Origin: Iphinoe sp. HA4291-MV1
GTDB taxonomy: Bacteria; Cyanobacteriota; Cyanobacteriia; Cyanobacteriales; Nostocaceae
Reading direction: 5' to 3'
DNA length: 64,000 bases
Assembly (NCBI GenBank): GCA_019359415.1
Contig: JAHHHH010000012.1
Span: 55,152-119,151 of the forward strand
Of the stretch, positions 1 to 64,000 are shown piece after piece. How positions within the stretch are numbered: position 1 is the stretch's first letter; each line of letters starts with the position of its first letter. The notes beneath the pieces are model-generated. The model searched no databases. It was not told the DNA's origin and was given only the letters and a program-made list of their open reading frames with translations. A program made the position numbers and the translations under genes.

Positions 1-153
1 AATCCCACTTAAAATCTTCGTTGCAGTCCAAAATTTGCAGGGACGGGTATGACTACCTTGTAAGCTAGTCTTAATCTTACCCTCTTTTGCTAAACGATAC
101 AGTTCGCTTAAATTTCCGTAAAATACAACGTTCGCATCTATACTCGTAGCCAT
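1..153 (-). CDS. Nitrogenase component-1-like protein, N-terminus only
   Basis: The first 51 codons are present and the rest lies beyond the left edge. The start is an ATG at 153, behind a GGAGAGG ribosome site six bases upstream. The visible protein has a Cys-Lys-Phe-Trp-Thr-Ala stretch followed by Lys-Ile-Leu-Ser-Gly-Ile. This can be aligned with the first P-cluster-type cysteine and the following segment of NifD/NifE-type (alpha-like) proteins. It does not look like the start of a typical NifN/VnfN, which opens with an NPL-SQPLGA-type segment. It lies 185 bases downstream of vnfK in the same direction, so it probably belongs to the vnf operon as a cofactor-assembly scaffold or related protein. 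Family assignment from 51 residues is an inference. Confidence 0.5.
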   Translation of the reverse strand, partial: MATSIDANVVFYGNLSELYRLAKEGKIKTSLQGSHTRPCKFWTATKILSGI

Positions 154-338
154 AATACCTCTCCAATCTCTGGGTGATGAGATTCCCGACTTCGCAGAAG
201 TTGTCAGGAATCTAGCTAATTATTACTCCCTTCCCGCACAAAGAATACCTATTTAAAAAACCGCGAAGGACGCTAAGGAAGAAAAAAGAAGATAGGTAAT
301 TTTATAGCGGGAAGGAAGTAAGTGTCCTTTTTAGCCTC

Positions 339-4391
<4,053 letters not shown>

Positions 4392-4793
4392 TTATTCTTC
4401 ATCATGGGAATATGCTAAATTCTTCTCTACCAGTTGCAGGGCTTTACGTAACATTGGTGGGGCATCACCGTTTAAACTTTGTACTAGCATATATAGAATA
4501 TCGGGTATGGTATCATATTCTTGTGCTCTAATCGGAGTTACACCCTCCTTCATCAACTTGTTTCCTGCTGGTTTGCCAATAGCTTTAACATATACAATTT
4601 TGCAATCAAGAACTGCTTCCATTTTTGGTGTAATCTTATCCTCATGGGCAGCCTCTTCTAAGTCGCCTTCAAAGGTTAAAGTCTCAACAAAATTAAATCC
4701 ATCCTTAGAGACTTCATACACATCAATTTCTTTTGCCAAGCCAAAGTGAGTGTTAACGTGGGTTCCGTCGCTTGTGGTAAAGGCTACTTTCAT
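4392..4793 (-). CDS. vnfX: NifX/VnfX-family cofactor carrier protein
   Basis: The 133-residue protein starts MKVAFTTSDGTHVNTHFGLA, the hallmark of the dinitrogenase iron-molybdenum cofactor biosynthesis domain (NifX, VnfX, NafY C-domain, NifB C-domain). His residues near 13 and 16 are the conserved cluster-contact region. Family members hold FeMo/FeV-cofactor precursors during transfer from the E-N scaffold to the apoenzyme. Its position between vnfE and vnfDG on the same strand supports a role in FeV-co assembly, hence VnfX rather than NifX. A GGAG lies about eight bases before the ATG. The acidic C-terminal tail (SHDEE) is unremarkable. Function is from family knowledge and context. Confidence 0.8.
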   Translation of the reverse strand: MKVAFTTSDGTHVNTHFGLAKEIDVYEVSKDGFNFVETLTFEGDLEEAAHEDKITPKMEAVLDCKIVYVKAIGKPAGNKLMKEGVTPIRAQEYDTIPDILYMLVQSLNGDAPPMLRKALQLVEKNLAYSHDEE

Positions 4794-4842
4794 TTATTGA
4801 CTCCATAAATTTGGTAATTGTTCTTTGTACTTTGTCAAAAAC

Positions 4843-4985
4843 TAGGGGTGTAAGGGGGTAAGGGTGTAGGGGTAAAAAACTAAAGCTTCTTTTCTTCTTT
4901 CTAACTCTTGCTTCTCCAAAGACTTCGTAACCAACGCGCTAATCTCTTTCCCCTTATACCCCTACACCCTCATACCCTTACACCC
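4843..4985. repeat. Imperfect 30-bp inverted repeat at the vnfE 3' end
   Basis: Two G-rich/C-rich arms built from GGGTGTA-like heptamers face each other. The left arm (about 4848-4874) reads GGGTGTAAGGGGGTAAGGG onward, and the right arm (about 4951-4985) is its near-complement. The right arm encodes the last residues of vnfE (C-K-G-M-R-V) and its stop codon. The arrangement could fold into a long hairpin between vnfE and vnfX. Such heptamer-derived repeats are common in cyanobacterial intergenic DNA. Confidence 0.6.
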
Positions 4986-6404
4986 GCCCGAAGGAGCTTG
5001 GTCGATTTTTTCATTCCACCAAGGAGCAGGTTTTCTGACTTGTTCCCACACAGGACTATACAAGGCTTTATACAATTCCTGTGCCATTTTCAGCATCCCT
5101 GCATAACCAGCGTAGGCATGATGACGTTCATGGTTAACATCCAAAAAAGGAATTCGTGCTTTCAGTGCTGTGTATTGATTGCTAGCCCCGGCAACCAACA
5201 TATCAGCTTTTGTATCCTTCAGCACCTGTAGTAATACATTGGGGCTTCCCTTTGACAAAACCATGCCATCTTGACCAAGCAATTGCTTAATTTTGGCTTT
5301 CTCTTCTTCTGTACTCTTTCTGTCACTGGTAGCAACAACTTCCATTCCCAAGTCTCTCGCAGCTAAAATAATCGACCAACTTTTTACGCCACCACTATAA
5401 AGAACAATGCGTTTACCTTTTAACTGGGAACGGTAGAAAGCCAAGGCAATATCTAGCGCTGCTGTTTCTTCTGCAATTAACCATTCTGTGCGTTCTTGAA
5501 GATAGTGTGGAGTGAAGCTATCCCCAAGAGACTCACAAAATATTGCTGCTATATTACGCAAGCAACGATTTATGTTTTCTACACCGTAGAAAGATTCTTC
5601 AATGTAAGGAATTCCATAACGTTCCTTCATTGTTTGTGCTATTCCTAGTGATACATTCGAGCAAATCACTACATTTAACTTGGCGCGATGAGCATAGCAA
5701 ATTTCTTGATAGCGAGCATCACCCGTCATTTTGGAGAGAACACGAATACCCAATCTATTGAACAGTGGCAAAACATTCCATATTTCACCAGCAACATTGT
5801 AATCACCAATGATATTGATATCAAATGGTGTGGTAAATTCTGGTTCTGCAGTTCCAACTACATGTTCCAATAAAGCTTTACCACCGATGCGGTTACCTAA
5901 ATTTTTACTACCAAGAAATCCTGGTGAATCTATATAGACTACTGGAATACCAGTTTTCTTTGCAGCTGTTTTACAGATACTATCCATATCATCACCAATC
6001 AAAGCGGTGACACAGGTAGCATAGACAAAAACAGCTGCAGGATTGTAGCGTCGAGCGATATCGAGAATAGCTTGATAAAGCTTCTTTTCACCACCAAAAA
6101 TGACATCATTCTCACCCAAGTCAGTGGTGAAGCCGATTTTATATAATTCAGAACCTGAGGAGAGGCTACCACGATTTTCCCACGGGTTACGAGTACAAGC
6201 AGCGGGACCATGTACTAAATGAGCAACATCAGTAATTGGTACAAGAGCAACCATCGCCCCCTCAAAAGAACAATTTCCTTGGGCTGCACCTGGTTGTGGT
6301 GGTTTTTTGCAAGACTTCTTTTTCTTGTCCTCCAATTTCTTCTGGTTATGTTCGCAGGCTGTCTCGTTGAGTAGTTTGTTGATTGTTACAGATGTGTTTT
6401 TCAT
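4962..6404 (-). CDS. vnfE: FeV-cofactor assembly scaffold VnfE
   Basis: This is the alpha-type scaffold subunit (NifE/VnfE family) on which the V-containing cofactor is matured. The family hallmark is present: a GNCSFEGAMVAL segment, then DVAHLVHGPAACTRNPWENR and TTDLGENDVIFGGE. Further cysteines occur in YATCVTALIGDD and in the CSNVS stretch. The 480-residue length is normal. An N-terminal ETACEHNQKK motif with a Lys-rich stretch matches the NifE N-terminal region. The last few residues are encoded by a repeat arm, so the natural C-terminus has probably been altered slightly. It is the most upstream gene of the minus-strand vnf series. A nif-system NifE is the alternative; the context decides for VnfE. 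Confidence 0.85.
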   Translation of the reverse strand: MKNTSVTINKLLNETACEHNQKKLEDKKKKSCKKPPQPGAAQGNCSFEGAMVALVPITDVAHLVHGPAACTRNPWENRGSLSSGSELYKIGFTTDLGENDVIFGGEKKLYQAILDIARRYNPAAVFVYATCVTALIGDDMDSICKTAAKKTGIPVVYIDSPGFLGSKNLGNRIGGKALLEHVVGTAEPEFTTPFDINIIGDYNVAGEIWNVLPLFNRLGIRVLSKMTGDARYQEICYAHRAKLNVVICSNVSLGIAQTMKERYGIPYIEESFYGVENINRCLRNIAAIFCESLGDSFTPHYLQERTEWLIAEETAALDIALAFYRSQLKGKRIVLYSGGVKSWSIILAARDLGMEVVATSDRKSTEEEKAKIKQLLGQDGMVLSKGSPNVLLQVLKDTKADMLVAGASNQYTALKARIPFLDVNHERHHAYAGYAGMLKMAQELYKALYSPVWEQVRKPAPWWNEKIDQAPSGGCKGMRV

Positions 6405-7000
6405 GTCCCTGGCTTGTGCTGAATAGGATGAGGTGAAAGAAAGCAGTGTAGAATTTGAATTTGATCCATTATGGATCTTAATGCCGTACCTTATGAATGA
6501 GCGAATTTTGAATTGTTAATGTGGGCATCTCAAAATTCCTCATTGTTGTAGCAACTGCCGTCATAAATGCGTTTTTAGTATGAAGAGGAAAGATAGGGAA
6601 GTGGACAGTAAAAGGAGTAACTAACTGGAGAGTCAGAAGGTGTTCTATAGCGTATTTACCCCACATCCCCCTATCGGCAGAAAAACTGTCAAATAGCAAT
6701 TTCCAACTCCTGGGAGGACACACTGTCGGTCAGTTTTTTCTCTAGTGTATAAGTCATAATCTTCCTTGTCGTTGATTGATTATAAATATCGGACAGTGTG
6801 ACGCATTGTCCCCTGAAATTGAGCCTTAGCGCAGCAGCTCCCCTAGGGAGCTTCCTTACTATAATGAGTACCTAACTACGCCGACAGAGTGTCCGGAGGA
6901 CACGCTACACGAACAGCAAAATAGAACGCTCGCGCTCAATTTCTACGTGTTAGACCCCGTGACCAGAAGTGGTATCTTGGTGAAAGTATTCAAAACTTTA
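6405..7000. other. Upstream region of vnfE with dispersed repeat pieces
   Basis: No credible gene is seen. The segment around 6795-6815 (GACGCATTGTCCCCTG) and the segment at 6944-6961 (ACGTGTTAGACCCCGTG) are the same repeat types that are concentrated at 31.7-32.3 kb next to a tnpB gene. A small palindrome at about 6838-6852 (AGCTCCCCTAGGGAGCT) is also present. An 81-codon open frame on the minus strand (6478-6723) lacks recognisable features. This stretch should contain the vnfE promoter or leader, but I cannot place it. Confidence 0.45.
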
Positions 7001-7037
7001 TTGGGAGTTCTCTAAAAGCGTGGGAATTAGAGGAAAT

Positions 7038-7110
7038 GGGAAAGGGAAATTTCCCTTTCCCCAAGTTAGATACACCTAACCCAGCAAAGTTAGATGCACC
7101 TCATCCAGCA
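7038..7110. promoter_or_regulatory. 24-bp palindrome followed by two 24-bp direct repeats
   Basis: A perfect 24-bp palindrome (7038-7061; half site GGGAAAGGGAAA) is followed one base later by two head-to-tail 24-bp units (7063-7086 and 7087-7110) that begin AAGTTAGATACACCT and AAGTTAGATGCACCT. The units agree at 21 of 24 positions by eye. The block lies about 0.65 kb upstream of vnfE and 1 kb upstream of the first regulator gene. The order and spacing suggest a protein-binding site, but nothing in the sequence identifies the protein. Confidence 0.4.
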
Positions 7111-7427
7111 AGCTTTTATATTCAGTGAGAAGTCACAAAACTAATTATTTAGCCAAGCTAAACAAAACTTTCCAATGTCACATGAAGTCAATTACAGTAA
7201 GTGAAATTGCTTAAGATATTACGATTGTCCAAGACCACAGACTAACTGTAAAAAGATAAAAATTTCATCTTCATCAAGAACTATGATCTGTCAAATACCT
7301 CAAGAATAGAGTTACAAAAAATCGTAACTGATTCAATAGCACCTTCAATAGAAATAGCTAAGTCTTCTAACGTTCTCCGTTTCTGTAGGAAGACTTGTTA
7401 ATGCTTTCGCTATTTTTATCCCCTTGA

Positions 7428-7728
7428 TGCAAGTATAGCATACATATCGCAAAAGTATTTGCTGTTTTTTCATTTTTTTTTGCGGCACCGATATCATGTA
7501 TCTTGCAAAAATACTTACTAAGGCACATAGCGCGTAAATAAATCGACCGCCTGGATTAAAACGAATAACCGATTACGTCCACGATCAACCATGTTCGGCT
7601 CTGCTGTGTCCTCTTACTTGCTGTAAAAAAGCAAAATTTAGACAAGTATTTTAGCAATTAGTATACTATTTCTGCTGCAGGTAATCAAAAAATGGCAAGT
7701 ATTTCAGCTAAATGTATGCTATTTTTGC
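7428..7728. promoter_or_regulatory. Cluster of GCAAGTATTT / GTATGCTATTTTTGC motifs
   Basis: Two 35-bp segments (7641-7675 and 7694-7728) share 27 of 35 positions by eye, including the blocks CAAGTATTT-AGC and GTAT-CTATTT-TGC. They start exactly 53 bp apart, about five helical turns. A third copy of the right block lies inverted at 7429-7443 (GCAAGTATAGCATAC). Related GCAAAA-ATACTT segments occur at 7449-7463 and 7503-7518. The array lies 360-660 bases upstream of the first VnfR-type gene. It is a candidate operator array for these repressors or for another regulator of the divergent vnf genes. Confidence 0.45.
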
Positions 7729-7797
7729 AGTAAAATAATTGAAATTGTCAAAGTACTAGCAGGGTTGGGTGAAACCATGACAAAACAGGACTTCCTT

Positions 7798-7905
7798 CCC
7801 CCACGAGTACTCCTTAAGGTCCCACAGATATCTGTGGTGGGGGCAAAAAAGGCGGTAATTCTCAATTACTCGTGCTTCTTGAAAGATTTACCCGCCTTTT
7901 TTGCC
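7798..7905. promoter_or_regulatory. Nested inverted repeats upstream of the first vnfR gene
   Basis: A perfect 16-bp palindrome CCACAGATATCTGTGG (7822-7837) is enclosed by CCCCCAC (7798-7804) and GTGGGGG (7837-7843). The right side continues into a second hairpin with a perfect 14-bp stem: GGCAAAAAAGGCGG at 7842-7855 and CCGCCTTTTTTGCC at 7892-7905. The two hairpins share bases at 7842-7843, so they could compete in RNA. They lie about 180 bases before the regulator's ATG and may act as operator, attenuator or terminator. Confidence 0.45.
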
Positions 7906-8087
7906 TTCGCCCAAGGGGCGACGCCAGAGGCGAACGCGTAGCGTGTCGCAGACAAGGTTGTCCGGTTTTGTCTAGGAAAAATGTAGCGTCTTCCAACGCA
8001 AAACAGCGTAGACTAGAAGATCTTGCTATTGCCTCGGTAGATGAAGTTTGTCCGCTGCGGCTTTTTGTAACGGAGAGATACAGCCTC

Positions 8088-9218
8088 ATGAAGCAGGACG
8101 GAAGTCTTTGCAACAACTTGAAGTCGATTAGAACTCGCTTGGGTATGAGCCAACAAGATTTGGCTAATATAGCTGGCGTAACTCGTCAGACTATTAGTGG
8201 TGTGGAATCGGGACAATATGCTCCTTCAGTTGCCGTGTCACTGCGTTTAGCCAAAGCGCTTGGCTGCCAAGTCGAGGACTTATTCTGGTTTGAGGAAGAT
8301 TTACCGGAAGTTGAGGCAGTGCTTGCCAAACCTGTCGCCACGGGACGGCAATTGCGAGTTAGTCTAGCACGGGTTGGCGGTCAATGGATAGCTTATCCCC
8401 TCGTTGGAAACGATGCTTTTCGCATCGAAATGATTCCAGCGGATGGTGAGGCACAAACTAAAACAGGTACAAATAAAGTCCAAGTCAGGCTTTTAGATGA
8501 CATGGACAAACTGCACAATACAGTCGTGATAGCTGGTTGTACACCTGTGATTTCCCTCTGGGCGAAAGCCACCGAACGTTGGCATCCTCAGTTGCGAGTT
8601 CATTACAATTTTGCTAATAGCATGGCAGCATTGCGTAGTCTAGAACGAGGTGAAGTACATATTGCAGGGATGCACCTGTATGATCCGCAAACAGGGGAAT
8701 ATAACATTCCCTTTGTGCGGGAAGCTTTAGCAGGTAAGAATGCTGTCTTGATTACCATCGGAGTTTGGGAAGAGGGATTATTAGTTGCACCAGGAAACCC
8801 AATGGGAATTAAAACAGTTTCTGATTTGGTGGATTTAGGAGCAACTATTGTTAACCGTGAACCTGGTTCTGGCAGTCGGATGCTTTTAGAACGAAAACTC
8901 CAAGAGGAACAAGTGCCATTCCACAATCTTAAAGGATTTGACCATATCGTTCACAGCCATAAAGATGTTGCTTTATCTATAGTCTCAGGAATTGTTGATG
9001 CTGGTATTAGTACGGCATCTATAGCTACTGCCTTTGGGTTGGGATTTGTTTCGCTGCATCGTGCGCGATACGACTTGGTAATTCTCAAGGAATACTTGGA
9101 AGCTGCACCAGTACAGCAGTTACTTAGTACTTTGGGGCATCGGCTAGTCCAATCGCAATTTGAGGTTCTCGGTGGCTATGATATCAGTAAGATTGGAGAA
9201 GTTGTAGCGAATATTTAG
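8088..9218 (+). CDS. vnfR: VnfR-type repressor: XRE HTH plus PBP-like domain (first copy)
   Basis: The N-terminal 65 residues form an XRE/HTH_3 DNA-binding domain (LKSIRTRLGMSQQDLANIAG, then TRQTISGVESGQYAPS). Residues about 85-376 are a periplasmic-binding-protein-like ligand domain of the kind fused to HTH regulators, with GSGSRMLLERKLQEEQ and a DAGISTASIATAFGL stretch. In Anabaena variabilis, VnfR1 and VnfR2 have this architecture and repress V-nitrogenase genes when molybdenum is present, so a molybdate-type ligand is plausible. I chose the ATG at 8088 because it gives 376 residues, equal to the paralogue. The open frame extends 72 codons upstream through a dispersed repeat (about 7905-7950) that is probably not translated. 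A GGAGAGAT lies about eight bases upstream. Which VnfR paralogue this is cannot be told. Confidence 0.85.
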   Translation: MKQDGSLCNNLKSIRTRLGMSQQDLANIAGVTRQTISGVESGQYAPSVAVSLRLAKALGCQVEDLFWFEEDLPEVEAVLAKPVATGRQLRVSLARVGGQWIAYPLVGNDAFRIEMIPADGEAQTKTGTNKVQVRLLDDMDKLHNTVVIAGCTPVISLWAKATERWHPQLRVHYNFANSMAALRSLERGEVHIAGMHLYDPQTGEYNIPFVREALAGKNAVLITIGVWEEGLLVAPGNPMGIKTVSDLVDLGATIVNREPGSGSRMLLERKLQEEQVPFHNLKGFDHIVHSHKDVALSIVSGIVDAGISTASIATAFGLGFVSLHRARYDLVILKEYLEAAPVQQLLSTLGHRLVQSQFEVLGGYDISKIGEVVANI

Positions 9219-9647
9219 GGTAGATTTGTAAATGGGCAAGAGTATTTCATGAGTGAACAGACCATAATGAAACAGCCTTGCCCTTTTGCTGGAAGCTAAA
9301 ATCCAATCACTCGTATATGTCAAATTACTAATTTATCATTTGTATATTAGTAAATCATACTATAAAAATGCTTAGATTGCTTATTTATTAATTGATAGGA
9401 GCAACTGAGGAATAAATAGTAAGTAATCATTGATGCTATACATGACCAAATGAATGCTCAGTGAGCAAAGAAATTTTCCATAAGCAAATAAATTAGCGAT
9501 ATCTATGCTAAGCTTATTTATAGGAATCAAAAAAGTCCGCATCGCAAAAACCTTAAGGGGATATTAAGATTAGTTCAACCTTGGTCTATTGCTCTGGTAA
9601 ATCCGCATCAACTTGCTACGCTTTTTGTCACCAAGAGATAGATCCAA
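9219..9647 (+). other. Spacer between the two vnfR-type genes
   Basis: The 429-base spacer is AT-rich and has no plausible ORF. At about 9500 the segment TATGCTAAGCTTATTTA weakly resembles the GTATGCTATTTTTGC motif found upstream of the first copy. Before the second copy the sequence matches neither the upstream region of the first copy nor a clear promoter. The second gene therefore probably has its own promoter. Confidence 0.35.
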
Positions 9648-10778
9648 ATGAAGAGCGATCGCGACCTTCGTAACAACCTGAAGTCCATCAGAACCCGCTT
9701 GGGTATGACTCAGCAAGAATTGGCTAGCTTAGCAGGTGTGACCCGTCAAGCAATTAGTGGTGTAGAGTCAGGACAATGTGCTCCTTCTGTCGCCATGACA
9801 CTTCGTTTAGCCAAGGCGCTTGGTTGCAAGGTAGAGGATTTATTCTGGCTAGAGCAGGATTTGCCTCAAGTCCAAGCAGTTCTGGCAAAATCTATCCCTT
9901 ACAGTCAACAACAGCGAGTGAGTTTGGCGCGGATTGGGGGGCAATGGGTAGCATATCCCTTAGTTGGGAATGATGCTTTTCGCATGGAGATGATTGGGGC
10001 TGATGCTCAGATTGATAGTCAGATAGATACAGATACAGTCCTCCTCAGACTTCTTGACGATATAGAAAGATTTGAAAATACAGTTGTAATTGCTGGTTGT
10101 GCGCCTGTGCTTTCACTATGGGCAAAAGCCACCGAACGCTGGTATCCTCAACTGCGAGTCCAGTATAAGTTTGCTAACAGTATGGCTGCGTTGCATAGTT
10201 TGTGCCGAGGTGAGACTCATATTGCTGGGATGCACCTGTACGATCCTCAAACGGGAGAGCATAATCTTCCCTTTGTTCGTGAAGCCTTAGCAGGAAAAGA
10301 AGCTGTTTTAATGACCCTTGGAATTTGGGAAGAGGGACTATTAGTGCAGTCTGGTAATCCGATGCAAATCACAACAGTAACTGACTTAGTAGAAGCAAAA
10401 GCAAAGATTGTTAACCGTGAAATTGGAGCTGGTACTCGGATGCTTTTGGAACGTAAACTGCAAGAGGAGCAATTACCGTTGCACAGTGTCAGAGGATTTG
10501 ATAGTATCGCCAGAAGCCATCATGATGTTGCCTCTGCTGTCGTTTCAGGATTTGCTGATGCAGGAATTTCTACAGCGTCTGTTGCTGCGGCTTTTGGATT
10601 AGAATTCATCCCTTGGCATCAATCACGCTACGACTTAGTGATTCTCAAGGAATACTTGGAAGAACCACCAGTACAGCAATTACTCAATACCCTAGAGCAT
10701 CGGTTTGTCCATTCACAACTACAAATTATCGGTGGCTGTGATACCAGCAAAACTGGCGAATTGGTAGCAACAATTTAG
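9648..10778 (+). CDS. vnfR: VnfR-type repressor: XRE HTH plus PBP-like domain (second copy)
   Basis: This 376-residue paralogue of the preceding gene is highly similar along its whole length. The HTH reads LKSIRTRLGMTQQELASLAG and the ligand domain has GAGTRMLLERKLQEEQ. Shared segments such as TVVIAGCAPVLSLWAKATERW show that it arose by duplication. Differences are spread evenly, so both copies are probably functional and old enough to have diverged. It lies 534 bases upstream of vnfH in the same direction. The likely role is Mo-dependent repression of vnfH and/or vnfDGK together with its sister, as described for VnfR1/VnfR2 in A. variabilis. The start ATG begins MKSDRDLRNN and contains part of a GCGATCGC site. 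Confidence 0.85.
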   Translation: MKSDRDLRNNLKSIRTRLGMTQQELASLAGVTRQAISGVESGQCAPSVAMTLRLAKALGCKVEDLFWLEQDLPQVQAVLAKSIPYSQQQRVSLARIGGQWVAYPLVGNDAFRMEMIGADAQIDSQIDTDTVLLRLLDDIERFENTVVIAGCAPVLSLWAKATERWYPQLRVQYKFANSMAALHSLCRGETHIAGMHLYDPQTGEHNLPFVREALAGKEAVLMTLGIWEEGLLVQSGNPMQITTVTDLVEAKAKIVNREIGAGTRMLLERKLQEEQLPLHSVRGFDSIARSHHDVASAVVSGFADAGISTASVAAAFGLEFIPWHQSRYDLVILKEYLEEPPVQQLLNTLEHRFVHSQLQIIGGCDTSKTGELVATI

Positions 10779-12293
<1,515 letters not shown>

Positions 12294-12397
12294 GAGTTTT
12301 AACTTTTCCGTGTCAGCATAAATCTGTCAATGTTCGCGCGGTAAAACGACTAGTTTAGTTTTTTGTTTTCTCCTTTGATTTGGTTGGTTACATTTTC

Positions 12398-12434
12398 GGG
12401 AATGGAAAATCGCTCTTTTCCATTCCCTTTTCTC
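12398..12434 (+). terminator. Rho-independent terminator of vnfH
   Basis: A perfect 12-bp stem (GGGAATGGAAAA at 12398-12409 and TTTTCCATTCCC at 12416-12427) with a six-base loop is followed by TTTTCTCTCT. It lies about 105 bases after the vnfH stop. Confidence 0.85.
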
Positions 12435-12553
12435 TCTATGTTTCTAGAGAATTTCTACTTTCATGAAAAATCAAGATGTATTTAAGAAGAACCCAGAACG
12501 CAGGTAAGTGTTTAGGTCACACTTTGCGGTGGATGGCGCGTGAGAGTCCCTCT

Positions 12554-12886
12554 ACCCGGATTTCTCACAAAGCCAGAGAAAAGAGGAGTCAAAACTGCCA
12601 AAAAGTCTATTGCACATGAATTACAGCAGTTTTAAGCATGACCCCTCAGAAAACAGATTGTATACCGGAACAGTTCAAATTTGAACAAGTAAAGTCATGT
12701 CTATTTTCATTTATCACGATTTTTTATCTCCGTGTCAAACAGATAATATGTCATTTATTTATCTTTAAGTTTTCGGTTTTTACTTTGATTTATCCTGCTC
12801 GTTCATCTAATTTAATGATGTATCAATTAAATTATTCTAAATTTTGCTCATCCAAGTGTTTTTTCTCACTTGTGAGAAATCCGGGT
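12554..12886. mobile_element. Possible MITE bounded by 17-bp perfect inverted repeats
   Basis: The sequence ACCCGGATTTCTCACAA at 12554-12570 recurs as its exact complement at 12870-12886, enclosing a 333-bp AT-rich segment without a convincing gene. The interior has an 83-codon open frame with low-complexity composition that I do not accept. No target-site duplication is evident in the flanks. The arrangement fits a non-autonomous element derived from an IS whose ends match. Confidence 0.5.
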
Positions 12887-12933
12887 TAAGAAAAACCCCA
12901 CAAGGGTGTGGGGGGAAATGGGTGTATTTATCT

Positions 12934-13923
12934 TTAATCAAGACCATCTGGGACTAAAGCAACTAAATCAACTTCGTTTTCAATTTTTCTATCGCTTCCT
13001 TTACGGTTGTCATAGGGATTGAGTTCGTACTTGTGGTTGTGGTCGTCAATCATCGGCTTGTACTGCTCTAAAAGTTTTTTGATGGTCGCAGGACGAGAAC
13101 CAGTGAGTGCTTGTAACGCTGTTTGAGTTATCATCCATCGCTGACTTTTCTCAGGAGCATTGATATTGTGTCGAGCGATCGCAGCAATCGCTCTCTTGGT
13201 AAGTTCTTCAGCACGCTTTGGATGAGTAAAGTACTTGCTTCTAACTTCCTTACCATCAACAACCTGACTAACATTGAGTAGTTTTTCTGTAGGTACAGCG
13301 GATAAGTCATCATCAAATTGTTTGGCTTTTCCTTCTATGGTTTTGGCATACACTTTACAAGCTTGCTTGATGAAATCAAAAAGACTCATACCAGAGTGGT
13401 TTAGCGCGTCGGTAACAACTTGCTGAGTTTCGGTGTCCAGTTCTAATTGTTCAAGTGTCATATTTTGCAGTTTAAGTGTAGTGGGTTGCGTCTGTTCTTC
13501 TTGTGGTGCTTGCGCAGATGGAGGTTGTTCTACTTGTGTCTCAACTGGTTTTTCAGGTAGTGGTGGAAGATTGTTCCAATACTTAGCTCGTGCTTCATCA
13601 CCAGTGACACTCCACCTATCTTCATTGGTGGTGGCAAACCACAGCGCTAGATGCTCCCAGCGACTATCTTTGTTCTTACCTGCTTTGGTTTGGTAGTAGC
13701 CTTCCGGTTTGGGTTCTTCGATACTTCTGCAAGGAAAAGCATTCTCAATTGCTTTGCGTAGCGGTGTGCGTACTTGCCTAGCAAAAGTATTTGGGTGTGG
13801 TACTTTTTTTCTGGCTTTGCGCCAACCAGTCATCACAATTTCTTTAATAGTTTCTTCGTCTGTGGCTGTCGCAAGTTTATTGATTATGTCACTAATAAAA
13901 TTTTCTAGTTCTTCTTTCATCAT
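12934..13923 (-). CDS. Hypothetical protein, possibly nucleic-acid related
   Basis: I do not recognise this 329-residue protein. The N-terminal 120 residues are helical and basic (GWRKARKKVPHPNTFARQV). A middle part (about 120-150) is rich in Pro, Gln and Glu and looks like a linker. The C-terminal part contains DFIKQACKVYAKTIEGKAK, RWMITQTALQALTGSRPATI and KLLEQYKPMIDDHNHKYELN. The last two suggest a helical, possibly HTH-like DNA-interacting domain. A second start codon lies immediately after the first (M-M-K-E). It stands alone between the vnfH terminator/MITE and an IS630 copy, a position typical of accessory DNA. Confidence 0.6.
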   Translation of the reverse strand: MMKEELENFISDIINKLATATDEETIKEIVMTGWRKARKKVPHPNTFARQVRTPLRKAIENAFPCRSIEEPKPEGYYQTKAGKNKDSRWEHLALWFATTNEDRWSVTGDEARAKYWNNLPPLPEKPVETQVEQPPSAQAPQEEQTQPTTLKLQNMTLEQLELDTETQQVVTDALNHSGMSLFDFIKQACKVYAKTIEGKAKQFDDDLSAVPTEKLLNVSQVVDGKEVRSKYFTHPKRAEELTKRAIAAIARHNINAPEKSQRWMITQTALQALTGSRPATIKKLLEQYKPMIDDHNHKYELNPYDNRKGSDRKIENEVDLVALVPDGLD

Positions 13924-14141
13924 TATTGTACGGTTGGAATAGAATGTTTTGTTTGGATATCCCTATACTAACTCTGTTGTCAAATAAATATCAATAGTTC
14001 TTGTATAGGGATTGTTCTTAAATTTTGGTCAGGCTACTGGTCTGTCCCATAAGTTATGAGGGGTGATACCAGATCGTGCTTAAATAACAATATGAGTATA
14101 TCCAATTGACAGGCGATCGCGTGGATAAGGAAAAAGGGTGT

Positions 14142-15324
14142 ATGAGCAAGAAGTATGAAATTAATCTCAGCGAAGAGCAGAGGCAAGAACTACTAGATAT
14201 AGTCAAAAAGGGTTCAGCGAAAGCCAGAACAATTCGTCGCGCACATACATTATTAATGGCTGCGGATGGTAAGAAGGATGAGATAATAGCAGAAACGTTA
14301 CACATATCAGTAGCAACAGTTGAGCGAACTCGTAAACAGTTCTGTTGTGAAAATTTAGAAGCGACATTAAAAGAGAAAAAGCGCCCAGGAAAGCCAAGGA
14401 AGTTAACTAATTTTGCCGAAGCATACTTAATAGCAACAACTTGTAGTGATGCACCAACAGGCAGTACACGTTGGACTTTAAGAATGTTAGCAAACCAACT
14501 TGTCAGTCTGGAAATAGTTGATAGTTTGAGCAAAAGTACAGTCGGTAGGGTATTAAAAAAAACGAGCTAAAGCCTTGGTTAAAAGAACAATGGTACATAC
14601 CACAAATTAACTCTGAATTTGTTTGCCGCATGGAAGATGTGCTTGATTTATATGCTCAACCAGTTGAACCAAAACGCCCACTAGTCTGCTTTGATGAAAG
14701 GTTATGCATGATGATTGAAGATGTCCATCAACCGATACCACCAAAACCTAAAACAGAAGAAAAACCTGGAAGCATTGAAAAATTTGATGATGAATGTGAA
14801 CGCAATGGTATTTGTAATTTGTTTGCATTTTTTGCTCCCTATTTAGGATGGAGACACATCAAAGTAACAGAGCGCCGTACCAAAGTATATTTTGCAATTT
14901 GTATGAAAGAATTGGTTGATATCCACTTTGCAGATGCTGAGATGATTCGCTTGGTAATGGATAACTTAAATACGCATACAATCGGTGCATTATATGAAGT
15001 TTTTGCCCCAGCCGAAGCCAGAAGAATTGCCAAAAAATTGGAGATTCACCATACACCTAAACATGGGAGTTGGCTAAATATGGTTGAATCTGAATTGTCT
15101 GTACTTGTCCGTCAATGTCTTCAACGAAGAATTCCCAATATTGAAACTTTAGAACAACAGGTTTCAAGTTGGGAATGCGATCGCAAAGCGCGCCCTGTGC
15201 CCAGAAGGTTTTCTGGGCACATACGGGCGATCGCAATCTTAATCAGGTTTGTGTAGATTGGCGTTTTCGTACAGAAGATGCAAGAGTTAAGCTTTCAAAG
15301 ATTTATCCAACCTATCAAAATTAA
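14142..15324 (+). pseudogene. IS630-family transposase, frame-shifted and interrupted
   Basis: The first part (14142-14570) is an HTH region starting MSKKYEINLSEEQRQELL. The catalytic part (in another frame, stop at 15256) has D in VCFDERLCMM, D in VMDNLNTH and E in NMVESELS, completing a DDE triad. The two parts join smoothly by a -1 shift on an eight-A run near 14550 (…LKKNELKPWLKEQW), which could be programmed frameshifting. Near the 3' end a 50-bp palindromic insert between GCGATCGC copies shifts the frame. The ancestral end, reading VDWRFRTEDARVKLSKIY and stopping at 15324, is still legible. The N-terminal ATG at 14142 has an AAGGAAAAAGGG upstream. Confidence 0.8.
15177..15236. repeat. 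50-bp palindromic insertion flanked by duplicated HIP1 octamers
   Basis: GCGATCGCAA occurs at 15177-15186 and again at 15227-15236. Between them is a hairpin with an 11-bp perfect stem, TGTGCCCAGAA / TTCTGGGCACA. Removing 50 bp restores the transposase frame exactly. The insertion is therefore recent relative to the IS copy, and it used or duplicated the HIP1 site. Confidence 0.75.
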
Positions 15325-15564
15325 TGGGACAGACCACTAGAAGAACTGAAAAAAATTGTGAGGGAGAAGTAATAAATTAGTTGATACGCAACACGCAAAT
15401 TGATTAAACTGATAACGTTATGGGCAAGCGCTACCTGCTACGCTACTAATAAATAATCTGCTGATTCGCTAACTCTTCGCAAAACTTTATTAAGTAATTC
15501 TCAATGGAGTATTAAGCAAGTCCGTTTCACGGAACGAGGAGAAGAAATAATTCTGTGAGATAGT

Positions 15565-15597
15565 ACTCTGTCTTGAATCAAAAGACAAAGTTTTTTT
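15565..15597 (+). terminator. Hairpin plus T-run before the histidine kinase gene
   Basis: An imperfect stem (ACTCTGTCTT with AAGACAAAGT, one mismatch) is followed by seven T residues. It would stop transcription entering from the IS630 copy, or could act as an attenuator because it ends only about 75 bases before the next start codon. Confidence 0.5.
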
Positions 15598-15671
15598 GCA
15601 ACTTTCTTAATTAAGATGAGAAACTAAGGCAAGATTTTTTAGTTCGTTCTTTCCCTTGTTGTGCTTGACCC

Positions 15672-17114
15672 ATGAACTTTTCCTTTGCTCAAGATATGTC
15701 CGTTTATCAGCAGCTGGCTTCAGGGATGCAAGCGCTTCCCCAACTATTGCCCCATAGTCCTGCTACTCTACTGTCACTTTTGAGGTCACAAATTGATTTA
15801 CTTATTGAGCAACAAATTGCAGCCACTTTGTGGGTAAAGCTACCACCTGGGGAAATTTGGCACTCAGAAATTCAGCGTTATCATCAGCAACTGACAGTGT
15901 CTGGTGTCATTCGTACTTTGCATATTGAGGAAAGCAAAACAGGAGTAGAGGGAGAACAAGCTTCCCCATTTTCCCCCAAGTCCTCACCTTCTCTACCTCT
16001 GAGGATCCACAGCCTGCCAAATAGCCAGTTACAACGGGAATACTTTCTGATGGTGTTGTCGTCGCAGTTTTGCTGTCTCATTCTTGCTCATAGACCACTT
16101 AGAAGACGCAGAAACAATTTGGCGAAAGCGAATAGGAAAAAACCACCGTTACTTGCTGTGACTACTTTTGAGGGACGAATCATTCAACAAGTGTTGGATG
16201 TTATCAAACAGGCAATAACACCAGGTTCGTCTCTATTTATACCTGATGATTTTATTTGTCCCCCAACAGCAGGTTCGATGCTCATGAGTCAACTGTTGGC
16301 AAAACAACTCCAACGACAGGATGAAATTCATCGTCAAATAACGATGAAGAGTCTTGCTAAGATGCAACAGAAAAATCAAAAACTGCACGATACTCTGCAA
16401 CTGAAAAACGAATATTTGAGCAATGTGTGTCAAGAACTACGTGCACCTTTAACACACATGAAGACAGCCTTGAGTCTTTTAAATTCCCCTCATCTGAAAC
16501 CTACCCAGCGACAACGTTATTTCCAGATGCTCAACACTCAATGCGATCGCCAAAATGCCCTGATTACTGGCGTGTTTGATTTGGTACAATTAGAGCGCAA
16601 TTTAGCACGGTTGCCTTTGGAGCTTGTGCGTCTTTCGGAAATTGTGCCTGGAGTCGTTAGCATTTATCAGCCTCTTGCCCGAGAAAAAGGTATCATGGTA
16701 GCTTACACCGTACCAACTGAACTGCCACCTGTTTGGTGTGTGAGCGGTGGACTGAGACAGATTGTGATTAATTTGCTCTCCAACAGTATTAAGTTCACCC
16801 CCAAAGGTGGACAGGTTTGGGTACAAGCACGTGTTCAGGATAATTATGTCCAGTTGGAATTTCGCGATACTGGTATTGGTATAGCCGACAGCGAGATTCC
16901 TAAAATATTTGACCGCTTTTATCGTATACGTCCAACCACAATAGAAGACCCGGGTGGTGTTGGTTTGGGCTTATCTATTGTGCAATTATTGGTATGTCGC
17001 TGTGGGGCGGCTGTTTCTGTCAAAAGTAAGCTGTATGAAGGTTCTACCTTTACTATACAGCTAGCGATCGCTTCTGTTCATCCACCAAAAGAATCGCTTT
17101 GCGATGAGTTTTAG
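15672..17114 (+). CDS. Sensor histidine kinase-like protein lacking the phosphoacceptor His
   Basis: Residues 1-200 form an N-terminal sensory region resembling the DICT-type domain of cyanobacterial kinases. A dimerisation helix follows (about 240-320). The H-box reads NVCQELRAPLTHMKTAL, with Gln at residue 254 where a His is expected. The ATPase domain is intact: N-box INLLSNSIKFTP, G1 box FRDTGIGIADSE, F-box FDRFYR and G2 box GGVGLGLSIV. It could therefore bind ATP but should not autophosphorylate on the usual residue. It may signal by another route or phosphorylate a partner. I believe that Gln at this site recurs in related cyanobacterial proteins, so this may be a family trait rather than decay. 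It stands alone. Confidence 0.8.
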   Translation: MNFSFAQDMSVYQQLASGMQALPQLLPHSPATLLSLLRSQIDLLIEQQIAATLWVKLPPGEIWHSEIQRYHQQLTVSGVIRTLHIEESKTGVEGEQASPFSPKSSPSLPLRIHSLPNSQLQREYFLMVLSSQFCCLILAHRPLRRRRNNLAKANRKKPPLLAVTTFEGRIIQQVLDVIKQAITPGSSLFIPDDFICPPTAGSMLMSQLLAKQLQRQDEIHRQITMKSLAKMQQKNQKLHDTLQLKNEYLSNVCQELRAPLTHMKTALSLLNSPHLKPTQRQRYFQMLNTQCDRQNALITGVFDLVQLERNLARLPLELVRLSEIVPGVVSIYQPLAREKGIMVAYTVPTELPPVWCVSGGLRQIVINLLSNSIKFTPKGGQVWVQARVQDNYVQLEFRDTGIGIADSEIPKIFDRFYRIRPTTIEDPGGVGLGLSIVQLLVCRCGAAVSVKSKLYEGSTFTIQLAIASVHPPKESLCDEF

Positions 17115-18230
17115 ATTTAGTTTTTAGATTTAGTTTATGTTTATCCACCTTCATCGCAGATTATGGTAATGGTGATCTGCCTTTCGCTCTCGGTTACACA
17201 ACGTTTACTGACTATACTGGAAAGCAATTTTTCACATTTTCTTCACTTACTCATAGTAGTTTTCATACATCTTTTAACTTTTTTGGGAAAATTATAGTAA
17301 TCTAAATGTTAGTGAGGAGTAAGTTACTTATCATCTACCCATTAACTGAATTTTTCTATTTTTTCAGGTATGTATTCAAATTTTTGAGTTTCACCAGAAG
17401 TCTCTGAATGTGGCACTCAAACCTTTCCAGGGTGACGATTCATTACGAAACAACATCATATTATGTTACCAGTACGTATGATGGAATTACATTCTTATCT
17501 TATTGAGACAGATGCCTTTGCGTTTCATGATGCAACGTTTCTGTATGAGTTATTAGTACAATCACTACTAACAGGAGTTTGCTATTCTTGTGGTTCAAAC
17601 AGCCATCTACTTAGACTAGAGAAAATTTAGCGGACAGCCGTTTTATAGTAATGACAGGTAAAGTCAGAATATGCCTCTCCTTGTTTACACAAATATCAGT
17701 AAATCAAGGGAGTTTTGGTATAAGAAAATACTTTATAAAGGTCTTTTGAGAAATAGTTTTCTACTTTGTAAACTTCTTGTGATATCTCATGATGCTGTAA
17801 ACTCTACTGCTAAGTGTGTTTATCAAGATAAAAGTTAGGTAGAAACTGAAACTTTCTACACAAGCCATCTGTCATTTATCTCTAGCTCCAATAAAGAGCA
17901 GTAGAATTTAAGCAAAATTCTCAACCCACAGAGCTACTAGAACTACCAGGAATTAAGCATCTCCACACATTGCTCTCCTTTTGTTTGGGGGAGTGCTCTT
18001 TATTTTCAGCGATTGAGTTACTACAATCTCACATTGTTGCAGCTTTGTGTTAGTTTTGTACAAACAAGTGAAAGTAGTGTTTAAACTGGTTCTTAACAAG
18101 AGAAAGTACAAATTTGTGGCAACAATATGGAGTTATTTTGCTAGTTACCCATAGCATGATTTTTCTACTATTTAGCCACGAGTACCTATATTCATATCCT
18201 TGCCATTCTTTTAGTTGAAAATGTTGATTT
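17115..18230. other. 1.1-kb gap, mostly AT-rich
   Basis: Apart from a possible 55-codon ORF (17463-17630) no gene is evident. A TTGTTT-GGGGGAG tract near 17980 and scattered A/T-rich stretches are seen, but no terminator or clear promoter. The last part should contain the promoter of the PATAN-REC gene. Confidence 0.4.
17463..17630 (+). CDS. Possible small protein, 55 residues
   Basis: An ATG-initiated frame encodes 55 residues beginning MLPVRMMELHSYLIETDAFA, with an amphipathic middle (LYELLVQSLLTG) and two cysteines. It is preceded by no strong ribosome site. I do not recognise it and only its length, its reasonable composition and its location in a large gap support it. Confidence 0.25.
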   Translation: MLPVRMMELHSYLIETDAFAFHDATFLYELLVQSLLTGVCYSCGSNSHLLRLEKI

Positions 18231-19307
18231 ATGAATATGACGACACTTCCTATTGGTAGATACAGATTTTTTCAGGCATTACAGCCACTATCTCTACTAG
18301 GAAAAATGACTAGTAAACCTCTTACTGGTTGTTGGCAAGTTTTTAGCCCGTCAGCTTCTTGGTTAATCTATCTAGACGAAGGGAAACTGGTTTATGCTTG
18401 CTATGCAGAGAAAATGTTGGATTTACTTTACAGACATTTACAGTGTTTAAGTGAGCAAATTCCTACTCTCCATAGTGGAATTGATGAACAGTTGCAGGCA
18501 ATATTTGAAACTGGACTTGATAATCAAGCAGTACCAAACCCAGATTATTTAGCTATTTGCTGGTTAGTTAATCAAAAGTATATGAGTCCTGCTCAAGCAG
18601 GAATGTTGATAGAGCAATTGGCGATAGAAGTTCTTGAGCCATTTCTGAAAATAAAAGAGGGAAGTTATGAATTTACCTCAGAGAGTTTCTTAGATGATAT
18701 GCCAAAGTTCTGTCATCTAGATTTATGCTTAATAGTTCAAAAGTGTCAAAATCGGTCACAAAATCAGGAAAATACTAAATCACGAGGTATACAACAACGA
18801 TTTCACTTTTTTTCGTCAAAAGTCCGACAGTCACAACCAAAAACTGAGCAACAATTTACTAATCATAACAATGAACAAATAGCAGAAGTTAAGAATAACA
18901 ATGGGAAATGTCAGCAGAATTCCCAGAAATCATCTGAAAAAAAACTTTATAAAATTATTTGTATTGATGATAGTTCTGTCATCATCAATTCCATCACACA
19001 TTTTTTAGATGACAAAATGTTTTCTGTGATTGGAGTTAATGATTCCTTAAAAGCTTTAACGCAAATTATCCGCATAAAACCTGACCTCATTTTACTCGAT
19101 ATTGAGATGCCAAACTTAGATGGTTATGAACTGTGTTCCTTGTTACGAAAGCATTCACACTTTCAGAACACACCAGTGATTATGGTTACGGGTAGATCAG
19201 GATTGATAGACAGAGCAAAAGCAAAGATAGTTAGAGCTACAGGCTATCTAACCAAGCCTTTTACACAAGTAGATTTGCTAAAAGTCATTTTTCAATATAT
19301 TGAGTAG
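18231..19307 (+). CDS. PatA-like response regulator (PATAN + REC)
   Basis: Residues 1-185 form a PATAN domain, the effector domain of PatA, PixG and TaxP1-like cyanobacterial regulators. Features include LTGCWQVFSPSASWLIYLDEGKLVYA and a helical region with CWLVNQKYMSP. A Gln/Asn/Ser-rich linker follows (about 185-235). The C-terminal receiver domain (about 238-358) has the acidic pair IICIDDS, the phosphoacceptor Asp in PDLILLDIEMPNLDGYE, a Thr in VIMVTGRS and a Lys in GYLTKPFT. Such proteins act in phototaxis/pilus and pattern control. The usual neighbours (CheY, CheW, MCP, CheA) are absent here, so a partner pathway cannot be named. The downstream Hpt gene, 0.9 kb away, might be connected. 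Confidence 0.85.
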   Translation: MNMTTLPIGRYRFFQALQPLSLLGKMTSKPLTGCWQVFSPSASWLIYLDEGKLVYACYAEKMLDLLYRHLQCLSEQIPTLHSGIDEQLQAIFETGLDNQAVPNPDYLAICWLVNQKYMSPAQAGMLIEQLAIEVLEPFLKIKEGSYEFTSESFLDDMPKFCHLDLCLIVQKCQNRSQNQENTKSRGIQQRFHFFSSKVRQSQPKTEQQFTNHNNEQIAEVKNNNGKCQQNSQKSSEKKLYKIICIDDSSVIINSITHFLDDKMFSVIGVNDSLKALTQIIRIKPDLILLDIEMPNLDGYELCSLLRKHSHFQNTPVIMVTGRSGLIDRAKAKIVRATGYLTKPFTQVDLLKVIFQYIE

Positions 19308-20219
19308 TCTAGAAGTGATGTAAAACGAGCGCTAAACTTACAGCAGAATAGAGGCGTCAGTCGTCAGGAGTCAGATCGCGTAGCGTCTCCCTTTGGGAGA
19401 AGTAAAAAGGGCTTAGAGTCTGCCTTTTAGACCTCAGTACTGTACTTCATTTACTTGCAATGTGCTGTATCTACTGTAGTTGACTTTGCATCTAAAAAGT
19501 TTAATATTACTCAGGTTAGTAGACTAGTTATCAATTTAAAAAAAATTAAATTGTAAATAACGAGTCATTATAATCGTTTGCGGTTAAATGCAGTTAGTTC
19601 TGATCTAACTTTCAACTCTTATTCTATAGCAAGACTATGCATGCACAAGCTTTTATAGGGAAAGGAGTCTATAGAGTTAAGTTTAACACTTATACCTCAT
19701 TATTCTATAGAGAATCATTCTATTTTAGAGACATTAGTTACCAAGTGTGAAAGTAATACCCATTTGAAAAATGATTGTGACAGATGGAGCACTAGAAGCG
19801 ATTACCAATAACTCTTTCTGGAGCGAGACGCACTCGCGTTCACAATCCCAAATTTAAAATCTAAAAATCTAAAATCAAAAATAGTATAACTCATGCTAAG
19901 CAGGTGGTGGAAATATTCTTATAATAAAAACAAAACTTGACAATTACTTTTATAGGAATGCTCATAATGAGCAGTTTTTGTTATTATATCAGCTTCAAAA
20001 TATATCAAGTTCATCAAAAGTCTCATCAAAAGTTAAGTATCAATTCTTTACAGTTATAAGAATCACGCAATTAACTGTTTGTGAAAGATAAAGCAGAGTA
20101 TTGATGTCTATGTAACTAAAAAAATTATCGATCAACAGTACTATATGCAATTGAATTGTATGCAATACAATAGAAAAGAATTCAGAACTTAGAACGCAGC
20201 CTATTGACGAACAAACACT
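19308..20219. other. 0.9-kb gap with dispersed repeats
   Basis: It contains a hairpin-forming dispersed repeat at about 19375-19402 (GCGTAGCGTCTCCCTTTGGGAG) and a short AATCTAAAA repeat tract at about 19850-19880. No ORF is supported. The final 100 bases presumably hold the promoter of the Hpt gene. Confidence 0.4.
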
Positions 20220-21014
20220 ATGTTACGAGACAAAGAACTAGAAACTCAGTTGCAGTTTCTAGAGGAAACCACTCACTCTCTCAATACTCTAGAAACTGTA
20301 TTATTGGAAGTCAAATTTAATCGTCAAATTGCTCCACCAAAAATCGATGCTGGAGTGAGAGCTGCTCACTCTATCAAAGATAGTGCAGGTATGATGGGAT
20401 ATCGAACTTTAAGTGCTTTAGCTCACCGCTTAGAAGATTCTTTTAAAGTTTTGATAACTCAGAAAGATTCTTTAGAACTTGACGCTGATTTGCAAAGTTT
20501 ACTTTTAGCTGGAGTAGATTGGCTGCGTCAGATAGTGAAACTACATTCAGAAGGTTATACTATTGATGAACAATGGTTAGCAACTTTTTGTTATCCAGTT
20601 TTCGAAGAGTTACAAGAGCGTTTAGGCTCTTTGATTTCTGAGGATACTATAACCCTTCTATCCCCAGAGAATGGGTTACAAGACATTATTTCTTTACTGT
20701 TTAAAACAGAAGTAGAAGACTGTCTACAACGCCTAGAATCATTGATTTTGAAGAGTGAACAGTCTGTTTTGCAGGATGAAGTTACTCTCATGGCAATAGA
20801 GTTGGGTGGCTTAGGAGAAATGCTCCAGCTACAAGCTTTTACTGAGCTTTGTAAGTCAATAACCAAACAATTAAAAGCAGCAGAAGAAGTTGAAGAAATT
20901 GCTCAGTTAGCTTTGCAAGCATGGCGACGAGCACAAGCCTTGATACTCACAAATCAAATCAATAGTTTACCAACAGAGATTAGCCGCAAGTTAGCAGATT
21001 CTCTCAATAGCTGA
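20220..21014 (+). CDS. Stand-alone Hpt-domain protein
   Basis: The N-terminal 110 residues are a histidine phosphotransfer domain: the His is in RAAHSIKDSAGMMGYRTL and is followed by LSALAHRLEDSFKVL, as at the start of cyanobacterial CheA-like hybrid kinases. The usual GG after the K of HSIKGG is DS here. The rest (about 130-264) is an acidic helical region (VEDCLQRLESLILKSEQ). CheA-type relatives have over 700 residues with CheW and receiver domains; this one stops at 264 residues. It is either a dedicated phosphorelay shuttle or the stable 5' remnant of a CheA. The sequence after the stop shows no kinase-like continuation. Confidence 0.75.
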   Translation: MLRDKELETQLQFLEETTHSLNTLETVLLEVKFNRQIAPPKIDAGVRAAHSIKDSAGMMGYRTLSALAHRLEDSFKVLITQKDSLELDADLQSLLLAGVDWLRQIVKLHSEGYTIDEQWLATFCYPVFEELQERLGSLISEDTITLLSPENGLQDIISLLFKTEVEDCLQRLESLILKSEQSVLQDEVTLMAIELGGLGEMLQLQAFTELCKSITKQLKAAEEVEEIAQLALQAWRRAQALILTNQINSLPTEISRKLADSLNS

Positions 21015-21102
21015 AATTCCCTAGGAAGCACAGGACTACTGGACGGATTCACCGCAAGTAGTGTGTCCTCCGTAATGTGCTACCTTGCCTTGGCACGATA
21101 TA

Positions 21103-21993
21103 TCAAACCGGACGACAACCACATAACATTGCGTGCATCTTAACCACTGAACCAATCACAACAATTGCTGGCGCTTCAAACCCAGTTACCTCAACTTGCT
21201 CTACAATTGTTGATAGCTTACCAATCAATTCTTCTTGATCTGATCGCGTACCCCAACGTACCAGAGCAATAGGCGTTTCTGAACTCAACCCAGCTTCAGT
21301 TAACTGTTGGACAATGTGAGACAGATTGTGAATACCCATATATATTACTATCGTTTCTGAACCGTGGGCGATCGCATTCCAATTCACTGCGGGGCGATAC
21401 TTACCTGCTGCCTCATGTCCAGTCACAAAAGTGACAGAGGAACTATATAACCGATGCGTCAAAGGTATACCGGCGTAAGCTGGAGCAGCAATTCCCGATG
21501 TCACACCAGGCACAACTTCCACAGGAATTCCAGCTTGTACCAATTCTTCCATCTCCTCACCGCCGCGACCAAATATAAACGGATCGCCCCCCTTGAGTCG
21601 CACAACAATGGCATTATCCTGCGCTTTCGCAATGAGCAAGTGCGTTGTTTCCTCCTGGATAATTGAATGACGCCCCCGCCGCTTACCAGCGTCAATCTTT
21701 TCAGCTTCAGAATTAATCATCGCCAAAATTGCCGGACTGACTAAGGCATCATAGATGACCACATCCGCACACTCTAACAACCCCTTCCCCTTGAGAGTCA
21801 TCAACCCCGGATCCCCTGGTCCCGCGCCTACTAGGTAGACCTTACCCAAACACTTCTTCTCCTCTTCCTTCTCCTGACGGAGACGCTGCGCGTTCGCCCA
21901 AGGGGCGACGCCAAGGGCGAACGCGTCCTTCTCTTCTCTACGAGAGGCTGCGCCAACGAGACGGCTTCCGCCGAATGTGTCTTCGCGGTTCAT
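21103..21993 (-). CDS. cobA: Uroporphyrinogen-III C-methyltransferase with repeat-encoded N-terminus
   Basis: SUMT methylates uroporphyrinogen III at C2 and C7 with SAM to give precorrin-2, for siroheme and cobalamin. The SAM-binding motif [19 protein letters not shown], then [18 protein letters not shown] and [20 protein letters not shown], are intact. I chose the ATG at 21993 because it overlaps the cbiX stop as ATGA, which implies translational coupling. This leaves about 48 extra N-terminal residues ([18 protein letters not shown] and on) encoded by a dispersed repeat that recurs outside genes, for example near 59.9 kb. The functional core starts at about residue 50. Siroheme is the cofactor of nitrite and sulfite reductases. 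Confidence 0.9.
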
Positions 21994-22763
21994 TTTTCCA
22001 ACAAATCCCAAATCAATTCTACTAATTCTGCATTTGCTCCCAAAGGCTCGGTAAGTTGAAAGTTCACCTGAGGAAACTGTAATTTTAACTCTTCTTGCCT
22101 TTGAGCAACAGCATCCGTCATTCCACCTGGAAATAGAAAGTATGGTATTGTCAGTAAATTCCTATAGCCAGCAGCCATCAATTCTTGCACCCGTACTTCT
22201 AGGCTTGGAGATAAGCCTAAGTATGCAGCTACTGCTCCTATCGTCGCTGCTATTGCTTCCACTGAAGCGTTAGCTTCAGGGCGACGACTACCATGAGCTA
22301 AAAGAATTTTTGCTTCTGCTTTTGTCGCAATCAATTGCTTCGCTAGCAAGCGCCCTAAAAGGGGATGACAGCCCAAGTATGGTTGTAGGAATATCTTAAT
22401 ATCCTGACTGAGAGCTTGCCTTGCCAGTGCGACTTCTGCGGGAATATCTTCCATCACATGAACTCCGCTCAGCAGGAATAGCGGTAGGATTTTGAGACTA
22501 TGACATCCAGAATCTAAAGCAGTCTTACCAAATTTTATTATTTGCTCATGCAGGGGTTCGGGATTTAGTTCCAAGTACGCTGTATCGACCAAGGTTTCAC
22601 ATTTCGATTGAGAAATTATACCCCCAGTTGCAATAGCATGTAAATCGCTTTGTATTTTACGACATAACAACCCTGCCAGATGTTGCATAGCAATTTCCGG
22701 ACGCGGATCGCAACTTCCGTGAGATACCAGCAGATATGCAGATACCATTGGCAAGGACTTCAT
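21990..22763 (-). CDS. cbiX: Sirohydrochlorin chelatase CbiX/SirB-like
   Basis: Class II chelatase that inserts Co2+ or Fe2+ into sirohydrochlorin. Two homologous halves are present. The first has LLVSHGSCDPRP and later LKILPLFLLSGVHVMEDIP; the second has ILLAHGSRRPEAN and LLTIPYFLFPGGMTD. The His residues in the SHGS and AHGS motifs and in SGVHV are the likely metal-binding and catalytic residues. The length of 257 fits the two-domain form. It overlaps cobA by four bases, forming a two-gene unit in the siroheme/cobalamin pathway. An alternative start six codons further on is possible. The metal preference cannot be read from sequence. Confidence 0.85.
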   Translation of the reverse strand: MKSLPMVSAYLLVSHGSCDPRPEIAMQHLAGLLCRKIQSDLHAIATGGIISQSKCETLVDTAYLELNPEPLHEQIIKFGKTALDSGCHSLKILPLFLLSGVHVMEDIPAEVALARQALSQDIKIFLQPYLGCHPLLGRLLAKQLIATKAEAKILLAHGSRRPEANASVEAIAATIGAVAAYLGLSPSLEVRVQELMAAGYRNLLTIPYFLFPGGMTDAVAQRQEELKLQFPQVNFQLTEPLGANAELVELIWDLLEK

Positions 22764-23280
22764 TCAAATGTTTCATTAAATATAACGTATACTCTGAAGA
22801 AACACAGGGAACGCTTAACAGGGTAGAACAGAAGGAGGTGTTTCTTTCATTCGTAGCGGGTGGTGTGCCTAAGAGTGCCTCTGCTTTCAAGCATCTACTT
22901 TCATCCACTGTGACGGCGATCTCGCCATGACCGACTGAGTTGTAAATGCAATTCACATTCGTACTGATGGGCGATAACTTGACTTTCAAGACAGTCGCTA
23001 CAAATTAAAATTTTCAGTCATTCGTGCTCCAACATCTGGTTTGCAGGGAATTCGCTTTCATCAGCAAGAAAAAATTGATATGAAAATTACCAAAAAAATG
23101 CGGAAACAAAGTTCATGAGTATGAATATTATCCATAGAATAATACCGAGCAACTAATGGCTGTTGATCTTCTAGATTCACACTGCCATAAGAGCGAAAAT
23201 CACTTCCATGAATGAGTTAATTTTTTAGCAATCTAGATACGGTTGAAATATATGACAAATAGTTTTATAAATTGATTTGT
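22764..23280. other. Gap upstream of cbiX
   Basis: No clear gene and no cobalamin riboswitch pattern were seen by eye. A minus-strand frame reaching into it from cbiX (to 22989) contains NSVGHGEIAVTVDESRCL, which faintly recalls the extreme C-termini of some cyanobacterial TnpB proteins. The match is too weak to call a relic. A GATCTAGATTC-like palindrome lies near 23170. Confidence 0.35.
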
Positions 23281-23589
23281 ATGAAAGAATTAACAAATCA
23301 AGCACAGCCTGCATCGCAGCCTAAAATACAACCATTCGCACAACCTGAATCACAACCTATAATGATGCAATCAGCCTCCAGTTCAGGTCTACCTACTCTA
23401 CGGTTTGGTAACACAGGTAATTCTGTAAGAGCCCTACAGCGACTTTTAGTATCTAATGGCTACTTTGTTCAAATTGATGGAGTTTTTGGTGCGCTCACAG
23501 AGACTGCTGTAAGAGCTTTCCAAAGTTCGCACGGTTTAGTGGCGGACGGAGTCGTTGGTCCAAGAACTTGGAGCGCGTTGTCAAACTAG
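23281..23589 (+). CDS. Peptidoglycan-binding domain protein (short)
   Basis: The 102 residues (from the ATG at 23281) consist of a Gln/Pro-rich N-terminal stretch (about 1-38) and one PG_binding_1 domain: LPTLRFGNTGNSVRALQRLL, then GYFVQIDGVFGALTETAVRAFQ and VADGVVGPRTWSAL. There is no catalytic domain and no evident signal peptide. Such single-domain proteins are common in cyanobacteria and may bind cell-wall glycans. It is a close paralogue of the C-terminal domain of the next gene, so the pair probably arose by duplication. Confidence 0.75.
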   Translation: MKELTNQAQPASQPKIQPFAQPESQPIMMQSASSSGLPTLRFGNTGNSVRALQRLLVSNGYFVQIDGVFGALTETAVRAFQSSHGLVADGVVGPRTWSALSN

Positions 23590-23883
23590 TCAAGAATCAG
23601 TTAGCATGCTATTGATTGTGAATTATGAAGCTGTAGATAACTCATAATTCAATCATAATTAACCCTTCATGATTTCTTTAAGGAAACTTTTGGATTTCAT
23701 GAATGTTTTGTATTTCACGCATTTTATACATACCCTCAGAAAGAACAGGCACTGGTGAATCATATTTTGCTGGTTCTTTGAGAAGAATTTATGAGATTTT
23801 TTTATTTTTAAGTCCTGTCTATTCCGGAATAGCAGCAGTTTTTCCTGTCAAAGGAAACATGGGTGTTAGTAAAATGAAATACA

Positions 23884-24696
23884 ATGACAGATATTGCCCT
23901 GCTGATGACGGGCGTGTTAACAACAGGACAACTATCTCCGACCATTGCGCCGGAACTTCTGCTAGTTCACAAAGACAATGACGACGATAAGTTAACACAA
24001 AGGCAGCAACCTCAGATAGTGTCAACTGCTCAAATTACACCACCTGAATTTATGCAGCCTGATACGGCTGCCCGAACTGCTACTGCAGTTATAAATATAG
24101 AAAATAAAAGTATACTGAATCCAACAGAAATAAATATTCTCTATGAAATCTCCTCTAATGTAACTAGAGCTAAGAATTTCCAGGTTGTAGAAAAGGACAC
24201 AACAGAGAGTGTCATTACAAACACTCAGTGCTTTCATCTATGTGCAGAGCCAGAAATGCTTTTGTCTTTTGATACTATCCCAAAGTTGGTAGCAGAGTGG
24301 GGAAACACTGTTCAAAGTTTTCAAAAGAGTCCGCTCAAAGAAAGTAAGAAGATTATGCTTGCTTCTACTTATTTTATAGGGTTCCAAATAGCTTCCGATA
24401 GTTTACCTACAGGGGATCCTCACCAAAGAAAGCAGAGATCTACTGGTAAAGGTAGTTATCAGACGGTTCCTCAAATAAATGCTGACCAGTCTTTGCCAAC
24501 TTTGCGTTTTGGTAGCTCGGGTGTTGCTGTAAGAGTTCTGCAACAGTTGTTATTATCTAATGGCTATACTATTCGAGTTGATGGAGTTTTTGGTGCCTTA
24601 ACAGAGGCTGCTGTCAAAGCCTTCCAAAACAAACGGAATTTAGCAGTAGATGGCATAGTTGGTCAAAGAAGTTGGTATGAATTGACAAAACAATGA
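23884..24696 (+). CDS. Peptidoglycan-binding domain protein (long)
   Basis: The 270-residue protein has a C-terminal PG_binding_1 domain (about 200-270: LPTLRFGSSGVAVRVLQQLL, DGVFGALTEAAVKAFQ, VDGIVGQRSWYELTK) almost identical in pattern to its neighbour. Residues 1-190 show no domain I recognise, only polar sequence with a short hydrophobic N-terminus (DIALLMTGVLTTGQLSP) that could be a poor signal or anchor. No hydrolase motif is visible. The shared direction and the paralogy with the upstream gene suggest a related envelope role. Confidence 0.7.
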   Translation: MTDIALLMTGVLTTGQLSPTIAPELLLVHKDNDDDKLTQRQQPQIVSTAQITPPEFMQPDTAARTATAVINIENKSILNPTEINILYEISSNVTRAKNFQVVEKDTTESVITNTQCFHLCAEPEMLLSFDTIPKLVAEWGNTVQSFQKSPLKESKKIMLASTYFIGFQIASDSLPTGDPHQRKQRSTGKGSYQTVPQINADQSLPTLRFGSSGVAVRVLQQLLLSNGYTIRVDGVFGALTEAAVKAFQNKRNLAVDGIVGQRSWYELTKQ

Positions 24697-24878
24697 CCAA
24701 GAAGGAACTCACCAACTCACCAATTCACCAAGAAATTCTGTACGAGTGAGTGATGAGTAAAAGGTTACAGAGCAAGCGAATTCAAACGCGAGAGATATTC
24801 TGTATTCTGCGTTATTCTTAATAATTTCTAATTCGTAATTGAGTTAAGAATTACGAACTACAAATTATCAATCACGAC

Positions 24879-27299
24879 TTAACGATACTTATGCTGCTCC
24901 AATAGCTGTTGTGCTCTTGGCTTGTAAATCAAATAGAAAAAAGCCTCAATATAGCGCAGCAAATCTTCCCGATTCTCTTTTGAGATAAAGTTCCAGAAGC
25001 CATAAATCCGTGCTAGAGATAGTAGTTTGGAAGTGTGAATTTTCCATGTATAGGTGCTATAAACCCGATCTACACCTCGTTTAGAAATTTCATTCCAATA
25101 GTTGGGATTTTGTCCGCACTTGTGAACAAAGTCAAGAATTTTTTCGGCTGTTTCTTCTAAATTGGTTGGGTTGATGTAAAAGCCATTGACCTTATCTTGA
25201 ATGATTTCTAAAGGACCACCAAATTGCGTAGCAAAAGTTGGTAATCCCGAAATCATCGCTTCTAAAATTGTCAAACCAAATGCTTCAAACAAAGCAGGTT
25301 GCACAAAGATTCCCTGGCGCTCAGCAATGACCCGATAAACTTCGCCAGAGTCAGACTTGGTTAAACGCACACCCAACCAGCGAATTTTACCGTGGAGATT
25401 GTACTCCTCTATAGTTCGGTAAAGTTTGACAATCTCATCGCGTTCTTCGTTGTCGCCTGATTCTTCTACACGCAACTTACCTGCTACCAAAATGAGGTTG
25501 CATCGGTCTTGCAATTCTTGACTCCGACCAAAGCATTCGGCTAAACCAGTGAGGTTCTTAATGCGGTCAAGACGCGCCATTGAAAAAAGTGGTCGCTTGC
25601 TTGGATCATCAAGGATACCAAAAACTTGGGAGTCATCTTCCAGAGTGAAGAGCATTTCTTCTATTCTGGCGCGATCGCTCTCAACTCTGTCTTCAGTACG
25701 CGTATAGGGGAAATAAGTATTCTCGTTCACTCCAGGGGGTACCACGTTAAACTTGGGGCTAAACAGTTCAATCCCATTGACGACGTGATACAGTTCCGGC
25801 ATGGTAAAGCATTTGAGTGACTCGTACTGTCCTACACTATCCGGCGTGCCCACAATTTCTTGGTAGGTGCTGCTGATGATAAAGTTGGCAGCATTCATCG
25901 CCAATAAGTCAGCAGTGAATTGTAACGAAAAATGATATTTCTCCTCCAAATCTTGCCAATAGAGGTTACTGAACAAGTATTTGGACTTTTCTATCGCATG
26001 GGCAATGTTACACTGCGTTACACCCAGTTTGCGTGCTAGCAAAAACGCTACCAAATTCCCATCAGTATAGTTACCAACAATTAAATCTGGTCTACCATGA
26101 AACTCTGCCAGCAGTTCTTTTTCAGCATCGATCGCAAAGGTTTCCAGATAGGGCCAAAATTCAAACCGCGAAATCCAGTTTTGTGTCATGTTGGGATTAA
26201 ATTCCCGCAAAGGCACTCGCAAAATCCAGGCATTCTCAGTATCGTAGACTTTTTCTAGGCGCTGGTTACAAAGGGTACCATCACTATTGGGGATGAGGCG
26301 GGTGAGAATAATGACCTTCGGCTGGACATTCAATCCTTCTAGACCAGCCAGCATAGCATCTTCTTGCAGTTGCTTTTCCAGATTTTTCGCTTGGTCGAGG
26401 ACGTAAACCACTTGACCCCCAGTATCGGGACGCCCCAAAACTCCCTCTTGTCCAAACCAACCGTGAGCAGAAACCAAGACGATTCTAAAAATCATCGGGA
26501 TGCGAGAGATGAAGGCTTCCAACGTCTGAGGATCAGGAGAGTCAATCAATTCATCCAGAATACTCAAAGTTTCCTGAACTCGCTGAGCAGTGTGTCCCCA
26601 ACCTGGTTCAAAGCCCATCACTTGTAAGTCAAATCGGAATTCTTCATAGGGTTGCTCACTGGGACGAGAACTCACGAAAGTGATGGCTTTTTTGACTTGA
26701 TCAGAGAGTTGCTGCTGCGACTGAATACGTTGATTGATCAACAACTGAACACCGTTATACTGGTGTAAGCGCAAGAAGTTAAACAAGGTTTCTAGCCATT
26801 GCTTGGGGTCAGCAAACAGCTTACTGGATAGATAACGGTTGAGAAACTGCACTCCCTTGCCAATATTTTTTGGGTCACGAATGACAGGGGTGTAGTCATA
26901 AAATGGACCAAAATCCAATTCCAAGAGGTCGCCTTCGCTAGGGTTATATCGGTTCACCAAGCGATCGCGCAAATCCAAGAGTTCCTGAACCGTCATCGGC
27001 TCTATACTCAAGTCAGCTGTCAGTCGGTAAACTTCTTGACTAGCAATCTTTGGTCGTATAATAAAGCAGAGGCTTGATTCCTCTTGAATAATTTCTTGAG
27101 TGTAGTAGATGAGTTTTCCTAAGTGAGAAGCAGCGTAAAACTGCTCAGGCTTTTCGTACTTAGAGCAATATTCACCATATAAGTTGAGTATTTCGTTCCG
27201 CAGCAAGTACTTTTTTTCTAGCTGACGTAACTCACTTATCAAGGAACGTAAATCACTTTTTTCTTCACTATCCAGGACAGCTTGAAGTAATTCAGACAT
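24879..27299 (-). CDS. susA: Sucrose synthase
   Basis: The 806-residue enzyme interconverts sucrose plus (U/A)DP with fructose plus nucleotide-glucose. The N-terminal regulatory region (about 1-260) precedes the GT-B/GT4 catalytic core. The core has SAHGWFGQEGVLGRPDTGGQ, GNYTDGNLVAFLLARKLG and VVNGIELFSPKFNVVPPGVN. It also has SMARLDRIKNLTG and the E-x7-E motif in PALFEAFGLTILEAM. The length and motifs match cyanobacterial SusA, which in Anabaena supplies sucrose-derived carbon linked to nitrogen fixation. It stands alone; a sucrose-phosphatase gene lies 8 kb away. A weak hairpin (AATTACGAA/TTCGTAATT) follows the stop on the minus strand. Confidence 0.97.
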   Translation of the reverse strand: MSELLQAVLDSEEKSDLRSLISELRQLEKKYLLRNEILNLYGEYCSKYEKPEQFYAASHLGKLIYYTQEIIQEESSLCFIIRPKIASQEVYRLTADLSIEPMTVQELLDLRDRLVNRYNPSEGDLLELDFGPFYDYTPVIRDPKNIGKGVQFLNRYLSSKLFADPKQWLETLFNFLRLHQYNGVQLLINQRIQSQQQLSDQVKKAITFVSSRPSEQPYEEFRFDLQVMGFEPGWGHTAQRVQETLSILDELIDSPDPQTLEAFISRIPMIFRIVLVSAHGWFGQEGVLGRPDTGGQVVYVLDQAKNLEKQLQEDAMLAGLEGLNVQPKVIILTRLIPNSDGTLCNQRLEKVYDTENAWILRVPLREFNPNMTQNWISRFEFWPYLETFAIDAEKELLAEFHGRPDLIVGNYTDGNLVAFLLARKLGVTQCNIAHAIEKSKYLFSNLYWQDLEEKYHFSLQFTADLLAMNAANFIISSTYQEIVGTPDSVGQYESLKCFTMPELYHVVNGIELFSPKFNVVPPGVNENTYFPYTRTEDRVESDRARIEEMLFTLEDDSQVFGILDDPSKRPLFSMARLDRIKNLTGLAECFGRSQELQDRCNLILVAGKLRVEESGDNEERDEIVKLYRTIEEYNLHGKIRWLGVRLTKSDSGEVYRVIAERQGIFVQPALFEAFGLTILEAMISGLPTFATQFGGPLEIIQDKVNGFYINPTNLEETAEKILDFVHKCGQNPNYWNEISKRGVDRVYSTYTWKIHTSKLLSLARIYGFWNFISKENREDLLRYIEAFFYLIYKPRAQQLLEQHKYR

Positions 27300-28117
27300 G
27301 GCAACTCATGAGATAATTGTAAACTTTGGATTCAGCGCTTGACTGAGCAATAGCTAATAGCCAACTGCCCATCGCTAATAGTAAAAACAACTACTAGCAA
27401 TTAGCAATTAGCAATTATTACTATCCTTAAAACCTCACATTCCACACCCTCAACTGTTGCCATCGGTTTTTACTGTTTTTTAGAAGGCGAAAAAGCTATC
27501 TAATATACTCAGTCTCCTTCAATTAACTGAGTAAAAAGAAGTAAAAAGCATAATTAATTGCTGAAAAATTATAAAAATCCCAGTAATTATGCTACGTGAC
27601 AGTCTTAGGTACGGAATATGGGTTAAACCCCTCTACCCTTTTACGCTTATCTTATCTATAAGTATTTTGCACTCTCACTAAAGACGTACTCTTTTTTATT
27701 TTTACTCTTTTTTTATTTTTGTTGAGAATAAGATTGCAAACATCAAGTTATTATAAAGTCCTTGTTAGTATAGATACCTAAAGAGCTTCTCAGAAAACCG
27801 CTCTCATTCAAAGAATAGACTCTTACGGCTACTGTTAAAGTCAAAGGAAGGAGAGTAGGAAAGAGAGAAGGAGGAATATTTTCCCACACTCCTGTTCTTC
27901 CCCATAAACAGAATTTAGGGGGTAGCAATCAGACGTCCTTTTATCTCATTCAGTTTTATTGTGTAATTACTGAAACAAAAATTTATTTTTTTATTTTTTA
28001 GTTAGCTACGAAGATAAACTTAATTGAATTAAAATAAAGTATTTTATTATAACAGGAAAAATATTTCTTCAAATATTTATAATTTCAGTATAGTCTATTA
28101 AAACAAGGTCGATTCAT
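27300..28117. other. 0.8-kb AT-rich gap between susA and a small membrane gene
   Basis: It contains a heptamer tract (AGCAATT three times, about 27393-27415) and long A/T-rich runs. No ORF is supported. It should hold the promoters of susA (minus) and of the small gene at 28118 (plus). Confidence 0.4.
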
Positions 28118-28234
28118 ATGACTGGACATTCACAACATGCAACAGTACAAGACCACAGTGTAGGCAACATCATTATTGTCTCTTTCTTTGCCTTATGTGG
28201 GTTAACTTTCATTTTTCTACTTGGCATTTTCTAG
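28118..28234 (+). CDS. Small single-pass membrane protein, 38 residues
   Basis: An ATG frame with an upstream AAGG encodes 38 residues. A polar His/Gln-rich head (MTGHSQHATVQDHSVGN) is followed by one transmembrane helix (IIIVSFFALCGLTFIFLLGIF) that ends the protein. The clean partition of polar head and helix, and the 0.8-kb leader, make a real gene likely. It resembles small subunits of membrane complexes in size, but I recognise no photosystem, NDH or oxidase subunit. Confidence 0.55.
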   Translation: MTGHSQHATVQDHSVGNIIIVSFFALCGLTFIFLLGIF

Positions 28235-28518
28235 TAGTAGATGATTTTTAATATGAAACTCGTTCGCGCAGCGTGTCGCAGACAAGCCCCCACCATACCA
28301 CTTACGGTTGGTGGTGGGTACTTCACAATCCTTGCTTATTCAATCCCCCAACTCAAGTTTGGGGGATTTCGCTATAAAGACTCTGGAGCGCGAATTCAAC
28401 GTAGGATAGGCGCTGCCCACCCTACAATAATTTGAGGTTTTCAGCGATTTGCCAATAAAATCAGATAACTGAACTAACAGCCAGCTTGACACTGTGATTT
28501 TTATTTTTATGGCTACAG
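28235..28518. repeat. Repeat-filled gap with a strong hairpin
   Basis: Dispersed repeats of the GCGCAGCGTGTCGCAGACAAG type (28266-28286) precede a hairpin at 28342-28368 (AATCCCCCAA, seven-base loop, TTGGGGGATT). Such hairpins are frequent interspersed palindromes in cyanobacteria. It could also terminate transcription of the small membrane gene, although no T-run follows. Confidence 0.5.
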
Positions 28519-28592
28519 GGCGAACGATGGGAGTTGAACCCACCAATGGAGGAACCACAATCCTCTGCCTTAACCGCTTGGCTACGCTCGCC
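28519..28592 (-). tRNA. tRNA-His (GUG)
   Basis: On the minus strand the acceptor GCGAGCG pairs with CGTTCGC. The D arm is GCCAAGCGGTTAAGGC, the anticodon arm is GAGGA-TTGTGGT-TCCTC with anticodon GTG, and the T arm is GTGGG-TTCAACT-CCCAT. The extra 5' G (G-1) opposite C73 is encoded, a hallmark of tRNA-His. CCA is not encoded. Confidence 0.95.
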
Positions 28593-28703
28593 ATTGCATT
28601 TCGCATTATAACATCATTTGCTCAATAGATCCAGTGCTTTTGTAAAAGGAACGGACTCAGTTAATCTGGAGTCTAATATCTACGGTAATAGCAGTTGAGA
28701 CAA

Positions 28704-29084
28704 ATGAAAGCTTTTACTATAATGACATGCTTGGGAGTAGTAGGAGTAGCAGTCTTGGGTGTGGCAATGGCAAACACAAATCCCAGTCAGACTAAATACG
28801 AAGAGTATGCAGTACAAAGGCTGACCGAGTACTTGAAAAGCAATGTTTGCAAAAAAAGTCCAAATTTATTAGACAATTTAATACAGTTAAATTGCGATAA
28901 ACTACTAGAGGCAGCAAATCCACATATGCGGCAAGTTATCTCCATTAGTACTGAAAAACAAGATTTCATCATTTTCAGTATTTACCGTACAGATTTAAAA
29001 CTTAATAATTGGGTACCATCTTATAAATTTGAAACAGTAGGAGCGTTTGACAATTTCTACACATACAACGCCCAACAGCAATAG
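28704..29084 (+). CDS. DUF4359-like secreted protein
   Basis: The 126-residue protein starts MKAFTIMTCLGVVGVAVLGV and then AMANTNPSQ, a signal peptide or N-terminal anchor. The mature part reads KYEEYAVQRLTEYLKSNVC with later cysteines (C near 50 and 65). It ends with a beta-rich segment FIIFSIYRTDLK and FETVGAFDNFYTY. This matches my memory of DUF4359 proteins, which are of unknown function in cyanobacteria. The ATG is preferred over a TTG three codons upstream. It stands between tRNA-His and the Mn catalase gene. Confidence 0.7.
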   Translation: MKAFTIMTCLGVVGVAVLGVAMANTNPSQTKYEEYAVQRLTEYLKSNVCKKSPNLLDNLIQLNCDKLLEAANPHMRQVISISTEKQDFIIFSIYRTDLKLNNWVPSYKFETVGAFDNFYTYNAQQQ

Positions 29085-29275
29085 CTTGCCCAGATAATAA
29101 CAACTTTGGATAGAGCGACTTAGATAGCAAGTCTTTCCCAGGATGCAGGTTCCAGCAAGCTGCTACCCTTAACATCTTTTAGTGAGAGGAGAAAATTTCC
29201 AGCTTTCAAGAGTCTGATTCACGAAACTTACTCTTAAAGAATTGGAACAAATTAGTGAAAAAAGGGAGTAGACTT

Positions 29276-29959
29276 GTGTTTTTTCACAAGAAAGAAACAA
29301 TTCAACCTGTTAACATTGCTGAGCCAAATCCACGTTTTGCTCAACTGCTTCTAGAGCAGTTTGGTGGTGCAACAGGTGAATTAACAGCAGCTTTGCAATA
29401 CTGGACACAGTCCTTCCACTGCGAAAATCCTGGAATTCGGGATATGTTGCAAGATATTGCTCTGGAAGAGTTTAGCCATTTGGAGATGGTTGGTAGACTC
29501 ATTGAAGGTCATACCAAAAATGTTGACCAAACCGAAGCTTACAAAAGTACCTTGTTTGCTGTGCGGGGTGTGGGACCGCATTTACTAGATAGTCAAGGTC
29601 AAGCTTGGTCAGCAGCCTATATCAATGAAGGTGGAGATGTTGTGCGCGATTTGCGTGCTGATATTGCTGCTGAAGCTGGCGCACGTCAAACTTATGAAGA
29701 ATTGGTTAAGCTAGCTCCTGATGATGAAACCAAACAGGTACTTGTCCATCTTCTGACGCGGGAAGTTTCCCATACTCAAATGTTCATGAAGGCGTTGGAT
29801 TCTTTGGGTAAGTTAACTGAGCCATTCTTCGGTAATATTCAACCTGATAGCACTGTGGATATTTACTACAACTTGTCTACTAACGGTAAGGACGAACGCG
29901 GTCCTTGGAACTCTGAACCAACTTTCCGTTATATTGCTGATCCGTTGCACCAAAAGTAA
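29276..29959 (+). CDS. Manganese catalase
   Basis: The protein is a dimanganese, ferritin-like catalase that breaks down H2O2 without heme. Metal ligands are visible in the first Glu region (QFGGATGELTAALQYWTQ), the ALEEFSHLEMVGRLIEGH motif (Glu and His), the AAEAGARQTYEELV motif and the EVSHTQMFMKAL motif. I chose the GTG at 29276 because a GGGAG lies seven bases upstream and the protein then begins MFFHKKE, the typical family start; an in-frame GTG at 29255 is less well placed. The length of 227 fits. In diazotrophic cyanobacteria such enzymes protect against peroxide; no regulator is adjacent. Confidence 0.92.
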   Translation: MFFHKKETIQPVNIAEPNPRFAQLLLEQFGGATGELTAALQYWTQSFHCENPGIRDMLQDIALEEFSHLEMVGRLIEGHTKNVDQTEAYKSTLFAVRGVGPHLLDSQGQAWSAAYINEGGDVVRDLRADIAAEAGARQTYEELVKLAPDDETKQVLVHLLTREVSHTQMFMKALDSLGKLTEPFFGNIQPDSTVDIYYNLSTNGKDERGPWNSEPTFRYIADPLHQK

Positions 29960-30290
29960 ATTGAGAAACAAGCCGTCATCTGGCAAGATTCTTTATTGAT
30001 CGCTACAACAGCCAGGAACTTTAAGTTTCTGGCTAATAGCCATTAAAGCATCTTAACAAGCTAGTAGAGTGTGTCAATTTTGTTTTGAGAGACTTCACCA
30101 AACCCGGTTTCTTGAAGAAACCGGGTTTGGTGAAAAGTGTACTATCCATTAAATCAAAGTTGACAGAGACCACTACGTTGGATTCGTCAACAGTTCCGAA
30201 CCATACAATAAAGGCACTGTGATGCTAAATCTGCCTGTAGAATTTGCGACAGTGAGGGCATTTTGGCGAAGGTATTGCAAATGAGAACCG
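29960..30290. other. Gap between the Mn catalase and D1 genes
   Basis: A near-perfect palindrome at 30094-30134 has 20-bp arms around a single central G (arm TTCACCAAACCCGGTTTCTT). The GAAACCCGGTTTC core is a widespread cyanobacterial interspersed repeat and may act as a bidirectional terminator for the two convergent genes. At 30283-30295 the sequence GAGAACCGCTATA equals a MITE terminal repeat found again at 48.7-48.9 kb. Confidence 0.6.
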
Positions 30291-31343
30291 CTATACTCCC
30301 GCAAGGAGTTCTGGAAAATGGTGAGCATTTGGTGAGTGCATTGACTGAATTCCTAAATCAGCCCGATTCACAAGGTCTGCATAGGTTGGAATGACGTGAC
30401 CTACTCTATCTAGAACAGAGTGATTGAAGTTGAACCCATTCAGGTTAAATGCCATTGTGCTCACACCAACAGCTGTAAACCAAATGCCTATCGTCGGTAG
30501 CAGCATCAACCAAAGATGAACAGAACGTTTGGTGCGAAGCGCCAGACTGGGAATAGTCAAACGTCCGAAAAAGCTAGTATGTCCAGCAAAAAGGTTGTAG
30601 GTTTCTGCCTCTTGCCCAAATCTATAACCTGCGTTAGCAGATTCAATTTCGCTAGTCTCACGTACCAAACTTGATGTCACCAGAGAACCGTGCAATGCAC
30701 TAAGTACAGAACCACCAAACACACCTGCAACACCCAGCATGTGAAATGGATGCATTAGGATGTTGTGTTCTGCTTGGAAAGCGAACATAAAGTGGAATGT
30801 ACCACTGATGCCCAGAGGCATTCCCTCAGAAAAGCTGCCTTGACCTATAGGATATACGAGAAAGACGGCAGTGGCAGCAGCAGCTGGAGCAGAAAAAGCA
30901 ACAGGAATCCAGGGACGCATTCCCAGTCGGTAACTCAGTTCCCACATCCGCCCTAGATAGCACCAAACGCTTATTAGGAAATGCAGTACGATCAGTTGGT
31001 AAGGACCGCCATTATAAAGCCATTCATCAATATTTCCCGCTTCCCACACCGGATAAAAATGTAGTCCGACTGCAGCAGAGGTCGGCACTACAGCAGCAGT
31101 GACGATATTGTTACCGCTCAGGATTGAGCCGGCGATCGGTTCTCGAATACCGTCCATATCGACTGACGGCGCAACGATGAAGGCAAGGATAAAACAGATC
31201 ATAGCGACCAGGAGAGTAGGAATCATCAGCACTCCAAACCAACCCACATAAATGCGATTGTCGGTGCTGGTAATCCAGTTGCAAAAGCGCTCCCAGTATT
31301 TAAAAATCTGAAGTTCTTGAATCTGTTGAGTGAAGTCGTTCAT
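30291..31343 (-). CDS. psbA: Aberrant photosystem II D1 protein (rogue/sentinel type)
   Basis: The 350-residue protein aligns with D1 throughout. Tyr-Z (residue 164, standard Y161), its partner His190, the P680 His198, the iron ligands His215 and His272, and Glu189 and His332 are kept. However, Mn4CaO5 ligands are changed: Asp170 is Glu (FSEGMPLG), Glu333 is Ser (MHSPNAHH) and Asp342 is Leu. In the QB pocket Ser264 is Ala. After Ala344 only Gly-Val remain, so the CtpA-processed tail is missing. The stop codon falls in a MITE-like end. Such D1 forms are the 'rogue' or 'sentinel' class, expected to give PSII centres that do not evolve oxygen. Chlorophyll f synthase is less likely since no far-red gene cluster is nearby. 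Confidence 0.85.
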
Positions 31344-32318
31344 CAGTAAGATTTCTCTATTTTTCAGAATCTTTTCATATTATTCTCATTTTTTTATCAT
31401 TTTTATCTCATATTGTTACATTTGTTCATTAGCCTTTGGCGGCTCCCTTTGGGAGCATCGCTCTCATGCGACAACTGCGCCAAAGAGATTGCGTTGGATC
31501 AAACATCAATCCGCGAAATGATTGAAGAAGGGCGAAGATTTTAATGCAGTTTGTTTTAGCTGAAGCAGCAGAAGCCCCGCACTCTACGCGCTTCGGGTGA
31601 GTGACGGGATGAATGCGAGTGAGTTGAGGAGTGCAGGTTGACCAATGCGAAACGCAGTGAGCAAGAGAAACCTGCAACGACGAAACGAACAAATCTCTTG
31701 ACGCATTGTCCCCTTCTCCTCCGGAGACGCTAACGCGAACAAAAACAGCCAGAGAAAGTGTTTTTGTTGATCTGTCGGCGGAGTCGTCGCATTGTCCCCG
31801 CCAGAGTCAGCCATGCCGAGGGACTAAGCGACAAAAAACTGGCAGCCTTTGTTTTGTTGATCTGTCGGTGTATACGGGTACTCGTTCTATTAAGGCTGCC
31901 AGTTTTTCTAGCAGGATGCGACACCTTGTTTGATTGATCTGTCGGCGTAGTTGTCGCATTGTCCCCTAGAAAATGGAGCAGGCTTTGTTTTGGTTGATTC
32001 GTCGTCGTAGTAGGGTACTCGTTGTAGTAAGCGAGAAGTTTGAGCGGAGGTTTCCTCCGATCAAAGCTTCGGTGCTGCTCCATTTTCTTCTCCTGTCGGA
32101 GAGGCTACGCCAACGTGTAAGACCCCCGTGAATACTCGTAGTAATGCGCTCGTGCTGATTCTGGTACGTGTAAGACCCCCGTGGGTACTCGTAGTCGTGC
32201 GCTCGTGTTGTTTTTGATACGTGTAAGACCCCGTGACAACGAAGCGAGTTTTCTGGAATTAGGAAATTTCTGCCAGTGCTTGTTATCATGGTTATAGAAG
32301 CGTGATAAAGGTCGAATC
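31344..32318. repeat. Repeat-dense tract upstream of tnpB
   Basis: No gene is supported although several frames are open. The motif CGCATTGTCCCC occurs at about 31702, 31787 and 31958, and TTGATCTGTCGG at about 31770, 31860 and 31935. A 53-bp unit is repeated in tandem (see separate entry). A hairpin-forming GGCTCCCTTTGGGAGC repeat lies at about 31440. Very similar motifs occur once upstream of vnfE. The first 80 bases should hold the D1 gene promoter. Confidence 0.6.
32113..32240. repeat. 53-bp tandem repeat, about 2.4 units
   Basis: Units start at 32113, 32166 and 32219, exactly 53 bp apart. Each begins ACGTGTAAGACCCC(C)GTG and continues with a variable ACTCGTAGT-GTGCGCTCGTG stretch. The tract ends 80 bases before the tnpB ATG. 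Confidence 0.75.
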
Positions 32319-33527
32319 ATGTTGAAGGCAGTTAAGGTCAGAATTTATCCAACTAATGAGCAGCAAATCCATCTAGCACAGGCTTTTGGGTGTGTGCGCT
32401 GGGTGTGGAATCAGTCTTTACAAGTCATGTCATCGACTTACAAAGAGACGGGTAAAGGCGTGTCTGCCCTCAGCATGAAGAAGCAAATCCCGGTCTGGAA
32501 GGTTGAGCATGAATGGCTCAAAGAGTGCTATTCCCAATGCTTGCAGCAATCTGTACTGAATCTGTCTCAGGCGTTTATCAACTTCTTTGATGGTCGCGCT
32601 CAATATCCTACATTCAAAAATCGGCATGGTCGGCAGTCTATTCAATATCCTCAGAACGTCAAAATTCTGACTGATTCTGCAATCAAATTCCCTGGCAATC
32701 TGGGAACCGTGAAAGCAAAGATTCATCAGGATTGTGTTGGGAAACTGAAGACTGTAACCGTGTCGAGAATGCTTGATGGTCGCTACTATGCGTCGCTACT
32801 CATAGATGACGAGATTGATAAACCTGAATCTAGTGTTGAGGGTAAAGCTATTGGTGTTGATTTGGGATTGATTGACTTTGCTGTGACTTCTGATGGCTCC
32901 AAGTTCAATAACCCGAAGCATCTCAAAAAGCACTCTGGCAACCTGAAACGGAAGCAGCGTAAGCTATCCCGCAAAAAAAATAAGACTACAAACAAACGGC
33001 GCAAAGCGAAAATGGCACTCGCAAAAGTGCATAGCAAGATTTCACGAGTAAGAGTTGACTTCCTACACAAACTATCCCGCAAGATAGTGAACGAGAACCA
33101 AGTGATTGTGTTGGAAGATCTAGCAGTAAAAAACATGGTCAAAAATCACAACCTAGCCAAGTCAATCTCTGATGCAGGCTGGGGGATGTTTCAAACCATG
33201 CTGAAGTACAAGGCGGAGCAAGACGGTAAAATCTATCTCGAAATTGGACGATTTTTCCCGTCCTCGCATCTGTGTAATGTCACACTGCTACCAATCCCAA
33301 AAATGGATCTTTCAGTACGCGCTTTTCTCTGTCCTCACTGCCAGAAACCTCACGACAGAGACGTAAACGCGGCAATAAATATCAGAGATGAAGGCTTGCG
33401 GATATTGGCGTTGGGAACCAGCGCTACTGCCCTTGGAGGCAATGTAAGACCAAAACCGTTTGGGCGTAAGTCTACAACGGTCGAGGCTGTTGCTGATGAA
33501 TTGGGAAGCCAGCACCGTACCGCCTAA
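32319..33527 (+). CDS. tnpB: TnpB (IS200/IS605 OrfB) with damaged zinc ribbon
   Basis: TnpB is the RNA-guided nuclease encoded by IS200/IS605-type elements. The RuvC residues are present: Asp in AIGVDLGLIDFAV, Glu in VIVLEDLAVKNM and Asp in HDRDVNAAINI. The zinc ribbon should carry two CxxC pairs. The second (FLCPHCQKPH) is intact, but the first reads LCNVTLLPIPKM and has lost its second Cys. No TnpA transposase is adjacent. The 402-residue length and normal C-terminal tail (VRPKPFGRKST) suggest that the gene is otherwise whole. It may be inactive or destabilised. Confidence 0.85.
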   Translation: MLKAVKVRIYPTNEQQIHLAQAFGCVRWVWNQSLQVMSSTYKETGKGVSALSMKKQIPVWKVEHEWLKECYSQCLQQSVLNLSQAFINFFDGRAQYPTFKNRHGRQSIQYPQNVKILTDSAIKFPGNLGTVKAKIHQDCVGKLKTVTVSRMLDGRYYASLLIDDEIDKPESSVEGKAIGVDLGLIDFAVTSDGSKFNNPKHLKKHSGNLKRKQRKLSRKKNKTTNKRRKAKMALAKVHSKISRVRVDFLHKLSRKIVNENQVIVLEDLAVKNMVKNHNLAKSISDAGWGMFQTMLKYKAEQDGKIYLEIGRFFPSSHLCNVTLLPIPKMDLSVRAFLCPHCQKPHDRDVNAAINIRDEGLRILALGTSATALGGNVRPKPFGRKSTTVEAVADELGSQHRTA

Positions 33528-33705
33528 GCGGTCGGTGTCTGGTAGTTCACATTGTTCGGTGGCGATAAACTGTATGCGATCGCGCACAGCAATCACCCTC
33601 AAGCGATACTCCCAAAGGGAGCCGTCAAAGACGAACGCGCTCCTGGGGTTTGAGATTAAGCTACTCTATTAGTAGGAACAAATTTTACTACTAATTGATA
33701 GGAAT

Positions 33706-33930
33706 ATGAATGTCGAAAAACTATCCATTTCCTTGCCACCGTCTTTAGTTGAGTTTATCGAAAATTACAAACTGAATAAAGGATGTAAGTCTCGTTCTCA
33801 AGTGATTGAAGAAGCATTAGAATTGCTGCGAAACCGAGAACTAGAGGAAGCTTACCGACAAGCATCTGCTGAAGTTGACAGCGATTGGGATGTGACAGTA
33901 GCAGACGGTTTGACAGATGAAACGTGGTGA
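33706..33930 (+). CDS. Ribbon-helix-helix antitoxin
   Basis: The 74-residue protein has an N-terminal RHH domain (MNVEKLSISLPPSLVEFIE, then SRSQVIEEALELLRNREL) and an acidic C-terminal tail (EVDSDWDVTVADGLTDETW) that would bind the toxin. Its end overlaps the start of the MazF-like gene by 14 bases, the typical arrangement of an autoregulated toxin-antitoxin operon. The family is MazE/CopG-like. Confidence 0.85.
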   Translation: MNVEKLSISLPPSLVEFIENYKLNKGCKSRSQVIEEALELLRNRELEEAYRQASAEVDSDWDVTVADGLTDETW

Positions 33931-34255
33931 TATTTATTACGCAGACCTTAATCCTGCGGTGGGTTCAGAAATGGATAAACGCCGTCCAGTGCTAATAGTA
34001 AGTAATGATGCAAATAATCGTGCTGCTACCACGGTGACGATTTTACCAATCACTTCCAATGTTACCCGTGTTTATCCGTTTGAGGTTTTGCTCAATCCAG
34101 AGAATAGTAGTCTAACAAAACCTTCTAAAGTACAGGCACAGCAAGTGCGAACAATTTCCAAGCAGCGAATTATTGGCGAAGTAGTAGGTAGTTTAAATGA
34201 AGAGATGATGGTATTAATTGATAGTGCGTTGAAATTGCATTTGAGATTGGGTTGA
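33917..34255 (+). CDS. MazF/PemK-family endoribonuclease toxin
   Basis: The 112-residue protein begins MKRGDIYYADLNPAVGSEMD followed by KRRPVLIVSNDANN, the signature of MazF-type sequence-specific mRNA interferases. The conserved Arg in the RRPVLIVSND motif and the Thr/Ser in TILPITSNV are present. The C-terminal helix (EMMVLIDSALKLHLRLG) is typical. It forms a two-gene operon with the overlapping antitoxin. Confidence 0.9.
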   Translation: MKRGDIYYADLNPAVGSEMDKRRPVLIVSNDANNRAATTVTILPITSNVTRVYPFEVLLNPENSSLTKPSKVQAQQVRTISKQRIIGEVVGSLNEEMMVLIDSALKLHLRLG

Positions 34256-34421
34256 GTTTGAAGAATACACCAACTCAGAGTTAAGCGATCGCGTCCCTTG
34301 CGCGTGTCCGTTGGCGCAGGGCAATTCCCAATTTCCATTTGTATCAAAATTAAAGTGAAACAGTATTACGTCGAAATAGTAAAAACCTTCAAATGCTTAT
34401 AGTTCGGCTTGTGTTCATCCA

Positions 34422-34643
34422 CTACAACCTGTCTAATTTAAACTCACGAGCTATTAGGATAATGCCTGCGACAATGAGTAGCACTCCTATGGCGTGATGA
34501 AGAATTTCCGTGCTATTGTCACCAATCAGCTTTCTAAAGAACTTTCGACTAGCGTTATTCCAGTAAGCACTGGGCTTGTAGTAGGTCAATACAATGGTAA
34601 GGAATCCAGAAAAAATGCAAGCGGAACCACTGATGAGACGCAT
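34422..34643 (-). CDS. Small hypothetical membrane protein
   Basis: The 73 residues contain two predicted transmembrane helices, about 3-20 (LISGSACIFSGFLTIVLTYY) and 50-66 (AIGVLLIVAGIILIARE), joined by a basic loop. I do not recognise the family. The protein-like composition and two clean helices support a real gene. Neighbours give no clue. Confidence 0.5.
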   Translation of the reverse strand: MRLISGSACIFSGFLTIVLTYYKPSAYWNNASRKFFRKLIGDNSTEILHHAIGVLLIVAGIILIAREFKLDRL

Positions 34644-35027
34644 TTGAGAAATACCTAAATTCTGAAGAAAAGCACCGAGGCACTGGCAGGTATCAATTTA
34701 TGAAAACTGACCCACCCTGATGATAAAAAGGAGTGGAGAAGTTGATTGGGCACATCCGCCCATCCACAGCCCGATGAGAACAACAGCTGTTGATAGCTAG
34801 CGATGCTGGATTGCTTTGCGAGTCTTTGCTTGCATCAAGTGTTACTTAATTTCATAATTTTTTATTATTTGCAGAGTACAATGTCCTCATATTTGTTTCA
34901 TAGTTCTGGTTATACTTTTTTATATTTATTTAATATCTAAAGAACAGACGTCCCATCTGAAAACAGATAAGATTGGTGCCAAATCAGCATAAACTTTTTG
35001 GTGGTAAAGCTAACAAGAGAGGTTGCT
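34644..35027. other. Gap upstream of the sucrose-phosphatase gene
   Basis: A GC-rich segment (about 34740-34800) with the inverted pair GGGCACATCCGCCC / GCCCGATG and an AT-rich segment follow. Nothing specific is recognised. Confidence 0.3.
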
Positions 35028-35777
35028 GTGGCTAAATTCCTGTTCGTAACTGATTTAGACAATACCTTCGTAGGTAACGACAACGCACTCTTTGAACTGA
35101 GCGATCGCTTGCAGCAAACACGCCAAGAACACGGTACCAAGATTGTTTATGCGACAGGGCGATCGCCTATTCTTTACCAAAAACTCAAAGATGAGAAAAA
35201 TCTTTTAGAACCCGATGCCCTGATTCTAGCTGTGGGAACAGAAATTTATCTTGACGGTAGTGACGCTCCTGATTCAGAATGGTCAGGAAAACTTTCTTCT
35301 GGTTGGAACCGTGAGGTTGTGGTATCAACGACGACTCGTTTTCCTGAGTTAGTTCCGCAACCTGACTCAGAACAGCGTCCCTATAAGTCGAGTTTTTTCC
35401 TTCAAGAGGAGGCAGCAGCAAGGGTTTTACCACAACTGGAGTTAGAGTTGCAAGAATCTAGTTTAGATGTAAAGTTAATCTACAGTAGCGGTATAGACCT
35501 TGACATTATACCTCGTCGAAGCGATAAAGGACAGGCAGTACAGTTTCTCCGCCAAAAGTGGAAATTTGTAGCAGAGCAAACGGTTGTTTGTGGCGATTCT
35601 GGTAATGATATTGCTTTATTCGCTGTTGAGGCAGGAAGAGGAATTATTGTTGGCAATGCTCGTCCGGAGCTACTTCAATGGCATAATGAACATCCTGCTC
35701 GTTCCCGTTACCTGGCAACAAATTTTTGTGCTGGTGGAATACTGGAAGGTTTAAAACATTTTGGTTTCTTAAAATGA
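35028..35777 (+). CDS. Sucrose-6-phosphate phosphatase
   Basis: HAD-superfamily phosphatase of the SPP type, which hydrolyses sucrose-6-phosphate to sucrose. Motif I is [13 protein letters not shown] (nucleophile Asp plus acid Asp), motif II is YATGRSP, motif III includes the Lys of RRSDKGQAV and motif IV is [12 protein letters not shown] chose the GTG at 35028, with AGAGAGG five bases upstream, so the protein starts [13 protein letters not shown]; an upstream TTG would add ten residues. The 3' end overlaps ruvA as ATGA. The presence of susA in the same window fits sucrose turnover. A related glucosylglycerol- or mannosyl-phosphate phosphatase is a less likely reading. Confidence 0.85.
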
Positions 35778-36409
35778 TTAGCTATCTTAAAGGAATCGTT
35801 GCTGGTATTCAAAACAATAGTGGTCATCGCTATACTCTGACTTTGGAGGTGAATAGTATAGGGTATGATTTGCAAATCCCTGCACGACTGGCACAGCAGT
35901 TGCCAGACTCTGGAAACGAAGTGCAAATTTTTACCCATTACCAAGTTCGAGAAGAAGTGCCATTGCTTTATGGCTTTGGTTCACCAGGGGAACGAGACGT
36001 GTTTCGCCTTTTGTTAGGTGTCAGTGGTGTTGGCGCAGCTTTAGCGATCGCGCTATTGGACACTTTGGAACTACCAGAATTAGTGCAGACGATTATCACA
36101 GGCAACATTCAATTACTCATTCAAGCTCCTGGTGTTGGTAAAAAAATCGCAGAACGCCTCTGTTTGGAATTGAAGAGCAAGTTAGTAGAATGGCGTAAGA
36201 CAGCAGGCTTCTTCGTCGCTACAGGCGGTCCAGCACCAGGTATTCTTGAAGAAGTCCAAATGACCCTCCTGGCATTGGGTTACACTGCTAATGAGGTGAG
36301 TCATGCGTTGCATGTGGTGAGTGAAGATATTGGACTTCCTAAAGATGCTTATGTGGAGGAGTGGATAAAACAGGCGATCGCTCATCTCAGCACTGAATAT
36401 AGTCATTGA
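35774..36409 (+). CDS. ruvA: Holliday junction branch migration protein RuvA
   Basis: RuvA binds four-way DNA junctions and recruits RuvB. The protein begins [13 protein letters not shown]; the OB-fold is residues 1-65. Two HhH motifs follow ([19 protein letters not shown] and [19 protein letters not shown]), and the C-terminal domain III ([19 protein letters not shown]) contacts RuvB. The length of 211 is normal. The ATG overlaps the stop of the phosphatase gene (ATGA), so translation is coupled. The gene ends 12 bases before a convergent tnpB. Confidence 0.95.
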
Positions 36410-37740
36410 CACTCCTCGACCTAAAGGTACGAGGATTCTTGCTTCAAAGGGATTCCAATGAATTTACCCTCGGCAAGCATCTTGACCGTATGCCCTACGG
36501 CTGCAAGTCCGCGTATTGCGACTACCTGAGCGGCTGCAATATCTCTATCAGTCGTGTAACCGCAATTTGAACAAATATGAGTACGTTCTGAAAGTTCTTT
36601 CTTTCCTGTCTGGGTCCCACAGTTGGGGCAAATCTGACTTGTCTTGCGACTATCTACCTTTTGGAAATAGACATCACGTTTAAAACAAGTTTGCTCAAGA
36701 ATGTTAAAAAACTGTCCAAAGCCCGCGTCTAAACAATGCTTGCCTAGCATTCCACGAGATAACCCAACAAGGTTCAAATCTTCGACAAACACCATTCCAG
36801 CATTGTTGCAAACTTGATGAGACAGTTTCCTGTGAAAATCTTTACGACTCAGGGCAACGTACTCATGTAGCTTTGCAACTTTTTTCTGTGCCTTGTGCCA
36901 ATTGTTCGAGCCAATACGTTTTCTAGAAACACGCTGTTGCAGCAATTTAAGCTTGCGTTCGGCATCTACAAAAAACCTCGGACGTTTGACCAAAAGACCA
37001 TTAGAAGTTGCGATAAAACTTGTTAATCCTACGTCTATTCCTATTGCTTCACCACGTGGCGCTGGTTGTTTTACGGACACATTCCATTGAACGGTTAGCA
37101 TCACGTACCATCCAGAAACGCGCTTGACCACACGCGCTTGCTTAATTGTTCCACCATCAGGGATATCCCGCGATTGCCGCAACTTAACTGCACCAATAAC
37201 AGGCAATTTGATAAACCCATTACTTAATGGGTTTTGTCCTAACTGGGAAAAAGAGAAAGACCGCATTCGTCCCGCTTTTTTAAAGCGTGGAAACCCATGA
37301 TTTTGCTCCCACATATTTACAAAAGCTTTCTCAAGTCGTCTTAACGTTTGCTGCAAAGATTGAGCGTTGACACGTTTTAAATACTCGTTCTCTTTGCGTG
37401 CAACAGTAAGAGATTTACACTGACTTGCAAAAGTTGGGCGTGGTGCATCAGCAGGAATAATATAGCAACTATGGAGGCTACAAGCGTTAACCTGACAGCT
37501 ACGAGATTTGTACCAATCTTTGCGTTCAACTAAAGCATGGTTGTAAACCCGTCTATGAGTTTCTAACCATTCTTCAAACGTTGCTATTTGGTTTTGAGTT
37601 GGTTTTAACTTAAATTCGTAAGTTAGATTAAACACTTGCATCACCTCCTGATTACATTATACATAGATTCTAATAATCGCCAGGAGACTTTTTAGAATAA
37701 AGTCGCCCTTTTAGGGCGAGGCTCTAACCCCAAAATTTCT
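36407..37740 (-). mobile_element. IS200/IS605-type element with tnpB only
   Basis: The tnpB gene is framed by a hairpin at its 3' side (CCTCGTACC / GGTCGAGG, about 36415-36435 in plus coordinates). On its 5' side another hairpin precedes a conserved GGGCGAGGCTCTAACCCC (about 37705-37733). Both flanks recur elsewhere in the window without a gene (49.9 kb and 63.8 kb). No tnpA is present. The 3' hairpin overlaps the last codons and would be part of the guide (omega) RNA scaffold. Exact ends are uncertain. Confidence 0.65.
36421..37644 (-). CDS. tnpB: TnpB (IS200/IS605 OrfB), apparently intact
   Basis: The 407-residue protein has all catalytic and structural signatures: Asp in AIGIDVGLTSFIAT, Glu in MVFVEDLNLVGL and Asp in TTDRDIAAAQVV for RuvC. 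A complete zinc ribbon has CPNCGTQTGKK and HICSNCGYT. The N-terminal REC/WED part starts MMQVFNLTYEFKLKPTQNQI. It differs clearly from the other tnpB at 32.3 kb and belongs to a different subgroup. It lies convergent to ruvA with 11 bases between stops. Expected function is RNA-guided DNA cleavage at the element's target site. Confidence 0.92.
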   Translation of the reverse strand: MMQVFNLTYEFKLKPTQNQIATFEEWLETHRRVYNHALVERKDWYKSRSCQVNACSLHSCYIIPADAPRPTFASQCKSLTVARKENEYLKRVNAQSLQQTLRRLEKAFVNMWEQNHGFPRFKKAGRMRSFSFSQLGQNPLSNGFIKLPVIGAVKLRQSRDIPDGGTIKQARVVKRVSGWYVMLTVQWNVSVKQPAPRGEAIGIDVGLTSFIATSNGLLVKRPRFFVDAERKLKLLQQRVSRKRIGSNNWHKAQKKVAKLHEYVALSRKDFHRKLSHQVCNNAGMVFVEDLNLVGLSRGMLGKHCLDAGFGQFFNILEQTCFKRDVYFQKVDSRKTSQICPNCGTQTGKKELSERTHICSNCGYTTDRDIAAAQVVAIRGLAAVGHTVKMLAEGKFIGIPLKQESSYL

Positions 37741-38174
37741 GGTAGCCATAGATAGGGCACGCTCAGTAACAAAGACGTTTAAACTGAGCGATTCGCCTCA
37801 CCACTTCTGCCAATTCCGGGCATTCGGATAGCTGGCACTGCTCCCAAAGTGTCAATTGACCAGGTGAGCATTTGTGCTTAACCTTATTCCGGTTTGAAGA
37901 TTTCTTTTTTGGCGAGTCATTTTATAGCAGTTATGAATTGGGTACTTAGCGTTTAAGCTTTGATTTCACGTTGGTTTGACCTCACCCCTCAGTCTCCTCT
38001 CCTTGCTTTAGCACGTTTCAAGTGTCATCTCCCGGTTCGCCCATTTTTTTGCTTGAATGGATGCTTGGGTATGTTTGCATCGCTAAAAAATAATAGAGTT
38101 ATAATCAGGCGATATTCTGTAGGAGTGTCTGTCGCCATTGCATAGCGTGACAAAAGAAACTCGCACATATAACC
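37741..38174. other. Gap after the IS605 element with a possible coding relic
   Basis: On the minus strand, a frame ending at 37763 reads SPGQLTLWEQCQLSECPELA and then EVVRRIAQFKRLCY. This is protein-like, but a stop lies just upstream (near 37922) and no start codon is available. It could be the 3' end of a broken gene. The rest has no features that I recognise. Confidence 0.3.
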
Positions 38175-38435
38175 ATGAATGTACAACTTGTTAACTCCCT
38201 CGTGGAAGTGGTACTAAACCTCTCCCCCGAAGAGCAAAAACTCTTTCAAGAAAAGCTTAGTAACAAGCATTTAACGTTACGAACCAGTAAACCTCAAACA
38301 CCAGAAGAGAGATTATTACTTTGGCACGAATGGATAGATACAGCTCCAAAAAGCTATGCTAACCTCTCTGATGAAGCTCTGCGGCGAGAAAATATCTACA
38401 ATGATGAGGTTTTTGCCCAAGGTGTCAATCCTTAA
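38175..38435 (+). CDS. Probable antitoxin-like protein without an intact toxin
   Basis: The 86-residue protein starts MNVQLVNSLVEVVLNLSPEE and has an acidic C-terminal half (LSDEALRRENIYNDEVFAQ). This resembles cyanobacterial small proteins that precede PIN-domain toxins. Directly behind it, an ATG (38434) begins a frame that ends after 20 codons, where the convergent VapC gene lies. This suggests that its own partner was lost. Function is inferred. Confidence 0.55.
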   Translation: MNVQLVNSLVEVVLNLSPEEQKLFQEKLSNKHLTLRTSKPQTPEERLLLWHEWIDTAPKSYANLSDEALRRENIYNDEVFAQGVNP

Positions 38436-38457
38436 TGCAACCTGTGGTAACCGCGTT

Positions 38458-38883
38458 TCAGGTCCAATCCTCCAGCACAAAATTGGGAATTTGAGAAAAA
38501 TCCTTTTGGTTACGAGTAACCATCACCGCATTTGTTGAAAGAGCGATTGCAGCTATTCGCAAATCTTTCTGTAGTCTTTTTTTATTTAATTGCTGGTTTT
38601 CTTTAAGTAAACCCTCGTAGCAAGTGTAGGCAGCAATATCAAAGTTAAGTATTTTCACTCCTTTAAAATATTCTTGAGTCGTCCACAGTTTAGTATAAAG
38701 GTTTACTAAGTTCGCAGATTCAGCCCGGTCATTAATTTTGACTACCCACCCGTTAAAAACTTCTTGAACTGTGATAATGGTGATAGCCAGATTGGGATAA
38801 ACTTGAGCAACTTTAGATATAACAGCTTGCTTCCCTTGAAGTAAAAGCGAAACATGGTCTGTGTCGAGTATATAAAGACTCAT
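38458..38883 (-). CDS. VapC-like PIN-domain ribonuclease toxin
   Basis: The 141-residue PIN protein has the N-terminal acidic residue in YILDTDHVSLLLQG and the second in TVQEVFNGWV. The C-terminal acidic cluster is LQKDLRIAAIALSTNAVMVTRN, followed by QKDFSQIPNFVLEDW. These are the four Mg2+-binding acidic positions of PIN nucleases. The gene lies 36 bases downstream of a small gene that would be its antitoxin. It is a standard tRNA/mRNA-cleaving toxin candidate. Confidence 0.88.
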   Translation of the reverse strand: MSLYILDTDHVSLLLQGKQAVISKVAQVYPNLAITIITVQEVFNGWVVKINDRAESANLVNLYTKLWTTQEYFKGVKILNFDIAAYTCYEGLLKENQQLNKKRLQKDLRIAAIALSTNAVMVTRNQKDFSQIPNFVLEDWT

Positions 38884-38919
38884 CTTGCATTTCTCAATCT
38901 GGATCGAACCCTTAGCCTT

Positions 38920-39261
38920 TTAATCTTCATCTATTGCGTTACGTTCTGCTCTTAGATTATCAGCAATTTCAGCAAAATCTGCATCGTCTTGAAACACACC
39001 CGCAAATTTCATCCAAGGATTTTCTGCTTCGCTTTTGGCAAATTGAATTTCTACTGGAATAATTTCTATCTTCTCAAGACGAGTTGACAAAAGTTTTTTC
39101 AATTCTTGTACAGCTTGTTCTTGAGTAAGTGCTTCAACCTGAGTGTTGGGAAATTCCAGGACAGAAGCTATTACATTTCCTTCATTATTACGTTCCAGTA
39201 GGATATGTAACTTCAAGTATTCAGACTGAGGTTGCGTTACGGAGGAGAAATTGATAACCAT
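38920..39261 (-). CDS. Putative antitoxin of the VapC gene
   Basis: The 113-residue protein starts MVINFSSVTQPQSEYLKLHI. It has a HicB-like beta core (GNVIASVLEFPNTQVEALTQ, then AVQELKKLLSTRLEKIEII) and an acidic tail (WMKFAGVFQDDADFAEIADN). It precedes the PIN toxin on the same strand with a short spacer, the normal antitoxin-first order. No DNA-binding motif is clear. Confidence 0.7.
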   Translation of the reverse strand: MVINFSSVTQPQSEYLKLHILLERNNEGNVIASVLEFPNTQVEALTQEQAVQELKKLLSTRLEKIEIIPVEIQFAKSEAENPWMKFAGVFQDDADFAEIADNLRAERNAIDED

Positions 39262-39306
39262 ATTTTTATTATTACCAAGCCTTTTCCCATAATGTATTCT
39301 TCTGCA

Positions 39307-39510
39307 TCTAGCCCAGACGATTTACAATTGTCTGGTACAAAATATATTCTATGACACCTATATAGAAGAATTGAAAAAAGAGGGCTTGTTATGACAGGGC
39401 ATAAACCATTTTCAGGACTTACCAAAGATTTTTCGTCGGAACGAAAAGCAAGAATGACCTCCTTAACCAATCAGCTACGTGAAGAAATGACCCTTCCAGA
39501 ACTGCGTTAA
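39307..39510 (+). pseudogene. Remnant of a HigB-HigA type toxin-antitoxin pair
   Basis: A frame without a start reads NIFYDTYIEELKKEGLL and stops in TGA, overlapping an ATG (39391). This fits the C-terminus of a RelE/HigB-type toxin followed by its antitoxin. The antitoxin frame then reads MTGHKPFSGLTKDFSSERKA and ends after 39 codons (…EEMTLPELR), before the expected XRE helix-turn-helix. Both genes are therefore fragments. Confidence 0.55.
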
Positions 39511-39565
39511 GTCCTGAACTCTTAAGATGCACATTTTTAAATCCTTATGCAACAAGACTTTCAGT

Positions 39566-39862
39566 ATGCGCACAGATCCCTACGCTTGGATAGAAGAATC
39601 TCTAGCGACGATTCACCGTGCTGACTGGTATCGCTCAGTACAAACAATCCACGGTCTTCCAGGAGCAACGGTCTTTTTGGAAGGACGAGAGGTTATCAAT
39701 TTTGCCAGTAATGACTATCTGGGATTAGCTGGGGATCAGCGGCTGATTGCAGCAGCAACGATCGCTATCCAAGAATTGGGTACGGGTAGCACTGGTTCAA
39801 GATTGCTTAGTGGACATAGAGAAATACACAGAGATTTGGAAAGAGCGATTGAGCTTTTTTGA
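39566..39862 (+). pseudogene. Truncated bioF copy (5' part)
   Basis: The frame encodes about 98 residues nearly identical to the N-terminus of the intact bioF 1.4 kb downstream: [53 protein letters not shown]. It breaks off after RDLERAIE and stops at once. It lacks the PLP-binding lysine and all of the C-terminal domain. It arose by partial duplication. Confidence 0.85.
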
Positions 39863-40444
39863 TTAAGCTAAGTTTGTTGGGAATAAAACGACATCTTCGT
39901 AAAGCTCCGCGATCATTCCTTCAAAGCGAATACTATGTAATCGAAATGATTTATCTTCTGCTGTGTAAGATTGTAAAACCCACAACCCTTCATCATTACG
40001 ACGGAAACACTCGACTCGCTGACGTTTGGTGTTAATTAAAACATACTCTTTGAGAGTTTCTAAAGTTTGGTAATCGGCGAATTTGTCTCCCCGATCAAAG
40101 GCTTCAGTAGAGTTAGATAAAACCTCTACAACTAAACAGGGGAATCTCTTATACGCAGGAGTTTCCTGATCTCGTTCGTCGCAAGTCACCATCACATCGG
40201 GATAGTAATATCGATTTAAAGATTCGATACGTGCTTTCATGTCGGCGATATAAACACGACAACCTGAACCGCGTACATGATTACGGAGAAGTACAGCAAG
40301 GTTGAGAGCAATGGTAACATGAGGGTCAAGCGCTCCAGCCATTGCGTAGATGTAGCCATCAATATATTCATGTTTGATGTCGCTGTGTTCCTCCATTTCG
40401 AGGTATTCGTCAGAGGTGAGGTAGATTTCAGGTGAAGTAACCAT
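39863..40444 (-). CDS. Uma2-family (DUF820) putative endonuclease
   Basis: The 193-residue protein has the Uma2/PD-(D/E)xK-like core: YLEMEEHSDIKHEYIDGYIY, MKARIESLNRYYYPDVMVTC, and the Glu-x-Leu motif CLVVEVLSNSTEAFDRGDKF. The Asp of YYPDVM and the Glu of VVEVLS are the predicted metal ligands. It is abundant in cyanobacterial genomes; the function is unproven. Its stop abuts the broken bioF end, so its arrival may have split the duplication. Confidence 0.88.
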   Translation of the reverse strand: MVTSPEIYLTSDEYLEMEEHSDIKHEYIDGYIYAMAGALDPHVTIALNLAVLLRNHVRGSGCRVYIADMKARIESLNRYYYPDVMVTCDERDQETPAYKRFPCLVVEVLSNSTEAFDRGDKFADYQTLETLKEYVLINTKRQRVECFRRNDEGLWVLQSYTAEDKSFRLHSIRFEGMIAELYEDVVLFPTNLA

Positions 40445-40465
40445 ATTTAAGACTTTAAGGGTGAA

Positions 40466-40873
40466 CTACCCAACCTTAGCTTCGCTTGTTCGGCTTTGCC
40501 GTTCCCGAAGGGTAGGTTGGGCTTCTGTACTCAAAGGCGAGTGCCTCAAACGAGACTTTCGCCCCATTTTTGGTCTTACCTCCCCTCCTACAGCAGAGAC
40601 GGCTGAACCTTCCGCCCTTACGGGTGTCTCCTCCGGAGAGGCTGCGCCAACGCCAGTTGCTCTACTTGGGGAGACCCCGGCAACGCACTGGCTCTTAGGC
40701 AGTAGTGCATTGAGTGCTACTTGCGCAAGTCCTTTACCTGTTTGCTTGTAAACTTCAATACTCTTGTTTAGCGCATAGTTCCACCACCAACGGGCAGAAC
40801 CAAATGTCTGAGCTAATTGTGTTTGCTGTTGTTTGGATGGGTATAAACGAACCTGTAAGGTTTTGTGTAGCAC
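40466..40873 (-). pseudogene. Collapsed tnpB: N-terminus joined to C-terminus
   Basis: The first 55 residues (LQVRLYPSKQQQTQLAQTFG, then WWWNYALNKSIEVYKQTGKG) are a TnpB N-terminus. The last 40 (GGEVRPKMGRKSRLRHSPLS, then TEAQPTLRERQSR) match a TnpB C-terminal tail. All catalytic motifs in between are missing and are replaced by repeat-like sequence (about 40560-40690). This is an internally deleted, non-autonomous element. The remaining open frame is probably fortuitous. Confidence 0.7.
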
Positions 40874-40983
40874 TCAAATCACCTCCTTGATTTCTCTATC
40901 TTACTAGGGTGGAGATGGACAGTGGACAACAAGGAAAAAACTAATATAAAGAGTAGAAATTTAACTTTCTCCATTTCTCCAAC

Positions 40984-42162
40984 ATGTTCACAAACCCCTA
41001 CGCTTGGATAGAAGAATCCCTAACTACAATTCACCGTGCTGACTGGTATCGCTCAGTACAAACAATCCACGGTCTTCCAGGAGCGACGGTACTTTTGGAA
41101 GGACGAGAGGTGATCAATTTTGCCAGTAATGACTACTTGGGATTGGCAGGAGATGAGCGGCTGATTGCAGCAGCAAAGATGGCTATCCAAGAATTGGGTA
41201 CAGGTAGCACTGGTTCGAGGTTACTCAGCGGACATAGGGAATTACACAGAGATTTAGAAAGGGCGATCGCATCACTCAAACAAACAGAAGATGCTGTTGT
41301 TTTTAGTTCCGGCTATCTAGCAAATCTAGGGACAATCACTGCCCTTGTAGGCAAGCGTGATTTTATTTTATCTGACCTGTACAATCATTCTAGTCTGAAA
41401 AATGGGGCAATCCTGAGTGGTGCAACCACTATTGAATATCCTCATTGTGACATTGAAGCATTAAGAATCAAACTCAGTCAACAAAGGCAAAACTATCGAC
41501 GTTGCCTAATCATCACTGATAGCGTCTTCAGTATGGATGGTGATTTGTGTCCTTTGCCAGCACTGTTGGAGATAGCAGAAGAATTTAGCTGTATGCTGCT
41601 CATTGATGAAGCGCACGCTACTGGAGTACTAGGGAACACTGGCGCTGGATGCGTAGAACATTTCGGATGTACAGGAAGGCAGTTAATTCAAATTGGTACA
41701 TTGAGTAAAGCTTTGGGTAGTCTGGGCGGGTATGTCGCTGGAAGTAAAACCTTAATAGACTTTTTGCGGAATCGCGCACCAACATGGATTTATACTACAG
41801 CGCTTTCCGGTGCTGATACAGCAGCGGCACTAACAGCTATAAAAATAGTACAGCAAGAACCACAACGCCGCGCCAAATTATGGCAGAATATAGCACAACT
41901 CAAGCAGGTCATGCAACAGCAACTACCCAAGCTAAAATTGCTACCCTCTGAATCACCCATCCTCTGCTTTCAATTACCAAGTGCAGCAGATGCGCTCACA
42001 GTAGGACAGCAGCTAAAACATGCTGGCATTTTTGCCCCTGCTATTCGTCCCCCCACCGTATCTACAAGTCGGATACGAATTTCTCTTATGGCAACTCATG
42101 AACCAACTCACATTAAGAAATTGGTAGAAGCTTTGAGTAGTATCTCAACTCAGTCCAATTAA
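40984..42162 (+). CDS. bioF: 8-Amino-7-oxononanoate synthase
   Basis: PLP enzyme that condenses pimeloyl-ACP (or -CoA) with alanine in biotin synthesis. The 392-residue protein has the N-terminal substrate region ([35 protein letters not shown]), the [10 protein letters not shown] motif and the PLP lysine in [17 protein letters not shown]. The C-terminal [19 protein letters not shown] is also present. It is complete. A 5' fragment of a near-identical copy lies 1.4 kb upstream. No other bio gene is adjacent. Confidence 0.95.
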
Positions 42163-42266
42163 CCTTTGATTGCCTGAACTAAGAATAGCAAAATTGTAAT
42201 TACTCCAATAACCAGAGACAATTTTAGCCAGTGTTTCATGAAGTTTACATTGAATATTTTTCCCAT
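42159..42266 (-). CDS. Possible small membrane protein, 35 residues
   Basis: A minus-strand ATG frame encodes [20 protein letters not shown] followed by [15 protein letters not shown]: a basic N-terminus and one transmembrane helix. Its stop overlaps the bioF stop in the opposite direction. Support is only the membrane-helix pattern. Confidence 0.3.
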
Positions 42267-43026
42267 AGCTAGCATGAGTTTCTTCAATCAAACCTTGTGC
42301 TTAGCATCCCTATGGTTAAGGACTTTCACCACTGTGCGGAGATGTACATTAATAATGCAGAGATGCACATTAATCTTGTGACTCAGGTCACTGCATGACA
42401 GATCTAATTATTGATAAAAATATTCTAGCTTATACTTTTTAGTATAAACAACTACATAAGTACTAACGTTTTGATAACTAATTAATAAACTTTTATGTAA
42501 ATATTAGAACAGTAATAAAGTTAGTAGTATTCTTTTCAAGAAGCTAGTTATAAAAGTAATAGGAACTGTACCCAAAACTGTATGAATTAACCATAGACTC
42601 TTTAGAAAAACTTAAAGTTTTCTTCATAAATAATCTTTGAGTTGACAAGAGGTTAACTCAAGTGTAAACAGTAAAAACACTTATAGTTATCAGGAACTAA
42701 GATGATTTTCTTTAAAAGCAAAATATTAAAAGCCTTGTCGTCACTAGTTTCAAGGTAAACAACAGGGAACTTACTCAGGATACCAGTTAATTTTTCTCTT
42801 TATGAAAAGATTAACAATTTCTATTGTTCTTATCAATCCAGCTTGTTTTATACACTCTTTTTAAAGATTCATGTGGATTTTATCTAAATCTGGAAACAAT
42901 ATCTGAATAATTGTATCTAGATACCAAGAAATAAATAAGGAATACCTTCGACAGAAGGTATTCCTAAATCACTTATAGATACCAGTAAATTCCCAGTAAC
43001 TTACCAGTAACTTATAGGTAAAGGAC
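42163..43026. other. Gap between bioF and a secreted-protein gene
   Basis: Besides the possible 35-codon gene at its start it is AT-rich and empty until about 42930, where a hairpin and phased repeats occur (next entry). Short open frames such as MKRLTISIVLINPACFIHSF near 42800 are not convincing. Confidence 0.4.
42939..43020 (+). promoter_or_regulatory. Hairpin plus three CCAGTAA repeats at 11-bp spacing
   Basis: A perfect 11-bp hairpin (GGAATACCTTC, four-base loop, GAAGGTATTCC; 42939-42964) is followed by CCAGTAA at 42982, 42993 and 43004. These are spaced exactly 11 bp, one helical turn. ACTTATAG flanks the array on both sides (42971 and 43010). The array ends 16 bases before the next ATG. 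It looks like an operator or a phased activator site; the hairpin may terminate upstream transcripts. Confidence 0.5.
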
Positions 43027-43662
43027 ATGAATATAGTTGCTCGCTTACTTAGTACATTCGCTATTTCTATATCTGCGGTTGCTGTTATGCCTTATTTCGC
43101 AATAGCGCAAGAAATGCCAACTGCTCCTCAACAGAAAACGACGCAGAAAATTTGCTCTTCTGATGCAGTTGAAGATTTATTGCCTCCGCCAGTCAGTCAG
43201 CAAAGTGGTTCTCCACTTTCTTATCTGGCGCAGCAAGGTTTTACACAGAACCCAGATGGTTCCTGGAACTGTTATATGAGTGATTCTAGGAAGCAAGGAC
43301 GCTATTATACCCTCTTAAAAGTCCAACAAATCAATGGAAAGCTTGTAGCCAGTTCTTTTCTAGACGGCGGCATTCTCGTTGAAGGGCAAGACAACCGCAG
43401 CCTAGACTTATTCATGATGCTCATAGAGAAGCATACAAAGACAAATCAGGGAAACCGTGAAAGTATACGCAGATATCTAGAAGCCTTCTTTTCTTTTGTG
43501 AAGCAAGGTAAGGTGCAACTTTCTAATCGTGGTTACCTCTTCGATCAACCAAACGGCGGAGTTGTCATATACCACTCTGTCACAGGTGAAAAACTAAAGG
43601 GGACAGGAATCACGATTAACATCAACGCGCCTCAGAATTTATCTTCTTCTCCAGTCTCATAA
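43027..43662 (+). CDS. Secreted hypothetical protein
   Basis: The 211-residue protein has a signal peptide (MNIVARLLSTFAISISAVAV, cleavage after YFAIA or AQE). The mature part has a Cys near 43 and another near 83 (DGSWNCYMSD), a beta-rich region (YYTLLKVQQINGKLVASSFL) and a GVVIYHSVTGEKLKGTGI tail. I recognise no domain. It is followed after 35 bases by a second exported protein and the two are probably co-transcribed. Confidence 0.6.
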   Translation: MNIVARLLSTFAISISAVAVMPYFAIAQEMPTAPQQKTTQKICSSDAVEDLLPPPVSQQSGSPLSYLAQQGFTQNPDGSWNCYMSDSRKQGRYYTLLKVQQINGKLVASSFLDGGILVEGQDNRSLDLFMMLIEKHTKTNQGNRESIRRYLEAFFSFVKQGKVQLSNRGYLFDQPNGGVVIYHSVTGEKLKGTGITININAPQNLSSSPVS

Positions 43663-43697
43663 GGTGCATTTAAAATTACTTGTTGGAGGTAAATCCC

Positions 43698-44975
43698 TTG
43701 AAGTCAAAAGTCACAAGAATTGCGGTCACATTATCATCCTTTGCAACAGTACTCAATGCATCTCAAAGTGCTTCTGCTCAGTTGATGGTTGGAGAGCGTG
43801 GTATCCAACCAGGACTGGAGCAAAACTATCTCCAATACCAGATATCGGGGCGTTCTTTGAGTCAAATGCGAGGTATTGCTGGATGTAGTGTGGGATTTGG
43901 TGTCGCTTGTAACAAAGCAGGAGCCGTTTTTCAGAAATTAGTTGAGTCAAATGGTGGACCGAGTTATGAGCAGTTGCTGATGCAAGCAGCTGGGGGGGAA
44001 GAGAACTACCGGAATTTTGCTTCCTTTTATGGAAACGATCCCAATCTTTCTCAGATACCGTACGCCTCATTCTGGCAGAAGGACAATCCCAATATCATGG
44101 ATGGGTATCGTTATGTTCTTGGCACTTCAGTCAATCGGACTCCTCAAGAAGGTCTAGGACAGGTCACCAAGAACTTTTACTGGGTACCTCAAGGAGGTGG
44201 GAACCCACTTGATCCACGTTATGGTTTACTAGATTTGAAATACTCCTATGGACGCTTGTTACTTGAAGAAGTGGCAAAAATTCCTAATGTTGGGCAACAG
44301 ATTCAATCTCTAGGTTTATCGCCAGAACAGACCAAGTTTTATTCAAACAAACTTTCTAGCTCAATGCGTGCGTTGAAATCTAGGAATGAACAGTCTCTCA
44401 AAGACATCATTCTCAAAGACCTCTCCATGCCATATTCACCAGATGGGGCAGAGTTCGGACGTCCAAATCTTGGGATTCCTCCAACTAATTGGTTCACTGA
44501 GGAGACTCTTGCTGGAGATGTCGTTTCATGGGAAACTCCAGTAGCGTTAGAGCCAGAAGCGATAAGTGTTGAGCTTCCTCCCAGCCTTGCAGAAGTTGCT
44601 GTATTCCCAGAAGCAGCAGGGAGTTCTTTTCCAAGCTGGCTCGCTGGTGGTGGTCTTGGCTTACTCCTACTTCTTCTAGCCTTTGGTGGTGGTGGAGATA
44701 GTTCTTCAGGTCAGGGATCAGATATTGTCTCAGGTACATCTCCACTAAACGTTACACCTCCCTCTGGTGGTGAGTCTGTTCCTCCTTTAGGCGGTGGTTC
44801 TCCTGGTGATAACAGTCAAATTATTGAAGTACCGTCCACTCCTGGTGTGGTTTCTCCTCCTGGACAGGAAGTGAAGAAGGTACCGGAGCCAACAACAATA
44901 ACGCCTTTTGTGTTACTCATCATTGCCCTTTACGTACTAACTAACAAGCAGTGGCGTATGCAAACAAAAGGCTAA
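43698..44975 (+). CDS. Exported protein with PEP-CTERM-like sorting signal
   Basis: I chose a TTG start at 43698 because GGAGG lies eight bases upstream and the protein then begins with a signal peptide (MKSKVTRIAVTLSSFATVLN, ASQSASA). The C-terminus has the tripartite sorting tail: VPEPTTITP, a hydrophobic helix (FVLLIIALYVLT) and basic residues (NKQWRMQTKG). This targets proteins to exosortase. An internal hydrophobic segment followed by Gly/Ser (LGLLLLLLAFGGGGDSSSG) is an additional unusual feature at about 325-345. Between lie a soluble region of unknown fold and a Pro/Gly/Ser-rich linker. It probably acts at the cell surface together with its upstream neighbour. Confidence 0.7.
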   Translation: MKSKVTRIAVTLSSFATVLNASQSASAQLMVGERGIQPGLEQNYLQYQISGRSLSQMRGIAGCSVGFGVACNKAGAVFQKLVESNGGPSYEQLLMQAAGGEENYRNFASFYGNDPNLSQIPYASFWQKDNPNIMDGYRYVLGTSVNRTPQEGLGQVTKNFYWVPQGGGNPLDPRYGLLDLKYSYGRLLLEEVAKIPNVGQQIQSLGLSPEQTKFYSNKLSSSMRALKSRNEQSLKDIILKDLSMPYSPDGAEFGRPNLGIPPTNWFTEETLAGDVVSWETPVALEPEAISVELPPSLAEVAVFPEAAGSSFPSWLAGGGLGLLLLLLAFGGGGDSSSGQGSDIVSGTSPLNVTPPSGGESVPPLGGGSPGDNSQIIEVPSTPGVVSPPGQEVKKVPEPTTITPFVLLIIALYVLTNKQWRMQTKG

Positions 44976-45022
44976 ATTTTGACATTTCAGAATTTTTACA
45001 GCTTCAAGTAAATGTACCACGG

Positions 45023-45052
45023 GGTAGGGGCATGGCATGCCGTGCCCCTACC
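45023..45052. repeat. 30-bp palindrome
   Basis: A nearly perfect palindrome (arm GGTAGGGGCA-GGC, one mismatch pair) of the GTAGGGGCACGGCATGCCGTGCCCCTAC type seen widely in cyanobacteria. It lies at the junction with a truncated gene fragment. Confidence 0.7.
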
Positions 45053-45111
45053 AAAATCTGTGGTTTAATAGACATCTCCGAAAATTGCAAATACTTACTT
45101 ACAGCAACTTA

Positions 45112-45231
45112 AACCCGGGTTTTGCACTGACTCCTTTAGCTGCGATCACGTCTGGGGTGCAGGATGCAACAGGCAAAGCACCGCGCCGTTTTGAAGACTT
45201 CGCCCGCGACTATGCAACGATGTTTGGCTGA
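45112..45231 (+). pseudogene. C-terminal fragment of an NmrA/SDR-like protein
   Basis: About 40 codons read LNPGFALTPLAAITSGVQDA and GKAPRRFEDFARDYATMFG, ending in a normal stop. The RRFEDFARDYA stretch is typical of the C-termini of NAD(P)-binding NmrA-like proteins. No start or Rossmann motif precedes it. The upstream DNA is a repeat, so the rest was lost. Confidence 0.55.
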
Positions 45232-45890
45232 TGAACGTTTACTTGCTCTGACTGCCGATTCGACATGAGATGTGTAATACAGTTCAAAAGGATAAATCTT
45301 AGGACTTACGAACTTTACAAATCAATTATTGTGTGCATAACACAAAGAGTGCCAACTTCCGTGGGGTTCTGCAATGGTCAGATTTCGCAAGAATTTCCCA
45401 TTTCTATCTCACTCGTGCATAATTTGATTTTGCTTGCACCTAATTAAAGAAGGAAAAGCAGCAAATAAGTCTGACCCACATAATCAGATTTTTGTCAATG
45501 CGTAAGTCCTATGTATATAACTGAAACATTTTGCAGCCGCAGTGCAATTGATTCACAGATACAGACAATAGACCTGTCCGCGTTCATTATGCGTAATCCG
45601 GTCTTTTTGTACAGTGCGTAAGTTCTAATACAATCCACGTTCCATCTGATTAAGTGCATAAGTTGATTTCGCTTACACCTATATAAGAAGTAGAAAGGAG
45701 TTTATGTCCTCTAGGTTCAAAACCCTACTGAATTGAGATATTTTATGTCTACTATGGCATAAACCACACAAGCGAATTTCTGTCAATGCGTAAGTTCTAT
45801 TGATGTCGAGAACTGTGATCGGTGTGAGGTAAATGAAATTTCAATTTCAAAAAACTCATGAAACCTTAGACACTTCAGAAGACACTACTA
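45232..45890. repeat. Gap with diverged direct repeats
   Basis: Two diverged units of about 100-150 bp lie about 240 bp apart. Each begins with GTGCATAA-TTGATTT-GCTTACACCTA (about 45416 and 45656) and ends TTT-TGTCAATGCGTAAGTYCTA (about 45490 and 45780). A shorter TGCGTAAGTTCTA copy lies at about 45618. The same TGTCAATGCGTAAG segment, inverted, is at 63883-63897. No gene is supported. Confidence 0.5.
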
Positions 45891-46079
45891 ATGAAATGGA
45901 CTAACACGATCAATCCTGCTACTCAATCTCTGAACGATAAACAGCCTGCTCAAATCAATCCTGAAGCCAACTTCAGCAGGCAGATTACGACCAACACCAA
46001 ACCCAAACGGAAAAAACTGATTGCTCGTTGGTCGCTTGACGAAAACTCTAAGCTGTTTTGCCAGTGGGTTTTTGATTAA
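45891..46079 (+). CDS. Small basic hypothetical protein
   Basis: The 62 residues start MKWTNTINPATQSLNDKQPA and end in KRKKLIARWSLDENSKLFCQ, then WVFD. The end resembles a family of short cyanobacterial proteins whose C-terminus has the pattern K-L-x-A-x-W-(x)n-KLxCxWV. Function unknown. It precedes the FAD oxidase gene by 135 bases. Confidence 0.45.
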   Translation: MKWTNTINPATQSLNDKQPAQINPEANFSRQITTNTKPKRKKLIARWSLDENSKLFCQWVFD

Positions 46080-46214
46080 GTAGCTCAACCTAATTAAACC
46101 TAAAACGTTTTACAGGGTATCCGCCCTTTTTACCTCTTTCCAGTCCTTCGATGATTGCATGGGCTAAATCCACCTCATCCTCGAATACCCGACTCGCTAA
46201 GAAAAGGAGAAACG

Positions 46215-47600
46215 ATGACAATTACGCCTAGTCAGAACAGGACTTTGTTCAACGAACTTGCAGCAGTGCTCAGAGGAGGTCAGCTTCTTTTCCCAGATGA
46301 CGCTGCCTATGAACAGGTGCGCCAACTCTGGAATGGCAGGGTGAAGACCCGACCCGCTGCGATCGCTCGTTGTTTGACTGTGCAAGATGTCATTCATACG
46401 GTGCGCTGGACACGCGCACATGGGCTGCCCCTCTCGGTTCGAGGAGCAGGACACGAGATTTTCGGACGATCGCTGCGTGAGAATGGTGTGGTGATCGATC
46501 TGTCCCAGATGAGATCCGTCACCATTGATCCAGTTGCACGTACCGCCCAGATTCAGGCGGGAGCAACGATGGGCAACCTGATTGAGGCAGCTGAGAAATA
46601 CGGGCTGGCAACCGCTACAGGAACCATCTCCGGCGTTGGCATGACAGGACTTACTCTGGGAGGAGGCTATGGCCCGCTGATCGGTGCCTATGGACTGGTA
46701 GCCGATAACCTGCTGTCAGCCCAGGTGGTGACTGCCGACGGGCGGCTTGTGACTGCAAACGCTGAGGAACATCCAGACCTGTTTTGGGGACTGCGGGGCG
46801 GCGGTGGCAACTTTGGCATTGTTGTTTCCCTGGAGTATCGCCTGCATCCGCTCACAACCGTGTTATCGGGTTTGCTGCTGTATCCTGTGGATCAAGCCAG
46901 AACCGTGTTACACCGTTTTAACGAGTTTATCGCCACTGCACCCGATGAATTGACGATTACGTCTGGGTTCCTTCAGACACCCGATGGCGCAACGGTTCTG
47001 TTTCTCTCACCGACCTATTGTGGTGCGCCCGAAGCGGGTGAACAGGTAATTGCACCCCTGCGTACCTTTGGCACTCTGCTGGTCGATCAGGTGCAACCTG
47101 TTACGTATAATGACCTGATTCATGGGTTGGATGCGTTTACCCCAGCAGGTCGCCACTACTACCTCCAAACTCAGTCGCTTGACGGTTTCCAGACTGAGAC
47201 GATCAACGCGCTGATCGAACATGGACTGCCACTTCCTTCTCCGTTTTCGATGATCAACGTTCATAACTTTCATGGAGCAGCGAGTCGTGTGGGTGCGTCG
47301 GAGACTGCTTTTGCGCTGCGTCAGGATCATCTGATGGTTGAGTTGATCGCAGCTTGGGAACCCCAGTCTCCAGACGACGAGCAGCGGCATATCCAATGGG
47401 CACAGCACATCTCCCAGGCACTAGCACCCTATGCCTTCAAAGGGGGATATATCAATCTCCTGGATGAGAAAGAACAGGAGCGCGTTCCGCTCGCCTTCGG
47501 GTCGAACTATGAGCGCTTGCTTGACCTGAAACGGAAATACGATCCGGATGATGTCTTTCATTCGACGATCGGACATCTCACACCAAAGGAGAAATCATGA
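46215..47600 (+). CDS. FAD-linked oxidase with BBE domain
   Basis: The 461-residue protein (ATG at 46215, AAAAGGAGA upstream) belongs to the berberine-bridge/6-hydroxynicotine oxidase family. The PP-loop flavin region is PLSVRGAGHEIFGRSLRENG, with the His that usually carries 8-alpha-FAD. GATMGNLIEAAEKYGLATAT, GGGYGPLIGAYGLVADNLLS and GLRGGGGNFGIVVSLEYRL follow. The C-terminal BBE segment has LKRKYDPDDVFH preceded by FGSNYERL. A Cys for a second flavin bond (in GxCxxVG) is absent. The DNA is visibly richer in G+C than the surroundings. Its stop overlaps the next ATG, so it heads an acquired catabolic or secondary-metabolic unit. Confidence 0.9.
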   Translation: MTITPSQNRTLFNELAAVLRGGQLLFPDDAAYEQVRQLWNGRVKTRPAAIARCLTVQDVIHTVRWTRAHGLPLSVRGAGHEIFGRSLRENGVVIDLSQMRSVTIDPVARTAQIQAGATMGNLIEAAEKYGLATATGTISGVGMTGLTLGGGYGPLIGAYGLVADNLLSAQVVTADGRLVTANAEEHPDLFWGLRGGGGNFGIVVSLEYRLHPLTTVLSGLLLYPVDQARTVLHRFNEFIATAPDELTITSGFLQTPDGATVLFLSPTYCGAPEAGEQVIAPLRTFGTLLVDQVQPVTYNDLIHGLDAFTPAGRHYYLQTQSLDGFQTETINALIEHGLPLPSPFSMINVHNFHGAASRVGASETAFALRQDHLMVELIAAWEPQSPDDEQRHIQWAQHISQALAPYAFKGGYINLLDEKEQERVPLAFGSNYERLLDLKRKYDPDDVFHSTIGHLTPKEKS

Positions 47601-48004
47601 AATCCAGCCAGATCATGGTCTTGGAGCAACTGCAACAAGCACAGAACGCGCATGACTTGGAAGCATTTTTAGCCTGCTTTGCACCGAACATTCAGAGCGA
47701 TCATCCAGTCCATCCTGAGAGGGCTTTTCAGGGAATTGAGCATGTCCGCAAGAACTGGTCTGCTATATTCCACGACATTCCAGACTTTCACTCCGAGTTG
47801 CTGCAATCGGCAGTGGAGAGTGACACGGTTTGGGCAGAGTGGTACTGGTTCGGCACCCGTCGTGATGGTACACAGTTTGGTATGCGCGGAGTGACCATTC
47901 TTGGCATACAAGCGGATTTGATCTGCCTGTATTGTTTTTCCAGACCGTTCTCGCTCATGCCTGGTATGCCAAGAAAACACAGTAAGCGAACGAATTGTGG
48001 GTAG
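47597..48004 (+). CDS. SnoaL/NTF2-like protein with altered C-terminus
   Basis: The protein overlaps the oxidase stop as ATGA. Residues 1-100 have the NTF2-like fold pattern (VLEQLQQAQNAHDLEAFLAC and DHPVHPERAFQGIEHVRKNW, AEWYWFGTRRDGTQFGMRGV). These are small cyclase/isomerase-like or ester-binding proteins. After GVTILGIQAD the sequence (LICLYCFSRPFSLMPG onwards) no longer resembles the family, which suggests a frameshift in the last 30 codons. Confidence 0.7.
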   Translation: MKSSQIMVLEQLQQAQNAHDLEAFLACFAPNIQSDHPVHPERAFQGIEHVRKNWSAIFHDIPDFHSELLQSAVESDTVWAEWYWFGTRRDGTQFGMRGVTILGIQADLICLYCFSRPFSLMPGMPRKHSKRTNCG

Positions 48005-48055
48005 AAAACAATTGGTCAATGAGATTAAATTTACTGTCTAAAGAGGGCAAATCAG

Positions 48056-48723
48056 ATGTTCAATTACGCTGGCAAAACAGCACTGATTATGGGTGCATCT
48101 TCAGGAATTGGTGAAAGTTTCGCACGAGAACTTGCGGCGCGGGGCATGAATGTGTTCTCGTCGCACGATCAGAAGCAAAGCTCCGTCTCACGCAGGAGCT
48201 AAGTCAGCACCATAACGTTCGAGCCGAAGCGATTGCCCAAGGGGCAGTGGCAAAGCCAATCGCAATCGATCTGAGCCAAGAAAAAGCAACTCAGATTGTC
48301 CAGGAAGCAATGCAGCAGTTTGATCTAGAAGTCGATCTGCTGATCAATAATGCTGCTTCGTACATCTATGCTCCATTTGAGCAGAGTGAATTGCTGAAAA
48401 ATCATCAGATGATTATGCTCAACGTTGTTGCAATGGTGGACTTGACCGATGCTTTTATTCCGGCAATGTTAGCGCGTGGAACCGGAGCGATCTTGAATGT
48501 GGGAGCGCAGGGTGCATTTTCTCCAATGCCTTATCTGTCAGTTTATGCTGCGACGAAAGCCTTTATCCTCTGGTTTAGCGAAGCCTTGTGGGTTGAGTAC
48601 CGCGATCGCGGAATCCGGGTAATGGCACTCTGTCCGGGCGCGACCAGAACACCATTGTTGATACCTTTGAGGGTTTTCTCTTTTCATTCTTTTATTCACA
48701 ATACCCGGAAAGTGAAAGAGGGA
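48056..48723 (+). pseudogene. Short-chain dehydrogenase, frameshifted and truncated
   Basis: The start MFNYAGKTALIMGASSGIGE has the SDR cofactor motif (GASSGIG). After ARGMNV the frame stops at 48202. A one-base shift around 48160 restores LVARSEAKLRLTQELSQ and DLEVDLLINNAASYIYAPFE. The catalytic YxxxK lies in SVYAATKAFILWFSEAL and CPGATRTP follows. Homology then ends and a MITE begins. A single missing base and an inserted element make this a pseudogene; a sequencing error at the first site is possible. Confidence 0.75.
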
Positions 48724-48864
48724 TATAGCGGTTCTCACTTCGGTGCAATACAGTCGTCACCTCACCCCGCATTTGCTGACGCAAACGCTCCCCTCTTCAA
48801 ACTCGCACAGAGGGGTTGGGGGTGAGGTTGAAAAATGTACTTCATGCAAACGAGAACCGCTATA
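48724..48864. mobile_element. 141-bp MITE with 13-bp terminal inverted repeats
   Basis: TATAGCGGTTCTC at 48724-48736 is mirrored by GAGAACCGCTATA at 48852-48864. Inside are further inverted pairs (CCTCACCCC / GGGGTGAGG and CCCCTC / GAGGGG), so the whole element could fold into one long hairpin. It cuts off the SDR gene. The same end sequence, with a similar inner TGCAATAC, occurs at the 3' end of the D1 gene. Confidence 0.75.
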
Positions 48865-49028
48865 AATCCTTGCAATCCGCTCAACCTGAACGATATAGCC
48901 TTTCTCAATCAAGCTGGTTCCTAACTGATTGAAGCTTGAATCCTCTCCCACCAAGTTGGTTGACATGCTCAGAATATGCAATTACTTCATTACCTGCACT
49001 TCAAACAAAAATTAGAAGGAGACGACCG

Positions 49029-49493
49029 ATGATTATGACTGATTCTCGCTGCGTGATTCCCATTGCCAAATCTCCTAAGGAATACCAGGCATATCGAATT
49101 AGCCCTGATTCTAGCAATAAGTTGGCGATCGCCTTTGATCCACTCAACGATGATGTCCCATTCACCTGCTGTGTTGAAATCTTTGATATCGGTGGCAAAA
49201 CCCCTCCCAATCGACATATGTATGCCACAGAGCTGTTTTTTGTCCTCAAAGGAGAAGGGCGGGCAACCTGTGATGGCAAGACATTTATGCTTCAGGAAGG
49301 TGATAGCCTTGTCGTGCCTCCGACGGGCACTCACATCATTGAAAACACAGGAAACAGCCGTCTGTATACTCTGACAGTTATGGTGCCTAATGAAGATTTT
49401 GCTGAGCTGATTCGCAGCGGCACCCCAACAGAGCTGGATGCGGAAGATTTAGCAGTGTTGCAGGGAAAAACTTTGTCTGTTTCAACTGGATGA
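49029..49493 (+). CDS. Cupin-domain protein
   Basis: The 154-residue protein has one cupin barrel: TPPNRHMYATELFFVLKGEG, then DGDSLVVPPTGTHIIENTG-like positions (residues about 60-110). His and Glu in NRHMYATELFFVL and the His of TGTHIIEN are the expected metal ligands. I chose the ATG at 49029, 9-10 bases after AGAAGGAGA. It could be a dioxygenase, an isomerase or a small binding protein. It is part of the GC-richer acquired segment, together with a second, broken cupin gene. Confidence 0.8.
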   Translation: MIMTDSRCVIPIAKSPKEYQAYRISPDSSNKLAIAFDPLNDDVPFTCCVEIFDIGGKTPPNRHMYATELFFVLKGEGRATCDGKTFMLQEGDSLVVPPTGTHIIENTGNSRLYTLTVMVPNEDFAELIRSGTPTELDAEDLAVLQGKTLSVSTG

Positions 49494-49559
49494 CATAGAA
49501 GGAATACGCTATATCTCAACACAAGAGCTTGTCCAGGATAATGAATAACTCGTTTTTGC

Positions 49560-49886
49560 AACACCCGCTACTCTGAGCAGCTATACGTGCTAGAAGGGGA
49601 GTTCACGGTCTGGGTAGGTGAGAACAAGCTGGTACTCAGCACGGGTGAAAGCTTTCTGATTCCGATTGGCACGCCCCACGTCGTTGCTGCACTCAGCGAT
49701 CAGCCGGCGCATGGATTGATGATTGCCGCCCCCAGTGCCTTTGCTCGGTTGATCGTAGCGGTGGGAACACAGAACAAAAATGACGCACTGGACATGGCGC
49801 TGTTTAATCGCATCTCTGCCGAGATTGGCGACGAGATTTTGGGTCCGCCCGGAACCTTACCCTCTGCTGCCACAAAAACGTATTGA
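49560..49886 (+). pseudogene. Cupin-domain fragment, N-terminally truncated
   Basis: A frame without a valid start codon reads NTRYSEQLYVLEGEFTVWVG, then STGESFLIPIGTPHVVAALS and later helices (DALDMALFNRISAEIGDEI). This is the cupin core of a longer protein, without its first half. A stop precedes it directly. An IS605-type hairpin overlaps its 3' end. Confidence 0.6.
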
Positions 49887-49956
49887 CACTCCCCGGCATA
49901 AATGCACGGGGATTCTAGTGGTTGTCTAATGCGGTGGCTAATGCCCCGCATTAGAC
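49883..49956. mobile_element. Solitary IS200/IS605-type end
   Basis: TTGACACTCCCCGGCATAAA and the continuing hairpin (CCCCG-GCA/TGC-CGGGG, then GATTCTA) match the right end of the tnpB element at 36.4 kb in order and spacing. A second perfect 11-bp hairpin follows (GTCTAATGCGG / CCGCATTAGAC, 49924-49956). No tnpB gene is attached, so it is a non-autonomous remnant. Confidence 0.6.
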
Positions 49957-49977
49957 GCTTTACTAGGTAAATCACAA

Positions 49978-50463
49978 CTACTGAGATTGGTTGTTCGTGT
50001 TCGATTCTGGTTGAGCTGGAGCAACTTTTGCATCGACCTTCACACTTTTAACACCTTTAATCTCTTGTGCCAAAGTGGGGATTTTATTCAGTTGTTCTTG
50101 TGTTGGAACTGTTCCTGCTACTGTTACAGCACCTTCTTTAGAGTCAATTGTTAACTGACTGGCGGGTAAATTTGCCTCTAACTTACCGCGAATTTCGCTT
50201 TCTAAATCAGCATCAGCTCTGTCTGTATCACCACCAGTGACATTGCTACGTTGTTCGCGTGCTCTAATGTCAGACTCTATTTGGTCTTTACGAGCTTGGC
50301 TAGTGGCATCCTCTTGGGTTTTTTGAGCAGTGTCTTGTGCTGGAGGATTAACGTTTTCATTTGTCCCTGAAGGAGCATCTGCACTCGTTCTTGAAGGGGG
50401 TTCGCAACCAACCGCACCAACAGCTATGACACCACTAATGATCAATGGAATAAACTTATTCAT
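49978..50463 (-). CDS. BON-domain lipoprotein
   Basis: From the ATG at 50463 (GGGAGAGAG upstream) the protein has a lipoprotein signal, MNKFIPLIISGVIAVGAVGC, with the lipid-modified Cys at 20. A polar linker rich in Gln, Asp and Arg follows (about 25-85). The C-terminal BON domain (about 90-150) has IRGKLEANLPASQLTIDSKE and GAVTVAGTVPTQEQLNKIP. BON domains bind membranes or periplasmic partners; related proteins respond to osmotic stress. An in-frame upstream start would hide the signal and is rejected. Confidence 0.85.
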   Translation of the reverse strand: MNKFIPLIISGVIAVGAVGCEPPSRTSADAPSGTNENVNPPAQDTAQKTQEDATSQARKDQIESDIRAREQRSNVTGGDTDRADADLESEIRGKLEANLPASQLTIDSKEGAVTVAGTVPTQEQLNKIPTLAQEIKGVKSVKVDAKVAPAQPESNTNNQSQ

Positions 50464-50604
50464 TTTCTCTCTCCCGCCTAAATGTTGCAAAAGATTCATT
50501 ACACTGTTAATTGTGTGTGAGGTTGAGGAGCGAATCTTTGGAGGTCTAGAGTTAAGAGTCAATAATCCAGAGAAAGCTATTTTTGATGATTAACTCATAA
50601 CTCA

Positions 50605-51240
50605 CTAAACAGTTGTATCCCGACGATCAACAATAGTTACCGGAGGTTGATTATTTACAACGCGATCAGAGTAATCTGTGCGAGTGTCTGCAATATCAGG
50701 TGCATTATAGATATCAAACTCCTGAATACCCTGACTTCTCAAAACAGTTTCGGCATGACTAATTTCGTCATCTGTCCCATCTACTATTACCAGATAGTCA
50801 CCACGAGATACTCGTTCGTTGTATACTCTAGCTCGTTCTTCAGGAATTCCCAAACCAACGAGTGCACCTAACAACCCGCCAGCAGCTGCACCAATTCCAG
50901 CTCCAGCAGCAGTTGTAGCCAGAGTTGTAGCAATCTCACCTGCGAGTAATATAGGACCTACGCCAGGAACTGCCAAGCTTCCTAAACCGACGAGTAAACC
51001 AGTAATACCTCCTAATGTTGCACCTGTAACCGCTCCGGCTGCAGCTCCTTCATCAGCTTTGTTGCCAACACGCTTTTGCGTTTCGACACCAGCAATATCA
51101 CCGCTACGATCAGCATCTTTAGCAATGATAGAAATCTTATTCATTGGGAAACCAGCTTCTCTGAGTTCGGTGAGTGCATACTCGGCTTCACGACGGGTAG
51201 GAAACACGCCGACTGCACGCTTGTGTTTGCCCAAAGCCAT
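50605..51240 (-). CDS. YflT/GsiB-like general stress protein with glycine-zipper
   Basis: The 211-residue protein has an N-terminal general-stress (YflT, 'heat-induced stress') domain (VGVFPTRREAEYALTELREA, then ISIIAKDADRSGDI). A long Gly/Ala-rich hydrophobic centre follows (GAVTGATLGGITGLLVGLGS, AGAGIGAAAGGLLGALVGLG). The C-terminal part contains an ACT-like repeat of the first (ERVSRGDYLVIVDGTDDEIS). The family associates with membranes under osmotic or salt stress. It lies just upstream of the BON lipoprotein on the same strand, and both may respond to the same stress. Confidence 0.8.
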   Translation of the reverse strand: MALGKHKRAVGVFPTRREAEYALTELREAGFPMNKISIIAKDADRSGDIAGVETQKRVGNKADEGAAAGAVTGATLGGITGLLVGLGSLAVPGVGPILLAGEIATTLATTAAGAGIGAAAGGLLGALVGLGIPEERARVYNERVSRGDYLVIVDGTDDEISHAETVLRSQGIQEFDIYNAPDIADTRTDYSDRVVNNQPPVTIVDRRDTTV

Positions 51241-51660
51241 TTTACTCCTCCATTAAATAGCTAAAAAACGCACAAAAACATATAGCTTTTACTAGGTTTT
51301 ACTTCGTTTTGTGCTTATACTATAGTTTTGCCTTGTTTTGCTCTAACTTTCATCGTCCGCAGGTTAAGCTGAATATCTATCAATAGATTGGTTCTTTGTT
51401 TAAAAATGAAAGACAGCGAGCAGTTCAAAGAAGGATTTCCCTCACGAGTGAAACTGCGGTGAGCTTGGGAGGAGAGCCAGTGTGTTGCACAAGGCGGTTC
51501 CATAGTTCCTAAAAGAGGAAATTGCGCTTCAATTGTTCGGTTATACGACTTTCACTAACAAACAAATGCTTATAACCTCATAAATAGTAGTGACGTAAAT
51601 AGTAGTGAATGTCTGCTTAAAATGCTGTCAGCTGCTCTTTGATTCAAGGGGTGAAAACTT
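51241..51660. other. Gap between divergent stress and kinase genes
   Basis: A repeat GCTTATACTATAGTTTTGCC and A/T-rich stretches are seen. No gene or terminator is supported. Both flanking genes must have promoters here. Confidence 0.35.
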
Positions 51661-53148
51661 GTGTACAAATGGATCTTGCCGAGTCTGAGCGAAGTTTTAG
51701 CAAATAGTCAATCAACAGTGACTGAATGCTCATCTGTCAAAGCAGAACAGCAGTGGCGCGTAAGCGTCGCAGCGACAGAACAACTGTTATTAAATACTTT
51801 AGTATTAAAGACTTTATCAACAGCTTTACCTGAAGCCACACAAGGATTGGTTTTAGCTGCGCCAGCACCTGTTTTTAGCGAACCAACACTGGCTCAAAGC
51901 TTGCAGACAGTCAGTTTTACAGCAAAGCCATTTAACCCCCTGGCACTCATGCCATTTCAAATGCCTCCTAATGTGACTGTAGCAGATGCATTTGTTCGTG
52001 GGGAATCGGTTTTACCTGTATTAGGAACAGATCCGTTGGCAAGGGAGCAGTTTTGTTTAGTTTTCACTGAGCAATTTAGATTAGTGCTGGTTTTAGCTGA
52101 AGACACCAATGGTGATAAGACTTTTTCATTTTCTTTTGAGCCAGAAGTTGTTGAGTTAGCATGGCGATCGCTGGGAGCGCGAGTTGTCCTAAGCAATCCA
52201 GATTTGTTTGCCCATTTAGAAGAATTAGTACAAAAGTATAGTCCAGTAGCTCCAGATTACCGCATTGTGATGGAGTTCAGTCGTTTGCTACTGACGCAAT
52301 TTCCAGAACAAGAAGAAGATACGGAAATAGCAAAACACGGGGATGTAGGGACACGAGGACGTCCAGAATTTGTAGAAACTGTTGCTGTGTCGCCACATTT
52401 GTCCTTATGTGCGTCATCACAAGCGCATACTCGTCCTGATGTAGAACTGCTGCAAGCTTTTGCTCACGAAATTCGCACTCCTCTAACAACGATTCGTACC
52501 ATCACTCGTTTACTGCTCAAACAGAGCGATTTGCCTGTAAATGTTATCAAGCGTTTGGAACTTATTGATCGTGAATGTACTGAGCAAATTGACCGTATGG
52601 AGTTGCTCTTTAGAGCAGCAGAACTGGAAACATCTGCTACTGTAAAATGCACAAACACTCAACTTACGGCAATGTCTCTGGAGCAAGTGTTGCAGCAAAG
52701 TATTCCACGTTGGCAACAAGCAGCAAACCGACGGAATTTGACTTTGGATGTGATTTTACCCCAGCAGTTACCAACTGTAGTTAGTAATCCTACCATGTTG
52801 GACCGGGTTCTGACAGGTTTAATGGAGAATTTTACCCGTAGTTTACCTGCTGGTAGTCATATTCAAGTACAAGTTATCCCCGCTGGGGATCAACTGAAAT
52901 TGCAATTATTGCCCTTACCCCAGGTGGCAGATAATGGAAAGATGTCAGCATCTGGATGCACACCGCCAATTCGTAAGGCTCTCGGTCAACTACTCATGTT
53001 CCAACCGGAGACAGGTACGATAAGTCTGAATCTAAAAGCAACCAAGCATTTATTTCAAGCGATCGGGGGTAAACTCATTGTACGCGATCGCCCACGTCAT
53101 GGAGAAGTGCTAACGATTTTTCTTCCCTTGGAAGTCAGCAGTCAGTGA
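51661..53148 (+). CDS. Histidine kinase-like protein with degenerate ATPase domain
   Basis: The 495-residue protein (GTG start) has an N-terminal region of unknown fold (about 60-215: FCLVFTEQFRLVLVLAEDTN, EPEVVELAWRSLGARV), a short linker and a regular H-box LLQAFAHEIRTPLTTIRTIT with His269. The ATPase part is recognisable by its order (LDRVLTGLMENFTRSLPAGS, then LNLKATKHLFQAIGGKLIVR and RPRHGEVLTIFLPL). However, the G1 box (DxGxG) and the G2 box (GxGLG) are missing. It could be phosphorylated on His but not by itself. It may act as an acceptor for another kinase. I recall similar cyanobacterial proteins, so this may be family-wide. Confidence 0.75.
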   Translation: MYKWILPSLSEVLANSQSTVTECSSVKAEQQWRVSVAATEQLLLNTLVLKTLSTALPEATQGLVLAAPAPVFSEPTLAQSLQTVSFTAKPFNPLALMPFQMPPNVTVADAFVRGESVLPVLGTDPLAREQFCLVFTEQFRLVLVLAEDTNGDKTFSFSFEPEVVELAWRSLGARVVLSNPDLFAHLEELVQKYSPVAPDYRIVMEFSRLLLTQFPEQEEDTEIAKHGDVGTRGRPEFVETVAVSPHLSLCASSQAHTRPDVELLQAFAHEIRTPLTTIRTITRLLLKQSDLPVNVIKRLELIDRECTEQIDRMELLFRAAELETSATVKCTNTQLTAMSLEQVLQQSIPRWQQAANRRNLTLDVILPQQLPTVVSNPTMLDRVLTGLMENFTRSLPAGSHIQVQVIPAGDQLKLQLLPLPQVADNGKMSASGCTPPIRKALGQLLMFQPETGTISLNLKATKHLFQAIGGKLIVRDRPRHGEVLTIFLPLEVSSQ

Positions 53149-53501
53149 AGACTCACCGGGGTGGGGTGGAGCATCAAATTTGGAGTAACAAAACAGTAAT
53201 AAATCACACGATCGCCTGCGACAGGAACTATGATGTAAAACCGTTGGGTCTATGAACCAGACCAGACGCATTGACGCAACAGTTTACTGATTGTACTTGC
53301 GATATCAAAGTGCTACGCGTACTTTCAAAGTACCCTGTGAGGGTACTGTCTTCTGTTGATAGACTTTCTGAAAATAGAAGGTAGTTAATATCAGGGGTTC
53401 GCTGTTTGCAATCATTCTCTGCTCTGTGTTATGGAGAGTAAGAGCTATTGTTTGCCATCGCTTATCTCATTACTCATCTGAAAAAGGAGAACATTTTTAA
53501 G
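53149..53501. other. Gap upstream of the metalloprotease gene
   Basis: An inverted pair AGTGCTACGCGTACTTTCAAAGTACC with GGGTACT (about 53310-53345) forms small hairpins. An AAAAAGGAGA ribosome site stands at 53481-53490. No gene is supported. Confidence 0.4.
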
Positions 53502-54581
53502 ATGACTCGAAAAAAGAAAAAGTCTGTTCGGTTTGAATGTGAGCATCAACTTTACTCCAGATGCCCTATCTGTTGTATTGTCCCACCCCATATGCTGGAA
53601 CACGTTGCAGTCAATGGTAACCCCCAGCAGCGTGAGTGGGCCTTTCGCACATTAAATGTTTCGGCACAATTTCGTGGACGGCGGAACATAGTAGGTGCTG
53701 TCAATTTTGCGGTTTCCCCTGGTCAAAAGCGCCGTAGCATCTATGATGCCAAAAATAGTGAACAACTCCCTGGTATACTGGTGCGTGGAGAAGGCGACCC
53801 CGCAAGCAACGATATGGTGGTCAACGAAGCCTACGATGGCGCTGGTGCAACTTATGATTTGTTCACAGAGATTTTTGAGCGCAATTCTATTGATGACAAG
53901 GGACTGCGTTTAGACTCTAGCGTGCATTACGGTGTTAAGTACGACAACGCCTTTTGGAATGGCGATCAGATGGTTTATGGTGATGGTGATGATGAGCTAT
54001 TTCAACGTTTTACCATATCTATAGATGTCATAGGGCATGAGTTAACTCATGGGGTTACTCAGTATGAAGCTGGTCTCATCTACTATGGAGAACCTGGAGC
54101 ACTCAATGAGTCATTCTCTGATGTTTTCGGCTCTCTTGTTAAACAGCGAGTCAAAAATCAAACTGCGGAGCAGGCAGACTGGATTATTGGAGAAGGTCTA
54201 TTTACACCCAAGGTTAAAGCCGTTGGTATTCGCTCAATGAAAGCGCCTGGACAAGCGTATGATGACCCAACGCTAGGTAAAGACCCCCAACCAGCGCATA
54301 TGAAAGACAAATACACTGGTATGCAAGATAACGGTGGAGTCCATATCAACTCAGGTATTCCCAATTATGCCTTTTATCTAACAGCAACGGAAATTGGCGG
54401 CTATGCTTGGGAAAAAGCAGGGAAAATCTGGTACATTGCTTTGCGCGATCGCCTGAAATCCAAAGCCGATTTTAAAGAGGCTGCCAATACAACTATCAAA
54501 GTTGCTGAAGAACTCTACGGTCAAGGAAGCAAAGAACACAAAGCAGTGCAGAATTCTTGGCAAAAGGTAGGTGTTCTTTAA
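53502..54581 (+). CDS. Thermolysin-like (M4) metalloprotease
   Basis: The 359-residue protein has the zinc motif VIGHELTHGVTQYEAGL and the third ligand Glu in GALNESFSDVFGSL. The C-terminal catalytic His lies in the DNGGVHINSGIPN segment. There is no signal peptide and no typical pro-domain (FTP/PepSY). Instead a short Cys-containing N-terminus (FECEHQLYSRCPICCIVPPH) precedes the protease domain. This is the form found in cyanobacterial and other bacterial 'protealysin-like' enzymes, which are cytoplasmic or exported without a Sec signal. The ATG at 53502 fits the ribosome site 11 bases upstream. Confidence 0.9.
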   Translation: MTRKKKKSVRFECEHQLYSRCPICCIVPPHMLEHVAVNGNPQQREWAFRTLNVSAQFRGRRNIVGAVNFAVSPGQKRRSIYDAKNSEQLPGILVRGEGDPASNDMVVNEAYDGAGATYDLFTEIFERNSIDDKGLRLDSSVHYGVKYDNAFWNGDQMVYGDGDDELFQRFTISIDVIGHELTHGVTQYEAGLIYYGEPGALNESFSDVFGSLVKQRVKNQTAEQADWIIGEGLFTPKVKAVGIRSMKAPGQAYDDPTLGKDPQPAHMKDKYTGMQDNGGVHINSGIPNYAFYLTATEIGGYAWEKAGKIWYIALRDRLKSKADFKEAANTTIKVAEELYGQGSKEHKAVQNSWQKVGVL

Positions 54582-54591
54582 AATTGCGAAC

Positions 54592-54690
54592 TATGAATCA
54601 TGAAACTTTTCATGATTCATAAGTAGAGTAGCGATCATGAACTGTGTTCTGATTTATGCAGTTCATAATCGCTACTTATATTTTTTTTTA
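54592..54690. terminator. Double hairpin between convergent genes
   Basis: The first hairpin (about 54592-54621) has a 14-bp perfect stem, arm TATGAATCATGAAA. The second (54629-54674) pairs TAGCGAT-ATGAACTG with CAGTTCAT-ATCGCTA and is followed by TATTTTTTTTT. It would terminate the protease gene and, in reverse, the phosphoribosyltransferase gene. Confidence 0.75.
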
Positions 54691-54711
54691 GAACTGAATA
54701 TTTTAAGATGA

Positions 54712-55398
54712 CTAATTCATAATCTCTTCGTTTTGTTGCAGTAGATATTCAAAAGCTTGCTCTGTCTCTATCTGTGGAAATTCTAAGTAAAAATTGCTCA
54801 CACTGAAGAAACGTTTTGGTGTTGATAACACAACTACGCGATCGCCCCACTGATGCAACCAAGGTAGTAACTGCAAAGGCGCTACTGGAGTACATAACCA
54901 AACTTCTGCTGGAGAGAGTGCCACCAGAGATGTTGCTGCCACTGCCATTGTCATACCTGTAGCAACACCATCATCAACTAAGATGAGGGTGGCACCTTCA
55001 GTATTCACCTGCGGACAAGCAGGACTTAATTGAGCTTGAAGAGACTTCGCTTGACTAATAGCTGCATCTAGTGATGCTTCTTGCCACCCACAATCCGGTG
55101 TACGGCGAAAAGACAGCTTCTGCTGATCCCAAAGAACATTTCCGGAAGCAGTAACCGCGCCAATAGCCAACTCAGGGTTTTCTGGATGGCTAATTTTCTT
55201 CGCAACCTCTACCGTCAACGGACAGTTGAGGAGACGCGCCACTGGTGCTGCGACTGGCAGTCCTCCTCTTGGCAAAGCATAGACAATTGTTACAGGTTTT
55301 GCAACTTGGTTAGTTTGCTGGGTCAAAATAGCATAAATCGCCTGTGCCAGTTGCTCACCAGCTTGGGTGCGATTAACAAAAAGCGGGATGTTTATCAT
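54712..55398 (-). CDS. Phosphoribosyltransferase-domain protein
   Basis: The 228-residue protein has the type I PRT fold: the PRPP loop LILVDDGVATGMTMAVAA, an N-terminal YALPRGGLPVAAPVARLLNC stretch and LTVEVAKKISHPENPELAIG. It resembles the cyanobacterial proteins that pair a PRT with dienelactone hydrolase-type neighbours. No neighbouring purine gene clarifies the substrate. Confidence 0.85.
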   Translation of the reverse strand: MINIPLFVNRTQAGEQLAQAIYAILTQQTNQVAKPVTIVYALPRGGLPVAAPVARLLNCPLTVEVAKKISHPENPELAIGAVTASGNVLWDQQKLSFRRTPDCGWQEASLDAAISQAKSLQAQLSPACPQVNTEGATLILVDDGVATGMTMAVAATSLVALSPAEVWLCTPVAPLQLLPWLHQWGDRVVVLSTPKRFFSVSNFYLEFPQIETEQAFEYLLQQNEEIMN

Positions 55399-55788
55399 GG
55401 TTTTCCCAGCACACGCCTACGCTTTTATCATGACTGATTTTGGCTCAAGTTAATCAGAGATAACAGATAATCACCCCTGAGCCGCTATGCCCTCTGGGCA
55501 TGCTACGCACCGAGAGTGCCTGTCCACAGGACTTACAAAGAAGGCGGTTCATAAATTCTCACAACTCAAATAGGATTGCTATAAATAAAGATGTTGACAT
55601 TTGGAAAATAACGCAAATATAGTAGTCATGAAAAAAGTAGAGAATGAGATTAGGATAGATGATGGACCAAAATAAGATTAAAAATTAAATTTATAAGTAA
55701 AGCTCAAAGCACTCAAACAATAGCTGACGAATTTTTGAAGAGCAAAATTTTTCATATCATCCATATATAATGAATTTTGGCTGAATAA
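55399..55788. other. kdpA promoter region
   Basis: It has a GC-rich dispersed repeat at about 55485-55540 (GCCCTCTGGGCATGCTACGC and nearby) followed by 200 AT-rich bases. No KdpE-like site can be identified by eye. Confidence 0.35.
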
Positions 55789-57495
55789 ATGGGACAAGGA
55801 TTTTTTCAAATTGGGGTAACGTTGTGTATTGTGATTGCAATCACTCCTATATTGGGCAGATACATGGCGCGTGTTTTCTTGGGAGAAAAAACGCTGCTTG
55901 ATCCAGTGATGAACCCAATCGAGCGAACTATCTATATATTGTCAGGTACACGTGGAAAAGATAACATGACGGGTTGGCAGTATGCCAAAGCAGTCCTTTA
56001 CAGCAACATTATCATGGGTGTTGTGGTTTTTCTGCTCATATGTTTGCAGAAATTCCTACCCTGGAATCCCATTAGATTACCTGCTCCCAGATGGGATATA
56101 GCTTTACATACTACAATTTCATTTTTAACAAACACTGACCAACAGCACTACTCTGGTGAGACAACCTTAAGTTATTTCAGCCAAACAGCAGCTTTAGCTT
56201 TTTTGATGTTTACCTCAGCAGCGACTGGATTAGCAGTTGGGATCGCATTTATAAGAGGTCTGAGCGGTAGACAACTGGGAAATTTCTACGTTGATCTCAC
56301 CCGTTCAATCACGCGCATATTGCTGCCAATTTCAATTGTAGGTGCGATCGCACTACTGACATTGGGCATACCGCAAACATTAGATGGACCTTTGAAATTG
56401 ACAACATTGGAAGGAGCAACGCAGTATATAGCTAGAGGTCCAGTTGCTTCCTTTGAAATCATCAAACAGTTGGGAGAGAACGGCGGCGGTTTTTTTGGAG
56501 CAAACTCTGCTCACCCGTTTGAAAATCCCAATGGTATTTCTAACTTCATAGAAATCATCGCCATGCTTTGTATTCCAGCAGCGTTGATTTACACCTACGG
56601 TTTGTTTGCCAACAACACCAAGCAAGCTTGGCTACTTTTTTGGATGGTTTTTGCCATCTATGCGGTTTTGATTGGTGTCACAGCGGTTGGTGAGTATCAA
56701 GGCAATCCCCTTGTTGATGACGCACTGGGATTAGAACAGCCTAATTTAGAGGGTAAGGAAGTCAGGTTTGGCTGGGCACAAACGGTGTTGTGGGCAATCA
56801 CGACTACTGGAACTATGAGTGGTTCTGTGAACGGGATGCTTGATTCTCTCATGCCACCCGGAGGCTTTTCCACTCTATTGAACTTGTTTTTGCAGATAGT
56901 TTGGGGTGGACAAGGAACAGGAGCCGCTTACTTATTCATTTATTCAATTCTCACCGTATTCGTCACAGGACTAATGGTGGGACGCACTCCAGAGTTTTTA
57001 GGGCGCAAAATTGAAAAGCGAGAAATTGTCCTTGCCAGTATTGTGCTGCTGGTTCACCCAATTGCAGTATTGATTCCTAGTGCAATTGCCTTAGCATTTC
57101 CAAATACCTTAGCATTTCTTATCCCACCACCAGGATACACAGGTTCCCCTGAATTTCACAACATCTCACGAGTCATTTATGAATACGCCTCAGCAAGTGC
57201 TAACAATGGTTCTGGCTTGGAGGGGTTGGGAGATAGCACTTTGTGGTGGAACTTAAGTACCTGTTTTAGCATTCTTGTGGGGAGATACATACCAATTATT
57301 GCCATCCTGCTCTTAGCAGACAGCATGACACACAAACAACCAGTACCTGAAACTCCAGGTACCCTCAGAACTGACTCTACACTATTTACTGCTGTCACAG
57401 CTGGAGTCATTTTGATTTTGGGTGTGCTGACATTCTTCCCCGTTTTAGCTTTAGGACCGATCGCCGAAGGTTTTAAACTTGCTAGTGGGAATTAG
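55789..57495 (+). CDS. kdpA: K+-transporting ATPase subunit KdpA
   Basis: KdpA is the K+-selective membrane subunit. The 568 residues have the filter-region motifs [10 protein letters not shown] and [19 protein letters not shown]. They also have [19 protein letters not shown] and [12 protein letters not shown], and about ten hydrophobic segments. The stop codon falls in the first unit of a heptamer repeat. It opens the operon kdpA-kdpB-kdpG-kdpC-kdpD. Confidence 0.95.
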
Positions 57496-57591
57496 TCATT
57501 AGTCATTGGTCATTGGTCATTGGTCATTAGTCATTGGTCATTAGTCATTAGTCATTGGTCATTAGTCATTAGTCATTGGTCATTAGTCATT
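57494..57591 (+). repeat. 14 tandem heptamers (RGTCATT)
   Basis: Fourteen units of AGTCATT or GGTCATT follow the kdpA stop with no interruption. This is a short tandemly repeated repetitive (STRR) sequence as known in Nostoc-type genomes. A CCCATTGCCCATTGCCC-type repeat follows. Confidence 0.9.
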
Positions 57592-57642
57592 AGTTTTGTC
57601 CCATTGCCCATTGCCCCTTGCCCATTATTTTGAATTGTTTCT

Positions 57643-59745
57643 ATGGACTCCGCAAATCCTTCATCCAAACCTTCTTATTCTCCTCGTAAAAGCGATCGCC
57701 GCCAAGCACATAAACAATCGCGCGTCAGTACGAGAGGAATTTACCGAAGAGCTATCAAAGATGCCTTTATCAAGCTTCATCCCAAGTACGCAATCAGAAA
57801 CCCAGTCATGTTTTTGGTTTGGGTTGGTACTATCATCACCTTAGTGGTGACCATCGACCCTTATTTGTTTGGTCCAGTATCAGGAAATAACCTGCGACTT
57901 TTCAACGGATTCATTACCGGGATTTTATTCTTCACCGTTTTATTTGCCAACTTTGCTGAAGCAGTCGCCCAAGGGCGGGGTAAAGCGCAAGCTGATGCTT
58001 TAAGATCAACCAAGTCAGAAACAATTGCCAAAAAACTCGCCACTGATGGTTCAGTCACTGAAGTCACTTCCACCAGCTTAGTGAAAGGCGATACGGTGTA
58101 CGTGGTTGCTGGTGATATTATCCCCGCTGATGGGGAAGTGATTATGGGTGTTGCTAGCGTGGATGAATCTGCAATTACTGGGGAATCTGCGCCAGTGCTG
58201 AAGGAAACAGGTTCAGATGTGGCGAGTTCTGTAACTGGTGGTACACGAATTATATCTGATGAACTGATCATCCGTATCACAGCAGACCCAGGCAAAGGGT
58301 TTATTGACCGTATGATTGCCTTGGTAGAAGGGGCAGAACGTACAAAAACACCGAATGAAATTGCTTTGACAGTGTTATTAGCAGTTTTGACTTTGGTGTT
58401 TTTGTTTGTCGTGGTGACTTTGAGTGCGATCGCAAACTACGTCAGAAGTCCAATTAGTGTCGCAATATTGGTTGCCTTGTTAGTTGCGTTGATTCCCACC
58501 ACAATTGGGGGGTTACTGAGTGCGATCACGATTGCTGGGATGGATCGAGTCGTCCAATTTAACGTCATAGCCACCTCAGGACGAGCAGTAGAAGCATGTG
58601 GTGATGTCAATACCTTGGTGCTCGATAAGACAGGTACAATCACTCTAGGTAACCGCTTGGCAGAAGAGTTTATCCCTATCAACGGGTATTCAATTGAGGA
58701 AGTTGCCAATGTGGCTCTAGCAGCAAGCATTTTTGATGATACACCAGAAGGAAAATCAATTGTTCGACTAGCACAAAGGTTAGGAGCAACGATTGATTTT
58801 GATCGCAACAGAGCTGAAGCTATAGAGTTTTCAGCAAAAACCCGTATGAGTGGCACAAACTTACCCAATGGAAGCCAAGTACGTAAGGGCGCAGTGTCGG
58901 CAATTGAGGGATTTGTTCGTTCCCGCAATGGACAACAGACACCAGAACTGGATGCAACATATAAAAGAATTTCCCAACTGGGAGGTACACCCTTAGCAGT
59001 AGCCCTGAAGAGTGAAATTTACGGCGTCATTTATCTTAAGGATATTATCAAACCAGGTATCCACGAACGTTTTGACCAGTTGCGACGGATGGGAGTGCGT
59101 ACCATCATGCTAACTGGTGATAACTGCATTACCGCATCTGTCATTGCCCAAGAAGCTGGAGTCGATGACTTTATTGCCGAAGCAACCCCAGAAGACAAAA
59201 TCTCTGTGATTCAGCGGGAACAGGCGGCGGGTAAACTGGTGGCGATGACGGGTGATGGTACTAACGATGCGCCCGCACTAGCTCAGGCAAATGTCGGGGT
59301 AGCAATGAATACTGGTACTCAAGCGGCAAAAGAAGCAGCCAATATGGTGGATTTGGACTCTGATCCCACAAAGCTGATTGATGTTGTTGCTATTGGAAAA
59401 CAACTGCTGATAACTCGCGGTGCTTTGACGACGTTTTCTATTGCCAATGATATTGCCAAGTACTTTGCGATTATCCCAGTGTTATTTACTTCGGCTAATT
59501 TGGGAAGTTTAAATATCATGAAGTTAACTAGTACTAATTCTGCAGTGCTGTCAGCATTAATTTACAACGCTTTGATTATTCCAGCTTTGATTCCTTTAGC
59601 GCTAACAGGTGTAAAATTTAGACCTCTGACAGCTAATCAGCTTTTGCAACGAAATATTTTTATTTATGGTTTGGGAGGCGTGATTGCACCATTTATCGCG
59701 ATTAAGTTGATTGATATGTTGATTAGTTTGGTGGGATTGGTTTAG
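57643..59745 (+). CDS. kdpB: K+-transporting P-type ATPase subunit KdpB
   Basis: The 700-residue P-type ATPase has the phosphorylation site [13 protein letters not shown], the TGES loop ([15 protein letters not shown]), the [12 protein letters not shown] and [15 protein letters not shown] motifs, and the transmembrane helices expected for KdpB. The basic N-terminal tail (residues 1-40) is typical for cyanobacterial KdpB. It lies behind kdpA, separated by repeats. Confidence 0.96.
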
Positions 59746-60071
59746 GAAGAAACGGGTGTGGTCAATCATTGGTTGGTGGGCAATGGGCAATGGGCAATGG
59801 GCAATGGGAAACTGGATTCTTAATTTTGAATTTTGAATTTTGTTAGCGCAGCGGGACGCAGTCCATTTTGAATTGTTTTGTCCCCTTGTCTATTCCTTTA
59901 CCAACAGGTTTTAACCACACCCGGAAGAAACGAACCGTCTTCGCGTAAGTCCTGCGGACAGGCTACGCCAACAAAGCAGCGTGTCCGCAGGACTCAGCGT
60001 CTCGTTGGCGCAATCTCTCGTAGAGAAGAGAAGACGCAAAGAACGCCAAGGAAGGAGGAAAAAAGAGGAAT
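59746..60071. repeat. kdpB-kdpG spacer with repeats
   Basis: The GGGCAAT heptamer is repeated four times (about 59778-59807). Then TTTGAATT units and a dispersed repeat (about 59945-60025: GTCCTGCGGACAGGCTACGC and GTAGAGAAGAGAAGA) follow. The latter is the same family that encodes the extra CobA N-terminus. An AGGAAGGAGG ribosome-like site lies before kdpG. Confidence 0.6.
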
Positions 60072-60344
60072 ATGAGAAAAGACTTTGATGTGTTAGGTAA
60101 GTTGTTATCAATGAATATAGTTGAGGCAATTTCTTTTATCTGGTTGAAATGGCGTTCTCAAAAGTTGCCTCTCGCTATTTTTGTAGCGCTGTGCTTCAAT
60201 GCGCTGATTGCCTCTATGATTTATGTTGCCGCTGACGGTACTTTTGAACGCCTTTCTGCTTGGGCGTTTGGTGTTTTGGGATTGGTAACACTGGTCATTG
60301 TCATTTACTTGTTTGTTGTCGTTTTTCAACCAGAACGATTCTAA
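60072..60344 (+). CDS. kdpG: KdpG/KdpF-like small membrane subunit
   Basis: The 90-residue protein has two predicted helices (LPLAIFVALCFNALIASMIY and AFGVLGLVTLVIVIYLFVVV) and ends FQPERF like KdpF. In Anabaena a gene called kdpG occupies exactly this place between kdpB and kdpC; the last helix corresponds to KdpF. It probably stabilises the KdpABC complex. The ATG has GGAATATG-like spacing after an A/G-rich stretch. Confidence 0.75.
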   Translation: MRKDFDVLGKLLSMNIVEAISFIWLKWRSQKLPLAIFVALCFNALIASMIYVAADGTFERLSAWAFGVLGLVTLVIVIYLFVVVFQPERF

Positions 60345-60401
60345 GGCGGCAACAAAATTTTGTTAATTCTTACAGTAAATTTAAGAGGGTGTTAAAAAAA
60401 T

Positions 60402-61007
60402 ATGTCTATTTTTAAAGAATTTGCTAAAGCAATTCGTATTACCTTAATTTTGTGGTTATTAACTGCGATTATCTATCCTTTATTAATACTTTTCGTCGGT
60501 CAAGTTCCCTTTCTTAGAGACAAAGCTCAAGGCAGTATAGTGCAAAATATTAAGGGAGAAATTATTGGTTCAGCTTTGATTGGTCAGCAATTCAAATCTG
60601 ACCAATATTTTCATGGTCGTCCTAGTACAATTAGATATAGCCAGGGAAAACAAGGCAATCCTACTGGGGTTTCTGGAGCTAGCAATCTTGCTCCTAGCAG
60701 TCCAAAATTGCTACAGCGAATTGTGGAGAAGGCAAATCAACTTAGAGAGGAAAATATTCAACCAATTGCTGACCTAGTTTACACCTCTGGATCAGGTCTA
60801 GATCCACATATTTCTGTAAAAGCAGCAAAGGAGCAGTTGGAGAGGGTTGCTCGTGCGCGTGGTCTTAGATCAGATGAGGTATTTCTTTTTGTTAAAAAGT
60901 ATATAGAAGGGGGATTTTTAGGTATTTTTGGTGAACCTGGGGTTAATGTTATAAAATTGAATTATGCTTTGGATTTAGATGAGTTTAACCGTCAACAAAA
61001 TAGATGA
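60402..61007 (+). CDS. kdpC: K+-transporting ATPase subunit KdpC
   Basis: The 201-residue subunit has one N-terminal helix (ITLILWLLTAIIYPLLILFV), the motif GSALIGQQFKSDQYFHGRPS, the SGASNLAPSSPKLL stretch, and the C-terminal GSGLDPHISVKAAKEQLERV motif followed by GFLGIFGEPGVNVIKLNYAL. This set defines KdpC. It lies 57 bases behind kdpG. Confidence 0.95.
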   Translation: MSIFKEFAKAIRITLILWLLTAIIYPLLILFVGQVPFLRDKAQGSIVQNIKGEIIGSALIGQQFKSDQYFHGRPSTIRYSQGKQGNPTGVSGASNLAPSSPKLLQRIVEKANQLREENIQPIADLVYTSGSGLDPHISVKAAKEQLERVARARGLRSDEVFLFVKKYIEGGFLGIFGEPGVNVIKLNYALDLDEFNRQQNR

Positions 61008-61075
61008 GTCGTTATAAATCATTCGTTTTTTGAGTTTTGCCTTCTAAATAATCTCAAAATTCATAACACCACCAG

Positions 61076-62245
61076 ATGTTTGATAATGCTCAAACACCAC
61101 AAGCCCAGTCAATACCTGCACCTTTCCCTGCTGACTTGAGTCCAGCAAAACGAGGAAAGCATAAAATTTACATAGGTATGGCTCCTGGAGTCGGCAAAAC
61201 CTACCGGATGCTGGAAGAGGCTCATGCACTGAAACAGGAAGGAATTGATGTTGTTATTGGGCTTTTAGAAACCCACGGACGCAAGGAAACAGCGCAAAAG
61301 GCTCAAGGGTTGGAGATGATACCCCGCCAACAACTTCTTCGAGGTGGGTTGACTCTAACAGAAATGAATACAGATGCAATCATCGCCCGATCGCCCCAAT
61401 TGGTGTTAATCGATGAACTAGCACATACAAATGTCCCAGGTTCGCTACGAGAAAAACGCTATCAAGATGTAGAAGTCATTTTAGCTGCTGGTATTGATGT
61501 CTACTCCACAATGAATATTCAACATCTGGAGAGTCTCAACGACTTGGTAGCGCGGATTACTGGTGTTGTCGTGCGAGAACGCGTTCCTGATCGGATTTTA
61601 GAAGAAGCAGATGAAGTAGTAGTCATAGATGTTACACCAGAAACACTACAGGAACGGTTGCAAGAAGGCAAAATCTATGCACCACAAAAAATTCAACAAG
61701 CACTTGATAACTTTTTCCAACGCCGCAACCTCATTGCTTTACGAGAATTAGCATTGCGGGAAGTCGCAGACAACGTTGAGGAAGATGCTGTCGCCTCCAC
61801 CCCACAAAGTCAATTCTGCAACATTCATGAGCGTGTTTTGGTGTGTGTATCCACTTATCCCAACTCAGTACAATTGTTACGTCGGGGAGCGAGGGTTGCG
61901 AGTTATATGAATGCTCCTCTGTTTACTGTATATGTCTCTGAGCCTGATCGCTTCCTGACTAAGGAAGAAAGCCTGTACATTGAAACTTGTGAAAAACTTT
62001 GTAAAGAATTTGATGGTACATTCATTCGTACCAATGGCACCGACGTAGCCAAAGCGATCGCACAAGTTGCCGAACAATACCGTATCACTCAAATTGTGAT
62101 CGGTGCAAGTCAGCGCTCGCGCTGGCAAATTCTCTTAAAAGGTGCTTTAACCCATAAATTGCTGCGATTACTGAAAAACGTTGATTTACATATTATTTCT
62201 GCTGAGAAAAACAATACTTCCAATCGTTCAGCGATGGAAGATTAA
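61076..62245 (+). CDS. kdpD: Stand-alone KdpD N-terminal sensor domain
   Basis: The 389-residue protein has only the KdpD sensory part: Walker A (KIYIGMAPGVGKTYRMLEEA), Walker B-like LVLIDELAHTNVPGS and a universal-stress-protein domain (about 240-380; VLVCVSTYPNSVQLLRRGAR, IVIGASQRSRW). The four transmembrane helices and the kinase core of E. coli KdpD (894 residues) are missing. The gene ends in a normal stop, and the same short form is reported for Anabaena. It is thought to interact with another kinase or to sense K+/nucleotide. The last gene of the kdp operon. Confidence 0.88.
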   Translation: MFDNAQTPQAQSIPAPFPADLSPAKRGKHKIYIGMAPGVGKTYRMLEEAHALKQEGIDVVIGLLETHGRKETAQKAQGLEMIPRQQLLRGGLTLTEMNTDAIIARSPQLVLIDELAHTNVPGSLREKRYQDVEVILAAGIDVYSTMNIQHLESLNDLVARITGVVVRERVPDRILEEADEVVVIDVTPETLQERLQEGKIYAPQKIQQALDNFFQRRNLIALRELALREVADNVEEDAVASTPQSQFCNIHERVLVCVSTYPNSVQLLRRGARVASYMNAPLFTVYVSEPDRFLTKEESLYIETCEKLCKEFDGTFIRTNGTDVAKAIAQVAEQYRITQIVIGASQRSRWQILLKGALTHKLLRLLKNVDLHIISAEKNNTSNRSAMED

Positions 62246-62326
62246 AATTGTAACCGCAGCCTGTAGCGGATAATTTTAAGATAATTATCTGCGTTCGTCT
62301 CTTGTTCATCTGCGGTTTATAATCAA

Positions 62327-63556
62327 ATGACTCTTATAATTGGTTTAATCAGTGGCACGTCTGTTGATGGTATAGATGCCGCCTTGGTAGATATTTCTGG
62401 TACAAACTTGGATATCAAAATTGAGTTGGTGGCTGGTGCGACATATCCTTATCCAGCAAATTTGAGAGAACGCATTTTGGCAGTTTGTGCAGGGGAAGCT
62501 ATTTCAATGGCAGAATTGGCAGAATTAGATGATGCGATCGCCTTTACATTTGCCCAAGCTGCACAAAATATCCAAATTGGTCACGGAAATCCCAGTTTAA
62601 TTGGTTCTCATGGTCAAACAGTATATCATAAACCACCTAGACAATGGGCAAGGGGCAATGGGCAATGGGCAATGCTCGATTCCCCATCTTCATCTCCCAG
62701 CCTACGGCTCGCTCCGCTAACATCCCCATTTGGTTACACCCTGCAGCTTGGACGTGGTGCTGTCATTGCTAATGAGACGGGTATAACAACAGTCAGTAAC
62801 TTCCGTGTAGCAGATATTGCGGTTGGAGGTCATGGTGCGCCCCTCGTACCGCGTATCGATGCGGCTTTGCTCAGTCATCCTCAAGAAGCACGTTGTATTC
62901 AAAACATTGGTGGCATTGGTAATGTTACTTATATTCCACCTCGTCGTGACAATTGGCTAGAAAAAATTCGCGCTTGGGATACAGGACCAGGAAATAGTCT
63001 TTTGGATCTAGCAGTACAATATTTAACGGATGGTGCGAAAACGTATGATGAAAATGGCTCTTGGGCGGCGAATGGTACTCCTTGTTATCCTTTAGTAGAA
63101 CAATGGCTGAGCCAAGACTACTTTCATTTACCACCACCCAAATCTACAGGGCGAGAATTATTTGGTGTTGATTATCTGCATCAGTGTTTACAAGACGCTG
63201 AAGGATATCAACTTAGTCCAGCCGACTTGCTGGCGACACTTACAGAACTCACAGCAGCTTCAATTGTTCATAGTTACCGGACTTTTTTACCGCAAATACC
63301 ACAGCGAGTGCTATTGTGTGGCGGAGGTAGTCGTAATCTCTATTTGAAACATCGGTTACAGGTGCTCTTGGAATCTGTCCCAGTTTTAACGACAGATGAA
63401 GTTGGTTTGAGTGCTGATTTTAAAGAAGCGATCGCCTTTGCAGTTTTAGCTTACTGGCGACAGATGGGAACTCCTGGGAATTTACCAACAGCAACAGGAG
63501 CGCGTCAAGAAGTTCTGCTGGGTGAGATTCATTTACCGTTGATTGTTGGTGATTAG
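62327..63556 (+). CDS. anmK: Anhydro-N-acetylmuramic acid kinase with a repeat-derived insert
   Basis: AnmK recycles cell-wall anhydro-MurNAc to MurNAc-6-P. The motifs are [67 protein letters not shown] and the [10 protein letters not shown] stretch. Between HKPPR and [13 protein letters not shown] there is an in-frame insertion of about 30 residues ([20 protein letters not shown] and on). It is encoded by GGGCAAT-type heptamers and dispersed repeat sequence (about 62641-62735). The reading frame stays open. The segment joins two beta strands at the surface and may be tolerated. Confidence 0.9.
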
Positions 63557-63906
63557 TGGTTAGTTGTTGGTTTAAGCCGCACAACCGCCTAGGGTTGAAA
63601 CCCCAGGCTAATAGCCCAAGTCCATTAAAATGGACTGAAAAGCTTGTCTAATTATCTAGCTTGGCAATCTCATAACTCGCAATGACAGATAATATTTTTG
63701 TCCGGCTACTTACCGAGCTTTGCTCGGAGCTCTTGTTGGGGGTAGGGTGCAGCTCTTGTTGGGAGAGATGAAGATTTTTCTCGTTTCTACCCCAGAGCCG
63801 CTAAGAGCATTAGGGTTTAAAGCCTCGCCCTTACAGGGCGTTCTTGATTAGACGGGGTTTGAAACCTTGTCTAATTTAGAACTTACGCATTGACAGAACA
63901 TTGATA
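63557..63906. repeat. Gap with hairpins and an IS605-type end
   Basis: Hairpins: AGTCCATT/AATGGACT (63619-63636) and CCGAGC/GCTCGG (about 63713-63728). At about 63803-63850 the sequence CCTCGCCCTTACAGGGCG, with the flanking GGGTTTAAAG, matches (inverted) the left-end hairpin of the tnpB element at 37.7 kb. At 63883-63897 an inverted CTTACGCATTGACAG is shared with repeats at 45.5 and 45.8 kb. Confidence 0.5.
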
Positions 63907-64000
63907 CTATGCAGTTAAGTTCAACTTCTGTGTTAGGTGTTCTAAAATAAAATCACGAGCCACTTGAAGAGATAAATTTCTTTGGAGTTCATACCAATTT
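63907..64000 (-). CDS. Unknown protein, C-terminal end only
   Basis: A minus-strand frame enters from the right edge and ends at 63907, reading NWYELQRNLSLQVARDFILE and HLTQKLNLTA. The composition is protein-like. No assignment is possible. Confidence 0.3.
   Translation of the reverse strand, partial: NWYELQRNLSLQVARDFILEHLTQKLNLTA

What the first reader, a model, noticed from the sequence alone, without database searches (positions are those of the whole stretch)
30291..31343. D1 protein that has lost Mn-cluster ligands, a few kb from sucrose and nitrogenase genes
Compared with standard D1, Asp170 is Glu, Glu333 is Ser, Asp342 is Leu and Ser264 of the QB site is Ala, while Tyr-Z, the P680 His and the iron ligands are kept. 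This is the pattern of rogue/sentinel D1, which others have linked to switching off oxygen evolution in diazotrophs. Retained Glu189, His332 and Ala344 make it a partially degraded variant. Together with V-nitrogenase in the same window it may be part of an oxygen-avoidance programme.
Basis: partly seen in the sequence, partly recalled or inferred. Interest (0 to 1): 0.75.

Follow-up and report, generated by a model that had tools for sequence, protein, structure and literature searches.

The report
Photosystem D1 with manganese-uptake switch

Summary
ORF 30291-31343(-) is an intact, constrained D1 with E170, S333, L342, Q329 and A264 and with Tyr-Z, P680 and iron ligands kept. A tree puts it in group 2 (rogue/sentinel D1). 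The residue pattern is usual for that group.

The nitrogenase link is not supported: vnf genes are 18 kb away, and queries for them hit none of 44 other rogue-D1 loci.

What is new lies upstream. Bases 31361-31415 hold 11-bp direct repeats (ATGA-N7). A motif learned without supervision from 29 promoters of MntC-like manganese importers is the same repeat, and its best match in the 64-kb window is here. It precedes all 5 psbA genes of one rogue subclade, but none of 38 other rogue or 47 standard psbA genes. In 3 of the 4 relatives a metal ABC importer lies beside psbA. In 2.07 Mb of other loci its best hit precedes mntH, another manganese importer.

Best reading: a rogue D1 of the manganese-starvation regulon (probably ManR), a manganese-free placeholder. 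Shared operator: computed. Regulator, expression and function: untested.

The parts
30291..31343 (-). psbA encoding a group-2 (rogue/sentinel) D1, 350 aa, ends ...[10 protein letters not shown]
31361..31415 (-). Operator-like array of 11-bp direct repeats. ATGA-N7 x4 with 16/16 ATGA letters at 31368-31411. mntC-promoter matrix matches at 31372-31393 (22.7 bits), 31361-31382 (21.5), 31383-31404 (18.2), 31394-31415 (16.1). 18-72 bp before the psbA start
29255..29959 (+). Manganese catalase-like gene (Pfam PF05067, 163.8 bits), convergent with psbA, 331 bp apart; neighbour only, link to psbA not shown
   Evidence: no homologue in 44 other rogue-D1 loci
34849..34905 (-). Two further matrix matches (18.1 and 19.3 bits) in the intergenic region before sucrose-phosphate phosphatase; possible second operator, target gene unknown
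   Evidence: 1 of 2000 shuffles of 34841-34998 reaches the score

Best explanation
The gene encodes a group-2 (rogue) D1 that still builds a photosystem II reaction centre but lacks E333, D342 and E329 and has D170 and S264 replaced, so it should not hold a working Mn4CaO5 cluster. Its promoter carries the direct-repeat operator of the cyanobacterial manganese importers (mntCAB, mntH), most likely the site of the OmpR-type regulator ManR. When manganese is plentiful the regulator represses the gene; when manganese runs short, the importer and this D1 are made together. The D1 then fills PSII as a manganese-free placeholder, sparing manganese and keeping complexes assembled without a half-built, damaging oxygen-evolving site. 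Shown by computation: identity, clade, ligand losses, shared operator, next-door importer in relatives. Inferred: that ManR is the regulator, induction by manganese shortage, and the placeholder role.
For: Ligand pattern and group-2 placement. A 5-member subclade with support 100/99. In 3 of its 4 other members a cluster A-I metal ABC importer lies beside psbA (L194, L196, L197; in the fourth, L195, the contig ends 574 bp upstream), against 0 of 40 other rogue loci and 1 of 71 standard-psbA loci. In G350 it is MntC-like (two pieces 87% and 65% identical to the MntC-like protein of G120, split by an IS4 element) and divergent from psbA. Perfect 4-unit repeat upstream of window psbA, 0 of 2000 shuffles of the 117 bp. 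A motif learned from 29 of 30 MntC-like upstream regions is AAATATGAAACGATTATGAAAA. Scored upstream of psbA: window 22.7, G373 28.2 (33.8 a little nearer), G475 26.8, G319 26.0, G350 23.9; 38 other rogue psbA at most 12.4, 47 standard at most 12.2. Fisher p 1e-6 against other rogues (the five are relatives, so not five independent events). Best hit in 2.07 Mb of non-clade loci (25.0) lies before mntH (632.9 bits, cut-off 430). The genome's own mntCAB-like operon (contig C30) has the site 6 bp before the first gene, 27.8 bits. A matrix rebuilt from the 10 sites left without families f45, f58 and this genome still ranks the psbA site first in the window. ManR is OmpR-type and represses mntCAB when manganese suffices (PMC7020235, PMC13421787, PMC4361706, PMC11649195, passages).
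Against: No expression data. No ManR footprint sequence was seen in any passage read, so the regulator's name is inferred, and a ManR gene was not sought in this genome. The MntC-like proteins tested (own and G120), and the importers beside psbA, pass no curated NCBIfam cut-off for manganese or zinc types; only MntH does. The binding protein in two relatives has a third His ligand (H-H-H-D, as in zinc-type proteins) rather than the Glu of manganese-type ones, so zinc is not excluded there; a recalled Zur box was not found. The metal importer near one standard psbA (L023) has no site of 16 bits or more. The repeats are AT-rich: with the 22-bp matrix alone, 18 of 5000 shuffles of the 100 bp upstream reach the observed score. 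The window copy has no importer beside it. Of 25 hits of the loose pattern in 12 genomes, 5 are a minisatellite and 11 others have no metal link that I saw (neighbours of 8 of those 11 loci looked at by eye). D170E alone is reported elsewhere to have little effect on activity (PMC10535343 passage). The clade has only five members.
Confidence: 0.6

Rival explanations
1. Nitrogen-fixation sentinel: the protein replaces standard D1 in the dark or in N2-fixing cells to stop oxygen evolution and protect nitrogenase, including the V-nitrogenase of this contig.
For: Group-2 membership. Literature proposes this for Cyanothece PsbA4, and a Synechocystis strain with PsbA4 as its only D1 could not photosynthesise (PMC9640542 passages). 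The genome has vnf genes, a second nifH-like gene on contig C127 and a HetR-type gene.
Against: 18 kb from vnf; vnf/nifH queries hit none of 44 other rogue loci. In Cyanothece, dark regulation was found independent of PsbA4. The promoter matches manganese importers; an NtcA box was not searched for.
Confidence: 0.13
2. Manganese-oxidising or manganese-handling reaction centre: the kept E170, E189, H332, H337, Tyr-Z and H190 form a half-site that photo-oxidises Mn(II), as electron donor or to sense or store manganese, which would explain co-regulation with importers.
For: Those residues are kept in the window; E170, H332 and H337 in 5 of 5 clade rows. A D170E mutant is said to oxidise manganese without O2 evolution (secondary report in PMC10535343, passage; the same paper also says D170E has little effect on activity). 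Manganese oxidation by rogue-like D1 has been proposed (PMC8047818 passage), and PSII can form Mn oxide (PMC7705724 title and passages).
Against: Residue 189 varies even within the clade (D3 E1 H1). Expression from a manganese-starvation operator would make it just when its substrate is scarce.
Confidence: 0.1
3. General anoxia or sulfide rogue D1, as proposed for group 2 near sqr; the manganese operator is incidental or answers another metal such as zinc or iron.
For: In other rogue loci, recurrent neighbours look by eye like sulfide:quinone reductase (6 loci) and an anaerobic RNR activase (6 loci). Literature reports group 2 near sqr (PMC5061849 passages). The two H-H-H-D binding proteins fit zinc-type importers.
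Against: Neither neighbour was seen in the stretches fetched for the window's subclade. The same matrix fits 29 of 29 MntC-like promoters and finds mntH blind.
Confidence: 0.12
4. Non-functional remnant: a horizontally acquired copy without its importer, redundant with the second rogue D1 on contig C11.
For: Nearest relatives found are in other orders; a tree grouping it with the C11 copy and that copy's two nearest relatives is rejected (p 0.0016). A TnpB gene and repeats lie upstream.
Against: Open frame, core residues kept, low dN with saturated dS, and an intact four-unit operator.
Confidence: 0.05

Closest known systems
Group 2 D1 (rogue D1 / sentinel D1, e.g. Cyanothece 51142 PsbA4)
   Same: Same branch in the tree; lost Mn-cluster ligands in loop and C-terminus, altered C-terminus without LDLA, Tyr-Z, P680 and iron ligands kept
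   Different: Belongs to a subclade with K268 (0 of 40 other group-2 rows), T/S286 (A in 40 of 40 others), Y317 (also in 10 of 40 others), S333 and L342 in all five; carries the manganese-importer operator; published role is dark or N2-fixing cells
ManR-repressed manganese importers (mntCAB; mntH)
   Same: Same 11-bp direct-repeat operator close to the start codon
   Different: The target here is a photosystem II subunit, not a transporter; regulator binding not shown
Group 1 D1 (ChlF, super-rogue)
   Same: D1 paralogue unable to hold a normal Mn cluster
   Different: No Q127-D128, S144 or Q252; 52-58% identity; own genome has no match to the QD pattern
Group 3 D1 (low-oxygen D1', e.g. PsbA2 of PDB 7yq2)
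   Same: Shares A80, P144 and F147
   Different: 7yq2 keeps the full ligand set and groups with standard D1

Membership tests
Group 2 (rogue/sentinel) D1 | Phylogenetic placement apart from standard D1 and ChlF | tested here: met
   45 group-2 rows on one side of a branch, 100/96; 10 standard rows (one of them group 3) 100/97; 6 ChlF rows 100/100; window's subclade 100/99
[quoted passage not shown]
   window E170, S333, L342. Rows were sorted into standard and atypical by this ligand set, so the split of the rows is by definition; the tree recovers the same split
Group 2 (rogue/sentinel) D1 | Reaction-centre core kept (Tyr-Z, P680 His, non-haem iron ligands) | tested here: met
   Y161, H190, H198, H215, H272
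Group 2 (rogue/sentinel) D1 | C-terminus without the LDLA processing motif | tested here: met
   ends PELLAGV, 2 residues after A344
Group 2 (rogue/sentinel) D1 | Dark or N2-fixing expression | not testable with these tools
   no expression data
Manganese-importer (ManR-type) regulon | 11-bp direct-repeat operator as in MntC-like promoters | tested here: met
   22.7 bits, top of 64 kb; 0 of 38 other rogue and 0 of 47 standard psbA upstreams reach 13 bits
Manganese-importer (ManR-type) regulon | Genomic link to a manganese importer | tested here: inconclusive
   in 3 of 4 relatives, two of them with H-H-H-D binding proteins and none over a curated cut-off; not in the window itself
Manganese-importer (ManR-type) regulon | ManR binding and response to manganese | not testable with these tools
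   needs a binding assay and transcript data
Manganese-importer (ManR-type) regulon | ManS/ManR encoded in the same genome | not tested
ChlF (group 1) | Q127-D128, S144 and Q252 | tested here: not met
   window has L127, G128, P144, H252
Group 3/4 (water-oxidising) D1 | Complete ligand set D170 E189 H332 E333 H337 D342 A344 | tested here: not met

The most novel reading that the evidence does not exclude
A subclade of rogue D1 is the manganese-starvation D1: ManR-type control switches PSII from the manganese-dependent to a manganese-free D1 at the same moment as it opens high-affinity manganese uptake. PSII would then have a metal-sparing isoform, comparable in logic to the copper-controlled plastocyanin/cytochrome c6 swap.
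Probability: 0.5. Interest if true: 0.86.

Novelty: new variant of a known kind. Interest (0 to 1): 0.75.

Why it matters
What rogue D1 does is still open; the usual answer (nitrogen fixation in the dark) was weakened by the psbA4 deletion in Cyanothece (PMC9640542, passages). A rogue subclade that carries the manganese-importer operator gives a concrete, cheap test: deplete manganese and look. If true, some cyanobacteria have a dedicated PSII core for life with little manganese. It would also be relevant to models in which manganese-poor or manganese-oxidising reaction centres played a part in the evolution of oxygenic photosynthesis.

Tried and rejected
Nitrogenase link: queries with VnfDG, VnfK and VnfH against 44 rogue loci gave no hit (part of L118 reads N). 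ChlF/FaRLiP: no QD motif in the window protein or genome. A second atypical D1 (contig C11) was first suspected to be ChlF; it is another group-2 D1. Low-oxygen D1': P144 and A80 are shared, but ligands and tree exclude it. Zur box (recalled consensus) in the psbA and importer promoters: best 4-6 mismatches of 14. Conserved neighbours across all rogue loci: none general, the commonest cluster besides psbA in 7 of 43. sigma-70 promoter scan: no better than shuffles. Rooting on D2 was unusable (end branch about 10), so the tree is read unrooted or rooted on ChlF.

Rows and loci dropped: 24 of 71 standard-psbA loci lacked 250 bp of clear upstream and were not scored; 1 of 30 MntC-like loci (L242) gave no start; two D1 rows (L164 second ORF, L138) were left out of the trees; 14 of 20 ChlF rows and most standard rows were left out of the careful tree. 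Among the 44 rogue loci, L010/L204 and L012/L211 are the same contigs by length; L010 and L012 were left out of the 38 scored upstreams. In one search at most five candidates per genome were scored, so subclade members may have been missed. One search repeated the 63 genomes and added nothing.

Full report
WHAT IS THERE. The ORF at 30291-31343 (minus) is intact, 350 aa, and passes the PsbA model. The genome (G000, 7.36 Mb in 140 contigs, unnamed) has eight Photo_RC genes: four standard D1s, two D2s, the window gene, and a second atypical D1 on contig C11. Numbered on the own standard D1, the window protein has E170, E189, H332, S333, H337, L342 and A344, with Y161, H190, H198, H215 and H272 kept and A264 in the QB site. 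It also has Q329, A87 and H181, and it stops two residues after A344. The best PDB matches are D1 chains.

WHERE IT BELONGS. The careful tree of 61 rows (IQ-TREE, C20 mixture) separates 6 ChlF rows (100/100), 9 standard D1s with the group-3 reference (100/97) and 45 group-2 rows (100/96). The window sits in group 2, in a subclade of five with support 100/99: G373, G475 (whose contig has the length, 13,439 bases, of JAKSDM010001555.1, Pseudanabaenales MAG.87), G319, G350 and the window. The quick tree gives the same five (99); that, which held only the MAG.87 copy of the four, joins it with the window (99). The window is 75-79% identical to the four, 69-74% to 40 other group-2 rows, 67-72% to 89 standard rows and 52-58% to 20 ChlF rows. 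The C11 copy groups instead with a Scytonema MAG and with G488, a genome of the same family. A tree that puts the window gene with these three is rejected (AU p 0.0016). So the genome holds two rogue D1s of different descent, and the window copy was probably gained by transfer (inference). Among 388 genomes of the class, at E 1e-174 and with at most five candidates scored per genome, the subclade was seen in five, this one included; searches with all candidates scored in the families or orders of the hosts (63, 36 and 29 genomes) added none.

THE RESIDUE PATTERN IS ORDINARY FOR ROGUE D1. Across the 40 other group-2 rows: E170 in 34, Q329 in 39, A or S at 333 in 36 (E in 3), H332 in 36, H337 in 40, and A or G at 264 in 39. 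Position 342 is never Asp. Subclade marks are K268 and Y317 in 5 of 5 (among the 40 others K268 in 0, Y317 in 10) and T or S286 (A in 40 of 40 others). D170E by itself is a mild change in one report (PMC10535343 passage); the stronger losses here are E333, D342 and E329.

NITROGENASE AND SUCROSE. The vnf genes are real but end at 12293, 18 kb from psbA. Queries with this window's VnfDG, VnfK, VnfH, Mn catalase and sucrose synthase hit none of 44 other rogue-D1 loci (811 kb, some at contig ends, part of one masked). One paper reports that photosynthetic regulation in Cyanothece 51142 is independent of PsbA4, while recombination and PSII titer changed without fixed N (PMC9640542, passages).

A METAL IMPORTER BESIDE THE GENE IN RELATIVES. 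In L194 (G373), L196 (G319) and L197 (G350) the genes on the upstream side of the rogue psbA are the parts of a cluster A-I metal ABC importer. In L195 (G475) the contig ends 574 bp upstream. Homologues of its permease and binding protein lie near 0 of 40 other rogue psbA genes and 1 of 71 standard ones (L023). NCBIfam hits are below curated cut-offs for manganese and for zinc types alike. The binding proteins of L194 and L196 have His where PsaA has its Glu ligand; the L197 fragment has Glu. The L197 binding-protein gene is split by an IS4 element; its pieces are 87% and 65% identical to the MntC-like protein of G120.

THE OPERATOR. The 117 bp 31344-31460 hold four units of ATGA-N7, all 16 letters matching, which 0 of 2000 dinucleotide shuffles reach. 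The same array stands before psbA in G475 and G319 (16/16) and G350 (15/16), and in the importer's divergent promoter in G373 (16/16) and G319 (15/16); G373 psbA has it only as two-unit pieces. A scan of 12 genomes with up to one mismatch gave 25 hits. Nine lie at subclade psbA genes or metal importers, including two not known beforehand: a second importer copy in G373 and an mntCA-like promoter in G120, in which no subclade gene was found. Five are one minisatellite in G000. Eleven have no metal link that I saw (neighbours of 8 of those 11 loci looked at by eye). The reversed control pattern gave 6 hits.

INDEPENDENT TEST. The MntC-like protein of G120, itself found through the pattern, was used to collect relatives by protein similarity alone (134 of 291 genomes; 30 loci fetched). 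An unsupervised motif search on 29 upstream regions, G120's own not among them, returned AAATATGAAACGATTATGAAAA, two 11-bp direct repeats, with a site in all 29 (21.4 to 34.1 bits; 4 in reverse orientation). This matrix had seen no psbA promoter. It gives window psbA 22.7 bits, the best score in 64 kb. It gives G373 28.2 (33.8 at L194:1889, inside an over-long ORF call), G475 26.8, G319 26.0 and G350 23.9 (and 32.3 for a site about 13-16 bp before the mntC part). The 38 other rogue psbA upstreams reach at most 12.4, the 47 scorable standard ones at most 12.2, the own C11 copy 9.8 and the four own standard genes at most 0.3. In 2.07 Mb of 114 non-subclade loci only 2 sites reach 18 bits. The better one (L056, 25.0) lies just before a gene that passes the MntH model (632.9 bits, cut-off 430); the other precedes a gene that looks like a transposase (by eye). 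The metal importer of L023 has no site of 16 bits or more. The own mntCAB-like operon on contig C30 has a 27.8-bit site 6 bp before its first gene. Rebuilding the matrix from the 10 sites left when families f45, f58 and this genome are taken out (sites as picked by the full matrix) keeps the window site on top (24.0 bits). Counter-evidence: with the 22-bp matrix alone, 18 of 5000 shuffles of the AT-rich 100 bp reach the observed score, and the two MntC-like proteins tested pass no curated manganese cut-off.

HOW IT MOST LIKELY WORKS. In Synechocystis, ManS/ManR represses mntCAB while manganese is sufficient and releases it when it is scarce (PMC7020235 and PMC11649195, passages). ManR is OmpR-type (PMC13421787, passages), and PhoB and SphR bind 8-bp repeats with 3-bp linkers, also an 11-bp period (PMC1906773, passages; that they belong to ManR's family is recalled). 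That mntH is a ManR target in Anabaena is recalled, not from a call. The step from operator to ManR, to induction by manganese shortage, and to a manganese-free placeholder D1 is inference. ManR oxidation in the dark, hypothesised to weaken its DNA binding (PMC13421787, passage), could also give dark expression, which would reconcile this with the sentinel idea; that too is inference.

WHAT IS KNOWN. In the rows listed by searches of the held open-access library (at most 30 rows each) I saw no title or abstract start that links rogue D1 with manganese limitation or ManR. The library is partial: Wegener 2015 and Cardona 2015 are not held; Murray 2012 and Sheridan 2020 were seen only in reference lists, not sought. 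All papers cited here were seen as passages found by term, none in full. Novelty is therefore claimed for this evidence only.

VERDICT. Observation confirmed; class confirmed; nitrogenase programme not supported. A rogue-D1 subclade carrying the manganese-importer operator is a new variant of a known kind, with a direct test at hand.

Noticed in passing
34849-34905: Two further manganese-operator-like sites (18.1 and 19.3 bits) in the intergenic region before sucrose-phosphate phosphatase, oriented towards a 73-aa hydrophobic ORF at 34422-34643(-) without Pfam match; only 2 such scores in 2.07 Mb of other loci.
   Followed up: partly
G000 contig C11:3837-4907 (L118): A second group-2 rogue D1 in the same genome, of different descent and without the operator (9.8 bits).
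   Followed up: yes
L210 (G488): The rogue psbA of a same-family genome is flanked by genes that look like a hydrogenase maturation protease and a Hox-type bidirectional hydrogenase (by eye).
   Followed up: no
L131, L134, L199, L204, L205, L209; L011, L122, L130, L131, L132, L134: Recurrent neighbours of other rogue psbA genes look like sulfide:quinone reductase (first 6 loci) and an anaerobic RNR-activating protein (last 6 loci), by eye.
   Followed up: no
L132, L133, L139 (G103, G086, G100): Three group-2 D1s end at residue 343, before Ala344, so they lack even the last ligand.
   Followed up: no
L145, L146, L148-L151 (family f37): A rogue-D1 branch in which the P680 ligand His198 is Ser in all 6 rows seen.
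   Followed up: no
G000:C138:143164-143244 (L220): An 11-bp minisatellite (ATGAGCAATAA and ATGAGAAATAA units) that mimics the operator pattern.
   Followed up: no
39527-39862 and 40984-42162: bioF-like gene (8-amino-7-oxononanoate synthase) present as a full copy and a very similar 5' fragment 1.1 kb upstream; between them two ORFs, one of which looks like a TnpB fragment by eye.
   Followed up: no
31720-32000: Intergenic DNA upstream of the rogue psbA has copies of a GATCTGTCGGC...GTCGCATTGTCCCC repeat next to a TnpB gene (by eye).
   Followed up: no
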